Part shown: in pieces, positions 1-62,671 of the stretch
Layout: each line of letters opens with the position of its first letter
Numbering within the stretch: position 1 is the first letter of the stretch
Assembly (NCBI GenBank): GCA_019637105.1
Contig: JAHBWF010000024.1
Location: forward strand, 1 to 62,671
From: Labilithrix sp.
GTDB taxonomy: Bacteria; Myxococcota_A; Polyangia; Polyangiales; Polyangiaceae
Direction: 5' to 3'
Length of the DNA: 62,671 nt
Position numbers and translations under genes: made by a program
The notes under the pieces: generated by a model
What the model was told of the DNA's origin: nothing
The model's database searches: none
Seen by the model: the letters and a program-made list of their open reading frames with translations, nothing else

Positions 1-812
1 CCGACCCACGCCGCCCAGCCGAAGAGGGGCGCGAAGAACGGCAGGCGCGACGGCACCTGCTCGAGCCACACCGTGAGCGAGAGCGGCTGCGCGTTGGAGC
101 GGACGACGTGCGCGAAGACGGCCCCGCCCGAGGCGACGTGCGCGAGCGCCGCGCTGGCGAGGGCGAGACCGAGCGCGGCGCCGAGCGTCCGGAGGCCGCG
201 CCCGCGATCGACGAGGCACGCGCCGAGGAGCGCGCCGGCGGGCAGCCCGATCACCGTCGGCTTCACCCACGGCGCGAGGACGAAGAGCGCGACCGAGGCG
301 AGGTCGGCGCCGCCACGACGCGTCGTCCTCGTCAGCGCGATCGCGGCGATCGCGCAGGCGATCGCGTCGGGCCGCCCGGTCGTGGCGAAGTTCGCGAGCA
401 CCCACGTGCCGCCGACGAACGCCGCCGCCAACGCCGCCTCGCGCCGGACCTCGCGCTCCGCCGTGCGCGCGATCCCCGCGAGCGTCCCGAGCCACGCGAG
501 CGTGCAGGCGACGCGCGCGAACGTCGTCGCGGCGCGCGACGGCGCGAGCGACACGACCCAGGTCCAGAGCGGCGGATACGTGACGTAGAAGCGCGACGGC
601 GGCGCGCCGTACTCCGTCGCGCCGGCGAGCGGATCGCCCCAGAGCGGCAGGCGCTCGCGGAGGCGCGACGCCTCGAAGAGGACCTCGGCCTCGCCCCAGT
701 ACGGCACGCGCTCCGGCAGCGTCGCGACGACGAACCCGAACGTCGCCACGAGCGCCGCCCCCACGCCGACGAGGACGAGCGACCAGGCGAGGCGGCTGAG
801 ACGTGTCTTCAC
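1..812 (-). CDS. Multi-pass membrane protein, GT-C glycosyltransferase-like (partial)
   Basis: The reading frame runs off the left edge, so the C-terminus is missing. It starts at a GTG (812-810) with a purine-rich GCGGAG about 9 nt upstream and 21 nt after the stop of the upstream minus-strand gene, so the two are probably co-transcribed. The N-terminus is basic, followed by a hydrophobic segment and then a luminal-type loop with YGAPPSRFYVTYPPLW. Several hydrophobic segments follow, with a short NFATTGRPD loop between them. This pattern is typical of GT39/GT87/DUF2029-type transferases that use polyprenyl-phosphate sugars on the outer face of the inner membrane. The donor and acceptor cannot be told from the sequence. 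The family call is inference; the membrane topology is clear. Confidence 0.6.
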   Translation of the reverse strand, partial: MKTRLSRLAWSLVLVGVGAALVATFGFVVATLPERVPYWGEAEVLFEASRLRERLPLWGDPLAGATEYGAPPSRFYVTYPPLWTWVVSLAPSRAATTFARVACTLAWLGTLAGIARTAEREVRREAALAAAFVGGTWVLANFATTGRPDAIACAIAAIALTRTTRRGGADLASVALFVLAPWVKPTVIGLPAGALLGACLVDRGRGLRTLGAALGLALASAALAHVASGGAVFAHVVRSNAQPLSLTVWLEQVPSRLPFFAPLFGWAAWV

Positions 813-833
813 GCGCCGGCTCCGCGGCGACGA

Positions 834-2675
834 TCAGAGCTTCGTCGCCTGCTTGGCGGCCACGTCGCGGCGCGCGTAGATCATGAGCCGGCCGCGCGCG
901 AACGTCGGCTCGTAGTCGTCGGGGATCATCGCCAGCGCCTCGGGCGTCGGCTCCCACAGGAGCAGGTGGTCGTAGCGCGGCGTCGCCTCGACGAAGAACT
1001 TCTGCCACGTGGTCTTGAAGAGCGCGTCGCAGTCGTCGAAGCGCGACGCGGTCTTGCACATCGTCGTCGGGGAGCTCATCTCCGGCGCGAACGACTCGAG
1101 CACGAGGTGGTTGAAGCGCACCGGCGGCGGCTCGCTGTACGTGACCGGGAACGAGCGCGAGTGCGCGAAGAGGAGCGGCGCCGCGGTCTTGCGCTCGACG
1201 ACGTAGTAGCCCCACATGTGGAGCAGGTTCCGCGTGTTGTCCGAGGCGCCCTTGTGCCGGAAGAGCAGCGGCAACAGGCGCGCCCCCTCCGGCACCGCGT
1301 CGATGCCCGCCGAGAACTCGCGGCGCTCGTCGTCGAGGCGCGCGTGGTCGATGCCCATCCCCGCCGTGTAGAGGACGCCGGAGAGGCCGAGCGCCGCGAC
1401 GAGCGTCTTCGGCAGACGCTCCGGCACGAACAACAGGAGGCCCACCCAGAAATACGGGATGAGCCGCGAGTTGACGTGGAACCAGTTCGTCATCTTGTAC
1501 GGGATGAAGCAGTACAAGAGGACGAGCGCGACGAGCGCGTACGAGGAGAAGAAGGGCGGCGCGGCCTCGGCGCGCCGCCGGATCCCGCGGAAGCCGACGA
1601 TCGCGAGCGCGACGCAGGGCACGAGGCTCGAGAGCGAGAGGTTCGAGTAACCCCAGAACCACTCCGCCCAGAGGTTGTACACGAGCTCCCAAGGCGCGAG
1701 CAGCTTCCGGAAGTCCATGAAGCCCGTCATCGGGCCCGTGGTGTCCTTCACGTGCTGCGCGACGGAGGCGAGCGCGAGCAGCGTCACCGGCATGAGCGGC
1801 GTCGCCATCGCGCGCAGCCCCTTGTACCGATCCCGCCACGTGGGCTGGACGAGCGCCTCGACGAGGACGAGCAGGTGGACGACGAGCAGCGGGAAGACGT
1901 GCGCGTACCAGGTCGCGACGCCGAGGCCGACGATGGCGAGCGCGTTCGCGAGCGTCGGGGCGCTCCTCTGGCGGTCGACGGCGAGGAGCAGCGCGAGCGA
2001 GAGCGGCACCGCGATCGCGAAGTCGAGCATGCCCATCGAGACGAACCAGTTGTGGACCATCGGCCACGCGAACAGGCTCGCCATGAGCATCCGCCGCCGG
2101 CTGCGGGAGATGCGCAGCACGAAGCGAGGGAGGATGAAGGCGTTGAGCGCGAGCGTGAGCAGCGCGAAGAGGCGCGCCGCGAGCTTCACCCCCGTGAGCT
2201 TGCCGACGAGGTGCAGCCACGTGAAGAGCGCCGCGTTCGTCTTGAAGAAGCCGTTGAAGACGTACTCGGGGTACGCCTTCAGGTTCTCGATGACCGTGAG
2301 CGTCGCGAGGTGGTTCGGCAGGTCCTGGTAGGGCGGGACCTCGGTGAGGGCGAGCGGCCACGCCCCGACGAAGAAGAGGAGCGCGCTGACGACCAGCGCG
2401 AGCTGGGTGTCGCTCAGGTGAACGCGGCTCAGCTTGTGGAGCGGCGCGGGCAGCGCGCGTCCGAGACCGACCGACGACGGGCGAACCCCCGACGAGCCTG
2501 GAATGGGCGAGGAGTCGTCGAGGCCCAGTCCCTTGGGTGAGCTGGGGAGCAGCTCCCGGGTGACCGCGTCGGAGTTGAGCATGAGCGAAGTCGACTCGAA
2601 TACAGGCGGACGCCCTAGGGGTGCCGCGAAAGTGAAGGGCTTAGCAAGACACGGCCCATCGTCAAAGCCCCCCAA
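834..2675 (-). CDS. Polytopic membrane protein, GT-C-like, unknown substrate
   Basis: 613 residues from the first in-frame start. The first ~95 residues are soluble and low in conservation signals, so an internal ATG at 2582 (giving 582 aa) is an equally good start. About ten hydrophobic segments follow, with an early periplasmic loop containing EVPPYQDLPNHL, an acidic first loop as in GT-C glycosyltransferases. The last ~170 residues form a soluble, probably periplasmic domain with several Cys. It is paired with the downstream GT-C-like gene on the same strand. Both may act on cell-surface glycans or lipids, which is inference from fold and pairing. Function is not recognised beyond this. 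Confidence 0.55.
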   Translation of the reverse strand: MGGFDDGPCLAKPFTFAAPLGRPPVFESTSLMLNSDAVTRELLPSSPKGLGLDDSSPIPGSSGVRPSSVGLGRALPAPLHKLSRVHLSDTQLALVVSALLFFVGAWPLALTEVPPYQDLPNHLATLTVIENLKAYPEYVFNGFFKTNAALFTWLHLVGKLTGVKLAARLFALLTLALNAFILPRFVLRISRSRRRMLMASLFAWPMVHNWFVSMGMLDFAIAVPLSLALLLAVDRQRSAPTLANALAIVGLGVATWYAHVFPLLVVHLLVLVEALVQPTWRDRYKGLRAMATPLMPVTLLALASVAQHVKDTTGPMTGFMDFRKLLAPWELVYNLWAEWFWGYSNLSLSSLVPCVALAIVGFRGIRRRAEAAPPFFSSYALVALVLLYCFIPYKMTNWFHVNSRLIPYFWVGLLLFVPERLPKTLVAALGLSGVLYTAGMGIDHARLDDERREFSAGIDAVPEGARLLPLLFRHKGASDNTRNLLHMWGYYVVERKTAAPLLFAHSRSFPVTYSEPPPVRFNHLVLESFAPEMSSPTTMCKTASRFDDCDALFKTTWQKFFVEATPRYDHLLLWEPTPEALAMIPDDYEPTFARGRLMIYARRDVAAKQATKL

Positions 2676-2867
2676 AAAGCCGGCGAAATGAGCCTAACCC
2701 GAGCCTTGGGGGGTGTCCACCAGGCACAGTCTCGCATCCGCTATGACAGCGGGATCAGGTACTTGATGCATCGCGTAATTTTTGCGCCTCCTCGGGCGTG
2801 GATGAGCTCGATCGACCTACGCTCGAGGTAAGTCCTACGCCTGAGCTGTCGGATACCGGCACACAAC

Positions 2868-4052
2868 GTGAAGGCTGGGGTTGTCGTGCCCCTCCTCTCT
2901 TCTCTCCACCCGTTCGTTGCTGTCGGCACAACCGCACAAACGACTACTGACGCGCACATTGGGCGCCGTAGTAGTTCTAGGTGGTGGATCCTCCGGTCAT
3001 CCGCCCTCGGGCTGGCGCTCGCAGGGATCATGGGCTGCGCGGCGGAAGTCCCCGAGAACGCAGACGTCGCGACGAACGTGACCGTGGCGACGGGGGCCGT
3101 GGAGACGAACATCTTCGGCGGCGAGGACGACGACGACCAGGACGCCGTCCCCAGCGTGGTGGCCTTGAAGGTCGGCTCCGAGGGGACGTTCGAGCTTTGC
3201 TCGGGCGCGCTCATCGCTCCGAACGTCGTGCTCACGGCGCGTCACTGCGTGGCGAACAGCATCACCACGTCTGTGTCGTGTGACGAGAGGGGCCGCTCGA
3301 CGAACGGCCCGCACGTCGCCGGCGAGCAGGCGCCGAGCGCCGTCGCCGTCTACACGGGAGCGTCGCCGAAGTTCGGCCACGAGCCCGACGCCGTCGGGAC
3401 GGCGATCGTCACGCCGAGCAGCCAGTACCTCTGCGACAGCGACATCGCGCTGGTCGTCCTCGACCACGCGATCGCCGGCGTCGAGCCGGTCGCGGTGCGG
3501 CTCGACGCCGGCGTCGCCGCGGGCGAGACGATCCGCTCCGTCGGCTACGGACAGAACGACAAGCGGATGCCGATCGGCACGCGCTTCCGCAAGGAGGGCG
3601 TCACGGTGCTCGCGATGGGCAGCGGCGTCTCCGAGAGCCGAACGGCGCTCGGGCCTCACGAGTTCGAGGTCGGGCGCTCGATCTGCCAGGGCGACTCCGG
3701 CGGTCCGGCGATCAGCGAGGACACGGGCGCCGTCGTCGGCGTCGTCTCGCGCGGCGGCGACTGCCAGGAGGACTTCGGCCACATCTACACGACGACGGCC
3801 GGGTGGACCGAGCTCTTCGACGAGGCGTTCGCCCTCGCCGGGGGCGCGCCCATCGTCGAGTCGGGTCAGCCCGTCGGCGGCGAGTCGGGCCCGCGCGCCA
3901 AGCCCATCCGCTCTGCGACGGCGGACCGGTCGGAGGCCGCGCCGTCGTGCTCGGCGAGCCGCGCGCCGGCGAACGGCGGCGCCTCGCTCGGCCTCCTCCT
4001 CGCCTCCGCGCTCGTGCTCGCCGCCCGCGCGCGCCGGCGCGCCCGAGCGTGA
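2868..4052 (+). CDS. Trypsin-like serine protease with lipobox-like Cys and MYXO-CTERM-like tail
   Basis: A chymotrypsin-fold (S1) protease. The catalytic triad is visible as TARHC (His), DSDIALVVLD (Asp) and GDSGGP (Ser). A hydrophobic stretch ending in AGIMGCAAE looks like a signal peptide with a lipobox Cys near residue 57. The C-terminus has a Cys-containing spacer (SCSASR), a hydrophobic helix and the basic tail ARARRRARA, which is the tripartite layout of MYXO-CTERM surface-sorting signals. Having both an N-terminal lipobox and a C-terminal sorting signal is unusual. The GTG start at 2868 gives an overlong n-region, so the true start may lie downstream at an unrecognised codon. The sequence before the protease domain (FGGEDDDDQDAVPSVV) resembles an acidic propeptide and activation site. 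Confidence 0.8.
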   Translation: MKAGVVVPLLSSLHPFVAVGTTAQTTTDAHIGRRSSSRWWILRSSALGLALAGIMGCAAEVPENADVATNVTVATGAVETNIFGGEDDDDQDAVPSVVALKVGSEGTFELCSGALIAPNVVLTARHCVANSITTSVSCDERGRSTNGPHVAGEQAPSAVAVYTGASPKFGHEPDAVGTAIVTPSSQYLCDSDIALVVLDHAIAGVEPVAVRLDAGVAAGETIRSVGYGQNDKRMPIGTRFRKEGVTVLAMGSGVSESRTALGPHEFEVGRSICQGDSGGPAISEDTGAVVGVVSRGGDCQEDFGHIYTTTAGWTELFDEAFALAGGAPIVESGQPVGGESGPRAKPIRSATADRSEAAPSCSASRAPANGGASLGLLLASALVLAARARRRARA

Positions 4053-4126
4053 GCGCGACGGCGGCCGCCGTCCCCTCCCTCGAAACTCGCGGCGCGCGCG
4101 CCCGAACGTCGCTAGGCTCTGACTGG

Positions 4127-5302
4127 ATGCGGCTCCTCCGCGTATCGCTCCGCAACGTCGGCCCGTTCGACGACGCCGTCCTCCGGCTCGCGCCCCCCGA
4201 GCCGGCAGGAGGCGCCGTCGCGCTCTCCGCGCACGGCGACGAGAGCTCCGGCCCCGACGACGAGACCTCCGCGCACGGCGACGAGCTCGCCCCCGTCTAC
4301 GCGGTCGCGCCGCGACCGGTGACGGTGCTCTTCGGCGGCGACGGCACCGGCAAGACGTCGCTCCTCTCGGCCCTCGCGCTCACGCGGCCCGGCCACGCGC
4401 TGCCCCCCCTCCCCGCCGTCGCGCCCGCGGCCGGCGGGCGCTCGCCGGCCGGCGCGCGCTCGCCCTCGTACGTCACCACCGAGTGGCTGCTCGGCGACGA
4501 CGACCCCGAGCGGCCCCACCCGCTCGTCGTCGCCAGCCCGACCGCGACGCTCCCCGGCGAGAGCCCCGACACCGCGGCGGTCCGCCGGCGCGAGCAGGCG
4601 CTCTTCGATCGCCGCGCGCAGCAAGAGGGCGGCTTCGTCTTCGTCTCGTTCTCCGGCGCGCGCTGGTTCTCGCGCGCCCCGAACATGCTGAGCTCTCCGG
4701 ATCGCTCGCTCCTCCGCTACGACGTCCGCCAGCCGACCGCGACCTTCGACGATCCGACGCGCGCCGACCTCACCCGCGAGACCAAGCAAGTGATCTCCTA
4801 CGCCGCCGTCGGCGCGGCGCTCGGCGCCGGCCGCGCGGAGCATCATCACCTCGAGCGCTTCGAGGCCGCGCTCCGCGAGGTCGTCGACGTCGTGCTCGAG
4901 CCCTTCGACCTCGCGCACGCCGGCGTCAGCCCGACGAGCCTCGAGCCGCTCGCGCGCTCGCCGCGCGGCGGGCTCGTCCCGTTCGACGCGCTGCCGCGCG
5001 CCGCCCGGCACCTCGTCTCCTTCGTCACCCTCCCGCTCCGCGCGCTCTTCGCCGCGTACCCGGGCGCGGACGCGCCGCGCGAGCGCGAAGGCGTCGTCGC
5101 GATCGACGACGTCGAGGCCCAGCAGGACCCCGCGCTCCTCCGCGACCTCGTCCCGCTCCTCCAGCGCGCCCTCCCCAACGTCCAGTGGCTCCTCACCACC
5201 GCCTCGACCCAGCTCGCGCTCGCCTGCGAGGCGCCGTCGGTCGTCGCCCTGAGGCGCACCGAGGCCAGCCGCGTCGAGCTCGGCGAAGGCCTCCTGCACT
5301 AG
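4127..5302 (+). CDS. RecF/SMC-like P-loop ATPase
   Basis: 391 residues from ATG 4127. It opens MRLLRVSLRNVGPF, as RecF/SMC/AAA-type ATPases do. A Walker A motif GGDGTGKTS lies at residues 70-78. A Walker B-like strand VVAIDDVEA lies near 323-331, followed by the typical helix and the NVQWLLTTAS segment that resembles the distal strand of ABC-type ATPases. The first 65 residues contain a short duplicated stretch (SAHGDE twice). No coiled coil long enough for an SMC protein is seen, so it looks like a small standalone nucleotide-binding protein. It converges on polA. A role in DNA repair or defence is possible but not shown. An earlier in-frame GTG/ATG would put the start inside the protease gene and is not favoured. 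Confidence 0.7.
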   Translation: MRLLRVSLRNVGPFDDAVLRLAPPEPAGGAVALSAHGDESSGPDDETSAHGDELAPVYAVAPRPVTVLFGGDGTGKTSLLSALALTRPGHALPPLPAVAPAAGGRSPAGARSPSYVTTEWLLGDDDPERPHPLVVASPTATLPGESPDTAAVRRREQALFDRRAQQEGGFVFVSFSGARWFSRAPNMLSSPDRSLLRYDVRQPTATFDDPTRADLTRETKQVISYAAVGAALGAGRAEHHHLERFEAALREVVDVVLEPFDLAHAGVSPTSLEPLARSPRGGLVPFDALPRAARHLVSFVTLPLRALFAAYPGADAPREREGVVAIDDVEAQQDPALLRDLVPLLQRALPNVQWLLTTASTQLALACEAPSVVALRRTEASRVELGEGLLH

Positions 5303-5339
5303 CGCGACGCGGCCGGCCGGACGTGGGCGCTGCGCTCGG

Positions 5340-8153
5340 TCAGTGAGCCTCGCCCCAGTGGGCGCCGCTGCCGACGTCGACCTCGAGCGGGACGTCGAGG
5401 GACATCGCGCTCTCCATCGCCTCCTTGATGCGCGCCTTGGCCTCGTCGACGCGGGCCTCGGGCACCTCGAAGACGAGCTCGTCGTGGACCGTGAGGATCA
5501 TGCGCGCGCCGGGGACGACGTCGCCGAGGCCGAGCTTGACCATCGCGACCTTGAGGATGTCGGCCGCGGCGCCTTGGATCGGCGTGTTCTTCGCGACGCG
5601 CTCGGCCTCGAAGCGGAGGCCGCGGTTGGCCGAGTGGAGGTTCGGCAAGAAGCGCCGGCGCCCGAGGATCGTCCGCACCGCCTCGCCCTCGCGGGCGAGA
5701 TCGATCGTCTGCTCGAGGAAGCGCCGCACGCCGCCGAAGCGCTCGAAGTACGTCGCGATGAACTCCGCCGCCTCCTGCCGCGTGATCCCGAGGTCGCGCG
5801 CCAGGCGCGGCTCGCCCATGCCGTAGATGAGCCCGAAGTTGACCGCCTTCGCGCGGCGCCGCATCTCCGCGGTCACGTCGGCGCGCGGGACGTTGAAGAC
5901 GAGCGACGCGGTGTGGGTGTGGACGTCGACGCGCTCCCGAAACGCGACGCCGAGCGCCTCGTCCTTCGCGAGGTGCGCGAGCACGCGGAGCTCGATCTGC
6001 GAGTAGTCCGCGCTCACGATGCGATGGCCGGCGGGGGCCACGAACGCCGAGCGGACGAGCCGGCCGACCTCCGTCCGGATCGGGATGTTCTGGAGGTTCG
6101 GCTCGGTCGACGACAGGCGCCCCGTCGCCGCCACCGCCTGCTCGAAGCGCGTGTGGATGCGCCCGGTCTCGGGGTTCACCGCGCGCGGCAGGGCCTCGAG
6201 GTAGGTGCCCTTCAGCTTGTCGAGCTCGCGGAACTCGAGGACGATCGAGGGCAGCGGGTGCTTGTCGGTGAGCTCCTCGAGGACCGCCGCGTCGGTCGAG
6301 CGCCCGCCCTTCAGCGTGCGCTTCACGACCGGGAGCTTCAGCTCGTCGAAGAGGATCGCCTCGAGCTGATCGCGCGAGCGGATGGCGAAGCGGCGCCCGG
6401 CGGCCTCCTGCGCCTTGGCGTCGAGGATCTGGCACTCGGCCTCGACCTTCGCCGCGATGCCGGCGAGGCGCGACGTGTCGACGAGCACGCCCTTCTGCTC
6501 CATCGCCGCGAGCACGCGCGAGAGCGGCAGCTCCACCTTCTCGTACAGGTCGCCGAGCCCGTCCTGGGCGACGCGCGGATCGAGCCGCTCGGCGAGCGCG
6601 AGCGCGAGCTCGGCCTGCGGCGCGGCGTAGGTCGTGGCGCGCTCGACGTCGAGCTGGTCGAACATGACGCGATCGGCGCGACGGCCGGTCGACGCCTCCT
6701 CGAAGACGGGCAGCTCCGTGCCGAGCTCGCGGCGCACGAGGTCCTTGAGCGCGTGCGGCGCCTCGGGATCGAGGAGGTACGCCGCCAGCATCGGATCGGA
6801 GATCGCGCCCTCGACGCGGAGGCCGGTCCGCGCGAAGACGTCCTCGATGCGCTTGAGGTCGTAGGCCACCTTGCGGACCTTCGCGTCTTCGAGCAGCGGG
6901 CCGATCGCGGCGCGGACCTCGTCGAGCGTGAGCTGCTTCGGCGCGCCCAGGTAGCGGTGCGCGATCGGGACGTAGATCCCCTCACCGGGCGCCGCCGCGA
7001 GGGAGATCCCGAGGATCTGCGCGCGCATCGGGTCGGGCGAGGTCATCGCGACGCCGAGGCCGACCACGCCGCTCTCCTTCGCGGCGGCGACGACGGTCGA
7101 GAGCTCCTCCGCGGAGACCACGTGGCGGTAGATCCGGGTGACGACGGGCGCCGCCGCCGGCTCGCGCGAGGCGGCCGAGACCATCGCGACCGCGCGGCCC
7201 GCGCCCTTGCCGCCGACGGCGGTGTGCCGCCCGTCGCGCATCCGCTGCTCGGCGGAGTTGATCTGATCGAGCAGGCGCGTGAACTCGAGCTCGATGAACA
7301 GCTTGCGGAGCGCGTCGAGGTCGGCGCCGCCGTAGCGCAGCCGCTCCTTGTCGAAATCGACGGGCACGTCGGCCTTGAGCGTGACCAGCGTCTGCGAGAC
7401 GCGGGCGTCCGCCTCGTGGGCGAGGAGCTTCTCGCGGAGCTTCGCCCGCTTGATCTTGTCGATGTTGGCGTAGATGCCCTCGATGGTCCCGTGCTCCTTC
7501 AGGAGATCGGCGGCGGTCTTCGGCCCGACCGAGGGGACGCCCGGGATGTTGTCGGAGGTGTCGCCGGTGAGCGCGAGCAGATCGCGGAGCTGGCTCGGCG
7601 GGACGCCGAACTTCGCCTCGACCTCCACCGGGCCGTAGGCGCGATCGCGCATCGAGTCCCAGAGCATCACGCGGTTGTCGCCGTCGCGGACGAGCTGCAT
7701 GAGATCCTTGTCCGCGCTCACGATCACGACGCGGAGCCCGACGGCCGTCGCCCTCGCGACCACGGCGGCGATGAGATCGTCCGCCTCGATCGTCTCCGCC
7801 TGGAAGATCGGGATGTTGTACGCGCGGACGATCGTCTCGCAGCGCGCCATCTGCGGCCCCAGATCGACCGGCATCGCCTGGCGGGTCGCCTTGTAGCGGG
7901 TGTCGATCTCCTTGCGAAAGCTCGGCCCCTTGCAGTCCATCGCGACGGCGAACATCGCCGGGAGCCGCTCGTTGACGACCTTCTGGAGCATGTTCACCGT
8001 GCCGAGCACGGCGTGCGTCGTCTCGCCCTTCGACGAAGAGAGCGGCGCGATCGCGTGGTACGCGCGGTAGACGTAGCCGGAGAGGTCGACGAGATAGAGG
8101 ACGTCGTCGCTGCCGGGGGGCGGCAAGGTCGCGGGAGGCGGGGGCACGCGCAC
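5340..8153 (-). CDS. polA: DNA polymerase I
   Basis: 937 residues, full length for Pol I, which fills gaps and removes RNA primers in replication and repair. The N-terminal 5'-nuclease (FEN) domain has LYLVDLSGYVYRAYHA, the acidic EADD cluster and the helix-hairpin-helix GDTSDNIPGVPSVGPKTA. The C-terminal polymerase domain has motif A SADYSQIELRVLAH, motif B RRRAKAVNFGLIYGM and motif C TVHDELVFEV. The central 3'-5' exonuclease fold is kept but its metal ligands are not: Exo I reads VVGLGVAMTS with no D-x-E, Exo II has AYDLKRIED where the Asp position is Ile, and Exo III reads YAAPQ instead of YxxxD. Proofreading is therefore predicted absent, as in Taq-type Pol I. Loss of function is inference from these residues. 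Confidence 0.95.
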   Translation of the reverse strand: MRVPPPPATLPPPGSDDVLYLVDLSGYVYRAYHAIAPLSSSKGETTHAVLGTVNMLQKVVNERLPAMFAVAMDCKGPSFRKEIDTRYKATRQAMPVDLGPQMARCETIVRAYNIPIFQAETIEADDLIAAVVARATAVGLRVVIVSADKDLMQLVRDGDNRVMLWDSMRDRAYGPVEVEAKFGVPPSQLRDLLALTGDTSDNIPGVPSVGPKTAADLLKEHGTIEGIYANIDKIKRAKLREKLLAHEADARVSQTLVTLKADVPVDFDKERLRYGGADLDALRKLFIELEFTRLLDQINSAEQRMRDGRHTAVGGKGAGRAVAMVSAASREPAAAPVVTRIYRHVVSAEELSTVVAAAKESGVVGLGVAMTSPDPMRAQILGISLAAAPGEGIYVPIAHRYLGAPKQLTLDEVRAAIGPLLEDAKVRKVAYDLKRIEDVFARTGLRVEGAISDPMLAAYLLDPEAPHALKDLVRRELGTELPVFEEASTGRRADRVMFDQLDVERATTYAAPQAELALALAERLDPRVAQDGLGDLYEKVELPLSRVLAAMEQKGVLVDTSRLAGIAAKVEAECQILDAKAQEAAGRRFAIRSRDQLEAILFDELKLPVVKRTLKGGRSTDAAVLEELTDKHPLPSIVLEFRELDKLKGTYLEALPRAVNPETGRIHTRFEQAVAATGRLSSTEPNLQNIPIRTEVGRLVRSAFVAPAGHRIVSADYSQIELRVLAHLAKDEALGVAFRERVDVHTHTASLVFNVPRADVTAEMRRRAKAVNFGLIYGMGEPRLARDLGITRQEAAEFIATYFERFGGVRRFLEQTIDLAREGEAVRTILGRRRFLPNLHSANRGLRFEAERVAKNTPIQGAAADILKVAMVKLGLGDVVPGARMILTVHDELVFEVPEARVDEAKARIKEAMESAMSLDVPLEVDVGSGAHWGEAH

Positions 8154-8478
8154 ACCGTAGGAGGGGCGCCCGCCCGTCGCAACCCGCGAGCCCAGCCGCG
8201 ACCGATCGGACGGGCCGTGTCCGCCGACGCCGGTCGATCGGGAAAAGCCGGTCCTCGGGGCTGGTCCTTTCGGACGTCCCGTGACGCGCGCGCCGGCGTC
8301 ACCGCGACGGGGCTTTCGAGGAGGCTGGAACCTCCGCCGCGGGTTTCCCTCCCGACCACGGCCGCGCTATGTATTTCTCGCTCACATCGGGACTTTTGAA
8401 CCCTTCCGTGTTGCTCTGCGTCCAAGGTTCCATCCGCGGTCGTGAGCGCTTTTCTTCTTCCTCCACCTTGAAGCTCCC
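8154..8478. other. Intergenic region between divergent polA and kinase
   Basis: 325 bases between divergently transcribed genes that must hold both promoters. The left two thirds are very GC-rich. Around 8368-8470 the base composition falls (tatgtatttctcg, gacttttgaaccc), which is where a promoter for the kinase would be expected. I cannot identify a confident -35/-10 pair. A weak open frame on the minus strand here has no coding-like composition and is not called. Confidence 0.4.
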
Positions 8479-10077
8479 ATGATGAACACCGAAGCGCCTC
8501 CGTCGCAGGGTCTCGTCGGCGGCAAGTACCAGCTCATTCGGATGATCGGCCGGGGCGGCATGGGCTCCGTCTGGGAGGCGCGGCACGCGTCGCTCGGCAC
8601 CCCGAGCGCGATCAAGTTCATCGAGGCCGAGTACGCCGACAGCCAGGAGGCGCGGAGCCGCTTCGATCGCGAAGCCAAGGCGGCCGCGACCATCCAGTCG
8701 AAGCACGCCATCCAGATCTACGACCACGGCGTCACCGAGGACGGCAAGCCGTACATCGTGATGGAGCTGCTGCAGGGCGAGCCGCTCGACAAGCGGATCG
8801 ACCGCCTCTGCCGCATGAGCCTCCAGGACACCGCGAAGATCCTCCAGCAGGTGTCGCGCGGCCTCGCGCGCGCGCACGAGCGCGGGATCATCCACCGCGA
8901 TCTGAAGCCGGAGAACATCTTCATCGTCCGGAACCAGGACGACGACGAAGAGATCGCGAAGGTGCTCGATTTCGGCATCGCGAAGATGTCGAACAGCCCG
9001 GGCAACCCGGGGATGACGTCGAGCACGAAGACCGGCGCCGTCCTCGGTACTCCGTTCTACATGTCGCCCGAGCAGGCGCGCGGGCTCCGCAACGTCGATC
9101 ACCGCACGGACGTCTGGTCGCTCGGCGTCATCGCGTTCAAGTGCGTCACGGGCAAGCTCCCGTTCGACGGCGAGTCCGTCGGCGATCTGCTGGTGAAGAT
9201 CTGCACGGCGCCCGTCCCGGTCCCCTCGCAGGTGGTGCCCGGGATCCCCCCGAACTTCGACGCCTGGTTCATGCGCGCGCTCGAGCGCGAACCCGAGCGC
9301 CGCTTCGCGAACGTGACGGAGCTCTCCGACGCGCTCGCGTTCGCGGCGGGCATCGCGACGCGTTCGCAGCAGGGCGCGCCGCTCGCGCAGGTCGCCACCA
9401 TCGGGGCCGGGCCCGGGCTGATCACGCCGCACGGGATGAGCAGCCCGCACCCGCAGCAGGGGACGGGCTCGCAAGGGTACGCGTCGCGCACGCCGAGCGG
9501 CTACGGCGCGCAGAGCGCCCACGCGCCGACGATGCAGACGCCGGCGCCGGGCGCGATGACCAACTCGCCGTTCACGTCGGAGCCCATCCCGGGCGTGGGA
9601 TCGGGCAAGGGCAAGCTGGTCGTGGGCGGCATCCTCGCCGGCGTCCTGGCCATCGCCGCGACGGTCGGGCTCGTGTTCGTGCTCCGCAAGCCCCCCGTCC
9701 AGCCCGACACCGCGCAGAGCGCCGGCGCGCCTCCCCCGGCGAGCGCCGTGACGACGCCCGCGACGGAGGACAAGGACAGCGTCGCGGACAAGGACGACAA
9801 GGACAAGCCCGCGGACAAGGACAAGGGCAGCGTCGCGGACAAGGACGACAAGGACAAGCCCGCGGCCGAAGACCCGCCGCCGGCGCCCGAGCCGACCGGC
9901 GCGACCGCCGCCGCCGCCGCGACCACCGCGACGAAGGCGACCGCCAGGCCGCCGGCCACCGCGAAGACGGGCGGCAAGGCGGTCGCTCCGCCGCTGCCAC
10001 CCGCCACGACGCCGACGACCGCGCCGACGCCGACCGCCAAGAAGCCGCCGCGCGACCGGACCGATCCCGGCTACTAG
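8479..10077 (+). CDS. Eukaryotic-type Ser/Thr protein kinase, membrane-anchored
   Basis: 532 residues. The kinase domain spans about residues 15-285. It has the glycine loop GRGGMGSVWEA, the ATP-binding Lys at 46 (SAIKF), HRDLKPEN with His139/Asp141, DFG at 164-166 and SPEQA. All catalytic residues are present. A Pro/Gly/Ser-rich juxtamembrane region leads to one transmembrane helix at about 378-400. The C-terminal part contains a Lys/Asp-rich tandem repeat and then an Ala/Pro/Thr-rich tail ending in basic residues. This is the usual layout of myxobacterial Hanks-type kinases with a cytoplasmic kinase domain and an external tail. No PASTA or other sensor domain is visible. It is followed at 10250 by an envelope TPR/barrel protein in the same direction. 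Targets are unknown. Confidence 0.93.
   Translation: MMNTEAPPSQGLVGGKYQLIRMIGRGGMGSVWEARHASLGTPSAIKFIEAEYADSQEARSRFDREAKAAATIQSKHAIQIYDHGVTEDGKPYIVMELLQGEPLDKRIDRLCRMSLQDTAKILQQVSRGLARAHERGIIHRDLKPENIFIVRNQDDDEEIAKVLDFGIAKMSNSPGNPGMTSSTKTGAVLGTPFYMSPEQARGLRNVDHRTDVWSLGVIAFKCVTGKLPFDGESVGDLLVKICTAPVPVPSQVVPGIPPNFDAWFMRALEREPERRFANVTELSDALAFAAGIATRSQQGAPLAQVATIGAGPGLITPHGMSSPHPQQGTGSQGYASRTPSGYGAQSAHAPTMQTPAPGAMTNSPFTSEPIPGVGSGKGKLVVGGILAGVLAIAATVGLVFVLRKPPVQPDTAQSAGAPPPASAVTTPATEDKDSVADKDDKDKPADKDKGSVADKDDKDKPAAEDPPPAPEPTGATAAAAATTATKATARPPATAKTGGKAVAPPLPPATTPTTAPTPTAKKPPRDRTDPGY
9777..9865 (+). repeat. Perfect 38-bp direct repeat (period 51 bp) in kinase gene
   Basis: The same 38 bases occur at 9777-9814 and 9828-9865 and encode SVADKDDKDKPA twice. 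The copies are identical at every base, which points to recent duplication or slippage. They form a charged Lys/Asp spacer just after the transmembrane helix of the kinase. Confidence 0.9.
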
Positions 10078-10249
10078 CACCCGGATCGCCATTTCGACCG
10101 GTTCCGCCCCACGACGAGCGAGGGGTCGGAACGAACCTCGCGTCATCGCGCGGGCATGCGTCCTGGACGGTCTTTGTCGGCGCGGAGCGCGCGCGCCGGC
10201 GATGCATGAGCTCGACGGACGTCGCGTGGGCTCTGGTAGGCTCCACCGC

Positions 10250-11608
10250 ATGAAGCTTCGGGTGACGATCGCCCTCTTCGCGTGGATCATGCTCAGCGCC
10301 CTCTCGGCGAGCGCGCAGATGAGCGAGGGTGAGAAGAAGGCCGCCGCGCGCGCCGCGTACATGGAGGGCGTCGCGCTCCAGGACAAGGGCAACCCCGCCG
10401 ACGCCCTCGGCCGCTTCGAGGCCGCGCAGAAGCTCTTCGACGCGCCGACGCACCTGCTCCACATCGCCCAGTGTCAGGCGCTCACCGGCAAGCTGGTCGA
10501 GGCCTCCGAGACGTACGAGACCTTGGCGCGCAAGCCGCTCGACAAGAACGCCCCCGAGGTGTTCGTGCAGGCGCAGGAGCAAGGCAAGGCCGACCTCGCG
10601 CAGCTCAGGCCGCGCATCCCGACGATGCGCGTGACGGTCAAGCCGGAGCCCGAGACGCTCAAGGAGCTCCAGATCACCGTCAACGACAAGCAGATGCCCG
10701 CCGAGCTCCTCGGCATCGCGCGGCCCGTGAACCCCGGCTCGTACAAGCTCGCCGCGTCGGCGACGGGATGGGGGACCCCCGCGCCGCTGGACGTCGAGGT
10801 GAAGGAGAAGGAGACGCGGACGATCGAGCTGGTGCTCCAGGAGGGAGCGACCGGCGGCGGGGTCGTCGTCGGCCCCGCGGGCGACGGCGCGCCACCGCCG
10901 TACGAGCAGCCGAAGCCGAAGGCGTCGCCCGAGAGCCCGTCGACCGCCGGCCTCCTGCTCGGCCTCCGCCCGGGCGTCTTCGTCCCCGTGGGCGACGTCA
11001 CGAAGGGCGTGAAGTTCGACTCGGTCGCGACCGCGGGGCCGGGCGTCGGGATCGACGTCATCGGCCGCGTCGCGCGCCTCTTCCTCGTCGGCGGGACCCT
11101 CGAGCTCGCGGCCCTCGGCGCGCCGGACCCGAGCTCCTTCCCGACGGGGACGAAGGCCGAGGTCGGGACGCACGCGATCTACGCCGGCGTCCTCGCGGGG
11201 ATCATGCCGAACGTCGATCGCGTCACGTTCGTGGCCGACGCCGGCGTGGGCATGCGCTTCCTCTCGCGCAGCCTGACGCTCACGACGCCGGCCAACGAGA
11301 CCATCAAGGCCGACGAGACGTACAGCGGCCTCGAGCTCGCGGTCAACGCGGGCGTCTCGATCCCGGCGGGCCCGATCCGCATCGTGCCGAAGGCGGGCCT
11401 CGCGTTCGGTCAGTTCACGGACCGAAACTGCGGGATCAGCGCGACGACGACCCCCACGTTGACCGGCTGCGCGACGAACGCCGACGTCAGCACCGCCTCG
11501 CACGCCATCCTGAACCTCGCGCTCGGCGTCTACTATCACGTGGACTTCGCGAAGAAGTCCGGCTCCGCGAGCTCGTCTCCCTTCTTCACGACGGCCTCCG
11601 CGCGCTGA
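10250..11608 (+). CDS. Secreted TPR / PEGA-like / beta-barrel envelope protein
   Basis: 452 residues. The ATG at 10250 is chosen because it begins a clean signal peptide (basic MKLRVT, hydrophobic core, SASAQ cleavage site); an upstream in-frame start lacks this. The first ~100 mature residues form two or three TPR-like helical pairs (YMEGVALQDKGNPADALGRFEAAQ). Next comes a beta-rich stretch resembling a PEGA/carboxypeptidase-regulatory-like domain (SYKLAASATGWGTPA...). A Pro-rich hinge leads to a C-terminal region of alternating amphipathic strands from about residue 240 to the end, consistent with a small outer-membrane barrel. It probably sits in the outer membrane with the helical part in the periplasm. 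The family recurs in myxobacteria from memory; the function is unknown. Confidence 0.65.
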   Translation: MKLRVTIALFAWIMLSALSASAQMSEGEKKAAARAAYMEGVALQDKGNPADALGRFEAAQKLFDAPTHLLHIAQCQALTGKLVEASETYETLARKPLDKNAPEVFVQAQEQGKADLAQLRPRIPTMRVTVKPEPETLKELQITVNDKQMPAELLGIARPVNPGSYKLAASATGWGTPAPLDVEVKEKETRTIELVLQEGATGGGVVVGPAGDGAPPPYEQPKPKASPESPSTAGLLLGLRPGVFVPVGDVTKGVKFDSVATAGPGVGIDVIGRVARLFLVGGTLELAALGAPDPSSFPTGTKAEVGTHAIYAGVLAGIMPNVDRVTFVADAGVGMRFLSRSLTLTTPANETIKADETYSGLELAVNAGVSIPAGPIRIVPKAGLAFGQFTDRNCGISATTTPTLTGCATNADVSTASHAILNLALGVYYHVDFAKKSGSASSSPFFTTASAR

Positions 11609-11717
11609 GGCCCGCCCGCGGGCGCCGTGGTCGCCGGCGAGGCAGGCCGAGGCAACCTCCTACAAGGATTTACAAGTTGATGACAATGCGGGTGCAGGTG
11701 GGTGTCAAGCTCGCCGC

Positions 11718-13301
11718 ATGCACGTTGCCTTGTGTTTCGCGTACTTCGCTGTGCTTCTGCTCCTGGCGATGTATGGGCTTCACCGGTCGCATCTCGTCCT
11801 CACCGTCCTCCGCCTCCGCAAGAAGCTCGCGAAGATGCGGGAGGGCGTGCGCGCGCTCGACGTCGACACCGATCCCGACGCGCTGCCCCATGTGACGATC
11901 CAGCTGCCCCTCTACAACGAGGCGACGGTCGTCGGGCGCCTGCTCGAGGAGACGGCGAAGATGGCGTATCCGCGCCACAAGCTCGAGATCCAGGTGCTCG
12001 ACGACTCGACGGACGAGTCGCGGCAGATGGCGCGCGCGAAGGTCGAGAGCCTCTGCAAGGCTCCGCCGGCGCTGCCCGAGGGCACGCGCGCCGACTGGAA
12101 CGGCCCGCTCGACATGGTCTACATCCACCGCGTCGATCGCACCGGCTACAAGGCGGGCGCCCTCGACGCCGGCCTCAAGGTCGCGAAGGGCGAGCTCGTC
12201 GCGATCTTCGACGCCGACTTCATCCCCGGCGCGCAGTTCCTCCGTGAGCTCGTCCCGCACTTCGTCGGCGACCCCAAGGTCGGCATGGTGCAGGCGCGCT
12301 GGGGTCACATGAACCGTGATCTTTCGCTCCTCACGCGCGTGCAGGCGCTCATGCTCGACGGGCACCACCTCGTCGAGAACCGCGCGCGGGCAGCCGCCGG
12401 CTGGCTGTTCAACTTCTCGGGCACCGGCGGCATGTGGCGCAAGGCGGCCATCGCCGAGAGCGGCGGCTGGCAGCACGACACGCTGACCGAGGACCTCGAC
12501 CTTTCGTACCGCGCGCAGATGGCGGGCTGGAAGTTCGTCTACCGCGAGGACGTCGTGACGCCCGCGGAGCTCCCCGAGGACGTCAGCGCGTTCCGCGCGC
12601 AGCAGTTCCGCTGGGCGAAGGGCACCGTCCAGACCGCCCGCAAGCTGATGGCGCGCGTGATGAAGTCCGACCTGACGCTCGCCCAGCGGCTCGAGGCGTT
12701 CTTCCACATGACGCCGCACTTCGCCTACCCGCTGATGGTCGTGCTGAGCGTGCTCCTCCTGCCGGCGCTCATCCTGATGCCGGCGACCAACCCGACGACG
12801 ATGCTGCTCATCGATCTGCCGCTCTGCATCGGCACGACCGGCTCGCTCGCGGCCTTCTACGCGATGGCCGAGGCGGCGCAGGGGCGCCGGCGCGTCGACG
12901 CGATCAAGACGCTCCCGGCGCTCCTCGCGCTCGGCGCCGGCCTCGCGCCCCACCTCACCAAGGCCGTCTTCGAGGGGCTGCGCTCGATGTCGGGCGAGTT
13001 CGTCCGCACGCCGAAGCACGGCGCCAACCACAGCCATCGCTACCGCGCGCGCGCCGACCTCCCCACGGTCGAGGTCGCGCTCTGTTTGATCTCGTTCGCC
13101 AGCGTCGTCGCGTCGCTCGAGACCGGCCACTGGTTCGCGACGCCGTTCGCGATGCTCTTCACGTTCGGCTACGGCTACGTCGCCTCGCTCGTCGCCAGCG
13201 AGCAGGTGGCGCGGCGTCGCGCCGCGCGTCTCGGCCTCGCGCCGGCCGCCGACAGCGTACCGCCGCCTGCGCCGGCCGCCTCCGAGGAGCTCGCAGCCTG
13301 A
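11718..13301 (+). CDS. Processive family-2 glycosyltransferase (cellulose synthase/CslA-like)
   Basis: 527 residues. An N-terminal transmembrane helix is followed by a GT-A catalytic domain. The nucleotide-binding signature is VLDDSTDES, the DxD-type motif is FDADFIPG, the acceptor/base motif is TEDLDLSYR, and the processivity motif is QQFRWAKG (Q-x-x-R-W). Four or more C-terminal transmembrane helices could form a glycan channel. The residues kept are those of inverting processive GT2 enzymes such as cellulose and mannan synthases, which make a beta-linked polysaccharide from a nucleotide sugar at the inner membrane. No BcsB, PilZ domain or export partner lies next to it, so the product is undefined. 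The C-terminal ~40 residues are basic and then Ala/Pro-rich. Confidence 0.85.
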   Translation: MHVALCFAYFAVLLLLAMYGLHRSHLVLTVLRLRKKLAKMREGVRALDVDTDPDALPHVTIQLPLYNEATVVGRLLEETAKMAYPRHKLEIQVLDDSTDESRQMARAKVESLCKAPPALPEGTRADWNGPLDMVYIHRVDRTGYKAGALDAGLKVAKGELVAIFDADFIPGAQFLRELVPHFVGDPKVGMVQARWGHMNRDLSLLTRVQALMLDGHHLVENRARAAAGWLFNFSGTGGMWRKAAIAESGGWQHDTLTEDLDLSYRAQMAGWKFVYREDVVTPAELPEDVSAFRAQQFRWAKGTVQTARKLMARVMKSDLTLAQRLEAFFHMTPHFAYPLMVVLSVLLLPALILMPATNPTTMLLIDLPLCIGTTGSLAAFYAMAEAAQGRRRVDAIKTLPALLALGAGLAPHLTKAVFEGLRSMSGEFVRTPKHGANHSHRYRARADLPTVEVALCLISFASVVASLETGHWFATPFAMLFTFGYGYVASLVASEQVARRRAARLGLAPAADSVPPPAPAASEELAA

Positions 13302-13308
13302 CGCCCAA

Positions 13309-13352
13309 GCCTCCGGGATCGCTTGCTTATCCAAGCGAGCTCTGCCGGAGGC
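13309..13352 (+). terminator. Nested hairpin after glycosyltransferase gene
   Basis: Outer arms GCCTCCGG (13309-13316) and CCGGAGGC (13345-13352) enclose a second perfect stem CGCTTG / CAAGCG (13320-13325 / 13332-13337) with a six-base loop. It begins 8 nt after the glycosyltransferase stop. There is no U-tract, so it may be a Rho-assisted terminator or an RNA-stabilising 3' structure. The outer arms match the core of the topA terminator at 30980. Confidence 0.55.
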
Positions 13353-13563
13353 CCGGGCGCCGCATCGACGGGCGAGTTCAGGCGAGAGCGACCCTTCGCT
13401 TTTCCGCTGGCCGCCTCCCCATTAGCCGTTTACTATCCGGTACCTGCGAGTCGCACGCGAGATTAATCGGTGCTCTAACCAACAGCCAAACGCGATTCCC
13501 GAGGGCGCGACGCAACCGAGGGAGGAGAAGCGCGGCATTCACCGTCGGGGGTGAGAGACGATC

Positions 13564-14031
13564 ATGACAAAAGCCGAGATCGTCCAGGCGCTGTACACGA
13601 AGGTCGGTGGCTTCTCGAAGAAGGAGTCGGCGGACATCGTCGACATGGTCTTCGAGATGATGAAAGAGACCCTCGGGCGCGGCGAGAAGATCAAGATCAG
13701 CGGCTTCGGGAACTTCGTGCTGCGCGACAAGCGGCAGCGCCCCGGTCGCAATCCGCAGACCGGCGATCCCATCAAGATCAGCGAGCGGCGCGTCTTGACG
13801 TTCAAGGCCAGTCAGATCCTCAAGCAGGCCCTCAACCCCCGGAACGGGAACGGCGCCCACGACGAGCTGATCGAGGACGAGCCGGACGAGGACGAGGACG
13901 AGCACGATACGGCGTCCGCCACGCCCGTCGCGCCGGCCTCCTCCACGAGCGCGCCGGCCACGGGCGCGCCGCTGGCGGCGCCGGCCCCGATCGCCGCCGC
14001 GTCGGTTCCCAACGAGGCTCCGAAGGAGTAA
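13564..14031 (+). CDS. ihfA: Integration host factor alpha subunit with acidic tail
   Basis: 155 residues. Residues 1-95 are a complete HU/IHF fold: MTKAEIVQALY, the ISGFGNF turn, and the DNA-intercalating arm RPGRNPQTGDP with its Pro. The start MTKAEI and the downstream MerR-type gene match the usual ihfA-merR arrangement of proteobacteria. It bends DNA at specific sites as a heterodimer with IhfB or as a homodimer. Unlike the ~99-residue E. coli protein it has ~55 extra residues, first strongly acidic (EDEPDEDEDEHD) and then Ala/Pro-rich. The tail could modulate DNA affinity, which is inference. pheT, the usual upstream neighbour, is replaced here by a glycosyltransferase. Confidence 0.9.
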   Translation: MTKAEIVQALYTKVGGFSKKESADIVDMVFEMMKETLGRGEKIKISGFGNFVLRDKRQRPGRNPQTGDPIKISERRVLTFKASQILKQALNPRNGNGAHDELIEDEPDEDEDEHDTASATPVAPASSTSAPATGAPLAAPAPIAAASVPNEAPKE

Positions 14032-14043
14032 GTCGGACCCCGG

Positions 14044-14685
14044 ATGGGCGAGCTCCCGCCGAAGCTGTTCTTCCGCATCGGCGAGGTGGCGGGGCTCGTC
14101 GGCGTGGAGCCGCACGTGCTCCGCTACTGGGAGCGCGAGTTCCGCAGCATTCGCCCGACCAAGAGCGCGAAGGGGCAACGCGTCTATTCGCGCAAGGACG
14201 TGGAGAACCTGCTCCGCGTCCGCGATCTGCTCTACCGCGACGGCTTCACGATCGCCGGCGCGAAGAAGAAGCTCCAGCGCGGCGACGCGGACCAGGGCGT
14301 CGCGTTCGAAGGCCACGCGCCGGACGGGCGCGCGCTCGACGGACACGCGTTCGAAGGCCGCGCGTCGAACGGGCACGCGCTCGACGGACACGCGTTCGAA
14401 GGCCACGCGCCGGACGGGCGCGCGCTCGAAGGCCGCGCGCCGGCCGTCGACGTCTTCGACGGATACGCGCTCGCTCCGCGCGCGTCCACGGCGGGCGCGC
14501 CCGCGCGCGTCGCCGGGGCGCGCCTCACCGCCGGCCCTGCCCCCGAGGTCCGCGAGAAGCTGATCGCGCTCCGGAGCGAGGTCGAGGCCTTCCTGGACGA
14601 GCTCTCCGGGGGCGGCCCCGCGCCCCGCGCGAACGCCCCGACGCGGACGAACGGCGCGGGACCGCGGACCGAGGGAAAGCGCTGA
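14044..14685 (+). CDS. MerR-family DNA-binding regulator with pentapeptide repeats
   Basis: 213 residues starting 12 nt after ihfA. Residues 5-80 form a MerR winged-helix domain: [36 protein letters not shown] and a helix to GAKKKL. This subtype regularly follows ihfA. After the DNA-binding domain comes a run of about ten five-residue repeats (consensus G-[H/R]-A-x-[D/E/N]), encoded at 14302-14441. A C-terminal helix ([18 protein letters not shown]) probably serves as the dimerisation coil. No Cys cluster or drug-binding domain is seen, so the inducer is unknown. The repeat lies where other members have a short linker. Confidence 0.85.
14302..14441 (+). repeat. 15-bp tandem repeat in MerR-type gene
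   Basis: About nine to ten units of 15 bp, for example gcgttcgaaggccac, gcgccggacgggcgc and gcgctcgacggacac, arranged partly as higher-order 30-45 bp blocks. Two blocks are identical (14302-14331 and 14392-14421). They encode [15 protein letters not shown] and ASNGH units. In-frame length polymorphism between strains is likely. Confidence 0.92.
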
Positions 14686-14689
14686 TCGC

Positions 14690-15306
14690 GTGAACGGGCC
14701 GCGCGTCGCGCTCGAGGCGCCCGCGGGATGGAGCGCGACGTCGGACCTGGCGACGCCGAAGATCGCGGTCAGCTCGGGGGCCTCCCTCCACGCCTGGACC
14801 GCGCACCGGAGCGCGGCCGGCGACGCGGCCCTCGTCACCGGCTGCGTCGCGACGCCGATCCCGGGGTGGGTCGAGGACATGCGCCCCGCCGTGGAGGGCC
14901 GTACGGTCGCGCTCGCCGGCGCCTCGGCGGCGGCCATCGCCGGCGCCCCCGTCGACGCGCGGCCGGGCGAGGGCGGGGTCCTCGAGCTCCGCGCGGTGAG
15001 CGATCTCGCCGGACCGCCGATCGGGCACGCGCGCACCTTCGTGGGTTTCGACGGCGCGCGCGTCTTCACGTGCTTCGCGACCTGCGTCGCGCCCCGGGCG
15101 AGCGCGCCGGAGCGGGCGCCCCTGGAGCCGCCTCGCGCCGGCTGGAAGGCTCCGCCGCCCCGCCCGCGCCGGGGCTCGCGCTCCGCGGCGCCACCTGGGC
15201 GGTCCACCACCCCCGCCCGACGGCGCTCGGCGCCTGCGGCCTCGCGGTGACGTTCGCGCTCCTCGCGATCGCCACCCGCCGGCGTCCTCGCTCGAGGATC
15301 GCCTAA
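14690..15306 (+). CDS. Unknown protein with C-terminal TM helix; reading frame disrupted
   Basis: A GTG start (14690) follows MerR by 4 nt. The first ~155 residues, to about 15160, look like a real globular domain (APAGWSATSDLATPKIAVSS, GWVEDMRPAVEGRTVALAG, ARTFVGFDGARVF with two nearby Cys). This frame then loses coding character and ends at 15250. The frame shifted by one base keeps high third-position GC after about 15160 and encodes LGACGLAVTFALLAIATRRR, a clear transmembrane helix with basic tail, ending at 15306. A single indel in the GC-rich tract 15120-15180 explains this. The intact product would be a ~205-residue protein anchored by its C-terminus. Not recognised. Confidence 0.5.
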
Positions 15307-15451
15307 CCCGACGAGAGCGCTCACCTCTCCCCGCCCCGGAGCGCGGCGGCGAAAGCGCTCGCGGCGGTGAACTCCAGGCCCCTCGCCTTCAACCCAGTCC
15401 TTCGTGCTCGACCCCACACGCCGGTCCCAGTGTGTTAGAAGGTCGCCCGGC

Positions 15452-17515
15452 ATGGTCCCCCGGACATCAGTGGGGCCGAGATCCTTCGGCTTTCGCTCCC
15501 TTCTCTCTCGTGGCTCGGCGACCCTCGCAGCGTGCGCAGCGCTGCTCGTCACCGCCGGCGCGCACGCCCAGCAGCCTACCGAGCCCGCGCCCGAGGGCCA
15601 GGCTCGACCTGGAGCCGGAGCGCCGGCGTCGGGCCCGGCCGCGAGCGAGCCCGCGCGCGGCGGACTGCTCCCGGAGGAGGAGCCCGGCGCGGCGCCGTCC
15701 GACGCGATGCCGCAGGTCGATCCGGCGAAGGATCAGCAGAAGCTCGTTCAGCAAGGGCGCGAGCGCCCGACGGCGGACGGCTCCATCGGCGCCCGCCCCT
15801 CCGAGGTCTACAGCGAAGACTGGTGGGCGCACACGCGGCCGATCCTCGAGCTGCACGGCTACTTCCGGACGCGCGGCGAGCTCTTTCACAACTTCTCGCT
15901 GAGCCGCCACGACGCGCTCGGCCAGGGGGAGCAGAACCTCTGGGCGCAGCCGCAGGACACGACCTTCACCGACAAGGCCGGGGCGCGGAGGCAGGTCCTC
16001 CTCTGCGGGACTCCGTCCGCGCAGGGCCAGTTCAGCGAGTGCTACGACAAGTCGCAAGCGCACGCGAACCTGCGTCTCCGGCTCAACCCGGAGATCCACA
16101 TCTCGGACAACCTCCGGATCATGTCGCAGGTCGATCTCCTCGACAACCTGGTCCTGGGATCGACCCCCGACTCGTACGCGCTCCGCCCGAGCGGCGTCGG
16201 CGCGACGGGCTACAGCGGCGCGGTGAACGGGTACAACGGCTACGCCCCGCTCGGCGCGTTCGCGACGACGCAGGGCCCGCCGACCGCCGGCGTCAACGGC
16301 TACCGCAACTCGATCGACGTGCAGCGCGCGTGGGCCGAGTACCTCACCCCCGTCGGCCAGCTCCGCTTCGGCCGCATGCCGACCCACTGGGGCCTCGGCA
16401 TGGTGGCGAACGCGGGCGACTGCCTCGACTGCGACTTCCAGACGAACAGCGACCGCATCATGTTCGTCACCGGCCTGAAGTCGCTCGATCTGTACTTCGG
16501 CGGCGCGTGGGACTTCGTCTCGACGGGGCCGACGAACGCGACGCCGTACGACGTCTACGGCGGTCAGCCGTACAACACGGCCAACCTCGCGAACGTCGGG
16601 CAGTGGGTGCTCTTCGCGGCGCGCCGGACGAACCCCGAGCTGCAGCGGCTGAAGCTCGCGCGCGGCGACGTCGTGCTCAACGGCGGCCTCTACAGCACGT
16701 ACCGCAAGCAGCTCCTCGACGTCGTCGCCTCGGAGAACCCGCTCACCATCGACCGCGTCAACATGGCGAACAACGGCCTCGAGCGGCGCGGCGCCGAGGC
16801 GTTCATCCCCGACGCGTGGGTGCAGCTCCTCTACAACAAGCTCCGGCTCGAGGCGGAGTTCGCCGCGATCTACGGCTCGCTGGAGAACTCTCCCGCCAGC
16901 GCCAGGGTCAACGACCCGATCAAGATCCGGATGTGGGGCCTCGCCACGCAGGCCGAGTTCCGCGCGGTCGAGGACAAGCTCCGGATCCAGTTCGGTCACG
17001 GCTGGGCGAGCGGCGACCCGAACGTCGAGGGGCTCGCCCCCGGGAACAACGGCCTGCAGCCGCGCAGGAGCGAGGGCGCGATCTCGTCCTTCCGCTTCCA
17101 CCCGGCCTACTACGTCGACTACATCTTCTTCCGCCGGATCATGTCGCGCATCCAGAACGCGTACTACTTCCGGCCGAGCGTCGAGTACGATTTCGTCCGG
17201 AACCCGAACGGTCAGAAGTTCGGCGGCGGCGCGGCGATCATCTGGAGCCGCGCGAGCGAGTTCATCCAGACGCCGGGCAACAAGCGCGATCTCGGCGTCG
17301 AGCTCGATCTCCAGATTTACTACCAGGCGAAGGACGGCAGCCTCAACGACGACCCGAACAAGATGGGCGGCTTCTACACCGCCCTTCAGTACGGCGTCTT
17401 CTTCCCGCTCGGCGGCCTCGACTACCTGAAGGGCGAGCAGGATCCCACGAAGAACGCCGACTGGAGCCTCTCGACGGCGCAGACGGTCCGACTCATCCTC
17501 GGCGTGATGTTCTAG
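15452..17515 (+). CDS. Large outer-membrane beta-barrel protein (TIGR04551-like)
   Basis: 687 residues from ATG 15452, preceded by GAAGGT. Signal peptide: basic start, hydrophobic core LAACAALLVTAGAHAQQ. An Ala/Pro/Glu-rich linker of ~90 residues is followed by LHGYFRTRGELFHNFSL, then many alternating aromatic strands (LRLRLNPEIHISDNLRIMSQ; LRFGRMPTHWGLGMVANAGD) typical of a 16-18-strand porin-like barrel. A CLDCDF motif could form a loop disulfide or metal site. The C-terminus ends in a hydrophobic strand with terminal Phe (LILGVMF), the usual outer-membrane insertion signal. It resembles a myxobacterial family I recall as TIGR04551. The substrate is unknown. Confidence 0.75.
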   Translation: MVPRTSVGPRSFGFRSLLSRGSATLAACAALLVTAGAHAQQPTEPAPEGQARPGAGAPASGPAASEPARGGLLPEEEPGAAPSDAMPQVDPAKDQQKLVQQGRERPTADGSIGARPSEVYSEDWWAHTRPILELHGYFRTRGELFHNFSLSRHDALGQGEQNLWAQPQDTTFTDKAGARRQVLLCGTPSAQGQFSECYDKSQAHANLRLRLNPEIHISDNLRIMSQVDLLDNLVLGSTPDSYALRPSGVGATGYSGAVNGYNGYAPLGAFATTQGPPTAGVNGYRNSIDVQRAWAEYLTPVGQLRFGRMPTHWGLGMVANAGDCLDCDFQTNSDRIMFVTGLKSLDLYFGGAWDFVSTGPTNATPYDVYGGQPYNTANLANVGQWVLFAARRTNPELQRLKLARGDVVLNGGLYSTYRKQLLDVVASENPLTIDRVNMANNGLERRGAEAFIPDAWVQLLYNKLRLEAEFAAIYGSLENSPASARVNDPIKIRMWGLATQAEFRAVEDKLRIQFGHGWASGDPNVEGLAPGNNGLQPRRSEGAISSFRFHPAYYVDYIFFRRIMSRIQNAYYFRPSVEYDFVRNPNGQKFGGGAAIIWSRASEFIQTPGNKRDLGVELDLQIYYQAKDGSLNDDPNKMGGFYTALQYGVFFPLGGLDYLKGEQDPTKNADWSLSTAQTVRLILGVMF

Positions 17516-17821
17516 TGTCCCGAGTCCGCGAGGGCGTGGGGGACGGGAAATGAAAAATGGAACGTGTCCCGAGTCGGACGTTCGCGCTCCTCGCGTTCGC
17601 GACGCTCGACGTCCGCCGGCGCGCACGACGGGCCGTCTACGGTAGAGTTCGAGCGTCTCGCCCCGACGCGCGTCGCGCCGCGGACGCGTGAAGCCCGACG
17701 CGCGTCGCGCACGAGGCTCCCGCGACGCCGGCCCGCGCGCCCTCCGAACGCGCGGCGGCGACCGCGAGCGCGAAGCAGAGCTTCCGATGGTCGAACGAGC
17801 GGGGTATACCTAGCTCCCTCC
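17516..17821. other. Intergenic region upstream of NtrC-type regulator
   Basis: 306 bases without a convincing gene. A 12-bp direct repeat gtgtcccgagtc occurs at 17515-17526 and 17564-17575, flanking an A-rich stretch (ggaaatgaaaaatgg). Near the right end gggtatacctagc (about 17802-17814) is a possible -10 element for the regulator. An in-frame extension of the regulator upstream to 17564 is Arg/Ala-rich and is not believed. Confidence 0.4.
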
Positions 17822-19180
17822 ATGGCGAAGCTTTTGATCGTCGACGACCAGCGCAACATGCGCACGACTCTCGCGATGATGCTCCGCGGTGCGGGCTTCG
17901 AGGTCGACGAAGCCCAGAGCGGCGAAGAGGGCTGCGAACGCGGGGCCTCGGGCGCGTACGACGTGCTCGTCACCGACCTCCGTATGGGCTCCAAGGACGG
18001 CATCGACGTCCTCCGCGCCGTCAAGGGCGCCCAGCCGATGACCGAGATCATCGTCATGACCGCCTACGGCACGATCGAGAGCGCGGTCGAGGCGATGCGC
18101 TACGGCGCGTTCGACTACATCCAGAAGCCGTTCACGGAGCAGGAGCTCCTCGTCAAGGTCAGCAAGGCGCTCGACAACCGGCGCCTCGCCGGCGAGGTCG
18201 CCTTCCTCGCGAGCGAGTTCAAGGATCGCTACAAGTTCGAGAACATCGTCGGCCGCTCGCGCGGCGTGCGCGAGGTGCTCGGGCGCATCGTCCGCATCGC
18301 CCCGACGGACGCGATCGTCCTCATCACCGGCGACAGCGGGACCGGCAAGGAGCTCGTGGCGAAGGCGATCCACGCCAACAGCCGCCGCGCCGACAGGATG
18401 TTCGTGCCGATCAACTGCGCGGCGATCACCGACACCCTCCTCGAGAGCGAGCTCTTCGGCCACGCGAAGGGCGCCTTCACCGGCGCGGTGAACGCCCGCA
18501 AGGGCATGTTCGAGGAGGCGGACGGAGGCACGTTCTTCTTCGACGAGATCGCGGAGACGTCGCTCGCCTTCCAGGCGAAGCTCCTGCGCGCGATCCAGGA
18601 GAACGAGGTCCGGCGCGTCGGCGAGAACAAGGCGATCCAGGTCAACGTCCGGATCATCGCCGCGACGAACCAGGACCTGCTCGCGGCGATCGCCGAGAAG
18701 CGCTTCCGCCAGGATCTCTACTACCGGCTCAACGTCGCGCGCTTCCAGCTGCCGGCGCTGCGCGAGCGGCGCGAGGACCTGCCCGATCTCCTCGCCTTCT
18801 TCATGGACAAGTACAACAAGAAGATGGGGACGAAGGCGTGGCTGGACGAGAGCGTCCTCGAGGCGCTCCAGCACTACGACTTCCCGGGCAACATCCGCGA
18901 GCTCGAGCACATGATCGAGCAGGCCGTCGCGCTCGTTCAGAACGGCGTGATCACCAAGGACGACGTCCTGCCGGCGAAGCGCCCGGAGGAGGGGTCGGGC
19001 CCGTACTCGGGGCGCACGCTCGCGCACGTGGTCGACGCCGCCGAGCGGCAGGCGATCGAGGGCGCCCTCCGCGACTCCGACGGCAGCCGCGAGAAGGCCG
19101 CCGAGGTGCTCGGCATCTCGGCGACCACGCTCTGGCGAAAGATGACGCGCCTCGGCATCACCTACGACAGCCGCGGTTGA
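17822..19180 (+). CDS. NtrC-type sigma-54-dependent response regulator
   Basis: 452 residues from ATG 17822. An N-terminal receiver domain (LLIVDDQRNMRTTL, phosphoacceptor Asp52 in VTDLRM, Lys in IQKPF) precedes an AAA+ central domain with Walker A GDSGTGKE (from about 170) and the sigma-54-contacting GAFTGA loop (about 217-222). It also has a Walker B-like FFFDEIAE and FRQDLYYRLNV. A C-terminal Fis-type helix-turn-helix follows (EKAAEVLGISATTLWRKM). All parts are complete, so it should activate transcription from sigma-54 promoters after phosphorylation. No histidine kinase adjoins it, and a receiver-only gene follows. Myxobacteria use many such activators in development and motility. The target promoters are unknown. 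Confidence 0.93.
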   Translation: MAKLLIVDDQRNMRTTLAMMLRGAGFEVDEAQSGEEGCERGASGAYDVLVTDLRMGSKDGIDVLRAVKGAQPMTEIIVMTAYGTIESAVEAMRYGAFDYIQKPFTEQELLVKVSKALDNRRLAGEVAFLASEFKDRYKFENIVGRSRGVREVLGRIVRIAPTDAIVLITGDSGTGKELVAKAIHANSRRADRMFVPINCAAITDTLLESELFGHAKGAFTGAVNARKGMFEEADGGTFFFDEIAETSLAFQAKLLRAIQENEVRRVGENKAIQVNVRIIAATNQDLLAAIAEKRFRQDLYYRLNVARFQLPALRERREDLPDLLAFFMDKYNKKMGTKAWLDESVLEALQHYDFPGNIRELEHMIEQAVALVQNGVITKDDVLPAKRPEEGSGPYSGRTLAHVVDAAERQAIEGALRDSDGSREKAAEVLGISATTLWRKMTRLGITYDSRG

Positions 19181-19394
19181 CCCCCCCGCCGGCCGGCGCT
19201 CCCCGGCTCCGAACCGTCGTCGTAGCCGGCCGAGCCGTCGACCGCGACCCCGGAGGCCTCGCGCGTCATGGCACGGATTCACACTTGCAGTATCCCGTTC
19301 AGAATTGAAACGCGGTTGTTTTGAGGACCGCGGGTTTCTCGAGTGGGCGCTCCTGGCATTCGCCTTGCTCAGCCGCCGGCTGGGAGCTGCCAGC

Positions 19395-19883
19395 ATGACC
19401 ATCTTGCTCGTCGATATGGCCGACGCCGACGCCGCGATCCTCGCGAGCGCGCTTCGCGTGGAAGGGTTCGAGGTCGTGAACGCGACGTCCGCGACGGAGG
19501 CCCGGCAGGTGCTGGCCTCCCGTCCCGTGGCCCTGACCATCCTCGACCTGATGCTCCGGAGCGAGGGCGGCGCCAACGGGCTCGAGCTCGCGCGCGAGCT
19601 GCGGGCGGACTACCCGGCGATGCGTGTCCTGCTCACCAGCTCGTATCACCTGAGCGAGCGGCAGCTCGAGCGCGCCGACTGCGGCGTGAGCGGCTTCATC
19701 CCCAAGCCCTACGACCTCCGCGAGGTCGTCGACTTCGTCCGCGCGAAGGTCAGCGCGCCGCCGAGCTCGCGCCGGCTCTGGTGCGCCGAGCGCCCGTCGG
19801 GCGTCGCCCCGAAGCGCTCGCTCGTCGACGCGGACGTCCTCCGCGGCCCGATCCGGGACGGCGTCGTCGCCCAGCGGCGCTGA
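19395..19883 (+). CDS. Single-domain response regulator
   Basis: 162 residues from ATG 19395, which has GGAG 8 nt upstream; an in-frame upstream start adds an unlike segment. One receiver domain (1-~120): MTILLVDMADADA (acidic pocket slightly atypical), phosphoacceptor Asp51 in TILDLML, TSS in place of the switch Thr/Ser, and Lys in FIPKPYD. The ~40-residue tail is basic and has no output domain. It may act as a phosphate relay or diffusible signalling protein. It sits between an NtrC-type activator and queA. Confidence 0.85.
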   Translation: MTILLVDMADADAAILASALRVEGFEVVNATSATEARQVLASRPVALTILDLMLRSEGGANGLELARELRADYPAMRVLLTSSYHLSERQLERADCGVSGFIPKPYDLREVVDFVRAKVSAPPSSRRLWCAERPSGVAPKRSLVDADVLRGPIRDGVVAQRR

Positions 19884-19958
19884 GCGCCCCCGCGCTCGGC
19901 CGGCCGTCCCCCGCGCGGCCCGCCCCGTCGGTCGTCGTGCGTGGTATGGAGGGCCCCG

Positions 19959-21058
<1,100 letters not shown>

Positions 21059-21062
<4 letters not shown>

Positions 21063-22255
21063 CGGCCCCGCGCGCGAAGGGCTTCGCGTTCCGCGTCCTC
21101 GCGTCGGCGCCGAGCGGCCACGCCCGCGCGGCCGTGCTGACGACGCCGCACGCCGAGGTCGAGACGCCGACCTTCATGCCCGTCGGCACGCAGGGGAGCG
21201 TCAAGGGGCTCACGTCCGAGGACGTGGCGTCGACCGGCGCGCAGATCATGCTCGGCAACACGTACCACCTGTGGCTACGGCCGGGGCCGGACGTCATCTC
21301 GTCGCTCGGCGGGCTCCACGGCTTCACGCGGTGGCCGCGCGCGATGCTCACCGACTCGGGCGGCTTCCAGGCGTTCTCGCTCGGCGGAAACCTCCCCCGC
21401 CCCGCGCCGCCGAGCGGCCCCGCGCCGGCGCCGCGCAAGTCGCTCGTCACGCTCGACGAGGAGGGCTTCACCTTCCGCTCGCACCTCGACGGCGCCCGGC
21501 ACCACCTCTCGCCCGAGGTCGCGGTGCGGGTGCAGGGCAAGATCGGCGCGGACATCCAGATGCAGCTCGACGTCTGCCCGCCGGGCGACTCGGCGCGCGA
21601 CGTCGTCGAGGCCGCGGTCTCGCGGACCACGCGCTGGGCGCGCCGCGCCCTCGCCACCGAGCGCCCCGAAGGTCAGGCGCTCTTCGGGATCGTCCAGGGC
21701 GCCTGCTTCGCGGACCTCCGGCGCGCGCACGCCGAGGAGCTCGCGTCGCTCCAGCCGAGCTTCGACGGGCTCGCGCTCGGCGGCTTCTCGGTGGGCGAGC
21801 CGATCCCGAAGATGTACGCCACGCTCCACGAGGTCGCGCACGCCCTCGATCCCGAGCGGCCTCGCTACCTGATGGGGGTGGGGACGCCGCGGGACCTGCT
21901 CGAGGCCATCGACGCCGGCGTCGACATGTTCGACTGCGTCCTCCCGACCCGCAACGCGCGCAACGGCCAGGCGCTCACGCGCTCCGGCCGGGTCGTCATC
22001 AAGCAGGCGCGGTACAAGAACGACCCGGGGCCGATCGACGCCGCGTGCAGCTGCCCCTGCTGCGCGGGGGGCTACGCCCGCGCCTACCTCCGTCACCTCT
22101 ACCTCGCCGGGGAGATGACCGTCCTCCGCTTGCTCACCCTCCACAACCTCCACTGGTACGGCGAGCTCGTTCGCGGGGCGCGAGCGGCGATCCGCGCCGG
22201 ATCCTGGGCCGCCTTCAAGGCGCGCACGCTGGCCGACCTCGCGGAAGAAAATTAG
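21059..22255 (+). CDS. tgt: Queuine/preQ1 tRNA-guanine transglycosylase
   Basis: 398 residues from GTG 21059, overlapping the queA stop. Tgt exchanges guanine 34 for preQ1 in GUN-anticodon tRNAs. Key parts: TPTFMPVGTQGSVKGL, GNTYHLWLRPG, the catalytic LTDSGGFQAFSL, FGIVQG, LALGGFSVGE, the nucleophile region MFDCVLPTRNARNG, and the zinc site CSCPCC with the following RAYLRHL. The loop after FQAFSLGG carries a Pro-rich insert of ~15 residues relative to the E. coli enzyme. The unusual SRAYLRHL-to-ARAYLRHL change is conservative. It forms an operon with queA and probably with the following MshEN-receiver gene, 22 nt away. Confidence 0.96.
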
Positions 22256-22277
22256 GATAACCTGCTAGACGGGAAAG

Positions 22278-23789
22278 ATGTCGTCCGACGAGAAGAAACC
22301 GATCGGCCGCATCCTCCTCAAGCGCCGTCTCATCTCGCAGGAGGAGCTCGACAGGCAGCTCGCCACGCAGAAGACGGCGCGCGACGGCGTCCCGCTCGCG
22401 TCGCGCATCGCGTCGAGCGGCGTCGTCCCCGAGACGGAGGTCCTGCGCGCCCTCTCCGAGCAGTTCGGCGTCCCCGGCATCGATCTGAACCAGCTCGCGC
22501 TGTCGCTCGAGCACCTCGACATGGTCCCGCGCGAGGTCGCCGAGTCGAGCCGCGTCCTGCCCGTCCTGGTCCGCGAGGACCGCCTGTTCCTCGCGATGGG
22601 CAACCCGCAGGACAAGCGGGTGATCGACGAGCTCGAGTTCGTGACCGGGCGGAGGATCTACCCGTACGTCGCGATCTCGACGACGCTCGAGAAGACGATC
22701 CGCGACGCCTACGACGCGAAGGAGCAAGGGCAGAGGCACTACATCGGGCCCAGCGCGCCGCGCTCGGCGATCGACCGCGTGACGGGCGGCGGCGACGGCC
22801 CGCACCAGGACCGCCGCGAGCGCGAGAGCGTCCAGCCGGGCGGAGCGCCGTCGGTCGTCGTCGATCAGCAGATGGCGGAGTCGGCGGCCGAGGCCGCGCT
22901 CTCGACGACGGACTTCGGCGAGATGGGCGAAGAGGTCTCGCGGGTCGAGATGCTGACCGACGAGCTCCGCAACGCCGCCGGCCTCGATCCGTTCTCCGCG
23001 TCGCCGAGGACGAGCGCCTCCGGCAAGCGCATCCTCGTCGTCGACGACGAGGAGGACATCCGCAAGCTCGTGCGACGCCTCCTCACGGATCGCGGCCACG
23101 CCGTGATGGAGGCCGACCGCGGGCTCATCGCGCTCCGCCTCGTCAAGGAGGAGACGCCGGACCTCATCCTGCTCGACGCGATGCTCCCGGAGGTGCACGG
23201 CTTCGACATCGCGCGCCGGATCAAGGGGAGCGCGAAGTACGGCGCGATCCCCATCTTGATGATGAGCGCCGTCTACCGCGGCTGGCGCATCGCCGAGGAC
23301 CTCAAGGTCAACTACGGCATCGAGGACTACGTCGAGAAGCCGTTCCGCATCGCCGACCTCGTCTCGAAGGTCGACCGCCTCCTCGAGAACAAGCCGGGGA
23401 CGGCCCCGCCGCACGATCCGGAGCTCATCAACAACACGGCGGCGCGCTACCTCGAAGAGGGCATCGGCGCCTACAAGAACGGCGAGGTCGATCTCGCGAT
23501 CGGGCTCCTCAAGAAGGGCATCGCGATCGATCCCCTCGCCTACCGGCTCCGCTACCACCTCGCGCTCATCTACGGGAAGCGCGGCCAGTTCTACGACGGC
23601 ATCACCGAGCTCGAGCGCGCGGTCGACCTGAACCCGCGCCACTTCCCGGCGCTCAAGAACCTCGCCGTGCTCTACGAGAAGGCGGGGTTCAAGAACAAGG
23701 CCGTCGAGATGTGGGAGCGCTGCGTGCACACCTCCCCGGACAACGAGACGCGCGAGTCGATCAAAGCTCACATGATGCGCCTGCTCTGA
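22278..23789 (+). CDS. MshEN (GspE N-terminal)-receiver-TPR fusion protein
   Basis: 503 residues, 22 nt after tgt, with GGGAAAG upstream. Residues 1-150 resemble the N-terminal MshEN domain of GspE/PilB ATPases (IGRILLKRRLISQEELDRQL, then a second related repeat and the FLAMGNPQDKRVIDELEFVTG block). No ATPase domain follows. Residues ~249-370 are a receiver domain with VVDDEEDIRKL, phosphoacceptor Asp300 and the EKPF Lys. Residues ~385-500 form three TPR units. MshEN domains can bind c-di-GMP; here the Arg-Leu-Gly of the first motif is Pro-Ile-Gly, so binding is uncertain. It looks like a cytoplasmic adaptor linking phosphorylation, possibly c-di-GMP, and protein partners, perhaps for polar or pilus machinery (inference). 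Confidence 0.85.
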   Translation: MSSDEKKPIGRILLKRRLISQEELDRQLATQKTARDGVPLASRIASSGVVPETEVLRALSEQFGVPGIDLNQLALSLEHLDMVPREVAESSRVLPVLVREDRLFLAMGNPQDKRVIDELEFVTGRRIYPYVAISTTLEKTIRDAYDAKEQGQRHYIGPSAPRSAIDRVTGGGDGPHQDRRERESVQPGGAPSVVVDQQMAESAAEAALSTTDFGEMGEEVSRVEMLTDELRNAAGLDPFSASPRTSASGKRILVVDDEEDIRKLVRRLLTDRGHAVMEADRGLIALRLVKEETPDLILLDAMLPEVHGFDIARRIKGSAKYGAIPILMMSAVYRGWRIAEDLKVNYGIEDYVEKPFRIADLVSKVDRLLENKPGTAPPHDPELINNTAARYLEEGIGAYKNGEVDLAIGLLKKGIAIDPLAYRLRYHLALIYGKRGQFYDGITELERAVDLNPRHFPALKNLAVLYEKAGFKNKAVEMWERCVHTSPDNETRESIKAHMMRLL

Positions 23790-24022
23790 TCCCGTCCCGG
23801 CGGGAGCTTGAGCGCGTGGCCGATCCCGAGGGCCGCGCGCGACCGAGAGGCACGCGCGCGCGACCGGGCTCGGGCTCGTTCGCGGGGCGCCCGCGTCCCC
23901 CAGCGACGCGGGGATGCGGGTGAAAAAGCCGCGCTCGGCGCGTCTCTCTTTGTCGCGCGTGCGCTCACAAAGCGGCTACGCTTCCGAGGAAGGTCAACCG
24001 TCCCGTTCACGAGCAGAACACC

Positions 24023-25694
24023 GTGAAGTTCCTCTGCGACAGCTGCAAGGCGAAGTACCAGATCGCCGACGAGAAGGTGGCGGGCAAGACCGTCCGGATG
24101 AAGTGCCGCAAGTGCGGCCACCAGATCGAGGTGCGCGCGGCCGTCACCGAGACCAGCGTCGCGAGCGCGCCGCCGCGTCCGCCGGCGAGCCCTTCGGCGC
24201 CGCGTCCGCCGATGAAGAGCGGCCTCGCGACGAGCCTCTCGGCCGCGAAGCCGCGCGCCCCGTCCGCCGCGCCCGGCGGCGCGCTCGCGGGCGCCTTCAA
24301 GAGCAACGTCCACGACGCTCCGGCGAGCGCGCCGGGGGACCGTCCCTCGGCGTCGATCGAGCTCAGCGTCACCGACGAGTGGTACGTGGCGATCAACGGG
24401 GTGCCGGTCGGGCCGGTGCGGATCTCGGAGCTCCGTCGAAAGGCGGCCGGCGGCGCCGTCACCGAGGAGTCGCTCTGCTGGCAGGAGGGCCTCGAGGAGT
24501 GGCGTCCGATCCGGAGCATCCCCGAGCTCGCCGCCCTCGTCCGCGAAGCCGCGGAGGGGAACCGGCCGTCGCTCATCGCGACGCCTCCGGAGCCCTCCGT
24601 CGCGCCGCGCGCGCCGACGGTCCATGCCCCGTCGGCGCCTCAGCCGGCCTTCTCGGCTCCGCCGCGGAACACGCCGCCGCCGCCCCGCGCCGCGAGCCGA
24701 TGGCCCCGTCGGTGCCCGCGGCCGCGGGCGCAACGTCGTGCCGCTGCGCCCGGCGGCGAGCGCTCCGGCGATCGACGAGCTGCCGCTCACGACCGCGCCG
24801 CTGACCGGCGGAGCCGCTCCGGCCGCCGCGCTGGCGCCGTCCTTCGCGCCCGCCCCGCCCGCGCCGATGTTCTCGGCGCCGCCCGCGTCCGCGCCGCGGC
24901 CGGATCCGTTCGCGCCGGCGGCCGATCCGTTCGCCGCGGCGGCGACCGATCCGTTCGCGGCGCCCGCGCCCGCGCCGCTCGCCGCTCCCTTCGCCGAGCG
25001 CGCGAGCATGGCGTCGGTCGCGGCGGCGCCGCCTTACGCGCCGCAGAAGAAGGGCGTCCCGCTCTGGTTCTGGCCGATCCTCGTCCTCGCGCTCGGCTTC
25101 GGCGGCGGGATCGCCTTCATCGTGTTCCGTCCGCCGCAGGCGCCGGCGCCCGTCGTCATCCAGGTCCCCGCGCCGGCGCCGACGCCCACCGTGGCCACGA
25201 AGGACGACGACGTCCCGCCCCCGACGGCGTCGGCCGACCCGAGCGCCCCGACGAGCGCCGAGGCGAAGGGCAAGCCGGTCGCGGTGGCGGCGAAGGGCGC
25301 GACGACGAAGACCGCCGACGTCCCCGAGAAGAAGGGGCTCGATCTCGGCAACCTCGTCCCGAACGGCGGCGGCCCCAACGTCGGACCGAACACGTCGCCG
25401 GGCGCGGGCTCGGGCGGCGGGCTCGATCAAGCCGGCGTCGAGCGCGTCGTCGCCGTGCACCGCAACGGCGTGAAGCGCACCTGCTGGGAGCGCGGCGGGT
25501 CGGACCAGAAGTCGAGCGTCAACGTCACGGTCACCGCGAACGTCGCGCCCAACGGGAGCGTCTCGAGCACGTCGTCGAGCGGTGACGATCCCGTGGTCGC
25601 GAAGTGCATCGAGAACCAGGTCAAGACCTGGCAGTTCCCGGCGCCCGGCGCGAGCACGACCATCAACATCCCGTTCAAGTTCGTCCGCCAATAA
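24023..25694 (+). CDS. GltJ/AgmX-like zinc-ribbon, GYF, TM, TonB-C protein (frame disrupted)
   Basis: Starts MKFLCDSCKAKYQIADEKVA with the zinc-ribbon pairs CDSC and CRKC (residues 5-36). A GYF-2 domain follows at ~112-165 (EWYVAINGVPVGPVRISELR, CWQEGLEEWRPI). A Pro-rich linker is entered in this frame. After ~24700 coding character moves to the frame ending at 25694. That frame has DPFAAAATDPFAAP repeats, a transmembrane helix PLWFWPILVLALGFGGGIAF, a linker, and a C-terminal AgmX/TonB-like domain with GVKRTCWERGG, a lone second Cys and KTWQFPAPG. The first frame alone stays open to 25585 but becomes Arg-rich. This order is that of Myxococcus GltJ (AgmX), a focal-adhesion motility protein whose cytoplasmic ZnR and GYF domains contact MglA/MglB. 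No other glt genes are nearby. Confidence 0.75.
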
Positions 25695-25738
25695 CGAAGC
25701 CGCGCAACCGCGGCGCGCGCCGGCCGACTCGGCGCTCC

Positions 25739-26596
25739 GTGAGGAGCACACGCGTCTCGATCTTCCTCGTCGGCCTCGCCGTCCTCCTCGGCGCGCTCAC
25801 CGACACGCGAGGCGCGCGGGCCGACGAGATCGCGCCGGGCCTCGAGGGCGCCGACCTCCGGGCGCGCGCGCAGGCCGAGCTGAAGCGCCTCGTGTCCGCC
25901 CTGCGCGACGAGGATCGTCGGCGCCTCGTCGGGGTCTACGCGGCCTTCGACGCCAGCGCGGCCGATCCGTTCGCCCAGGTCGCGTGCGACGACGACGGCG
26001 ACTACGTCGTCGTCGTCTCGGACGCGATGCTCCGCCTCCTCACGCACGTCGCCCGCGCGGCGAGCTACGACGAGGCGGACGGCTCGCGCAAGGTCGAGGA
26101 GTACGCCGCGTTCGTCGCGCGCGCGCAGCCCCTCGGCCGCCGGCTCTTGCCGCCGCCGCCCGGCTTCCACGTCGCCGAGGGCCGCGGGGCGACCTACGCG
26201 GAGCGGTTCGCCGAAGCGCTCGGCTTCGTCCTGGCGCACGAGCTCGCGCGCCTCCGCGCGGGCGATCTCGCGTGTCCGAGGCCGACCGAGACGAAGGAGC
26301 GGGGCGACGACGACTGGACGAGCGCGGAGCAGCGAGGGGCGGCCGCGATCGCCGCCCGCGTCTACCCGCGCCACCAGGACGTCCGCGACGCCGAGGCCGT
26401 CGATCGCGCGACGGAGGGCGGGAGGTCGTCGCGCGGCGCGCTCGCGGTCCTCCGGTTCTTCGCGGAGCTCGAGGCGGAGCGCGCGCGACGCCCCGGCGGC
26501 TTCTCGCCGACCTACCTCGCGCACCATCCGTCCGCCTCGGCGAGATCGGCGCGCCTGCGCCGCGCCCTCGAGGTCCGCGAGCGCGCCGGCGAGTGA
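25739..26596 (+). CDS. Secreted M48-like metallopeptidase homologue lacking a zinc His
   Basis: 285 residues from GTG 25739, 44 nt after the GltJ-like gene. Signal peptide: basic MRSTRVS, hydrophobic IFLVGLAVLLGAL, cleavage near ARADE. The body follows the M48 plan: a strand-turn DDGDYVVVVSDAMLRLL, the active-site helix FVLAHELARLRAGD (HELAR at 167-171) and a C-terminal HHPSASARSARLRRAL similar to the M48 THPxxxxRI block. The second zinc-binding His of HExxH is Arg171, so hydrolysis is doubtful. It may be a pseudo-peptidase that binds protein partners in the periplasm. Acidic and Arg-rich segments make the rest hard to place. Confidence 0.6.
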   Translation: MRSTRVSIFLVGLAVLLGALTDTRGARADEIAPGLEGADLRARAQAELKRLVSALRDEDRRRLVGVYAAFDASAADPFAQVACDDDGDYVVVVSDAMLRLLTHVARAASYDEADGSRKVEEYAAFVARAQPLGRRLLPPPPGFHVAEGRGATYAERFAEALGFVLAHELARLRAGDLACPRPTETKERGDDDWTSAEQRGAAAIAARVYPRHQDVRDAEAVDRATEGGRSSRGALAVLRFFAELEAERARRPGGFSPTYLAHHPSASARSARLRRALEVRERAGE

Positions 26597-26644
26597 CGCC
26601 GCCCGACTGGGCCGGCGTGCGCAAAAGGCGTAACGTCGAGGTCC

Positions 26645-27367
26645 ATGGGTCACGGTCGATCGTTCGGCGTCCTCGCGCTCGTGGCTGCCTCGGTCGCCGC
26701 GCCGCTCGCCTGCGGCAGCAACACGCCCGACGCCAAGGCGAGCTTCAGCCTGGGAGGCGACGCCGGCGCCTGTCCGCCCGGACAAGCGTGCGCGGCCCCG
26801 GCGAACGACTGCCAACCCGGTCAACCCTGCGCGCCGCCGAGCTGCCCGCCGGGCCAGGCGTGCCCGCCGCCGCAAGGCTCGGCCGGCCAGCTCGGGACCG
26901 TGCACACGACCGATCCGAACGCGCTCGCGTCGCTCCTCGCCGCCGCGGCCGCCGCCGGCTCGGCGTGGCTCGGACCGGCGAGCGCGATCGCCGATCCGGC
27001 GGAGGCCGGGCTCCGCGCGGCCGCCGCGAAGTACGCCCCCGGGATGAGCGCGGACGGCCAGGTCGCGAAGGGCGACCTCGCCGAGGGCGGGCACGTCGAC
27101 TTCATCGTCAACCTGGAGCCGTCCAAGTGCTACACGATCGTCGCGTACGGCGCCGGCGTCGTGGACCTCGACGTGAACCTGCTCGCGCCGCCGCTCTACA
27201 ACTTCCTCGCCGGCCAGGACGGCATGGCCGGGCCGACCGCGGTGATCGGCGCCGCGCCGAAGCCGATGTGCCCCGTCATCCCGCTTGCGGTGCCGTACAA
27301 GGTCGATCTCCACGCGAAGCAGGGAGGCGGCACCGTCGCGGCCCAGCTCTACTCGAAGCCGAAGTGA
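26645..27367 (+). CDS. Cys-rich N-terminal lipoprotein, unknown function
   Basis: 240 residues with a lipoprotein signal peptide ending APLAC (Cys at about 23). The mature N-terminus carries CPPGQAC-type repeats: CPPGQAC, CQPGQPC, CPPGQAC. They form a Pro/Gly/Cys-rich tether of ~55 residues that may be disulfide-cross-linked. The C-terminal domain (GQVAKGDLAEGGHVDFIVNL, SKCYTIVAYGAGVVDLDVNL) resembles a small beta-sandwich of the kind found in extracellular myxobacterial lipoproteins. It lies 48 nt after the M48-like gene and may be co-transcribed. Not recognised. Confidence 0.7.
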   Translation: MGHGRSFGVLALVAASVAAPLACGSNTPDAKASFSLGGDAGACPPGQACAAPANDCQPGQPCAPPSCPPGQACPPPQGSAGQLGTVHTTDPNALASLLAAAAAAGSAWLGPASAIADPAEAGLRAAAAKYAPGMSADGQVAKGDLAEGGHVDFIVNLEPSKCYTIVAYGAGVVDLDVNLLAPPLYNFLAGQDGMAGPTAVIGAAPKPMCPVIPLAVPYKVDLHAKQGGGTVAAQLYSKPK

Positions 27368-27430
27368 CCGCGCGCGACGCGCGCCCGCGAAAGCCGACAA
27401 CCACCCCGGGGCCTTGGCCGACCTCCGTGC

Positions 27431-28384
27431 GTGAAGCTGAAGCCGCACGACGCCGACTATCCACGCGCCCTCTGCCACCTCGACGAGCCGCCCGTCTTGA
27501 CGCTCTCGGGGCCGCTCGACACGGACCGGCGCGCGGTCGCGATCGTGGGCTCGCGCTCGGCGTCGAAGGAGGCCTGCGCGTTCGCGCACGCGCTCGCCTA
27601 CCACCTGGCGAGAGCGGACGTGATCGTCGTCTCCGGCGGCGCGAAGGGGATCGACTCGGTGGCCCACCTCGGCGCGGCGGCGGCCGGGGGCGCGACCTGG
27701 TGCGTGGCGTGCACCGGACGCGGCGAGGCCTTCCCGACCTCGAACCGGGCGCTCTTCGCGGAGATCGAGCGGTCGAGCTCGTCGCGGATGATCTGGCCCT
27801 TCCCCGACGGCACGATCAAGGACGAGCTCACGCCGCGCGCGCGCAACGGCGTGCTCGTGGGGCTCGCCGAGTGCGTCGTCGTCGTGCAGGCGGGGCCGCG
27901 CTCCGGCTCGCTCAACGCGATCGGCTGGGCGCGGCGCCTCGGGCGGCGGCTCTTCCTCGTCCCCGGGTTGCCGTGGGACCCGGCGTTCGAGGGCACGGCG
28001 ACCGAGGGCGCGCGCGGGGGCGCGGAGGTCCTGTGGACGACGGAGCAGCTCTTCCTTGCGCTCGGGCTACCGCCGCCCGCGATGGGCGATCCCGCCGCAG
28101 CCTGGGGCGGGATCGCCCCCCGCGCGCGGCCGGTTCGGCCGCTCCGTTCACGCCGGCAGAGCTATTCCGATGCGCCCCTCTTCGAGGTCGATCCCAGCGC
28201 CTGGTCCGAGGATGAAAAGGCTGTATTTTCGGCACTTTCATTCGCCCCGACCCAACAGGACACCGTGGTCGATCGGGTGGGCCTGCCGACGAGCTCGACC
28301 CTCACGGCACTCTTGACGCTATCTTTGAAGGACGTAGTAGTAGAGGGCCCTGACGGCTTCTTTCGTCGCAGAAACGCGTTATAA
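27431..28384 (+). CDS. dprA: DNA-processing protein DprA (Smf)
   Basis: 317 residues from GTG 27431. DprA loads RecA onto incoming single-stranded DNA in transformation and has general roles in ssDNA handling. The Rossmann-like core is recognisable: VAIVGSRSAS, VIVVSGGAKGIDSVAHLGA, the conserved ARNGVLVGLAECVVVVQAG and SGSLNAIGWARRLGR. A winged-helix-like domain follows at the C-terminus (EDEKAVFSAL...). The N-terminal SAM-like domain of many DprA proteins is missing, giving a short version. A second-position change (GRGEAFPTSN for the usual YP.N) is seen. It directly precedes topA, an order conserved in many bacteria. Confidence 0.88.
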   Translation: MKLKPHDADYPRALCHLDEPPVLTLSGPLDTDRRAVAIVGSRSASKEACAFAHALAYHLARADVIVVSGGAKGIDSVAHLGAAAAGGATWCVACTGRGEAFPTSNRALFAEIERSSSSRMIWPFPDGTIKDELTPRARNGVLVGLAECVVVVQAGPRSGSLNAIGWARRLGRRLFLVPGLPWDPAFEGTATEGARGGAEVLWTTEQLFLALGLPPPAMGDPAAAWGGIAPRARPVRPLRSRRQSYSDAPLFEVDPSAWSEDEKAVFSALSFAPTQQDTVVDRVGLPTSSTLTALLTLSLKDVVVEGPDGFFRRRNAL

Positions 28385-28491
28385 GCCGTCGGGACTACTG
28401 CACTTCTTGGCCTAGTGGGGGCTTGGCAGGGGGTTTCTCCCCGCAACCCCCGTGCATCCAAGAAGCGTGACAAGCGAGAGACCCGGGGTTC

Positions 28492-30975
28492 GTGCGCATG
28501 GGTAAGACAGTGGAAGCCGTCGAGGCAGCGGCGAAGGCGACGAAGGCGAGCAAGACGCTCGTGGTCGTCGAGTCGCCGGCCAAGGCCAAGACGATCAAGA
28601 AGTACCTCGGCACGGGCTACGAGGTCCTTGCGTCGAAAGGTCACGTCAAGGACCTGCCCAAGAAGATGGGCATCGACGTCGAGAAGGGCTTCCAGGAGAC
28701 CTACGAGATCGTCCCCGGGAAGGAGAAGGTCCTCCAGGAGCTCAAGGCCGCGGCGAAGCAGGCCGACGACATCCTCCTCGCGACCGACCCCGACCGCGAG
28801 GGCGAGGCGATCGCGTGGCACCTCGCGGAGGAGCTCACGGGCAAGCCCGACAAGGCCAAGCGCGTCGAGTTCCACGAGATCACGAAGGGCGGCGTGCAGA
28901 AGGGCGTGGCCACGCCCCGCAAGCTCAACAAGCACCTGTACGACGCGCAGCGCGCGCGGCGCGTGCTCGATCGCATCGTCGGGTACGACGTCTCCGCGCT
29001 CGTCTGGTCGAAGCTCGCCTTCGGCCTCTCGGCGGGGCGGGTCCAGAGCGTGGCGCTCCGGCTGATCGTCGACAAGGAGATCGAGATCGAGGCGTTCGTC
29101 CCCGAGGAGTACTGGAACATCGGGACGACGCTCGCGAAGAGCGGCAAGGACAAGAAGCGCCAGCCGTTCGCCGCGCGCCTCGCGCAGGAGAACGGCAAGA
29201 AGCTCGAGGTGAAGGACGGCGAGACCGCCGCCCGTGTGAAGAAGGACCTCGAGTCCGCGACCTACACGGTCGCGAAGATCACGAAGGCCGAGCGCAAGCG
29301 GAAGACCTACGCGCCCTACACGACGAGCAAGCTCCAGCAGGACGCCGTCAACCGGCTCGGCTTCGGCGCCAAGCGCACGATGCAGATCGCGCAAGGCCTC
29401 TACGAGGGCGTCGAGCTCGGCAAGGAGCTCGGCACCGTCGGCCTCATCACGTACATGCGTACCGACTCCACGCGCGTCTCGCCGGACGCGCTCGCGGCGG
29501 TGCGCGCGTACATCGAGACGAAGTACGGCAAGACGAACCTGCCGGTCGACCCGAACGTCTTCAAGTCGAAGAAGAACGCGCAGGACGCGCACGAGGCGAT
29601 CCGCCCGACCTCGCTCGACTACACGCCGGACGTCGTGCGAAAGCACCTCAAGGACGACCAGTTCAAGCTCTACAAGCTGATCTGGGACCGCTTCGTCGCG
29701 AGCCAGATGAAGGAGGCCGTCTACGACCAGACGTCGGTGGAGACCGAGGCGAAGGCCCCCGGCTCTCCGTCGACGTACATGCTCCGCTCGAGCGGGCGCG
29801 TCCTCAAGTTCGCCGGCTGGCTCGAGGTCTACGGGACCGCCGCGGACGAGCAAGCCGGCGCCGAGGAGACGAGGGAGGAGGCCGAGGCGGCGAAGGCCGA
29901 AGAGGCCGAGGGCGAGGCCTCCCTCCCCGAGCTCGCCGAGGGCGAGGTGCTCGAGCTCCTCACGCCGCCGGGCGTGCTCGCCGAGCAGAAGTTCACGCAG
30001 CCGCCGGCGCGCTACAACGAAGGCTCGCTCGTGCGCGAGCTCGAGGAGCGCGGCATCGGGCGCCCCAGCACGTACGCCGAGATCATCAGCAAGGTTCAGG
30101 CGCGCGACTACGTCGAGAAGGTCGACGGGCGGAGCTTCCGCCCGACGCAGCTCGGACGGATGGTCGTGAGCGGCCTGCTCGAGAGCGAGCTCGAGTTCAT
30201 GGACCCGGCGTTCACGTCGGGCATGGAGGAGGAGCTCGACGAGGTCGAAGCCGGCAACGAAGAGCGCGTGACCCTGCTCTCGCGCTTCTACAAGAAGTTC
30301 AAGAGCCAGCTCGACAAGAGCAAGAAGGGCAAGCGCTGGAACCCCGATCCGGTGCCGCTCGACGAGCTCTGCGACAGCTGCGGGCCGAACGCCGAGGACG
30401 AGAAGCTCCGCGCCCTCCCGCAAGGGACGCTGTCGAAGCGCTGGTCGAAGAACGGCTGGTTCGCCGGCTGCTCGAACTACCCGAAGTGCAAGGCCACGAA
30501 GGACATGGGGCCGGACGGCAACGGCGCTCCGCCGCCCCGCGAGACGGACATCGACTGCGAGAAGTGCGGCAAGAAGATGGCCATCCGCAGCGGTCGCTAC
30601 GGCGAGTTCCTCTCGTGCACCGGCTACCCGGCGTGCAAGAACGCGCGCCCCGTCCCGCTCGGCGTCCCCTGCCCGAAGTGCGGCGGCGACATCATCGAGG
30701 TGCGCCCGAAGAAGAAGGGCGGCAAGACCTTCTACGGGTGCAGCCGCTACAACGACGAGACCGTGAAGTGCGACTTCAAGCTGTGGCAGAAGCCGCTCCC
30801 CGAGCCGTGCCCCGCGTGCGGCGCGAAGTTCCTCGTCCTCGGGGGCACCAAGGCCAAGCCGATGATCGCGTGCGCCGACAAGGAGTGCGGGTACAAGCGC
30901 TCGCCCGACGCGCCGCCGGAGCTCCCTGGGCCCGGCGCCGTGAGCGCCGGCGAGGCCGCGGGCGCGCCCGCCTGA
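28492..30975 (+). CDS. topA: DNA topoisomerase I
   Basis: 827 residues (GTG 28492, or ATG 28498 two codons later). A type IA topoisomerase that relaxes negative supercoils. The TOPRIM domain shows LVVVESPAKAKTIKKYLG and TDPDREGEAIAWHL. The catalytic tyrosine is Tyr321 in GLITYMRTDS. DAHEAIRPT and the domain-closing ERGIGRPSTYAEII motif are present. Four C-terminal zinc-ribbon-like modules follow (CDSCG...C, CEKCG...C, CPKCG...C, CPACG...C), with an acidic Glu/Ala-rich insert near 455-490. A Lys-rich N-terminal extension of ~20 residues precedes the TOPRIM. A strong hairpin follows the stop. Confidence 0.96.
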   Translation: MRMGKTVEAVEAAAKATKASKTLVVVESPAKAKTIKKYLGTGYEVLASKGHVKDLPKKMGIDVEKGFQETYEIVPGKEKVLQELKAAAKQADDILLATDPDREGEAIAWHLAEELTGKPDKAKRVEFHEITKGGVQKGVATPRKLNKHLYDAQRARRVLDRIVGYDVSALVWSKLAFGLSAGRVQSVALRLIVDKEIEIEAFVPEEYWNIGTTLAKSGKDKKRQPFAARLAQENGKKLEVKDGETAARVKKDLESATYTVAKITKAERKRKTYAPYTTSKLQQDAVNRLGFGAKRTMQIAQGLYEGVELGKELGTVGLITYMRTDSTRVSPDALAAVRAYIETKYGKTNLPVDPNVFKSKKNAQDAHEAIRPTSLDYTPDVVRKHLKDDQFKLYKLIWDRFVASQMKEAVYDQTSVETEAKAPGSPSTYMLRSSGRVLKFAGWLEVYGTAADEQAGAEETREEAEAAKAEEAEGEASLPELAEGEVLELLTPPGVLAEQKFTQPPARYNEGSLVRELEERGIGRPSTYAEIISKVQARDYVEKVDGRSFRPTQLGRMVVSGLLESELEFMDPAFTSGMEEELDEVEAGNEERVTLLSRFYKKFKSQLDKSKKGKRWNPDPVPLDELCDSCGPNAEDEKLRALPQGTLSKRWSKNGWFAGCSNYPKCKATKDMGPDGNGAPPPRETDIDCEKCGKKMAIRSGRYGEFLSCTGYPACKNARPVPLGVPCPKCGGDIIEVRPKKKGGKTFYGCSRYNDETVKCDFKLWQKPLPEPCPACGAKFLVLGGTKAKPMIACADKECGYKRSPDAPPELPGPGAVSAGEAAGAPA

Positions 30976-30979
30976 TCCG

Positions 30980-31003
30980 CGCCTCCGGCTCGGGCCGGAG
31001 GCG
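30980..31003. terminator. Bidirectional hairpin between topA and tetR-type gene
   Basis: A perfect 10-bp stem, CGCCTCCGGC / GCCGGAGGCG (30980-30989 / 30994-31003), with a TCGG tetraloop, begins 5 nt after the topA stop. It lies between two convergent genes and can act for both. No U-run follows on either side, as is common for high-GC terminators. Confidence 0.75.
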
Positions 31004-31027
31004 GCCCCGCCCGATCCGCGGGCCGGC

Positions 31028-31741
31028 TCAGCGGAGCGTCAGCTTCTCGAGCTCGGTGCGCACGATCACGACGAGCGCCACGTACGCCAGCGGGTCCATG
31101 TACGGCTTGAACATGTGCAGGACGAGGAGCGCGCCGCGCTCGATCGCGGCGCGGGTGCGCTCGGCTTGGGCCTTCGCGGTCGGACGGCCGGCCAGCGCGA
31201 CGTCGAGCGTCTCCGCGTACGGGATGCAGAAGAGGCCGACCATCCACGCGCTCTCCACCAGCGTCCGGAGGTCCTCGCGATCGCCGACGTCGCGGAGGAG
31301 GCCCGCCTCGACGAGCGGCGCCATCACCGACTCGAGCTGATCGACGCGCCTCGAGGAGACCTCGGCGTAGCGCTGGTGGAGGACCGGATCGCTCCGGAGG
31401 AGCGAGGGGAGCTCGCGCGCGAAGAACAGGTAGCGCGCGTAGAGCTTCAGGTTGCCGACGAGGATGCGCTGGAGCGCCGTCGGGTCCACCGCCGGACGCT
31501 TCGCCCCGCCGCCGGCCGCCGCGGGGGCCGCGTCGAGCTGCCAGACGGCGTCGGCCTCGGCGTTCATCCGGTCGAACGCCTCGCGCACGATCTCTTCCTT
31601 GTTCCGGAAGTGATAGTAGAGGTTCCCCGGGCTGATCTTGAGGTGCGCGGCGACGTGGTTCGTCGTCACGACGCCGACGCCGCGCGCGTTGAAGAGCTGG
31701 ATGGCAGCGTCGACGATCCGCCCGCGCGTGTCCTGGCTCAC
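31028..31741 (-). CDS. TetR-family transcriptional regulator
   Basis: 237 residues from GTG 31741. The N-terminal HTH domain is typical: TRGRIVDAAIQLFNARG, VAAHLKISPGNLYYHFRNKEEIVREAF. The C-terminal helical ligand domain has a hydrophobic stretch near the end (PYMDPLAYVALVVIVRTEL), and an Ala/Gly-rich insert around residue 75. The family represses neighbouring or own transcription until a small ligand binds. It is the last gene of a minus-strand run with an O-methyltransferase (10 nt upstream) and a globin-like lipoprotein. The ligand is unknown. Confidence 0.9.
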   Translation of the reverse strand: MSQDTRGRIVDAAIQLFNARGVGVVTTNHVAAHLKISPGNLYYHFRNKEEIVREAFDRMNAEADAVWQLDAAPAAAGGGAKRPAVDPTALQRILVGNLKLYARYLFFARELPSLLRSDPVLHQRYAEVSSRRVDQLESVMAPLVEAGLLRDVGDREDLRTLVESAWMVGLFCIPYAETLDVALAGRPTAKAQAERTRAAIERGALLVLHMFKPYMDPLAYVALVVIVRTELEKLTLR

Positions 31742-31751
31742 GCCCGCGGAC

Positions 31752-32405
31752 TCAGACGCGGACGGCGTAGGCGACGCCGTCGCCGAGCGGCAGGACGACG
31801 CCGCGCAGCCGCGAGTCGGTCACGATCGCGTGGTTGAACGTGCGGAGCGCTTGGACGCGGCCGACCTCGTGCGCGGGGACGTCCGCGGCGGCGACGAGGC
31901 CCTTCCAGAGGACGTTGTCGGCGACGATCACCCCGCGCTCGGAGAGCTTCGGCAGCACGAGGTCGAGGTACGCCGGGTAGTGCTCCTTCACGCAGTCGAC
32001 GTAGACGAGGTCGATCGGATCGGTGAGCACCGCGAGCTCGGCGAGGGCGTCGGCCTGGCGGACCTCGATCCGCGACGAGAGCCCGGCGCGCGCGATGAAC
32101 CCGCGCGCCACGCCCACGGTCTCGGCGTCGTTCTCGATCGTGACGACTCGCGCGTCGGGCCCCGCCGCGCGCGCGAGGACGATCGCGCCGTAGCCGATGT
32201 TCGTCCCGACCTCGACGATCGACCGCGCGCCCGAGAGGCGCGCGGTCACGGCGAGGAACGAGGCGACCTCGGGATCGCTGATGGGCTGCCCGTGGTCCTT
32301 CGCCCACGTCTCCATCTCGGCGAGCAGCGGGTCGCGCGCGGGCTCGATGCCCTCGAGGTACGCGGCCTGCTCGTGCCGGAGGATGGCGTCGGACGCGTCC
32401 TTCAC
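31752..32405 (-). CDS. SAM-dependent O-methyltransferase (class I, OMT_3-like)
   Basis: 217 residues. This is the small caffeoyl-CoA/catechol O-methyltransferase type: SIVEVGTNIGYGAIVLARA (SAM motif I), VVTIENDAETVGVA, a DLVYVDCVKEHYPAYLDLVLP strand containing the metal-site Asp region, and GVIVADNVLWKG. The length and motif order fit bacterial OMTs that use a divalent metal and act on catechol-like hydroxyls. The acceptor is unknown. It sits between a TetR gene and a globin-like lipoprotein, which suggests a small stress- or metabolite-responsive operon (inference). Confidence 0.88.
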   Translation of the reverse strand: MKDASDAILRHEQAAYLEGIEPARDPLLAEMETWAKDHGQPISDPEVASFLAVTARLSGARSIVEVGTNIGYGAIVLARAAGPDARVVTIENDAETVGVARGFIARAGLSSRIEVRQADALAELAVLTDPIDLVYVDCVKEHYPAYLDLVLPKLSERGVIVADNVLWKGLVAAADVPAHEVGRVQALRTFNHAIVTDSRLRGVVLPLGDGVAYAVRV

Positions 32406-32423
32406 GGTGCCCTCGCGCGACGA

Positions 32424-32987
32424 TCAGGGCTTCGCGGGCTTCGGCGCCTTCACGTCGACGGCGTCGTCGCGGAACTTGCCGAGCGCGGAGGCGAGGTCCT
32501 GCTGCTCGTTGTCGCCGATCTTGTGCTCCTCGAGCGCCGTGCGCAGGTCGAGCAGCATCGTGGTCCACTCCTCTTCCTTGAGCTTGCTCTTCGCGCCGAG
32601 GATCTCGCGCATGAAGCGGCCCTCGTACTTGCACTCGGCGCCGGCCTCGGGACCGCCGGACTCGACGCAGATCTGGTCGACGAGGTCCTTCTTGAGCTTC
32701 TCGAGCTTCGCGCCCTTCACGTTGGCGAGGCGCTTGTTGAACTTCGTGTCCGCCTGGAGGTTCTTGATGAACGTGTCGACGAACTGCGTGATGCCCTCTT
32801 CCTTGCCGAGACGCTCGAAGAGCGACGCCGGCGGGGGCGGCTCGGCCTCGACCTCGACGTCCGCTCCCGCGTCGGAGATGGTCTCGGTGACGGTCGGCTC
32901 CTTCGGCGCCGGCTTCTTCGAAGCACAAGCGACGACGACGAGACCAGCGGCGACGAGGACTGAAGCGTAGGCGATTCGTGCTTTCAT
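32424..32987 (-). CDS. Lipoprotein with truncated-globin fold, heme ligand missing
   Basis: 187 residues from ATG 32987, chosen because GGGAG lies 5 nt upstream and a lipoprotein signal peptide follows (KARIAYASVLVAAGLVVVAC, Cys21). After an acidic/Pro linker, residues ~55-170 resemble a group-1 truncated haemoglobin: SLFERLGKEEGITQFVDTFI at the start, then SGGP near 110-113 and YEGRFMREI. In the family the stretch after YxGRxMxxxH gives the proximal heme His; here that position is Leu130. Heme binding is therefore doubtful. The product should be anchored in the envelope. The role is unknown, perhaps a protein-interaction or lipid-binding derivative of the fold. Confidence 0.72.
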   Translation of the reverse strand: MKARIAYASVLVAAGLVVVACASKKPAPKEPTVTETISDAGADVEVEAEPPPPASLFERLGKEEGITQFVDTFIKNLQADTKFNKRLANVKGAKLEKLKKDLVDQICVESGGPEAGAECKYEGRFMREILGAKSKLKEEEWTTMLLDLRTALEEHKIGDNEQQDLASALGKFRDDAVDVKAPKPAKP

Positions 32988-33273
32988 CAGGGCTCCCACG
33001 TAAGGCAGCCACATATAAAGCCGGCCGACCCGGAGGGGCAAAGGAAAAAGACCGCCTGCAATAGTGGCCATCCGCGGGAAATCCGCTGTAAAACGGGCAT
33101 ATGCGGGTCGGCCCGAACCGACCGCTTTTCTTCGAAGCCTCTCCTCTCTCCCGACGCGTGAACATGCGATCCTGCCAACTCGCCAGGGGGCTCACGACCG
33201 CGTGGGGCGAGAGCCGCCGATGGCACGGTGGGGACTCCATGGTGTCGTGGGGATCGAAGAGAGGAGCGAGAGC

Positions 33274-36045
33274 GTGAGCGACGGCGCCTCCAGACCCGCG
33301 GGAGCCGCGGCGACCTGCTTGCTCCTCGTCGGCGATCGCGTCGTCCTCCGCGGGACGGCGCCGCCCGAGACCGAGTACGCGATGTTCGAGATCGGCGAGA
33401 TCGAGCTCCGCGCGAGCGAGCCCGGCCGCGTCCGCGAGCACGGCTACCAGACCACCGCCGAGCTCGCGCGCGCGCGGCTCGCTCACCTCGGGATGACGCC
33501 GGCGCTCGCCCGCGAGCTCGCGGAGTCGATGCAGCCCGTCCTGTCCGACGCCTACGCGCGAGGCGTCGCCGTCCGCCGCGTCGCGCGCTACCTGGGGCCC
33601 GGCGAGCTCTTCCAGTCCGACGGCTACGACGGCGTCGCGCACCTCTATCGCGGCGTCTTCCTCGACCTCGCGACGCTCGCGCGCGATCTCGAGATGGAGC
33701 ACGCCAGCGCGACGCTCCACGCCCTCTACCTCGCGACGATCCTCGAGGCCGAGCCGGACGAGACGACGATCTTCCTCTCGACCGACGCCTGCACCAAGGA
33801 CGGCAAGCCCGGCGCGCGCACGTACAAGCGCCCGTCGTTCGCGGATCCGAAGCGCCTGGCGAACGCGCTCGGAGGCCTGGCGCACCGCGCGCCCAAGCCC
33901 GAGATCCAGGAGGCGCTCCCGCGCGCCGACGTGATCGCGTTCCTCCGCGCGCGCGCCGACGCCGCGCCGGACGAGGACGCCCGCGCGCTCTACGGGTCGC
34001 TCGAGGGGACGGTGTCGCTCCGCGACATGCCCGAGCGGGGCCCGCTCGCGTCGGCCGACCTCTGGGCGATCGAGACGCGCCTCGAGGCGGGCGAGCTCGA
34101 CGGCGCGCTCGACGCGATCGACGAGGCCGAGCGCCGTCACGGACGGACGCCGGGCACGACGTACCTGCGCGCGCGCGCGTCGCTGGCGATGCACCTCGAG
34201 CCGCCGAAGCTCGTCGCGGAGCGCGTCTCCGCGCTCGCGCTCTCGATGACGTCGTTCCAGGAGCTCGCGCTGCTCGCCGCCGAGGCGTGGCTCGACGCCG
34301 GAGATCCACGGCGCGCGATGCCCTACGCCCGCGACCTGGTCGACGCGCCGGGCGTCGACGAGGGGCTCTTGCTCCGCGCGCAGCGGCTGCTCGCGCGGGC
34401 CGTCGGCGCGGCGCCCGCGAAGAAGCAGACGCTCACCGACGGGCCGAAGGCCGCCCAGCCGAGCCGGCCGCCCGCGGCGCTCGCCGCCGAGATCGCCGCG
34501 GTCATGCCGCCGGTCATCGACGCGCTCGACGACCTCGGCGTCGCGCCCCCGCTCGCCGAGGCGGGGGAGCCGCCGCTCGGAGAGCCGGTCCCGCTGAGCC
34601 TCGAGCCCGACGACCTCGTGCCGGCGCTCCCGAGCCCGCCCCCGCCTCGTCCGCCGCACGTCACCGCGAGCCAGCTGCCGCCGCCGGCGGCGCCGTCGCG
34701 CCCTGCCTCCGCGGCGCCTCCGCCCGAGGGGCACCGCGCGCCGCCGCCGCCGTCGCGACGCTCGTCGCGTCGCTCCCCGCTCCCTCCGCCGCAAGCTTCG
34801 GCGAAAAAGCCGCCGCTGTCGGCGCCACCTCTCCGCACGCGGCGCCGACGATCGACGAGAGCTCTGCTCGGTGCTGCCGCCGTACGTCCCGGCGATCGAC
34901 GAACGCCCACCGCCGCGCTCCGGTCCCAGCGCCCCGCGGCGGCCGAGGTGCTCCCCCGCCCGCCGGCCCCGCCGCTCGAGCTCGAGCTGCCGCCGACGCC
35001 CGATCCGGCGGCGTCGTTCACGCTCGATCTGCCGGGCCCCGACCTGCTCCCGCCGGCGCCGAGCTCGGCGCCTCCGCCCGAGGCGCAGCGCCCGTCGCGC
35101 CGACCGCGCATCAGCGGCGTCATGATGGAGACGCGACCGCCGGCCTCGTTCGATCCGCGCGCCGAGCCCGACTCGCCGATCGTGCCCCGCTCCAGCTCCG
35201 CGCCGGCGGGCCGGCGCGCCTCGGGAGCGTTCTCCGAGGTCCGCTCGTCCCCCGCGCCCGCGAGGCGAGCGCCGTTGTCGGAGGAGCCGGCGCCGGAGCG
35301 CTCGGCCCACGAGCGGCCGACGCCGCTGCGTCCTCCCTCGGGGCGCGTCCCCGCGCACGAGGTCGCGCCGCTGCTCGAGGCGTCGCCGAGCCTGCTCGGC
35401 GAGACGCCGCCGCTCGTGAGCCCCGATCTCGAGCCGATCACGCCGACGGCCTCGGTGGCGCCGGGCCGCTCCTCGTTCATGCACGGCGCGTCGCTGCCGC
35501 CCTACCGGCACGAGAGCCCCGCGCCGCTCCTCCCCAAGGCGCCGCTCCTCCCGCGGCTCGGCGGGGCCGACGAGCTCGCCGAGCACCTGCCGCTGCCGCC
35601 CGGCCTCGGCGGGGAGCCGCGATCGCTCGACGTGCTCCCGACCTCGGTGCTCGAGGCGCGCGTGCAGTTCACGTTGCTCGCGCGCGAGCTCGGGCTCGAC
35701 TACCGCCTCAAGCGCGGCATCGACCTGCGCGCCGACGTGAGCGGCATCGAGGCGATGCAGTCGGTGCTCCTCGAGTCGTTCCCGGACCGCGTCGTGAAGA
35801 CGAGCGACGAGGCGTACGAGCTCCGGCGCCACGGCGCGCTCCTCAGCGAGATCCTGTCGCGACGGCTCGACGCCGAGTGGCTCGACATCTCGCCGAACGA
35901 GCTCGGCTACTGGGTGATGATCGTGCCGCCCGACACGCGGGTCTGGCCCTTCGGGCGGATCGCGCGGCTCGTGGCGATGGGCCACAAGGAGCGCGACCTC
36001 GTGAGCTACTTCCTGGAGCTGTCGTCGCGGGCGCGCGGGCGCTGA
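33274..36045 (+). CDS. Large TPR/Pro-rich protein with conserved C-terminal domain, unknown
   Basis: 923 residues from GTG 33274, chosen because GAGGAG (33261-33266) lies 7 nt upstream; an upstream ATG at 33064 lacks this. Residues 1-~200 form an ordered alpha/beta domain (FEIGEIELRASEPGR, PGELFQSDGYDGVAHLYRG). TPR-like helices follow to ~390. A very long Pro/Ala/Ser-rich stretch (~400-770) leads to a conserved-looking C-terminal domain of ~130 residues (DVLPTSVLEARVQFTLLARE ... NELGYWVMIVPPDTRVWPFG). Within 34750-34920 the coding signal moves through all three frames and back, so ~50 residues there are probably misread. No catalytic motif is recognised. It may be a cytoplasmic scaffold. Confidence 0.6.
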   Translation: MSDGASRPAGAAATCLLLVGDRVVLRGTAPPETEYAMFEIGEIELRASEPGRVREHGYQTTAELARARLAHLGMTPALARELAESMQPVLSDAYARGVAVRRVARYLGPGELFQSDGYDGVAHLYRGVFLDLATLARDLEMEHASATLHALYLATILEAEPDETTIFLSTDACTKDGKPGARTYKRPSFADPKRLANALGGLAHRAPKPEIQEALPRADVIAFLRARADAAPDEDARALYGSLEGTVSLRDMPERGPLASADLWAIETRLEAGELDGALDAIDEAERRHGRTPGTTYLRARASLAMHLEPPKLVAERVSALALSMTSFQELALLAAEAWLDAGDPRRAMPYARDLVDAPGVDEGLLLRAQRLLARAVGAAPAKKQTLTDGPKAAQPSRPPAALAAEIAAVMPPVIDALDDLGVAPPLAEAGEPPLGEPVPLSLEPDDLVPALPSPPPPRPPHVTASQLPPPAAPSRPASAAPPPEGHRAPPPPSRRSSRRSPLPPPQASAKKPPLSAPPLRTRRRRSTRALLGAAAVRPGDRRTPTAALRSQRPAAAEVLPRPPAPPLELELPPTPDPAASFTLDLPGPDLLPPAPSSAPPPEAQRPSRRPRISGVMMETRPPASFDPRAEPDSPIVPRSSSAPAGRRASGAFSEVRSSPAPARRAPLSEEPAPERSAHERPTPLRPPSGRVPAHEVAPLLEASPSLLGETPPLVSPDLEPITPTASVAPGRSSFMHGASLPPYRHESPAPLLPKAPLLPRLGGADELAEHLPLPPGLGGEPRSLDVLPTSVLEARVQFTLLARELGLDYRLKRGIDLRADVSGIEAMQSVLLESFPDRVVKTSDEAYELRRHGALLSEILSRRLDAEWLDISPNELGYWVMIVPPDTRVWPFGRIARLVAMGHKERDLVSYFLELSSRARGR

Positions 36046-36089
36046 GCCGCGAGGTACGCCCGCGCCGGGAGGTGCTAGGCTCGACGGAC

Positions 36090-36446
36090 ATGCCGCGCAT
36101 CGAGATCGAGCGGATCGAGCAGGCGGAGGAGCTCGCCGAGAGCTCGACCGAGAGCTTCGACCGGATCGCGTTCGCCGAGCGCGCGCTCGAGCTCGTGCGC
36201 CCGCCGCGGACCACGGTGGCGATCTGCGAGGGCGCGCGCCGGGTGAAGGTCGTCGCCGGCAGGCAGTGGGGCAAGGAGCCGGACGCGCGCTGGGCCGTCG
36301 TGAGCGTCCCGCGCGACGCCTCGCGCCGGGCGATCGCCGCGGCCGTGCTCGCGCTCCACGACGGGCGCCCCCGCGCGTGGGCGCTGGACGTCCTCGTCTC
36401 CAGGCTCGCGGCGCCGCGCGGCGTCGGCGCCCCCGGGGCGCCGTGA
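36090..36446 (+). CDS. Small conserved-looking protein of unknown function
   Basis: 118 residues from ATG 36090, 44 nt after the large Pro-rich gene and overlapping greB by 4 nt (GTGA). N-terminal acidic helix (RIEQAEELAESSTESFDRI), then mixed alpha/beta with VAICEGARRVKVVAGRQWGK and RWAVVSVPRDASRRAIAAAV. The fold is not recognised. Coding composition is consistent with neighbours. Coupling to greB suggests linked expression, not a shared function. Confidence 0.6.
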   Translation: MPRIEIERIEQAEELAESSTESFDRIAFAERALELVRPPRTTVAICEGARRVKVVAGRQWGKEPDARWAVVSVPRDASRRAIAAAVLALHDGRPRAWALDVLVSRLAAPRGVGAPGAP

Positions 36447-36928
36447 GCGGCGAGCCGAACTACATCACGCGGCAGGGCGCGCGCCGCCTCCAGGAGGAGC
36501 TCGTCGAGCTCCGCACGAAGCTGCGCCCGAAGATCGTCCAAGACGTGGCCGACGCCGCCGCGCAGGGCGATCGGAGCGAGAACGCGGAGTACATTTACGG
36601 CAAGAAGAAGCTCCGGGAGATCGACCGCCGGATCCACTTTCTCACGAAGCGCCTCGAGAGCGCGCGCGTCGTCGAGCCGACGGATCGGCCCGACGTCGAG
36701 CGCGTCTTCTTCGGCGCGACCGTGGCGATCGAGGACGAGGACGGGAAGACGTCGAGCTACACGATCGTCGGTCAGGACGAGATCGACACCCCGCGCGGGC
36801 GCATCAGCTACAAGTCCCCGCTCGCGCGCACGCTCTTGAAGCGCCGCGAGGGCGACAGCTTCACCTTCCGGAAACCCGCCGGCGAGGTCGAGCTCACGAT
36901 CGTCAGCATCCGCTACGAGACGGACTGA
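36443..36928 (+). CDS. greB: Transcription elongation factor GreB
   Basis: 161 residues from GTG 36443, overlapping the preceding stop. Gre factors reactivate backtracked RNA polymerase by stimulating transcript cleavage. The N-terminal coiled coil has GDRSENAEYIYGKKKLREID, whose D-x-x-x-NAEY tip holds the acidic catalytic residues and whose IYGKK sequence marks GreB rather than GreA. The C-terminal FKBP-like domain (YTIVGQDEIDTPRGRISYKSPLARTLL) is complete. The length is normal for GreB. Confidence 0.95.
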   Translation: MSGEPNYITRQGARRLQEELVELRTKLRPKIVQDVADAAAQGDRSENAEYIYGKKKLREIDRRIHFLTKRLESARVVEPTDRPDVERVFFGATVAIEDEDGKTSSYTIVGQDEIDTPRGRISYKSPLARTLLKRREGDSFTFRKPAGEVELTIVSIRYETD

Positions 36929-36949
36929 CGCGCGCTCGGAGCGCGCGTC
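36927..36949. terminator. Hairpin overlapping the greB stop
   Basis: A stem of 9-10 bp, GACGCGCGC / GCGCGCGTC (36927-36935 / 36941-36949), starts on the last two bases of the greB stop codon. It separates greB from the convergent lipoprotein gene and can act both ways. No U-tract. Confidence 0.7.
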
Positions 36950-36992
36950 GCGGCCGCCCTCCCGCGTCCAGGGAAGGCGGCGCCGGCGCGCG

Positions 36993-37973
36993 TCAGGGCG
37001 CTTCTTCGACGCGGATGCGGAACGACGCGCCGACGCCCTGCGCGCCGTCGTGCGGGTAGCCGTTCACGTTGGCGCCGACGTTGAGCGTGCGCGTACGCGG
37101 CGCGCCGTTGAGCATCTCGAACGAGTTGGGCTGGATCTCCTGGCCCGCCGTCGTGCTGCCGTGCGTGAAGCCCGACGCGCCGTGGATGATGTGCTGCTTC
37201 GAGTCGGCGTTGAAGACCGTGACGACGATGCCGTTGCCCTGCTGCGTCCGGAGCGCCTTCTGGTTGGCGCCGAACGCGGATCCCCACTCGTCGCGGTACG
37301 TCACGGTCGCGGCGCGGAGCGCGTCGACGTTGACGGGGATCGTCAGCTTCAGCTTCGGCGCGACCTTGAAGTTCGCGTTCGCCGTCGCGGAGGCGCTCCC
37401 GGCCCGGCCCGTGACGACGAGCGGCACGCTCTCGTTCGGCGCGGTCGTGACGGTGTCGACGGCGGCCGTGAGCTTGATCTTCACCGTCGTCGGCGCGGTG
37501 GAGCCGGGCGAGATCGCCGCCTGCACGGTCGACGCCGTCACGCCGTTGGGGAGGCCGGAGACGGAGAGATCGACCATGCCCGAGAAGCCGCTCTTCGGCT
37601 CGACCGAGACGTCGAGGTCGAGCGACTCGCCGAGATCGATCGTCGGCGTCGCGTTCGGGAGCGAGAGGGAGAACTGCTCGCCGGCCGTGCCCGTCGTGCT
37701 CGGCGCGTCCGGGCGCGAGTTCGCGTTCGGGTTGCCGAGGTCGACGTCGTCCGCCCCCTCGGTGTCGTTCGCGTCGTGGTCGTCCGCGGAGCCCGCCGCG
37801 GGCGGGGAGTTGCGGCGCGCGCGCCGCGACGAGAGGCCCGTGCTGTCGCTCCCGTCGTTGCAGCCGAAGGTGGTCGCCGTGACGATCGCGGCGAGCGCCA
37901 TCAAGAGCGAGCTCTTGGTGCAGCTCCGGAGCCATCCCGATCGATCACGACCCGCCACTCGTTCCATTTGCAT
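36993..37973 (-). CDS. Lipoprotein with Ig-like and cupredoxin-like beta domains
   Basis: 326 residues from ATG 37973; a second in-frame ATG two codons later is possible. Lipoprotein signal: LLMALAAIVTATTFGC. An Asp/Asn-rich linker (DDHDANDTEGADDVDLG) may bind calcium. A beta-sandwich domain follows, with TIDLGESLDLDVSVEPKSGF and TVKIKLTAAVDTV. The last ~120 residues (VTVFNADSKQHIIHGASGF ... PHDGAQGVGASFRIRVEEAP) look like a cupredoxin-type barrel with His residues but no obvious type-1 copper set (no C-x(n)-H-x(n)-M). Function unknown. Exported and outer-membrane anchored by inference. Confidence 0.62.
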   Translation of the reverse strand: MQMERVAGRDRSGWLRSCTKSSLLMALAAIVTATTFGCNDGSDSTGLSSRRARRNSPPAAGSADDHDANDTEGADDVDLGNPNANSRPDAPSTTGTAGEQFSLSLPNATPTIDLGESLDLDVSVEPKSGFSGMVDLSVSGLPNGVTASTVQAAISPGSTAPTTVKIKLTAAVDTVTTAPNESVPLVVTGRAGSASATANANFKVAPKLKLTIPVNVDALRAATVTYRDEWGSAFGANQKALRTQQGNGIVVTVFNADSKQHIIHGASGFTHGSTTAGQEIQPNSFEMLNGAPRTRTLNVGANVNGYPHDGAQGVGASFRIRVEEAP

Positions 37974-38142
37974 GGCCGGATCGCGTGCAAACGTGGAGCC
38001 AGCGGCGCTCCCAGGCTCGACGCGCGCCGGGTTCCGTCGCCACGGTCCAATCGGTGCGCGGCTGTGCGCAAGCCGACCCTGGAACACCGGGAGATCCGTC
38101 GCGACGGCGACGGACCTGCGCGCCGATTGCGCAATCTGTCCC

Positions 38143-39580
38143 TCAGGCCGCGCGCCGTCGGGTGAGCTTTGATCCACGCAGCCTGGAGGACCGAGACCGC
38201 ACGATGAGGGCGAAGGCCCCCGCGATGAGCCAGCGTGGATCCGGGGTGTCGGGCGGCGCGTATCCGACAACCTCGCAGCCGCACGTCGAGCGTCGAGGCG
38301 GTGGTGCGCCTCCCTCGTCGACGCCGGCGCGATCGCCCGCGCCGGCGTCGCGACGCTTCGGGCGCGGCGCGGGGGCCCCGGCGTCGAGCGCCGGCGACAG
38401 GAGCGCCTTCATCTCGGGCCACGATCCCGAGCAGAGGCTCGCGCGCGCGTCGGGCGACGCGCAGGCGACGGGCCCCTCGATGTCCGCGAAGCGCGCGAGC
38501 GACGTGAGCGTCGCGCCGCGGTCGCGCGACACGGCGATCGCCGGCGCGCCCGGCGTGAGCGCGTTCTCGCAGGCGAAGAGCGCGTCGGGCGCGGCCGAGT
38601 GGAGGCAGAGCACGCCGCTCTTCGACACGACCTCGAAGTGCTCGCCGCGATCGGTCGAGCGGAAGAGGCCGTGCTCCGCGAGCCCGGAGCCCGCCCAGTA
38701 GGTCGCGCCGTCGCGGCTCTTGGCGAAGCCGAACATCGCGCTCGTCATGGTCAGCACGTTGGAGAACGTCCTGCCCCCGTCGCGCGAGAGCAGCAGATCG
38801 CTCCCCTTCCCGTGGAGGTGGCGGATCAGCATCCGGTCGGGATCGCGCGGGTCGACCGCGCCGATGAAGAACGGGCCGTCGGCCTCGAGGTCGTTCTTCG
38901 CGGTCGTGAACGTCGCGCCGCCGTCGACCGAGCGGAACACCTGCCCGCGGATGGTCGAGTTGGGCTGCCCGCTCAGGTACACGCGCTCGGGGCTCGAGGG
39001 CGCGACCTCGATCGTCATCAGGTTCGTCTCCTCCATCCCCGCGAGGCGCTCGAACTTCTTCCCGGGCGATCGGCGCCAGACGTAGCTCGTCTTGCCGGGG
39101 GCCCCCGTGATCGCCCAGAGCGTCTCGCCGCGCGGATCGGTCGTGAGGTCCTTCACCGTGTGGCCGTCGAGCTCCGGCGCGGCCTCGAGCTCGCACCCGT
39201 CGCGCGTGGACGAGACCGTCTCGAGGCCGACTCCAGAGGCGACCGTCGCGCGTGGCCGCGGTCACCGGGGGATCCCACTGGCCGTCGTAGCCGAGCGCGC
39301 GCTCGCAGATCCACCGCCAGCTCTTGCCCGCGTCGCGCGAGACCAGGACGCCGAACGTCGCCCGGAGGTAGACCGTGGACGGATCGCCGGGCACCGACTC
39401 GATCAGCTGCGCCTCCGGGAAACGCCCGTTCGCTCGCGCGGACCCGATGGTACAAATCAGAGCAGAGCCGATGAGGAGCCCTGCAAGGAGACGGCGCCCG
39501 AAGGATCGGCGCGCCGAAGGCTCGCGCGAGGATCGAGCGGACAGTGGAGCTTCGCCGGCGGTCGTTCGCGCGCGCGTCAC
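38143..39580 (-). CDS. BNR/sialidase-like beta-propeller, MYXO-CTERM-like tail (frame disrupted)
   Basis: The N-terminal part is in one frame: GTG 39580 (start uncertain), then the signal peptide LLAGLLIGSALICTIGSARA and the first propeller blade VYLRATFGVLVSRDAGKSWR to about 39255. From there coding character moves to the frame ending at 38143, which has further BNR/Asp-box blades (FRSVDGGATFTTA, LLLSRDGGRTFSNV, FRSTDRGEHFEVV, SRDRGATLTSL). The C-terminus has CGCEVV, a hydrophobic helix and an Arg-rich end, the MYXO-CTERM layout. One indel near 39245-39260 explains the break. Likely a cell-surface protein; glycosidase activity is not implied, since many BNR proteins are non-catalytic. It overlaps the divergent propeller gene at its start. 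Confidence 0.6.
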
Positions 39581-40778
39581 GGCTCGGTTGTACTTGGTTT
39601 TCGCCGCGTTCGCTCTCGCCTCCGCCTCCGCGGGGTGCTCGAGCTGCAAGAAATCGGCGCCCGCCGCCGCCGAAGGCCCGCTGACGCCGGGGGCGGCGAT
39701 CCCGACGCCGCCCGCGCGCGCGGCCTACGTGACCAACAACGGCTCGGACTCGATCAGCGTGATCGACCGCGACGGCGACGCCGTCACGACGGTCCCGGTC
39801 GACCTCGATCCCGACGCCCGCGAGGCGCCGCACCACTTGGCGATCGACGCGCGCACGAGGTCCGTCTTCGTCGCGCTCGCGTTCCCGCCCGAGCCCGGGA
39901 AGAAGAAGGACCCGCACGCGTCGCACGGCGGAGCGAGCGACGTCGGACGCCTCGCGCGGCTCGACCTCGAGACCCTCTCGGCGAACGCGGCGACGCCCGT
40001 CGACGAGAACCCGGGCGACGTCGTGCTCACGCACGATCGCTCGCGCGTCATCGTCACCCACTTCGACATGAAGCGCGCGATGGACGTCGCGGCGAAGGGC
40101 GCGGCGAGCCCCGCAACGATGTTCGCGCACCTCGTCGTCCTCGACGCGCGCACGATGAAGCGCGTCGGATCGCGCGCCGTCTGCACCGCGCCGCACGGGG
40201 TCGCGACGACCCGCGACGATCGGACGGCCTTCGTCGCGTGCTACGGCTCCGACGAGCTGGCGATCGTCGACCTCGCGACCGACGGCTTCCCGACGTCGCG
40301 CATCCCCCTCGGCGCGTCGCCGGGCGTGCCGGGCGTGCCGCGGTACGGGCCGTACTCGGCGACGCTCTCGCCGGACGAAGAGCTCGTCGTCGTCGCCGAC
40401 CTCGAGGGCCAGGACCTCCGCGTGTTCGATCGCGCGGCCAAGCGCTTCGTCGCGGAGCGGACCGTGCCGCTCGCGGCCAAGGCGTTCATGCCGGCGTTCG
40501 TCGACGAAAGGACGCTCCTCGTCCCGACGCAGGCGCCCGACGGGCTCGTGCGCGTCGACCTGGAGCAGGCGAAGGTGACCGGGCGCGGGGCCCTCACCAA
40601 GGCGGAGTGCGCGCTGCCGCACGTGGTGAAGGTGGCGAAGGACGGACGCGTGTACCTCGTCTGTGAGGGCAACCACACGCAGCCGGGCAGCGTGCTCGAG
40701 ATCGACGCGAGCTCGCTCACCGTGAACAAACGCTGGAATGTCGGGGTGTACCCCGACGGCATCGATTTCGGCGAGTGA
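39471..40778 (+). CDS. YVTN-type beta-propeller lipoprotein
   Basis: 435 residues from ATG 39471. The n-region is too long for a signal peptide, so the real start may be TTG 39588 (395 aa), just before the hydrophobic core and the lipobox SASAGC. The mature part is a seven-bladed YVTN/lactonase-like propeller: AAYVTNNGSDSISVIDRDGD, HHLAIDARTRSVFVAL, PHGVATTRDDRTAFVACYGS, YSATLSPDEELVVVADLEGQ. Such proteins bind ligands or act as scaffolds in the envelope; no enzyme motif is seen. It is divergent from and overlaps the BNR gene, and precedes an FGE-fold gene by ~170 nt. Confidence 0.72.
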   Translation: MRSPARRRRPKDRRAEGSREDRADSGASPAVVRARVTARLYLVFAAFALASASAGCSSCKKSAPAAAEGPLTPGAAIPTPPARAAYVTNNGSDSISVIDRDGDAVTTVPVDLDPDAREAPHHLAIDARTRSVFVALAFPPEPGKKKDPHASHGGASDVGRLARLDLETLSANAATPVDENPGDVVLTHDRSRVIVTHFDMKRAMDVAAKGAASPATMFAHLVVLDARTMKRVGSRAVCTAPHGVATTRDDRTAFVACYGSDELAIVDLATDGFPTSRIPLGASPGVPGVPRYGPYSATLSPDEELVVVADLEGQDLRVFDRAAKRFVAERTVPLAAKAFMPAFVDERTLLVPTQAPDGLVRVDLEQAKVTGRGALTKAECALPHVVKVAKDGRVYLVCEGNHTQPGSVLEIDASSLTVNKRWNVGVYPDGIDFGE

Positions 40779-40947
40779 CGGCGCGATCCTTGGATGCTCG
40801 CCACCGCTCGCGATCGCCGGGTCCGGTCGAGGCGATCGCGCGGCGCGCGCACTGATCATCGGAGCAGCCAGCGCGGGCCGCGCCGGCGAGACGCGACGTC
40901 GGTTTTCGTTTTCTCCCTCGCCGAGCCGGGTTACGGCACGCGCTCCC

Positions 40948-41883
40948 ATGAAGCACCCGCCCGCCCGCACGAGGGGCAACGAGCAACGCCCCGCCTCCGC
41001 CGCCGCGACGCGGGCCACCGTCGCGCTCGGCGCGGCGCTCCTCTCCCTCGCGGCCGTCGCGCCCGCCTGCGCGAGGAGCCGGGGCTCGCAGAAGGACGCG
41101 GCGCTCGCCGGCTCGGCGACGCTCGCGCTCGCCACCGTGACGCCGGCGGCGCCCGCCGTGAAGGCGAGCCCCGCCGTCGCGGGCGCGAAGAAGAGCCCCG
41201 ACGCGAACGCGTGCCCCGCGGGCATGGTGCTCGTGGAGGGCGAGTACTGCCCCGAGGTCGAGCAGAGGTGCCTCGAGTGGATGGACCCGCCGACGAGCCG
41301 CTACCACCATTTCCGCTGCGCGCGCTACGCGAGGTCCGTCTGCAAGTCGAAGGAGCGCGTCCACATGCGCTACTGCATCGACGCGACCGAGCGCGCGGAG
41401 GAGGACACGAGCTTGCCGCGGCACTTCATGTCGTGGACGAGCTCGAAGAAGCTCTGCGAGGCCGAGGGCGGTCGCCTCTGCCGCGAGAGCGAGTGGCAGT
41501 TCGCCTGCGAAGGCGAGGAGATGCGCCCGTACCCGTACGGCTGGGAGCGCGACTCGGGCGCGTGCAACGTCGACCGGAGCTCGGACATCGGCCGGCCCGG
41601 CCGGCTCGTCGATCACCGCTCGGTCGTCGGCTCGCACGAGAAGTGCGCGAGCCCGTTCGGCGTGCAGGACATGGCCGGCAACGTCGAGGAGTGGGTCCAG
41701 GCCGACGGCCGCGGCGCGGGCAACAAGATGGGCTGGAAGGAGGTCCTGAAGGGCTCGTGGTGGATCCCGAGCCGCCACGCCTGCCGCCAGTTCCAGGTCG
41801 GGCACGACGCCGTCTACAACGGCGCCGAGACCGGCACGCGCTGCTGCAAGGACGCCCCGCCGCGCGAGGTCGCCGCGCGCTGA
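40948..41883 (+). CDS. FGE/sulfatase-modifying-factor-fold lipoprotein
   Basis: 311 residues from ATG 40948. A basic n-region and hydrophobic segment end in VAPACAR, a possible lipobox. An Ala-rich spacer leads to an FGE-sulfatase domain (~95-300): CPAGMVLVEGEYCPEVEQRC, the WTSSKKLCEAEGGRLCRESEWQFACEGEE block, PYPYGWERDSGACNV, FGVQDMAGNVEEWV and GSWWIPSRHACRQF near the end. It is Cys-rich, probably disulfide-bonded. The active-site Cys pair of true FGE cannot be confirmed by eye, so this may be a structural relative, as is common in myxobacteria where the fold is linked to signalling and surface proteins. Confidence 0.8.
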   Translation: MKHPPARTRGNEQRPASAAATRATVALGAALLSLAAVAPACARSRGSQKDAALAGSATLALATVTPAAPAVKASPAVAGAKKSPDANACPAGMVLVEGEYCPEVEQRCLEWMDPPTSRYHHFRCARYARSVCKSKERVHMRYCIDATERAEEDTSLPRHFMSWTSSKKLCEAEGGRLCRESEWQFACEGEEMRPYPYGWERDSGACNVDRSSDIGRPGRLVDHRSVVGSHEKCASPFGVQDMAGNVEEWVQADGRGAGNKMGWKEVLKGSWWIPSRHACRQFQVGHDAVYNGAETGTRCCKDAPPREVAAR

Positions 41884-41886
41884 GCG

Positions 41887-41904
41887 GAGCCGCGCCCCCG
41901 GCTC
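41887..41904. terminator. Short hairpin between convergent FGE-fold gene and corA
   Basis: GAGCCG / CGGCTC (41887-41892 / 41899-41904) with a six-base C-rich loop spans the gap between the two convergent stops and overlaps the corA stop codon. The stem is short, so terminator function is tentative. Confidence 0.45.
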
Positions 41905-42976
41905 AGAGCCACCGCTGCTTCTTGAAGTAGAGGACGATGCCCGCGGCGATCGCGGCCATCAAGCCGAGCGCGTAGAAGTAGCCGTACTGCCAGTCGAGCT
42001 CCGGGAAGACGCCCTTGAAGTTCATCCCGTAGATGCCGGCGACGAGCGAGAGCGGGAGCATGATCGTCGAGATCAGCGTCAGCCGCTTCATGATCTCGTT
42101 CATCTGGTGCGACTGGATGCTGAAGTGCGCCTCGAGCAGGCTCGTCGCGAGCTCGCGGTAGCTGTCGACGAGCTCGGTGACGCGGGCGAAGTGATCGTAG
42201 ACGTCGCGGTAGAACGGCATCGCCTCGCGCGGGATCTCGTCGAACTCGGCGCGGGCGAGGCGCGAGAGGATCTCGCGCTGCGAGATGGTCGTCCGACGGA
42301 GGAGCTGCAAGCTCCGCTTCACGTGGAGGATCCGGCGCATGACCGCGTGCTCGTCGTCGTCCTTGGACTTGCCCTCGAGGATCTGGGCCTCGACCTCCTC
42401 GAGCTCCGCCTCGAACCGGTTCACGACGGGCAGGTACTCGTCCACCATCCGATCGAGCACGGCGTGGGCGATCCAGGCCGGGCCCTTCCTCAAGAGGCGC
42501 GCGTTGCGCCCGACCTCCGCGAGCACGGGCGCGATCGCGCAGACCTTCTCGTCGTGCGCGTGGGTGACGATGAAGTTCGGACCGATGACGACGTCGAGCT
42601 CGGTCAACGCGACGGGGACGTCGCTGCCGCCCACGTCCTCCTCGCGGACGCCGTGCATGACAAGCTGGACGTACTCGCCGAAGTCCTCGACCTTCGGGAT
42701 CCCGATGTCGTTCCAGATGTCCTCGATCGCCAGCGGGTGGATGTGGAGGACGTCGAGCAGGAGCTTGTCCGCCTGCGCGACGCGCTCGTCGAGATCCACC
42801 CAGAAGCGCTTCTTCGCGCGGTGGGCGTCGGCGATCGCGTCGTAGTCGCTCGTGACGACGACCGCGTCGCCCTCGAGGATCAGCGCCTTCACGCCCGACT
42901 CCTTGCGGACCTTGGCGCCGCGGCGTCCGCCGCCGTCGCTCCGAGGCTCGTTCAAGGTCTTCGCGGCGTTGCTCAC
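41903..42976 (-). CDS. corA: Magnesium/cobalt transporter CorA
   Basis: 357 residues from GTG 42976. A large cytoplasmic alpha/beta and helical domain (KRFWVDLDERVAQADKLLLD ... HPLAIEDIWNDIGIPKVEDF) is followed by a long stalk helix and two C-terminal transmembrane helices. The GMN selectivity motif is present at YGMNFKGVFPELDW, with a short basic end KKQRWL. CorA pentamers carry Mg2+ (and Co2+/Ni2+) inward. An N-terminal basic/Gly-rich extension of ~25 residues is atypical. It is the third gene of the psd-methyltransferase-corA run, 21 nt after the methyltransferase. Confidence 0.93.
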   Translation of the reverse strand: MSNAAKTLNEPRSDGGGRRGAKVRKESGVKALILEGDAVVVTSDYDAIADAHRAKKRFWVDLDERVAQADKLLLDVLHIHPLAIEDIWNDIGIPKVEDFGEYVQLVMHGVREEDVGGSDVPVALTELDVVIGPNFIVTHAHDEKVCAIAPVLAEVGRNARLLRKGPAWIAHAVLDRMVDEYLPVVNRFEAELEEVEAQILEGKSKDDDEHAVMRRILHVKRSLQLLRRTTISQREILSRLARAEFDEIPREAMPFYRDVYDHFARVTELVDSYRELATSLLEAHFSIQSHQMNEIMKRLTLISTIMLPLSLVAGIYGMNFKGVFPELDWQYGYFYALGLMAAIAAGIVLYFKKQRWL

Positions 42977-42997
42977 GGACGCAAGACTAGCGTCGCG

Positions 42998-45172
42998 CTA
43001 ACGCTTCTCGGCGAGGATCAGCGTGCGCGGCGACTCGCAGCCGAAGAAGACGCCCGGCGTCCCGGTGCGGCCGCTGACCTCCGCCACGCGGAAGCCGTTG
43101 TCGTGCAGCATCTTCCCGAGCTCGTGGAGCGCGTAGGCGCGGATCGAGTACTCGATCTCCTTCGTGCGCCCGTCGTCCATCATCAGCGTCCGCTTCACCC
43201 TCATGCGGCTGGTGATGAAATCGATCGTCATCTCGTCCATGCAGATGCAGCCGTCGCCCTCGAACCAGGCGAGGGACGGCGCTTGGCGGACGATGTAGTC
43301 GCGGTTCACGACGTCGAGGAGGAACTGCCCACCCTTCTTGAGCGCCTTGTGGACCCGCGCGATGACCGCGCCGTTCTTCTCTTCGTCGAAGTAACCGAAG
43401 CTCGTGTTCCACGAGTAGACGCCGTCGAAGGTCTCCTCGAAGGTCATCTCGCGCATGTCGCCCTGCACGAAGTTGATCTTCTGCTTGCGGTCCTGCGCCT
43501 CGTCGGAGGCGCGCGCGAGCATCGCGAGGCTGAGATCGAACCCGACGACCTGGTAGCCGCGCGCGGCGAGCTCCACCGCGTGCCGGCCGGTCCCGCAGGC
43601 GAGGTCGAGGATCATCGCGCCGGCCTCGCAGCCGAGGCTCTCCTCGATGAAGCTCACCTCCTTGCCGATCTGGCTGTCCGTCACCTTCGCCATGGTGCGG
43701 ATGAAATCGTCGTTGAAGAGCTCCTCCCACCACGGGCGCGTCTTCTTGCGCGTCGCGGCGGTGTCGGTCATCGGCGGGGGCGCGAGCGCGCCGACGGGCG
43801 GGACGAAGACGAGGGGGCTCGACGGGCGTCGCGCGGCCGCCGTCGACGGCGCCGTGGCCGGCGTGGGCGACGCCGGAGCGACCGGCGGCACGTGCGCGGG
43901 GGGCGCGATCGGCGGAGCCTGCGGCGTCGCGACCGGCGGCGCCTGGGGCGTCGCGACCGGCGGCGCCTGCGCGGCCTGCGGCGTCGTCGGAGGCGGCTGC
44001 GAGGGCGTGTTCCCCGTCGGGCGGCTCGGCGCGATGGCCGACGCGCCCGGCGACGACGGCACCGTGACGGCGTCGGACGGCTTGAACGCGGGGTACTTCC
44101 CCGCCGTCTTCACGGGCGGCGGGTGGTAGGCCGGCGACGGGAGCGACTCGACGCTGACGAGATCCTCCGGCGCGACCTCGACCTCGCCGGTCTCGCTGAC
44201 GCGGTCGCCGTCGTCGATGCGAATGTCCTCGGAGTCGAGCGCGAGGGGCAGGCGCGGGTGCGTCGCGAGCTCGTCGCTCGAGGGATCGGGGATGCTCCCG
44301 ATGCCCGAGAGGTCCATGTCGACGGGGATGTCCTCGGAGATCGGCGGGCTCGAGTTGTGGACCTCGTGCGAGTCGAGCACGGTCCCGCGCGGGTCGGAGC
44401 GGCCCTCGACGCCGTCGACGCGCCTCGACGAATCGTCGCGCAGCTCGACGATCGGCGTGGGCTGGATGGGGGTCAGGTCGCGCGCGACCTCCGGCTGGTA
44501 CGGCGTCCAGCCCGGCTCGTGGGTCGCGTCGATGCCGACCGCGGGCGCGCCGACCAGCGCGGCGAGGCGCGCGCGCACCTGATCGCTCGGGAGCTCGAGC
44601 GTGTCGTCGGCGCTGAACGGCGGCGGCGGCCCCGTCATCGGACGCGCGAGCGCCAGGGGCGTGCTGTCGCTGACGAGCTCGGAGCGCGCCGCCGGCTCGG
44701 GCGAGGAGGGCGGACGGCTCGGCGAGGTGATCGGCGCGGCCTCGGCGGCGGCGAACGGCGCGGCGGCGCTCTTGTCGCCGGAGGCGGCCGGGACGCCCGC
44801 CGCGGGCGTCGTCGCCGGCAGGTTCGGACGCGAGATCTCGTCGTCGGGGATGCGCAGCGTCATCTTCGCGCGCTTCCGCCCCTGCGCGTCCTTCGCCTCG
44901 GCGTCCGGCGCGGCCTTCACGCGGGTCGAGGGCCGCTCCTTCTTCAGCGAGGGAGGCGGCACCGACGCCGCGCTCTTCGGCGGCGCGGTCGCGACCGCCG
45001 CGGCGATCGGCGGCGCGATGGACGCCGGGCCCTTCGAACGGATCGGCGGGGGCGACGACGGCTTCGGCGCGACGGGCGGGGCTGCGTCGACGCCGTCCTC
45101 GTCGCCGAGGATGATGTCGTCGAGCGGCTCGGCGTGCCCCGGCGTCGCCTTCGAAGGTCCGTCGCCGCTCAT
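42998..45172 (-). CDS. SAM methyltransferase with 467-residue disordered N-terminal extension
   Basis: 724 residues from ATG 45172, whose ATGA overlaps the psd stop. Residues 1-467 are low complexity, rich in Pro/Ala/Asp/Glu/Ser, with a QAPPVATP repeat. The catalytic domain begins near residue 468 (PWWEELFNDDFIRTMAKV). It has SAM motif I ILDLACGTGRHAVELAARGY, FDLSLAMLARAS, the motif-II-like INFVQGDMREMTF, a VYSWNTSFGYF segment and a C-terminal beta part. It resembles class I methyltransferases of the UbiE/Methyltransf_25 type; stand-alone relatives are ~250 residues. The coupling to psd suggests, without proof, a membrane-lipid substrate such as phosphatidylethanolamine. The start is fixed by the overlap and coding bias throughout. 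Confidence 0.8.
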   Translation of the reverse strand: MSGDGPSKATPGHAEPLDDIILGDEDGVDAAPPVAPKPSSPPPIRSKGPASIAPPIAAAVATAPPKSAASVPPPSLKKERPSTRVKAAPDAEAKDAQGRKRAKMTLRIPDDEISRPNLPATTPAAGVPAASGDKSAAAPFAAAEAAPITSPSRPPSSPEPAARSELVSDSTPLALARPMTGPPPPFSADDTLELPSDQVRARLAALVGAPAVGIDATHEPGWTPYQPEVARDLTPIQPTPIVELRDDSSRRVDGVEGRSDPRGTVLDSHEVHNSSPPISEDIPVDMDLSGIGSIPDPSSDELATHPRLPLALDSEDIRIDDGDRVSETGEVEVAPEDLVSVESLPSPAYHPPPVKTAGKYPAFKPSDAVTVPSSPGASAIAPSRPTGNTPSQPPPTTPQAAQAPPVATPQAPPVATPQAPPIAPPAHVPPVAPASPTPATAPSTAAARRPSSPLVFVPPVGALAPPPMTDTAATRKKTRPWWEELFNDDFIRTMAKVTDSQIGKEVSFIEESLGCEAGAMILDLACGTGRHAVELAARGYQVVGFDLSLAMLARASDEAQDRKQKINFVQGDMREMTFEETFDGVYSWNTSFGYFDEEKNGAVIARVHKALKKGGQFLLDVVNRDYIVRQAPSLAWFEGDGCICMDEMTIDFITSRMRVKRTLMMDDGRTKEIEYSIRAYALHELGKMLHDNGFRVAEVSGRTGTPGVFFGCESPRTLILAEKR
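43923..43969 (-). repeat. 24-bp tandem repeat in methyltransferase extension
   Basis: Two copies of ggcgtcgcgaccggcggcgcctg (43923-43945 and 43947-43969), with a third diverged copy to the left. On the coding strand they give QAPPVATP units. They lie in the Pro-rich linker just before the catalytic domain. Confidence 0.88.
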
Positions 45173-46053
45173 CCAGCCCCCCGCGTGGCGCCGCCGTTCG
45201 CGGCCTCTGCCTCGGGCGCGTGGAGCGCGAAGGGCTGACCGAAGCGCACGGCGCCCTCCCCCACCGTCCACTTCGTGACCACGCCCGGCTCGAAGAACAC
45301 GACCGCGGTCGAGCCGAGCCGGAAGATGCCGATCTCGTCGCCGCGCTCCACGCGTCGCGCCGGCGACAGCTCGTGGAGGCCGATCGGCACGTCGCGCTCC
45401 TCGATCCCGCTCACGGTGATCCGGCCGACGACCATCGCCGCGACCATCACGACCGTGACGCGGCCGAGCCCGGACTCGGGCGGCGTGTCGATCGCGATCG
45501 CGACCCGGCGGTTCCGGACGAAGAGGTTGTGGACGTGCCGCACGCCGATCGCGTTGACCGGGTAGTAGTCGCCCGGCATCGAGCGCACGGCGGAGATCGC
45601 CCCGGAGACCGGCGCGTGGACGCGGTGGTAGTCGCGCGGCGAGAGGTAGACGACGCAGCCTTGTCCGCCGTCGTAGCGGCGCGCGTCGTCCTCGTCGCCG
45701 AGGAGCTCGTCGACCCGGTAAGGCCGCCCCTTGACGTGGAAAGCGCGGCCGTCGACGGGGCCGATCGAGTCGACGCGGCCGTCGGCCGGGCTGATGACGA
45801 CGCGCGGATCGTCGGGCAGCGGCCGCGCTCCGTCCTTGAGCTCGCGCGTGAAGAACGCGTCGAACGAGCGGAAACCGCTCGCCTGGCGGCACTCGTCGAG
45901 ATCGACGTCGTAGGCGCGGCAGTAGAGGTCGACCACGGCCTTGCCGACGCGGTCGGGCCAGGCGTACTCGGAGAGGTGGCCCATGACGCGCGTGATCCGA
46001 GTCCGCGGGAGCACTCGCAGGATCTGGGCGGTTGCGTACGTGATCGCGTTCAT
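45169..46053 (-). CDS. psd: Phosphatidylserine decarboxylase proenzyme
   Basis: 294 residues from ATG 46053, the start of the conserved-looking NAITYATAQILRVLPRTRI; an ATG 45 nt upstream is possible. Psd makes phosphatidylethanolamine from phosphatidylserine at the inner membrane. The autocleavage site is FRLGSTAVVFFEPG, where the Ser of LGST becomes the pyruvoyl group. FDAFFTRELKDGARP, VISPADGRVDSIGP, YLSPRDYHRVHAPVSG and PVNAIGVRHVHNLFVRNRR are all family signatures. The length fits the E. coli-type membrane enzyme. The gene overlaps a SAM methyltransferase at its stop (ATGA). Confidence 0.95.
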   Translation of the reverse strand: MNAITYATAQILRVLPRTRITRVMGHLSEYAWPDRVGKAVVDLYCRAYDVDLDECRQASGFRSFDAFFTRELKDGARPLPDDPRVVISPADGRVDSIGPVDGRAFHVKGRPYRVDELLGDEDDARRYDGGQGCVVYLSPRDYHRVHAPVSGAISAVRSMPGDYYPVNAIGVRHVHNLFVRNRRVAIAIDTPPESGLGRVTVVMVAAMVVGRITVSGIEERDVPIGLHELSPARRVERGDEIGIFRLGSTAVVFFEPGVVTKWTVGEGAVRFGQPFALHAPEAEAANGGATRGAG

Positions 46054-46369
46054 CGACGACAAATGAGAGCCGACCGGGGATAGACGGGCCGACCGCACGC
46101 CAACGTCATGCGTAGGATCTGCCGACCTCTTTCTCTCGGCAGATTCTGCCGTTACGGATTATGCCGGCCCTCCGTGCGGAAGGTCAATCAGACCTCGTAG
46201 CGCGCCGGACGCGGCGCCGCTCGCCGGGAGCCCCGGCAGGCGTCGCTTCGTCCCCACCGCCGGGTCGGGGCGCGGGCGGCGAGCCCCCCGTCTCCTTCCA
46301 GGAGCCTGGCTTCGTGGCGTGACCGTTCCTTCCGCGCCGCCCGCCTGACGGGCTTCGGGCGGAGGGGCG
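46054..46369. other. Intergenic region upstream of psd
   Basis: 316 bases, all between minus-strand genes. Near the psd end it holds a 9-bp perfect inverted repeat (46117-46144, listed separately). Near 46340-46365 the minus strand can fold CCGCCCGAAGCCCGTCAGGCGG, a short stem that may end transcription of the peptidase gene. The rest is GC-rich without a convincing ORF; a weak minus-strand frame at 46159-46428 lacks coding bias. Confidence 0.4.
46117..46144. promoter_or_regulatory. Perfect 9-bp inverted repeat upstream of psd
   Basis: ATCTGCCGA (46117-46125) and TCGGCAGAT (46136-46144) flank a pyrimidine-rich 10-base loop. A third tctgccg follows directly. It lies 64-91 nt upstream of the psd start, where an operator or an RNA leader hairpin would act. 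Which of these is not decidable here. Confidence 0.5.
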
Positions 46370-47935
46370 CTAGTCTTTCCCAAGATCGGGCTCACCTCGC
46401 TGACGGGCAGCGTCGCACAGAGGCCCACCCGGGTCCTGCTTTTGTGCCGACGGCTCGTCGGAAAGCGAGCGCCCGCAGGCGGCCTCGACGGTGAACGGAT
46501 CGTTGGCGAGCGCCTCGGCGGCCGCCCGCTCGGCCGACGGCCCGTCGCCGCGGCTCCGCGCGAGGCGCGCGCGGAGCGCCCAGCACGGCCCGTAGCCGGC
46601 GATCCAATCCGCCGGGTCCGCGACCAGGGCCTCGGCGCCCGCGACGTCGCCCTTGGCCTCGAGGACTCGGGCGCGGAGGTACCGGAGGCTCGGATCGCCG
46701 AGCAGCGCCTCCGAGACCTTGTCGAGCTCCACGAGGGCCTCGTCCGGGTGCCCGCGCCCGAGGAGGAGCTCCGCGAGGCGGGCCCGCTCGCGCGAGTCCG
46801 CGGCGCTCGGGGGCGCGCCGCCGAGGCCGTAGAGCGGGGAGAGCGGCTCCTTGGGCTTGCGCGCGAGGTGCGCGCGCCATTTCACGTCCCACTGCGACAA
46901 CGTCTCGCCGCTCACCTGCTTCAAGGCCTCGTCCACGCTCTTGGCCGTCCGGAGCGCGACGAGGAGCTTCGCGAGCGCCCCCTCCGCCTGGGTCTCGACG
47001 AAGAAGCGGACGAAGCTCGCGACCTCGGCGAAGGCCACCATGGCCGCGTCGGCGCTCGGGAGCATCGCGATCGACGGCCCGAGCTTGTCGAGCGGGAGGT
47101 CGAGCTTCAGCTCCATCCCCCGCTGGACCACGCTCTCGACGCTCGGGCGATCGTCGAACGGCCCCGGGTCGCGCCAGCGCACCTCTTGGCGCCGCGCGAC
47201 GCCCTCGTGGAGCCAGAGCGGCGCGCGCTCGCGCGACTGCATCGAGATCGCGAGGTGCGTGAGCTCGTGCGTGAGCGTGTCGCGCCACGCGTAGCCGTGC
47301 TTGCTCGCGCGCGGCGAGAGGATCGTGACGCGGCCCCACTTGGCGACCGCGACGGTGCCGGTCGTCTGCGCCGCCTTGTACGGGAGGCCGGTCATCGCGG
47401 AGAGCGAGAGGAGATCGCGGACGACGGTGATCCGCGTCGGCCGCTTCCACTCGACGCCGAGGTCGCGCGTGAGCGAGGCGCGCGCCTTGTTCACGGTGTC
47501 GACCATCAAGGGCATCAGCGCGCGGTCGGCCTCGTCGTGCCAGCGGACGACGACCCCCGCGGCCTCGTCCCTGTCGACGACGGTGGCCGCGGTGACGCGG
47601 GCGCAGCCGCGGGCGACGTCGGCGAGGACGCGCCCCTCCTCGTCCTGCGCGACGTCGCCGCGGCTCATCAGCGCCGCCGAGAGGTCGCAGTCCTCCTCGT
47701 AGAGCGCGAGGCGCGCCTTCGCCATGACGACCGCGGGGCTGTTGGGGTCCGCCTTCGCGAGATCGGCCCGCGCCTTGTCGTACTCCATCGCGACGATGAG
47801 CTCGTTCGCGCGCGCGGCGGCGCCCTCGCCGGGATCGGGCTGGGCGACGGCGCGGCCGGGCCCGCACACCGCGAGGAGCGCCGCGCCGAGCGCGAGGACG
47901 GCACCGCCCTTCCGGAGACGCGGGCGGCTCGTCAT
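46370..47935 (-). CDS. Secreted gluzincin (peptidase MA-like) metalloprotease
   Basis: 521 residues from ATG 47935, overlapping the upstream stop (ATGA). Signal peptide: basic MTSRPRLRKG, hydrophobic VLALGAALLAVC, AVAQ cleavage. The zinc site is intact: HELTH at 223-227 and, 17 residues on, Glu244 in WLHEGVA, the HExxH...E pattern of gluzincins such as peptidase MA/M1. A region before it (LTRDLGVEWKRPTRITVVRD ... AKWGRVTILSPRA) matches the usual N-lobe. TPR-like repeats follow in the C-terminal half (RAELAELLLGRGHPDEALVEL type). It is coupled to the DUF4175-like gene, suggesting joint action at the envelope. Confidence 0.8.
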   Translation of the reverse strand: MTSRPRLRKGGAVLALGAALLAVCGPGRAVAQPDPGEGAAARANELIVAMEYDKARADLAKADPNSPAVVMAKARLALYEEDCDLSAALMSRGDVAQDEEGRVLADVARGCARVTAATVVDRDEAAGVVVRWHDEADRALMPLMVDTVNKARASLTRDLGVEWKRPTRITVVRDLLSLSAMTGLPYKAAQTTGTVAVAKWGRVTILSPRASKHGYAWRDTLTHELTHLAISMQSRERAPLWLHEGVARRQEVRWRDPGPFDDRPSVESVVQRGMELKLDLPLDKLGPSIAMLPSADAAMVAFAEVASFVRFFVETQAEGALAKLLVALRTAKSVDEALKQVSGETLSQWDVKWRAHLARKPKEPLSPLYGLGGAPPSAADSRERARLAELLLGRGHPDEALVELDKVSEALLGDPSLRYLRARVLEAKGDVAGAEALVADPADWIAGYGPCWALRARLARSRGDGPSAERAAAEALANDPFTVEAACGRSLSDEPSAQKQDPGGPLCDAARQRGEPDLGKD

Positions 47936-50900
47936 CGGAGCAGGCCCTCCGCGTAGCGCTTCACCGCGTCCTTGTACTTCCCGCCGGAGGGCTGGCCGAG
48001 GCCCTTGATGACGCGCCGGCGGAACTCCTCCGGCCCCTTGTGCGAGTCGGCCGTCGGGATGTCCGCGTGATCGCGCGCCGTGCGGTCGCCGTCGGAGCTC
48101 GACGCTTCGCGGTCGGCCTCGCCGTCGCCGAGCGCGTCGCGCGCCATCTCGAGCTTCTGCTGCGCCTCGCGCTGCTTCTTCAGCCCCTTGTCGGCGTCGC
48201 CGTCGCGGAGCGCGCGCGCCGCCTCGCGCGCGGCGTCCTCGGCGTCGCGCAGGGCCTCGAGCGCGGCCGGCGGCAGCGCCTCTTGATCGCGCCCCTTCTT
48301 CGCGAGCTCGCGCGCGCGCTCGCCGAGCTTGCCCTCGGTCTCGCCGTGCTCGCGCAGCTCCGGGGCCGCGCGCTGCGCCGCGCGCCGGCGGAGCTCCTCG
48401 AGCTTGTCCTCGGCCCACTTGACCTCGGCCTCCATCTGCCGCCGCGCGTCTTCGACGGTGCGCTCCGCGCTCGGATCGGCGAAGCGCCCGAAGCGCTCGC
48501 GGGAGGCCGCGCGCTTCGCTTCGTCGAGGGCGCCGAGCGCGCTCCTGCCGCTCTCGACGGCGTCCGCCGGGTTGCCCTGCTCCATCGCCTTGGCCATCTG
48601 CTCGGCGTGCTCGCGCGCGGCCGCGCCCTTGCTCGTCCACGAGTCGCTGCCGCCGCCCACGTTCGGGAGCGGGCGAACCGCGTCGCGGACCTTCTGCGCG
48701 TGCTTCTTCGCCTCCTCGGACAGGGCGTCGAGGTCCTCCTTCGTCGAGCCGGCGGCGAGCGACTGCTCGACCTTGCCGACGTTCCCGGCGTGCTCCGCGG
48801 CGAGCTTGTCGAGCTCGCGCGCCGCCTCGTTGAACGCCTCCTCGACGTCGCTGGCCTCGCCGTCGCCCTCCTCGCCGGGCGCGCCGCGCCCGCCGCCCGA
48901 CTCACCGCCGGCCTGCGACGGCCGGCCGCCTCGCGCGCCGAACGACGGATCCGGCTGCCGGAGGCGCGCCGCGAGGTCCTGCGCGGCGAGCGTCGTGTGG
49001 ACGAGGTCGCTCGCGGCGCGCGCGCGCGCGACGCGGAGGAGGTCCATCGCGACGATCTCCCCGATGTCTCGCCCGAGCGCTCCGAGGCGGCGCATCGCCT
49101 TGCCGCCGCCGTCGAGGACGACGACCGCCGCGTCCATCCGCTGCTCGCCGCGGGCCTTCTCCGCCGGCTTGTGTGCGAGCGCGGCCGCCGAGGCGAGGTC
49201 CTCCGCGACCTCGGCGAGCTCGCGCGCGACGTCGCGCGTGTCGCGGAGGCCGAGGCCCTGGATGGCGCCGTCGATGACGAGCACCATGCGCTCGGTCGCC
49301 TTCACGACGTTCGCGCGCGCCGTCGTGCTCGGCGAGCGGAGCTGGTTGTGCGCCGCGTCCTTGACCTTGCGCATCCGCCCGCGGAGCATCGCGCCGAGGC
49401 GGCTCGGGACGCGGACGCCGGCGTAGGACGTGGTGAGCGCGGTCTCGAGCAGCTCGCTCCCCTCGTCGGCGAGCTTCACGTCGTGCTCGAGCATCGTCCG
49501 TCGATCCTTCGGCTCCGCGGCGAGCGGCGTCGCGAGCCGCCAGGCGAGCGCGTCGACGAGGGCGTCGCGCACGCGCACGAGCCCGGCGAGGCGGCGCGAC
49601 TCCGGCTCGCCGACGTCCGGCGGGACGATCGTGATCGCGTCGCTCGCGCCCCACTTCGGCCCGGTGATGGGATCGTTGTCCTTCGCCTCGACGCGGATCT
49701 CGATCGGCGCGTGGCTCTTCTTGATGAAGGGATCGCTCGCCCGGAGCTTGTGCCCGCCGCGATCGCTCTTGGTCTCGCCGTCCAGGCGGGCGAGCACGCG
49801 GCGCTCTTCGCGCGGCCCCGCGCGGAGGACGAGGTGCACCTCGCGGAGGCCGTGGTCGTCGACGGCCTCGTAGTGGATGGGGATCTCGGACGCGTCCTCC
49901 TCGCTCGCGAGGCGGATCTGCCGCGGCGCGCCGTCGAGCGAGACGAGCGGCGCCATGTCCGGGATCGACTCGACCGGGGTGTCCTCCGGCTCGGGGATGA
50001 CCACGTCGCCGAAGCGCGCGACGACGCGCAGCCTCACGGACTCGCCGAGCGGCCAGCGCGCGACGACGTGCCCCGAGCCGTCGTCGACGAAGGGGACCTC
50101 CGCGGCGCCGTCCGTGAGGAGGAGCCGGCGGCCGGCGTGGAGCGGGGCGCCGCGCACCGTGAGGAGCGTGCCGCGCGGCAGCGCGACGTCGTCGTAGGGC
50201 GCGACGCGACGCTCCTCCTGGTGGAGGTAGTCCGGCGGACGCGCGCGGATCTGCGGCTCGCCCAACCAAGGCATGCCGACCGGCGCGACGCCGCCGCGGG
50301 CCACGAGGATGTCCGCCCCCTCGGCCGCGCCCCACGGGTTCATCGCGCAGGCGGCGACGTTGCCCGCGGCGAGCACGAGGGCGACGACGCCCAGCACGAA
50401 CGCGACGCGCTGCGCGCCACGGCGGACGCCGTCGAGCCGGAGCGCCGCCAGCGTTCGGGCGACGTGGAGCTCGGCGAGGTCGCTCGAGGCGCCGCGCGCG
50501 GCCGCGGGGTCGAGCAGCGACAGCGCGCGGACGGCGCGCGCGGCGGTTTCGGGATCCATGCGGCCGGCGACGTGCTCGATCGTGCGCGCGGGGTCCGCGA
50601 AGACGCGGCCCTCGAGCAGGCTCACGACGGCGGCCGCGGCGGCGGTGGCGACGAGGATCAGCGCGCCGGCGAGCCTGGCCTGGGGGGTGCCGCCGCGCGC
50701 GACGAGCATCGCGATCGTCACGAGGAGCAGGCTCGCCATGACGATCGCGCGGCGACGCGGGCCGCGGACCGCGAAGCGCCACGCGTCGGCGAGCGCGCGG
50801 AGGGCCTCGCGATGCGCGGGCGCGACGGACTTGGGCTTCTTCCCCGGCGGGCGGCGGTAGCGCGGCGCGATCGACTCGCGGCGCGCGCGGGGCGTGAACG

Positions 50901-50955
50901 GAGCTCCGCTTCGCTCTCTCCCCGACTGCTCGCTCTTCGAATCCGGCGTCGCCAT
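47932..50955 (-). CDS. DUF4175-like large membrane protein
   Basis: 1007 residues. Two N-terminal hydrophobic pairs (VMASLLLVTIAMLVA; ALILVATAAAAAVVSLL), then a third segment near 180-205. A beta-rich extracellular-type region follows (IRARPPDYLHQEERRVAPYDDVALPRGTLL). The C-terminal ~550 residues are almost all charged helix: Glu/Arg/Lys/Ala-rich, with coiled-coil-like stretches and GGxG/Ser linkers (GGESGGGRGAPGEEGDGEAS). This matches the DUF4175 layout known from bacteria with few functional data. The stop overlaps the peptidase start (ATGA). Translation start may be later, as the first ~60 residues are basic and unstructured. Confidence 0.65.
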   Translation of the reverse strand: MATPDSKSEQSGRERSGAPFTPRARRESIAPRYRRPPGKKPKSVAPAHREALRALADAWRFAVRGPRRRAIVMASLLLVTIAMLVARGGTPQARLAGALILVATAAAAAVVSLLEGRVFADPARTIEHVAGRMDPETAARAVRALSLLDPAAARGASSDLAELHVARTLAALRLDGVRRGAQRVAFVLGVVALVLAAGNVAACAMNPWGAAEGADILVARGGVAPVGMPWLGEPQIRARPPDYLHQEERRVAPYDDVALPRGTLLTVRGAPLHAGRRLLLTDGAAEVPFVDDGSGHVVARWPLGESVRLRVVARFGDVVIPEPEDTPVESIPDMAPLVSLDGAPRQIRLASEEDASEIPIHYEAVDDHGLREVHLVLRAGPREERRVLARLDGETKSDRGGHKLRASDPFIKKSHAPIEIRVEAKDNDPITGPKWGASDAITIVPPDVGEPESRRLAGLVRVRDALVDALAWRLATPLAAEPKDRRTMLEHDVKLADEGSELLETALTTSYAGVRVPSRLGAMLRGRMRKVKDAAHNQLRSPSTTARANVVKATERMVLVIDGAIQGLGLRDTRDVARELAEVAEDLASAAALAHKPAEKARGEQRMDAAVVVLDGGGKAMRRLGALGRDIGEIVAMDLLRVARARAASDLVHTTLAAQDLAARLRQPDPSFGARGGRPSQAGGESGGGRGAPGEEGDGEASDVEEAFNEAARELDKLAAEHAGNVGKVEQSLAAGSTKEDLDALSEEAKKHAQKVRDAVRPLPNVGGGSDSWTSKGAAAREHAEQMAKAMEQGNPADAVESGRSALGALDEAKRAASRERFGRFADPSAERTVEDARRQMEAEVKWAEDKLEELRRRAAQRAAPELREHGETEGKLGERARELAKKGRDQEALPPAALEALRDAEDAAREAARALRDGDADKGLKKQREAQQKLEMARDALGDGEADREASSSDGDRTARDHADIPTADSHKGPEEFRRRVIKGLGQPSGGKYKDAVKRYAEGLLR

Positions 50956-51062
50956 TCGCTGCGCTCGTGTCGCTCCGGCGCGCCGTGCCTCACGCGCCGG
51001 AAGCCTGCCTCTCCAACGTGCGCCGGCGGACGCCGAACCGCACCGATCCTAGCGCACGCTCC

Positions 51063-52809
51063 CTACGGCGGCGACGGGAACGGACCGATGTTCGGCGGCG
51101 GCCACGGCTGATCCGGCGGATAGAACGGCGGCCTCGGCCCCGGGAACTGGAACGTCCCGAAGGGGGTCACGATGGTGGTCTGCCCCGGCGTGCCCGCGTC
51201 TGCGGCAGGCTGGCCGCCGCCTCCGCCACCGCCGGCGTCTTGCTGAGCTTGCCCGCCGCCGCCGGCGTCCTTCTTCGGCGCGGGCGTCGGCGAAGGCCCC
51301 GGCGCGGGCGTCGGCGGGACGACCGTCGACGTCGTGAGCGGCGTGACGGGGGTGATGGTGGTCGTCGCCGGCGTCGTCAGCGGCGTCGACGGCGTCGACG
51401 GCGTCGACGGCTCGGTCGCGAACGTCGGCGGCGCGAGCGCCACCGGCGTCGGCTCCTGCGTCCCGACGACGTACGCGACGACGGCGCCGGCGCCGAGCAC
51501 GAGCGCGACGAGCGCCAGCGCGATGACGCGGAGGCCCGATCCACCCTTCTCGGCGGCGGGCGCGTCGGCTCGTACGAGGGCTGGGCGTGCGCGGGTGCGC
51601 CGGCTCGTGATGGGCGGTGCGCGGGCGCGTGATGGACGCGCCGACGGCGGCCAGCGGCGGAGCGCGCCGACGGTCCCGCCGCTGCCGTGGCCGCTGCCGG
51701 CGGGCGGCCCTCGACCCCGGCGGCGGCCGGGTTGGTGAGCGCGGCGTCGACGGGCGCGCCCAGTGACCGTGCCCCGTACCGATCCGGGCCGCGCGTCCGA
51801 CGCGTCGGCGGGGCGCCGGCGGCGCGGGGCGGCGCGACCGGCGGCCGTTCCGCCGGCGCCGCCCGCCGCCGCGAGCCGGTGCCCGCGCGCTTGCCGCCTG
51901 CGATGTCCTCGAGGGCGAGGCGCATCTCCGGGTGGCGTTCGCGAAGCGGAGCTCCGGTCGCGGCGCCATCGCGCGGTGCACGAACCCCGCGAGCTGCGGC
52001 TCGATCCCCGGCGCCGCCTGCACGAGCGGCGTCACCTCTCCGCGCTCCACCTTGAGGACGAGGACGCGCGGATCGTCCGCCGTGGCCGGCGCCTGCCCGG
52101 AGAGCATCTCGTAGAGCATCACCCCGACCGCGTAGAGGTCCGCTCGGACGTCGACCTTGTCGGCCGAGTACGCCTGCTCCGGCGCCATGTACTCGGGCGT
52201 GCCCATCAGCATGCCGGCGACGGTGAGGTTCTTCGTCTGCCCCGCCTGCGCGGTCTTCAGCTTGGCGATCCCGAAGTCGATCAGCTTGAGGATCGACTTG
52301 CCGCCCTGGAACGTGACGAAGACGTTGTCGGGCTTCAGATCGCGATGGATCACGCCGAGGGCGTGGGCCGCCTCGAGCGCCTGGAGGATCTGCACGGCGT
52401 ACTCGCACGCGGTGCCGACGGCGAGCTTCTGCTGGCGCTTCACGACGCCGGAGAGCGGCTCGCCCTGGAGCAGCTCCATCACGAGGTAGGCGACGTCGTC
52501 GGCCGTGCGATCGACGTCGATCACCTGGACGACGTGCGGGCTGCGGATCTGCGCGGAGACGCGCGCCTCCTGGAGGAACCGCTCGGCGATGCCGGTGCGC
52601 CGCGCGAGGTCGCTGTGCAGCACCTTGATCGCGACGTGCGTGCCGAGCGTCAGGTGCTCCGCCTCGTAGACGGCGCCCATCCCCCCGTCTCCGAGCAACC
52701 GGAGAAGCTTGTACTTCCCGCTGATGACCTGCCCGACCTCGACCACGCTTCGGCTTTTACCATAGTCGAACGACGAGCCACGGATGGAGCGTTCGGCAGA
52801 GACGCGAGA
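51063..52809 (-). CDS. Ser/Thr protein kinase with Pro/Thr tail (frame disrupted)
   Basis: The kinase domain is intact and has all key residues: LLGDGGMGAVYEA, VAIKVL, HRDLKPDN, DFGIAK and APEQA, with the ATG at 52809 as a plausible start (an upstream one at 52863 also exists). At 51931, right after RFANAT, one base seems missing: the original frame turns Arg-rich, while the next frame reads PEMRLALEDIAGGKRAG. A second switch near 51570 leads to the frame ending at 51063. That frame has a transmembrane helix (LGAGAVVAYVVG) and a Thr/Pro-rich tail ending PPNIGPFPSPP. The repaired product is a membrane-anchored Hanks-type kinase. It lies ~107 nt upstream of the DUF4175-like gene. Confidence 0.75.
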
Positions 52810-52989
52810 CATCGGGACTCTGACGCGCGACGCCCCGCGAATGTTCTCGACCGTCGGACGCAAAATCGGTGTCGAGCCCGCTCGCGCTCGGCCGCCGCGA
52901 GCGCGAGCGCGGGCTCCCCGGCGCGCGTCGCGCTCGCTCGACGCGCGCGCAACGCGGTCGCAGCGCGGCGAGCCGAGCCGCAGCGCGAG

Positions 52990-54105
52990 CTACGCGGCCT
53001 CGCGCGCCTCGGTCAGCGAGATACGGCTGACGTGCAGGACCGCCGTGGCGGTGTCGGCGTCCTCGACGGCGGTGAACATCGGCACGAGGCGCTCCTCGTC
53101 GGCGCCCCCGAAGGCGCCGCTCGGCGAGAACGCGCGCGCCTGCGGCCCGTCGAGGACGAGGTAGACGTCGCGCCGGGCGCTCCCCCCGCGCGGCGCGGTG
53201 ATGACGTACGCGATGCGCTCGCGATCGAGGTGGAGCTCCTCGGTGCCGCGCCGGATGAGCACGCGCCGATCGGTGACGAAGTAGCGGGTCGCGCGCGCGA
53301 GCCGCCAAGGCCGGAGCAGCGCGGAGTAGCCGACGAAGCACGCCACGCCCGCGAGCAGCAGCACCGCCAGCGCGACGCCGCCGACGAGCACGCCCGCCGT
53401 CACCGGCGGGAGGGCGTGCGCGCGGAGCACCCGCGCGATCGGAGGCGTGAGCCGCACGAACAGGTGCACCGCCGCGATCGCGAGCACGACGCCGCCGACC
53501 GCCGTGACGATCCGTCGCGGCGTCCAGCGCGACGCCCACGGCCGCGCGGTCCACAGCACGCGCTCGCCGTCGTCGAGCCGCTGGGCGAGCGGACGACTTC
53601 CGTCGCCGAGCGTCGCGCTCGGCGTGAGGCCGCGCACGATCGCCCAGAGGCGGTCGGGGCCCTCGACGTCCGCGAGCGTGAGGCTCAACGTCCGCTTGAG
53701 CGCGCCGGTCGGCACGACGCGCTCGAGGACGAGGTCGCCCACCCCGGGCACGCTCGGGTTCCAGCGGATGATCGCGTAGCTGATGGCGTCGCGGTCGATC
53801 GACCGCCGGAGGCGCCCCCGCTGCCAGATCACGTGCTTCTCGGTGACGACGTAGCGCGCCGCGGAGCGGAACCAGAGCGGGACGCGCCACGCCGCGAGCG
53901 CGAGCGACGCCGTCCAGGCGGCGAAGCCGAGGAGGCTCCCCACGTGCTGCCCGAGCCCCGTCGCGATGACGACGGCGAAGGCGAGCGCGACGACGGAGAT
54001 CGTCGCGGCGACCACCGCGATGAGCTTGAACGCCCCCGGCACGGTCACGACCTTCGGACCGCCGCTCCAGACGATGTCTTCTCCGTACAGCGAGTCGCGC
54101 GCCAT
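52990..54105 (-). CDS. Membrane protein with two bacterial PH (bPH2/DUF304-like) domains
   Basis: 371 residues from ATG 54105. Two helical hairpins in the membrane (FKLIAVVAATISVVALAFAVVI; TAGVLVGGVALAVLLLAGV) alternate with two similar soluble domains: RYVVTEKHVIWQRGRLRRSI DR-type and RYFVTDRRVLIRRGTEELHL, each followed by ISYAIIR or IAYVITA and a VLE/VLDG strand. This YxVTxxR pattern is typical of bPH2/YdbS-like domains. The duplication is clear from the sequence; the role (often linked to membrane stress or export) is unknown. A Ser/Thr kinase gene lies downstream on the same strand. Confidence 0.75.
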   Translation of the reverse strand: MARDSLYGEDIVWSGGPKVVTVPGAFKLIAVVAATISVVALAFAVVIATGLGQHVGSLLGFAAWTASLALAAWRVPLWFRSAARYVVTEKHVIWQRGRLRRSIDRDAISYAIIRWNPSVPGVGDLVLERVVPTGALKRTLSLTLADVEGPDRLWAIVRGLTPSATLGDGSRPLAQRLDDGERVLWTARPWASRWTPRRIVTAVGGVVLAIAAVHLFVRLTPPIARVLRAHALPPVTAGVLVGGVALAVLLLAGVACFVGYSALLRPWRLARATRYFVTDRRVLIRRGTEELHLDRERIAYVITAPRGGSARRDVYLVLDGPQARAFSPSGAFGGADEERLVPMFTAVEDADTATAVLHVSRISLTEAREAA

Positions 54106-54323
54106 CAAGCCTGCTCTCTCCGGGACGACGCTCCGGCGCCGGCCTCCCCGCGCGCCGCGTGCGCCCGGTCTCTTCGTGGGATCTGGAGCAAGAACAACGC
54201 CACCTTATGTCAGCTTGGGCCCGAACCTCGCGCCTGTCCATCCCCGCCGCGCGTCGATCCGCACGAACTGCCCGGAGCGGACGTAGGACCAGGTAGGCGT
54301 CGCGCCGTGATCGCGAGGCCGCT

Positions 54324-55331
54324 TCAGGCGCGCGGCAGCGGCAGCGGCGCATTTCGGCGCGCGGCGCCGCGCGCGAAGGCCGCGCGGGCGAGCGCGCTGC
54401 AGAGGTCGGGCATCGAGATCCCCGCCGCCCCCGCCGCCTCCGGGTAGAGGCTCGTGTCGGTGAAGCCGGGCATCGTGTTCACCTCGAGGAGCGTGGGCTC
54501 CCCCTCCTCGGGGACGACGAAATCGACGCGCGAGAGATCGCGGCAGCCGAGCGCGCGATGCGCGGCGACGGCGATCTCCTGCACGCGCCGCGTCCGCGCC
54601 TCGCCGATCGGCGCCGGGCAGAGGTGCTGGCTCCGTCCGGGCGCGTAGCGCGCCTGATACGTGTAAAATGCATCACTCGGCGAGCGGATCTCCGTCGGCG
54701 GGAGCCAGGCCGGCTCGCGCAGATCGAGGACGCCGCACGTCACCTCGCGGCCGGGCGCGAAGACCTCGACGAGCGCGACCTCGTCGACGGCCCACGCCGC
54801 GTCGATCGCCGTCGCGAGATCGACGGACGAAGCGCCGCCGGGGAAGCGCGCGACGCCGATCGCCGAGCCGTTGGCGCACGGCTTCACGACCAGCGCGTCG
54901 CCGAGCTCGGAGCGCGCGCGCGAGGCCACGTCCTCCGCGCTCGCCGCGCCGCGCCGCGCCGCGATCGAGCGGGCGATCGGCAGCCCGGCGGCGGCGAACA
55001 GGAGCTTCGCCGTCCGCTTGTCCATCGCGAGCGCGCTCGCGAGGACGCCCGACCCGACGTACGGCAGCGCGAGCACCTCGAGCAGGCCCTGGAGCGAGCC
55101 GTCCTCGCCGACCGCCCCGTGGGCGACGGGGAAGACGACCTCGAAGCCCCCCGTCCTCAGCGACTCGGCCAGGTGGGCGTCGAGCTCGAGGCGCGCGACG
55201 CGGTGCCCGGCCTCCTCGAGCGCGCGCGCGACGCTCGCCGCCGACGCGCGGCTCACCTCGGCCTCGGACGCGGGGCCGCCCTGCACGACCGCCACGGAGA
55301 GCCCGCGCGCGCGCGCCTCCGCCGCGCTCAC
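54324..55331 (-). CDS. ddl: D-alanine--D-alanine ligase
   Basis: 335 residues from GTG 55331, overlapping the upstream stop by 4 nt (GTGA). Ddl makes D-Ala-D-Ala for peptidoglycan. ATP-grasp features: VVQGGPASEAEVSRASA at the start, VFPVAHGAVGEDGSLQGLLE, LPYVGSGVLASALAMDK, VVKPCANGSAIGVA, and the C-terminal SRVDFVVPEEGEPTLLEVNT-MPGFTDTSLYP. The family's usual HG.xGEDG and N-T-MPG motifs are both kept. The partner gene upstream is a deaminase, not the usual mur cluster, which is a curiosity of location only. Confidence 0.92.
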   Translation of the reverse strand: MSAAEARARGLSVAVVQGGPASEAEVSRASAASVARALEEAGHRVARLELDAHLAESLRTGGFEVVFPVAHGAVGEDGSLQGLLEVLALPYVGSGVLASALAMDKRTAKLLFAAAGLPIARSIAARRGAASAEDVASRARSELGDALVVKPCANGSAIGVARFPGGASSVDLATAIDAAWAVDEVALVEVFAPGREVTCGVLDLREPAWLPPTEIRSPSDAFYTYQARYAPGRSQHLCPAPIGEARTRRVQEIAVAAHRALGCRDLSRVDFVVPEEGEPTLLEVNTMPGFTDTSLYPEAAGAAGISMPDLCSALARAAFARGAARRNAPLPLPRA

Positions 55332-55786
55332 GCGATCTCCGGGCTCGGCTTCGCGGCGTGCTTCGAGAAGTCGACGAGCTCGATGCCGAGCTTCTGGGAG
55401 AACTCGAAGATCTTCTGGTCGCGGTAGAACTCGCCGAAGACGATCCGCGTGATCCCGGCGTTCGCGATCAGCCGGAAGCAGCCCCAGCACGGCGAGGCGG
55501 TGACGTAGATCGACGCGCCCTCGATGCGGACGCCGTTGCGCGCGGCCTGGACGATCGCGTTCGCCTCCGCGTGCACGGTGCGCACGCAGTGGTTGTCTTC
55601 CATGAGGTGGCCCTCCTCGTCACAGTGGGCGAGGCCGCGGATCGAGCCGTTGTAGCCGGTCGCGAGGATCGAGCGGTCGCGGACGACGACGGCGCCGACG
55701 AACTTGCGGTCGCAGGTCGACCGCGTGGCGACCTCGCGAGCGATGTTCATGAAGTACTCGTCCCAGGAAGCGCGCTGTCTCGCCAT
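55328..55786 (-). CDS. dCMP deaminase / ComEB-like cytidine-deaminase-fold enzyme
   Basis: 152 residues from ATG 55786. The zinc-dependent deaminase motif is complete: HAEANAI (His and catalytic Glu) and SPCWGC (two Cys ligands). WDEYFMNIAREVATRSTCDR and KFVGAVVVRDRSILATGYNG match the dCMP-deaminase/ComEB subfamily, which converts dCMP to dUMP. The DEEGHLMEDNHCVRT stretch is the usual second zinc or substrate loop. It is divergent from a secreted TPR protein, with only ~100 nt of shared promoter region, and co-translated with ddl. Confidence 0.93.
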   Translation of the reverse strand: MARQRASWDEYFMNIAREVATRSTCDRKFVGAVVVRDRSILATGYNGSIRGLAHCDEEGHLMEDNHCVRTVHAEANAIVQAARNGVRIEGASIYVTASPCWGCFRLIANAGITRIVFGEFYRDQKIFEFSQKLGIELVDFSKHAAKPSPEIA

Positions 55787-55889
55787 GGCCCGGATTGTCG
55801 TGGCTCGCCGGCCGACCGCGCAACAGCCGTCGCCTCGCGCCGGGCCCATTTCTTCGCCGCGCGCGCCCGACGGCGGGTATCCTCGCGGG

Positions 55890-56792
55890 ATGCGCAAGCT
55901 GCGCCGCGTCGTCCTCTCCGTGCTGCTCGGCGTGTCCGCGACGAGCGCCGCCTCCGCGCAGCCGAAGGGGAAGGACCGAGCCGCGCGCGCGGCCGAGGCG
56001 CCCGCCGACGTCGAGACGGCCGAGCAGCTCTACGCGAAGCTCGACTACGACAAGGCCAACGAGGTCGCGGAGCGCGTCACCAAGCAGAGGAACCTGTCGC
56101 ACGACCAGCTCGTCCGCGCCTACCGCATCCTCGCGGTGACCGACGCGATCCTCGACAAGGAGGACCAGGCGCGCGAGGCCTTCCTCCAGCTCCTCGTGTT
56201 CGATCCGGAGTACACCGTCGACACGAACCTGGGGCCGAAGGTGTCGGCGCCGTTCATCGAGGCGCGCGGCCAGTTCCGCTCGCTCCCGTCGAAGCCGGGC
56301 ATGGAGGTCGTCGCCAACGTCCGCGCGGACGGCGGGCAGCTCCGGGTCACGACGCGCGACCCCACGCGCATCGCGAAGAAGGTGAGCGTCGGCTACCGCT
56401 GGACGTCGTCCGGCGAGTACACCGTCACCACGGTCGGCGTCGGCGAGGCCAGCGTGGAGGTCGCGCCGGCGACCGCGGGGCGGACGCGCCTCGACTTCTA
56501 CGCGCTCGCCCTCGACGAGCGCGACAACGCCGTCTTCGAGGCGGGCAACCCGCAGGTGCCGAAGAGCGCGTTCGCCGAGGCCGGCGCGCGCCCCGGCGGC
56601 GGCGGAGCCGCGGGCGGCGGCAACGAGAAGAGCGGCGGCTCGGTCTTCTCGAGCCCGGTCTTCTGGATCATCGCCGGCGCCGTCGTCGCCGGCGGCGGGA
56701 CCGCCGCGTTCTTCGCGTTCAGGCCGGAGGACCCGGCGACGCGCGCCTCGCTCTCCCCGCAGATCCGCTGCGGCGCCGAGCTCTGCAAATAG
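55890..56792 (+). CDS. Secreted TPR protein with C-terminal TM helix
   Basis: 300 residues from ATG 55890; upstream in-frame starts overlap the divergent gene. Signal peptide RVVLSVLLGVSATSAASAQ. Residues ~35-120 are TPR-like helices (AEQLYAKLDYDKANEVAERV ... LAVTDAILDKEDQAREAFLQ). A beta-rich middle (VVANVRADGGQLRVTTRDPT, YRWTSSGEYTVTTVGVGEAS) follows, then a Gly/Ala-rich hinge and one transmembrane helix (VFWIIAGAVVAGGGTAAFFAF) near the end, finishing CGAELCK. The layout resembles that of other lineage-specific myxobacterial envelope proteins. Function unknown. Confidence 0.65.
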   Translation: MRKLRRVVLSVLLGVSATSAASAQPKGKDRAARAAEAPADVETAEQLYAKLDYDKANEVAERVTKQRNLSHDQLVRAYRILAVTDAILDKEDQAREAFLQLLVFDPEYTVDTNLGPKVSAPFIEARGQFRSLPSKPGMEVVANVRADGGQLRVTTRDPTRIAKKVSVGYRWTSSGEYTVTTVGVGEASVEVAPATAGRTRLDFYALALDERDNAVFEAGNPQVPKSAFAEAGARPGGGGAAGGGNEKSGGSVFSSPVFWIIAGAVVAGGGTAAFFAFRPEDPATRASLSPQIRCGAELCK

Positions 56793-56820
56793 CGCCGGCG
56801 CCGCCGGCGAGCGCGGGCGC

Positions 56821-57330
56821 TCACTGGCACAGGCCGTCGCAGTACTCGCGGACGCTCCCGCAGGTCGTCGTCGGCACCGGCGCGTTCACGCTGACGAGGC
56901 GGACCGGGATCGGCAGCGGCGCGTCGCCGTCGCCGAGCGTCATGATCGCGCAGCCGATCATGAAGTCCCTCAGCTGGTCCTGGCGGTCCTTCCGCTGCGC
57001 GATCGCGAGCAGCGCGTGCTCGCCGTAAGGCACTGTGACGGGCTTGCGACCGGCGCGCATCTCGCAGATGTTCGCCGCCGGCGAGGGCGGGACGCTCGGC
57101 GTGAGCGAGCCCGGCGTCGTCAGGCGCGCGGTGATGAGGTCCTGGCAGAGGCCCGCGCGGTCGTCCGGGCTCTTCACCTCGAACGCGAGGATCTGGACGA
57201 AGTCGGTCGCGACCGCCGCGGCGGTCGACGGGAACTGCACGGTGTACGTCCCCTTCGACGGCTCCGCCTCGCCGGAGCTGCAGGCGACGCCCAGACACGC
57301 GAGAGCGAGCGCGCGAGCCGACCGCTTCAT
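56821..57330 (-). CDS. Small lipoprotein coupled to a substrate-binding protein
   Basis: 169 residues from ATG 57330, overlapping the upstream stop (ATGA). Signal peptide ALALACLGVAC gives a lipoprotein with Cys at ~17. The mature part has GTYTVQFPSTAAAVATDFVQ, several isolated Cys (LCQ, NICE, GCAI, TTCGS, YCDGLCQ) that could form disulfides, and no known domain. Translational coupling points to a joint role with the ABC-type binding protein. Confidence 0.65.
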   Translation of the reverse strand: MKRSARALALACLGVACSSGEAEPSKGTYTVQFPSTAAAVATDFVQILAFEVKSPDDRAGLCQDLITARLTTPGSLTPSVPPSPAANICEMRAGRKPVTVPYGEHALLAIAQRKDRQDQLRDFMIGCAIMTLGDGDAPLPIPVRLVSVNAPVPTTTCGSVREYCDGLCQ

Positions 57331-58766
57331 TGCACCTGCTCCACGAGCTCCTCGGTCGCGAACCGCGCGACGGTCTTGTAGACGACGGGCCCCGTCGGCT
57401 GCTCGCGGACGGCCTGCCAGACGATGAAGCCGCCTCTGACGTTGCCGCTGTCGTCGAAGTCGACGTTCCCGGACGCGCCCTTGTAGTCGATGTCCCCGCC
57501 GTTGCGCAGCTCGGCGAGGCCGTCGCCGATCTCCGACGGCGCGACCGGACGACCTCCGGGGCGCGACACCTCCTTCAGCGCGTCGCGGATGGCGGTTCGG
57601 TCGGTGGCGCTGCCGGCCTTCTGCACCGCGAAGGCAATGAGGATCGCCGCGTCGAAGGTGTTGGCGGCGAACGCGGGCGCGTCCGCCGCGGCGCCGAGCG
57701 GGAAGTACGTCCCGTAGATCGTCTTGAAGGCGTTGTACTCGGTCGTCCCCGGCTGGGTGTCCGGGTTCGTCCCGTAGACGCCCACGGCCGTCGACGCCGA
57801 CGCCTCGTTCGAAGGGTCCTGCAGGCTCAGGTCGAGGAAGCCCTGCGTGAAGACGCCGTCGGTGCCGATGAAGAAGAAGCCCTTCTGCTCGAGCTCCGCG
57901 TAGCCCGGGTTGCTCTTGAAGTCCCGGATGAACTGCGCGGCGGCCTTCTCGTAGGAGATGAGCGCCAGGCACTCCGGCTCGCTCGCGATGATGCCCGGGA
58001 CGACGTCCTCGTAGCTCGCCTTCGCCTCGAGCGGGATCTTCTGCTGCGCCGCGATCGAGCGCTGGCCCGCCGGGCCGCGCCGCGGGAAGTTCTCGGAGAC
58101 GACCTTCGCCATCGACGTCCCGTACGGGTTGTCGATGTAGACGATCGCGAGGCGGTTGCAGGTCGCGCCCTCGCCGGCGTCGGGGGACGCGCCCTCGCCG
58201 ATCCCGCGCGGCGTCTTCGTGGCGAAGAGGATGACGGCGGCCCCTTGGAAGTCGTCGGCGGGCGTCGTGCGGAAGAAGAAGCGATCGGCGGCGGGCTGGA
58301 TGCCGGTCAGCTCGACCGAGGTCGCCGCCGGCGAGATCTGGATGATCCGCTCGGCGGCGAAGATGTCCGCCGTGAGCTTCACCTGGCCGCTGCTGACGGG
58401 GCCGATGACCGCGGCCACGCCGCGATCGGCGAAGCGCTGGGCGACGCTCTTGACGTACGTGTCCTCGTCGCTGCGGTCGTCCTCGACGTCGAAGCGCACC
58501 TGACGGCCGAGCAGACCGCCGCCCGCGTTGAGCTCGCCCTCGGCCGCGCGCACGGCGTCGCGGAGCGGCGCGGTGAAGCTCGCGAGGTCCTTCGTCAGGC
58601 CGAGCGAGACGCCGATGACGATCGGCTCCTCGGCCGACGGCTTCGGGGCTTCCTCCGCGCAGCCCTGCTCGAGGAGGGCGAGGGCGCCGGCGAGCGCGCA
58701 CCCGCTCGCGACGAGGCCCGCCGCCGCGGCGCGCGCTCCGATGCCTCCGCCCCTCCTGAAGCTCAT
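57327..58766 (-). CDS. Branched-chain-amino-acid-type substrate-binding lipoprotein
   Basis: 479 residues. Signal peptide with candidate lipobox Cys23 or Cys36. The mature protein is a Peripla_BP_6/LivJ-like bilobal receptor: IVIGVSLGLTKDLASFTAPL, GGGLLGRQVRFDVEDDRSDE, VAAVIGPVSSGQVKLTADIF, IQISPAATSVELTG, and a C-terminal YKGASGNVDFDDSGNVRGGF (the family's usual closing block). No permease or ATPase of an ABC importer lies nearby. It may therefore be a sensor or solute-binding partner rather than part of a transporter. The following lipoprotein overlaps its stop, and a Ser/Thr kinase lies upstream on the same strand. Confidence 0.85.
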   Translation of the reverse strand: MSFRRGGGIGARAAAAGLVASGCALAGALALLEQGCAEEAPKPSAEEPIVIGVSLGLTKDLASFTAPLRDAVRAAEGELNAGGGLLGRQVRFDVEDDRSDEDTYVKSVAQRFADRGVAAVIGPVSSGQVKLTADIFAAERIIQISPAATSVELTGIQPAADRFFFRTTPADDFQGAAVILFATKTPRGIGEGASPDAGEGATCNRLAIVYIDNPYGTSMAKVVSENFPRRGPAGQRSIAAQQKIPLEAKASYEDVVPGIIASEPECLALISYEKAAAQFIRDFKSNPGYAELEQKGFFFIGTDGVFTQGFLDLSLQDPSNEASASTAVGVYGTNPDTQPGTTEYNAFKTIYGTYFPLGAAADAPAFAANTFDAAILIAFAVQKAGSATDRTAIRDALKEVSRPGGRPVAPSEIGDGLAELRNGGDIDYKGASGNVDFDDSGNVRGGFIVWQAVREQPTGPVVYKTVARFATEELVEQVQ

Positions 58767-58832
58767 CCGGCGATTATGGCGCGCTTCGCCCCGACCGGGG
58801 AAGCTCGCTCGCGCCGGCCGATCTCGCGGCGC

Positions 58833-60689
<1,857 letters not shown>

Positions 60690-60928
60690 GCGTGTATGGA
60701 GTATCCGCGAGGGGAGAGACCGTCAAGGAACCCACAAGGTACGAGAGGCGCTCCTTCCAGCGGATCTCCCGCGGTCTTCCGTCTCTCCGGGCGACGTCTC
60801 CCCATCCTCTCACGACGGGCCAGCGGCGCGAACGGCCTCGGCGGGCGCCTTAAGCGGCGAGAGGCAGGCGCGCGCTCGGCGGCCTGCCTCTCTCCACTTC
60901 GAAACCCGCCCGGGACCGGGCGTGGGGG

Positions 60929-62104
60929 TCAGTTGACCGGGCTCGGCTTCGTCTGCGTCGAGTCGGCGCCTTCGACCGAGAACCGGAAGTCGTCGATGAG
61001 CGTGGTGGAGTCGAGACGACCGTCACCCGAGTCCCAGATGGCGAAGCGGATGGTGATCTCGGTCCCGGGGGTGACCGGAGCGCTCGTCGTGAGCCAGCCC
61101 GTCGCCGCCGCGCCTTCGAAGCCCGTGCCGGAGAGCGTGTCGGTGCCGAGCGGGCACGGGAAGAACTTGCCCTTGTGCGTGCCGCTCTCGCACACCTGGA
61201 GGAGGCTGTTGTTGACGCTGATCGGGTTCGTGTCCTGATCGAAGGCGATGTTGCCGTCCTCGAGCCCGTCCGGGATCGGGTCCAGCATCGTCACGAAGAA
61301 GTCGTTGTACTGGGAGCAGATGAAGACCGGGTACTCCTGCGTGAAGAAGTTCTGCTGGTAGGAGAACGACTGCGCGTTGGAGGGGACGCGGATCTTGAGC
61401 TCGAGGGCGGCGCCGTCGCGCGCGGTGCCCGTCGTGACGCCCGGGCACGCCGGCGACTCCTTCGGATAGCCCGAGGGGGTGCCGTGGCTGTAGCCCTTGT
61501 CCGTCGTCTCCGGCGCGCCCTCGCGCGCCTCACCCGACGAGATGGCGAGCATCGAGCCGCCGAGCTGCGGGGCGTTCACGCCGAACTGCTTGAGGATGCC
61601 GACGCCCACCATGTTGCTGAGCGACGTGCCGTCGGGGCGGACCCACTTCGCCGAGACGACGCCCCACTCGACGCCGTCCGGATCGGCCTTCTTGCAGAGG
61701 CCGATCGCCTTGGCGCCGTCGAAGGCGTCCGAGCCGCTCTGCGGGAGATCGCTGTCGCACTCGATCTCCTCGTCGTCGGCGACGCCGCTGCAGTCCTCGT
61801 CGATCCCGTTGTCCGGGATGTCGTGCGCGCCCTTGTTGATGCCGGTGTTGCACTCGTTGCAGTCGTCCTTGAGCGCGTAGCCGTCGCCGTCGTAGTCCTT
61901 GTCGGGATCGCCGCCGGTGTTGTTGATCCCGCACTCGCTGCCGTTGCCGGGGCCCTCGCCGCCGAAGCCGCCGCCGCCGCCGTCGGCGGCCTCGTTCGGG
62001 TCGACCTCGACCCCGAAGCCGCTACGCCGGCTCGACCCCCCGCAGGCGATCGCGAAGGCCGCGATGAGAAGGGAAGTGGCGATGCCGAGGGAGCGTACGT
62101 TCAT
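60929..62104 (-). CDS. MopE-type metal-binding lipoprotein, choice-of-anchor-L-like
   Basis: 391 residues from ATG 62104, which has AGGAGG 4 nt upstream (cctcct at 62109-62114). Lipoprotein signal: LLIAAFAIAC. After a Gly-rich stretch comes a MopE-like motif, DKDYDGDGYALKDDCNECNT ... PDNGIDEDCSGVADD, Asp- and Cys-rich and probably Ca2+-binding. The following ~250 residues (SLSNMVGVGILKQFG, PSNAQSFSYQQNFFTQEYPV, SQYNDFFVTMLDP, LLQVCESG, FRFSVEG) resemble the choice-of-anchor-L domain found in secreted and surface proteins. Cell-surface location is likely. It lies upstream of, and on the same strand as, the third kinase. Confidence 0.78.
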   Translation of the reverse strand: MNVRSLGIATSLLIAAFAIACGGSSRRSGFGVEVDPNEAADGGGGGFGGEGPGNGSECGINNTGGDPDKDYDGDGYALKDDCNECNTGINKGAHDIPDNGIDEDCSGVADDEEIECDSDLPQSGSDAFDGAKAIGLCKKADPDGVEWGVVSAKWVRPDGTSLSNMVGVGILKQFGVNAPQLGGSMLAISSGEAREGAPETTDKGYSHGTPSGYPKESPACPGVTTGTARDGAALELKIRVPSNAQSFSYQQNFFTQEYPVFICSQYNDFFVTMLDPIPDGLEDGNIAFDQDTNPISVNNSLLQVCESGTHKGKFFPCPLGTDTLSGTGFEGAAATGWLTTSAPVTPGTEITIRFAIWDSGDGRLDSTTLIDDFRFSVEGADSTQTKPSPVN

Positions 62105-62198
62105 GGGGCCTCCTGTCTCCGCGCGGCCCGCCCGGTTTGGGTAGGCGCATCGGAAACGCGGGGCCCGCTCTGCCATGGCTGAGCGCCTCAGGCCACGA

Positions 62199-62215
62199 GT
62201 CTCGCAAAACGAGAC
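62199..62215 (+). promoter_or_regulatory. Hairpin in divergent intergenic region
   Basis: GTCTCG / CGAGAC (62199-62204 / 62210-62215) with an AT-rich CAAAA loop. A short T run (62230-62234) follows 14 nt later on the plus strand. It may be an attenuator in the leader of the secreted-protein gene at 62341 or part of a promoter. Tentative. Confidence 0.35.
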
Positions 62216-62257
62216 GCTCCTGTGATGCGTTTTTGTGGGTTGATGTAGGCAAGCCCG

Positions 62258-62272
62258 TGCCGTCGGACGGCA
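62258..62272. promoter_or_regulatory. 15-bp palindrome upstream of a secreted-protein gene
   Basis: TGCCGTC-G-GACGGCA is a perfect inverted repeat around one central G. It lies 69 nt before the ATG at 62341 in a 236-bp divergent region. The symmetry and placement fit an operator for a dimeric repressor. Confidence 0.45.
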
Positions 62273-62340
62273 GGCCGCGCATGAACGGCCGCGCTCTCCG
62301 CAACGTTGCCGCGGAGCGCGAGGGGCTGTAAGCGGACGGT

Positions 62341-62671
62341 ATGGTTCGTTCTTCGCGCTGGTTGGGCCGCGGTCGAATCCTGTGCGCCCTCGTGGCCGCC
62401 GCGGTCCTCGCGATCGGCGCGGCGGCGACGGCCGCGGGGGACGAGCGGGCCGCCACGGAGGCCGTGCTGAAGGAGGTCGACGCGTCTCCCCGCAAGGAGG
62501 TCGCGGGCGAGCTCGTGGCCCGATCGCGGGCCGCCCTCGACCGCGCCGAGCGCCTCCGGGCCTCGGGAGACGAGGCCCACGCCAAGCTGGCCGACCGGCT
62601 GGCCCGGACCTGGGCCGAAGCCGCGCGGGACGTCGCCCGCGCGGCGGTCGTCGAGGAGTCGGCGGCGGCCC
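62341..62671 (+). CDS. Secreted helical protein, partial
   Basis: Starts at ATG 62341 and runs off the right edge, so only the first ~110 residues are visible. Signal peptide: basic MVRSSRWLGRGR, hydrophobic ILCALVAAAVLAIGAAATAAG. The mature part is Ala/Arg/Glu-rich helix (RSRAALDRAERLRASGDEAH ... WAEAARDVARAA), probably coiled coil. A periplasmic location is likely. No family recognised. Confidence 0.6.
   Translation, partial: MVRSSRWLGRGRILCALVAAAVLAIGAAATAAGDERAATEAVLKEVDASPRKEVAGELVARSRAALDRAERLRASGDEAHAKLADRLARTWAEAARDVARAAVVEESAAA

Follow-up and report, generated by a model that had tools for sequence, protein, structure and literature searches.

A frame-split GltJ-like gene in Labilithrix sp. 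and its usual pairing with a response-regulator gene suggest a conserved, little-studied two-gene unit

The gene described here lies on contig JAHBWF010000024.1 of a Labilithrix sp. genome (334 contigs, 91.5% completeness). This contig of 62,671 nucleotides is the whole stretch of DNA that we analyzed and is referred to as the window. The gene run at the locus is queA, tgt, a regulator gene, the GltJ-like gene, a gene that we termed p26, a lipoprotein-like gene, a dprA-like gene, and topA (Table 1). The queA, tgt, and topA products scored over their family cut-offs, and the dprA-like product reached 125 bits (cut-off, 191). No Pfam or NCBIfam family over cut-off was matched by the lipoprotein-like product. 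These neighbors place the GltJ-like gene outside a glt cluster, in agreement with the preliminary description of this DNA.

TABLE 1 Coordinates of the features at the GltJ-like locus
Feature	Position	Strand	Content or basis
Partner regulator gene, MshEN-receiver-TPR	22278..23789	+	Pfam PF05157, PF00072, and TPR families over cut-off
N-terminal half of GltJ-like gene	24023..24691	+	Zinc ribbon, Pro-rich linker, GYF domain, Pro-rich stretch
Zinc ribbon	about 24023-24142	+	Pfam PF13717, 43.8 bits (cut-off 30.3); frame of 24023
GYF domain	24380-24529	+	PF14237 (GYF_2), 64.7 bits (cut-off 25.8); frame of 24023
Double frame-change stretch	24646..24730	+	Codon-position GC phase; DNA alignment to three relatives
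C-terminal half of GltJ-like gene	24731..25694	+	Pro-rich stretch, helix, second Pro-rich stretch, TonB-like domain, stop codon
Hydrophobic transmembrane helix	about 25056-25127	+	By eye from sequence
AgmX/PglI C-terminal domain, predicted TonB/TolA fold	25422..25691	+	NF033768
Downstream neighbor p26	25739..26596	+	No Pfam/NCBIfam family over cut-off
Lipoprotein-like gene, Cys- and Pro-rich	26645-27364		By eye; present in several relatives' neighborhoods

Read across both halves, the GltJ-like protein has the order zinc ribbon, Pro-rich stretch, GYF domain, Pro-rich stretch, helix, Pro-rich stretch, and AgmX C-terminal domain (AgmX_C). The order given previously was right as to the zinc ribbon, GYF domain, helix, and AgmX_C but listed a Pro-rich linker only after the helix. 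The closest solved structures were 7zok for the zinc ribbon (7.3e-11) and 7z3c for the GYF domain (1.6e-9), both of which are domains of “Adventurous gliding motility protein X.” AgmX has since been renamed GltJ (PMC3169522).

The two halves of the gene are read in different frames. The N-terminal half is in the frame of position 24023 and the C-terminal domain is in the frame of position 24624, and the phase of the GC-rich third codon position shifts between segments starting at 24550 and 24730. Between the halves, a bridge peptide in the third frame recurs in the intact relative L006, which supports two frame offsets. One offset fell near 24726 in all three DNA alignments to relatives, and the other was not placeable within about 24646 to 24711, a repetitive stretch, in the alignment to the three relatives. 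Taken together, the GC phase, the bridge, and the alignments bear out the earlier proposal that the halves are joined via two offsets in a Pro-rich linker.

An intact single frame from zinc ribbon to C terminus was present in 25 of 29 related loci, and the remaining 4 are cut short by contig ends. Among named genomes, the closest to carry the gene intact (L095) is a Labilithrix sp. MAG. In the comparison with the nearest relative, codon positions 1, 2, and 3 carry 1, 0, and 22 base changes in the N-terminal half and 15, 12, and 61 in the C-terminal half, the latter being 92% identical to an intact relative over the compared codons. From this substitution pattern, both halves look to be under purifying selection. 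The best reading of these sequences is one gene that would encode an inner-membrane protein of about 540 to 560 residues. We rejected both programmed frameshifting and a pair of separate genes, since the complete protein is read in a single frame in relatives.

Our test for GltJ was the NCBIfam equivalog NF033761, with its cut-off of 450 bits. The halves of the split gene scored 83 and 15 bits, and 8 of 8 intact clade members scored 67 to 127 bits. We rejected GltJ equivalog identity on these scores, which are far under the cut-off. This cut-off is strict, given that L173, which adjoins a GltE-like gene, scored 172 bits. No gltJ over 450 bits was found in the Labilithrix genome itself, with no genome known to hold GltJ serving as a control, and its absence from that genome is not proven. 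The same search gave 0 of 25 relatives and 0 of 282 phylum genomes, with the best few candidates per genome scored and none of the genomes a known GltJ holder.

We then placed the protein among its relatives in two trees. We set aside duplicates, window copies, and proteins shorter than 400 residues, which left 92 zinc-ribbon proteins; with the window row and Myxococcus xanthus GltJ they formed a midpoint-rooted tree of 94 rows and 205 columns, in which our clades are defined. The window clade in this tree comprises 59 loci besides the window. A second tree, of the zinc-ribbon/GYF region, had 98 columns and 92 rows and was rooted on L049. Neither tree placed M. xanthus GltJ within the window clade. 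In the 98-column tree it was the sister of the window clade, a place that depends on the root, with support of 100 for GltJ plus the window clade and 97 for the window clade alone. This sister position speaks in favor of the GltJ link drawn in the preliminary description, and its “GltJ/AgmX-like” label holds for the domain order and the solved-domain matches but does not extend to full GltJ membership, given the scores and the position outside the clade. The protein passed NF033768 (AgmX/PglI C-terminal domain; 47.6 bits against a cut-off of 40) and stayed under the cut-off of NF033761.

In a genome search, the NF033768 score of this C-terminal domain was 51 bits. The domain has two invariant Cys residues. 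Its predicted structure matches the TonB/TolA fold over the whole domain. The Foldseek E-values for this fold were weak, the best being 0.013 and to a non-TonB, and there was no further family of note among the VIA-align matches listed. The Labilithrix genome has 17 AgmX/PglI C-terminal domains over cut-off, including that of the window, and several of the AgmX_C proteins that were read have no zinc ribbon.

The preliminary description had tied GltJ of Myxococcus to MglA/MglB polarity, and mglA and mglB are both present in the Labilithrix genome, their products matching solved proteins at 5.4e-109 and 2.8e-70, respectively. Contig C57 (L179:8099-16404) carries a cluster with a GltG-like gene (305 to 308 bits; cut-off, 650) and a GltE-like gene (54 bits; cut-off, 225), and no gltJ over cut-off accompanies them, nor was any gltJ match found on C57. 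The GltD-like and GltF-like neighbors in this cluster are named from weak similarity, size, and position only and matched no gliding family. Six MglA-like matches occur in the Labilithrix genome, whereas G009 and G011 have a single match apiece. Different zinc-ribbon proteins could thus be served by several MglA-like GTPases. Of the phylum genomes, 35 had a window-type match at 1e-40 or better, and every one of them also had an MglA match. However, MglA was found in 73 of 80 chosen genomes (the other 7 listed without a window-type match) and is thus too common to inform on a link with the window type.

Other zinc-ribbon/GYF proteins occur alongside the window type. A second such membrane protein, with a different C terminus, is encoded on contig C102 of the same genome (L077:458-2173, minus strand). 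A third group comprises L156, L159, L160, L192, L195, L197, and L201, most of which have a Cys-rich tail; of these seven, only L195 was matched by the AgmX_C profile, at 0.7 bits.

The GltJ-like gene had been described as standing alone. That claim did not survive, as it overlooked the regulator gene, which immediately precedes the GltJ-like gene in 44 of 58 clade members. No MshEN-receiver-TPR gene was found beside C102-type proteins (upstream in 0/25, a group of mostly hand-picked places) or upstream of the other zinc-ribbon/GYF types (0/7). Loci with fewer than 900 bases upstream were omitted from these counts, namely, L158 in the window clade and L141 among the others. In the clade members L115, L130, L151, and L153, which have no regulator, tgt is directly upstream. 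We widened 20 of the 29 related loci into a neighborhood set. The regulator was upstream in 18 of the 20; L065 ends at the GltJ-like gene, and L068 has no regulator. The genes queA and tgt were present in that order in 16 of 20, and all 20 have beside the gene at least one homolog of the window neighbors queA, tgt, regulator, dprA-like, and topA. In 8 of the 44 pairs there was no same-strand tgt match in the stretch examined, 6 of these having at least 6 kb upstream, so the pairing is not merely a by-product of a tgt neighborhood.

The same pairing was seen across the phylum. The regulator was matched at 1e-40 or better in 40 of 282 phylum genomes, and in at least 30 of these 40 a window-type match starts 10 to 251 bp downstream. 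Of the 35 genomes with a window-type match at this level, 10 lack a regulator match at 1e-40. Neither gene was found in G009 and G011, which are of the same genus and 98 to 100% complete, and both keep MglA. Taken together, these sequence comparisons indicate that the GltJ-like proteins form a separate clade, whose genes lie apart from glt genes and in most cases immediately follow an MshEN-receiver-TPR gene. An intact frame in relatives and this usual position behind a signaling-protein gene suggest a conserved, little-studied two-gene unit.

The downstream neighbor p26 had been called M48-like, and we could not maintain this. There is no M48 match over cut-off, and p26 reads HELxR, not HExxH, at the expected place in the window and in the three closest relatives (L095, L096, and L097). 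Among 11 listed p26 homologs, HExxH occurs in 2 (HEVAH in L117 and HEARH in L102), these sites not being aligned. With p26 also matched in only 11 of the 20 neighborhoods, a partnership with an M48 peptidase was rejected.

A phosphorylatable receiver has an acidic pair, a phospho-acceptor Asp, a Ser/Thr, and a Lys. In the partner regulators, Asp300 was present in 49 of 50, Ser330 and Lys354 in 50 of 50, and each residue of the acidic pair in 49 of 50. The MshEN motif for c-di-GMP was defined, for both repeats, as RLG...G...L...L..Q (PMC5013675). In the partner this motif is degenerate: the first Arg is present in 1/50 for motif I and 19/50 for motif II, and Gly10 of motif I is present in 2/50. 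This count weakens the case for c-di-GMP control through the partner MshEN, although a passage of the same source allows that a perfect motif is possibly not required (PMC5013675). With intact receiver residues and a degenerate c-di-GMP motif, phosphorylation would be the likelier input of the partner regulator.

We propose, at roughly even chances, that the window encodes a GltJ-like protein that serves as an effector of MglA/MglB, has a TonB-like arm in the periplasm, and acts under control of the partner regulator, and that this is one gene split in assembly or by a recent lesion. In M. xanthus GltJ, MglA-GTP is bound via the zinc ribbon and MglB via the GYF domain. By this model, the zinc ribbon and GYF domain would be cytosolic, followed by one helix and then, in the periplasm, a Pro-rich arm with the TonB/TolA-fold domain at its end. 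MglA-GTP and MglB, at the zinc ribbon and GYF domain, respectively, would direct the protein to a pole or patch. Phosphorylation of the regulator's receiver would set when or where the GltJ-like protein acts, and the periplasmic arm would hand a state or force to an envelope partner. The sequences themselves show the domains, the predicted fold, the clade, the gene pairing, a substitution pattern as expected under purifying selection, and the presence of MglA and MglB, whereas we infer the interactions, the direction of control, the membrane orientation, and any role in movement. Against the proposal, MglA persists in G009 and G011 and hence does not require the regulator/GltJ-like unit, and the regulator is missing beside 14 of 58 clade members and unmatched in 10 of the 35 window-type genomes. 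The degenerate MshEN motif and the weak Foldseek E-values also count against it. Gene pairing alone is no proof of joint function, and in large part the pair occurs together with queA and tgt. Since several zinc-ribbon/GYF kinds coexist in these genomes, MglA binding by the window protein is not certain.

The two offsets could be real and have recently abolished a GltJ-like protein that relatives kept, which we consider unlikely. The assembled sequence does carry both offsets, and the seven neighboring genes (queA, tgt, regulator, p26, lipoprotein-like gene, dprA-like, and topA) are unbroken and have matching counterparts in relatives, so the region as a whole is not error-ridden. Nor is GC content a strong argument for error, since 6.4% of the 100-base stretches in the window are as GC-rich as positions 24640 to 24740 (82% GC). 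However, the two offsets are confined to about 80 bases of a repetitive linker rich in GC, in which a sequencing or assembly error is plausible, and the C-terminal half keeps its third-position-dominated change and coding GC phase, as it also would after a very recent lesion. We believe that the frame changes are probably not biology, with an assembly or sequencing error the most likely cause and a recent lesion the second.

The function of the protein could also be read differently. It may be a TonB/TolA-type envelope energy transducer with an ExbBD-like motor and no tie to MglA or motility, its zinc ribbon and GYF domain binding other partners. The predicted fold, the many AgmX_C domains of the genome, several in proteins without a zinc ribbon, and the lack of glt neighbors are consistent with this, but the zinc ribbon and GYF domain are closest to the solved AgmX/GltJ domains. 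The MglA match in every window-type genome also argues against it, although these are related genomes and MglA is widespread; we find this reading doubtful. Alternatively, the protein may be the GltJ of this lineage, a gliding-machine part encoded away from the other glt genes. Here the domain order is the same, M. xanthus GltJ is the sister of the window clade in the L049-rooted tree, and the GltE-like and GltG-like genes of the genome have no gltJ alongside. However, the scores are far under the GltJ cut-off, strict as it is, the C102 protein of the same genome competes for the role, and the tree placement of GltJ rests on 98 columns. A response-regulator pairing is also not described for glt genes in the available part of PMC3169522. 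We regard this identity as quite improbable.

PMC12288465 counts GltJ as one effector of the MglA polarity switch within the gliding machine. If GltJ-like proteins form a separate, regulator-linked unit in relatives without gltJ over cut-off, the switch probably has outputs besides gliding and pili, and MglA adaptor could be a general role of the zinc-ribbon/GYF module. We can only tentatively extend this to a widespread, unnamed Polyangia unit in which an MshEN-receiver-TPR regulator and a GltJ-like protein would read both a phospho-signal and the MglA/MglB switch and relay the outcome to the envelope via a TonB-like arm, independently of the gliding machine; such a unit seems to us unlikely as yet. 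No title or abstract start among the literature matches listed described the pair of regulator and GltJ-like gene.

Several known systems resemble parts of this locus. Bd2402 of Bdellovibrio likewise has MshEN within a response regulator, as given in part of PMC5013675, whereas the partner regulator is set apart from such proteins, by description, by its C-terminal TPR, degenerate motif, and GltJ-like neighbor. GltG (PglI) shares the TonB-like AgmX_C domain at its C terminus, and the window and some clade members gave C-terminal matches of 25 to 36 bits to the GltG profile NF033760. However, GltG begins with an FHA domain (PMC3169522, in part) where the window protein has a zinc ribbon and GYF domain, and the Labilithrix genome has a separate full-length GltG-like protein on C57. 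Unlike TonB and TolA, the window protein has a zinc ribbon and GYF domain in front and two invariant Cys residues, and the TonB profile TIGR01352 (cut-off, 27.1) was not reached (window, 14.9; best relative, 27.0). In architecture, the protein resembles GltJ (AgmX, MXAN_4862) of M. xanthus, in which a zinc ribbon, GYF domain, one membrane helix, and AgmX_C/TonB-like C terminus follow one another and whose solved zinc ribbon and GYF domain are matched by the window protein. The window protein differs from GltJ in its neighbors, which are not those of the gltD-J (G1) cluster, in the low NF033761 scores of its clade, and in its pairing with an MshEN-receiver-TPR gene.
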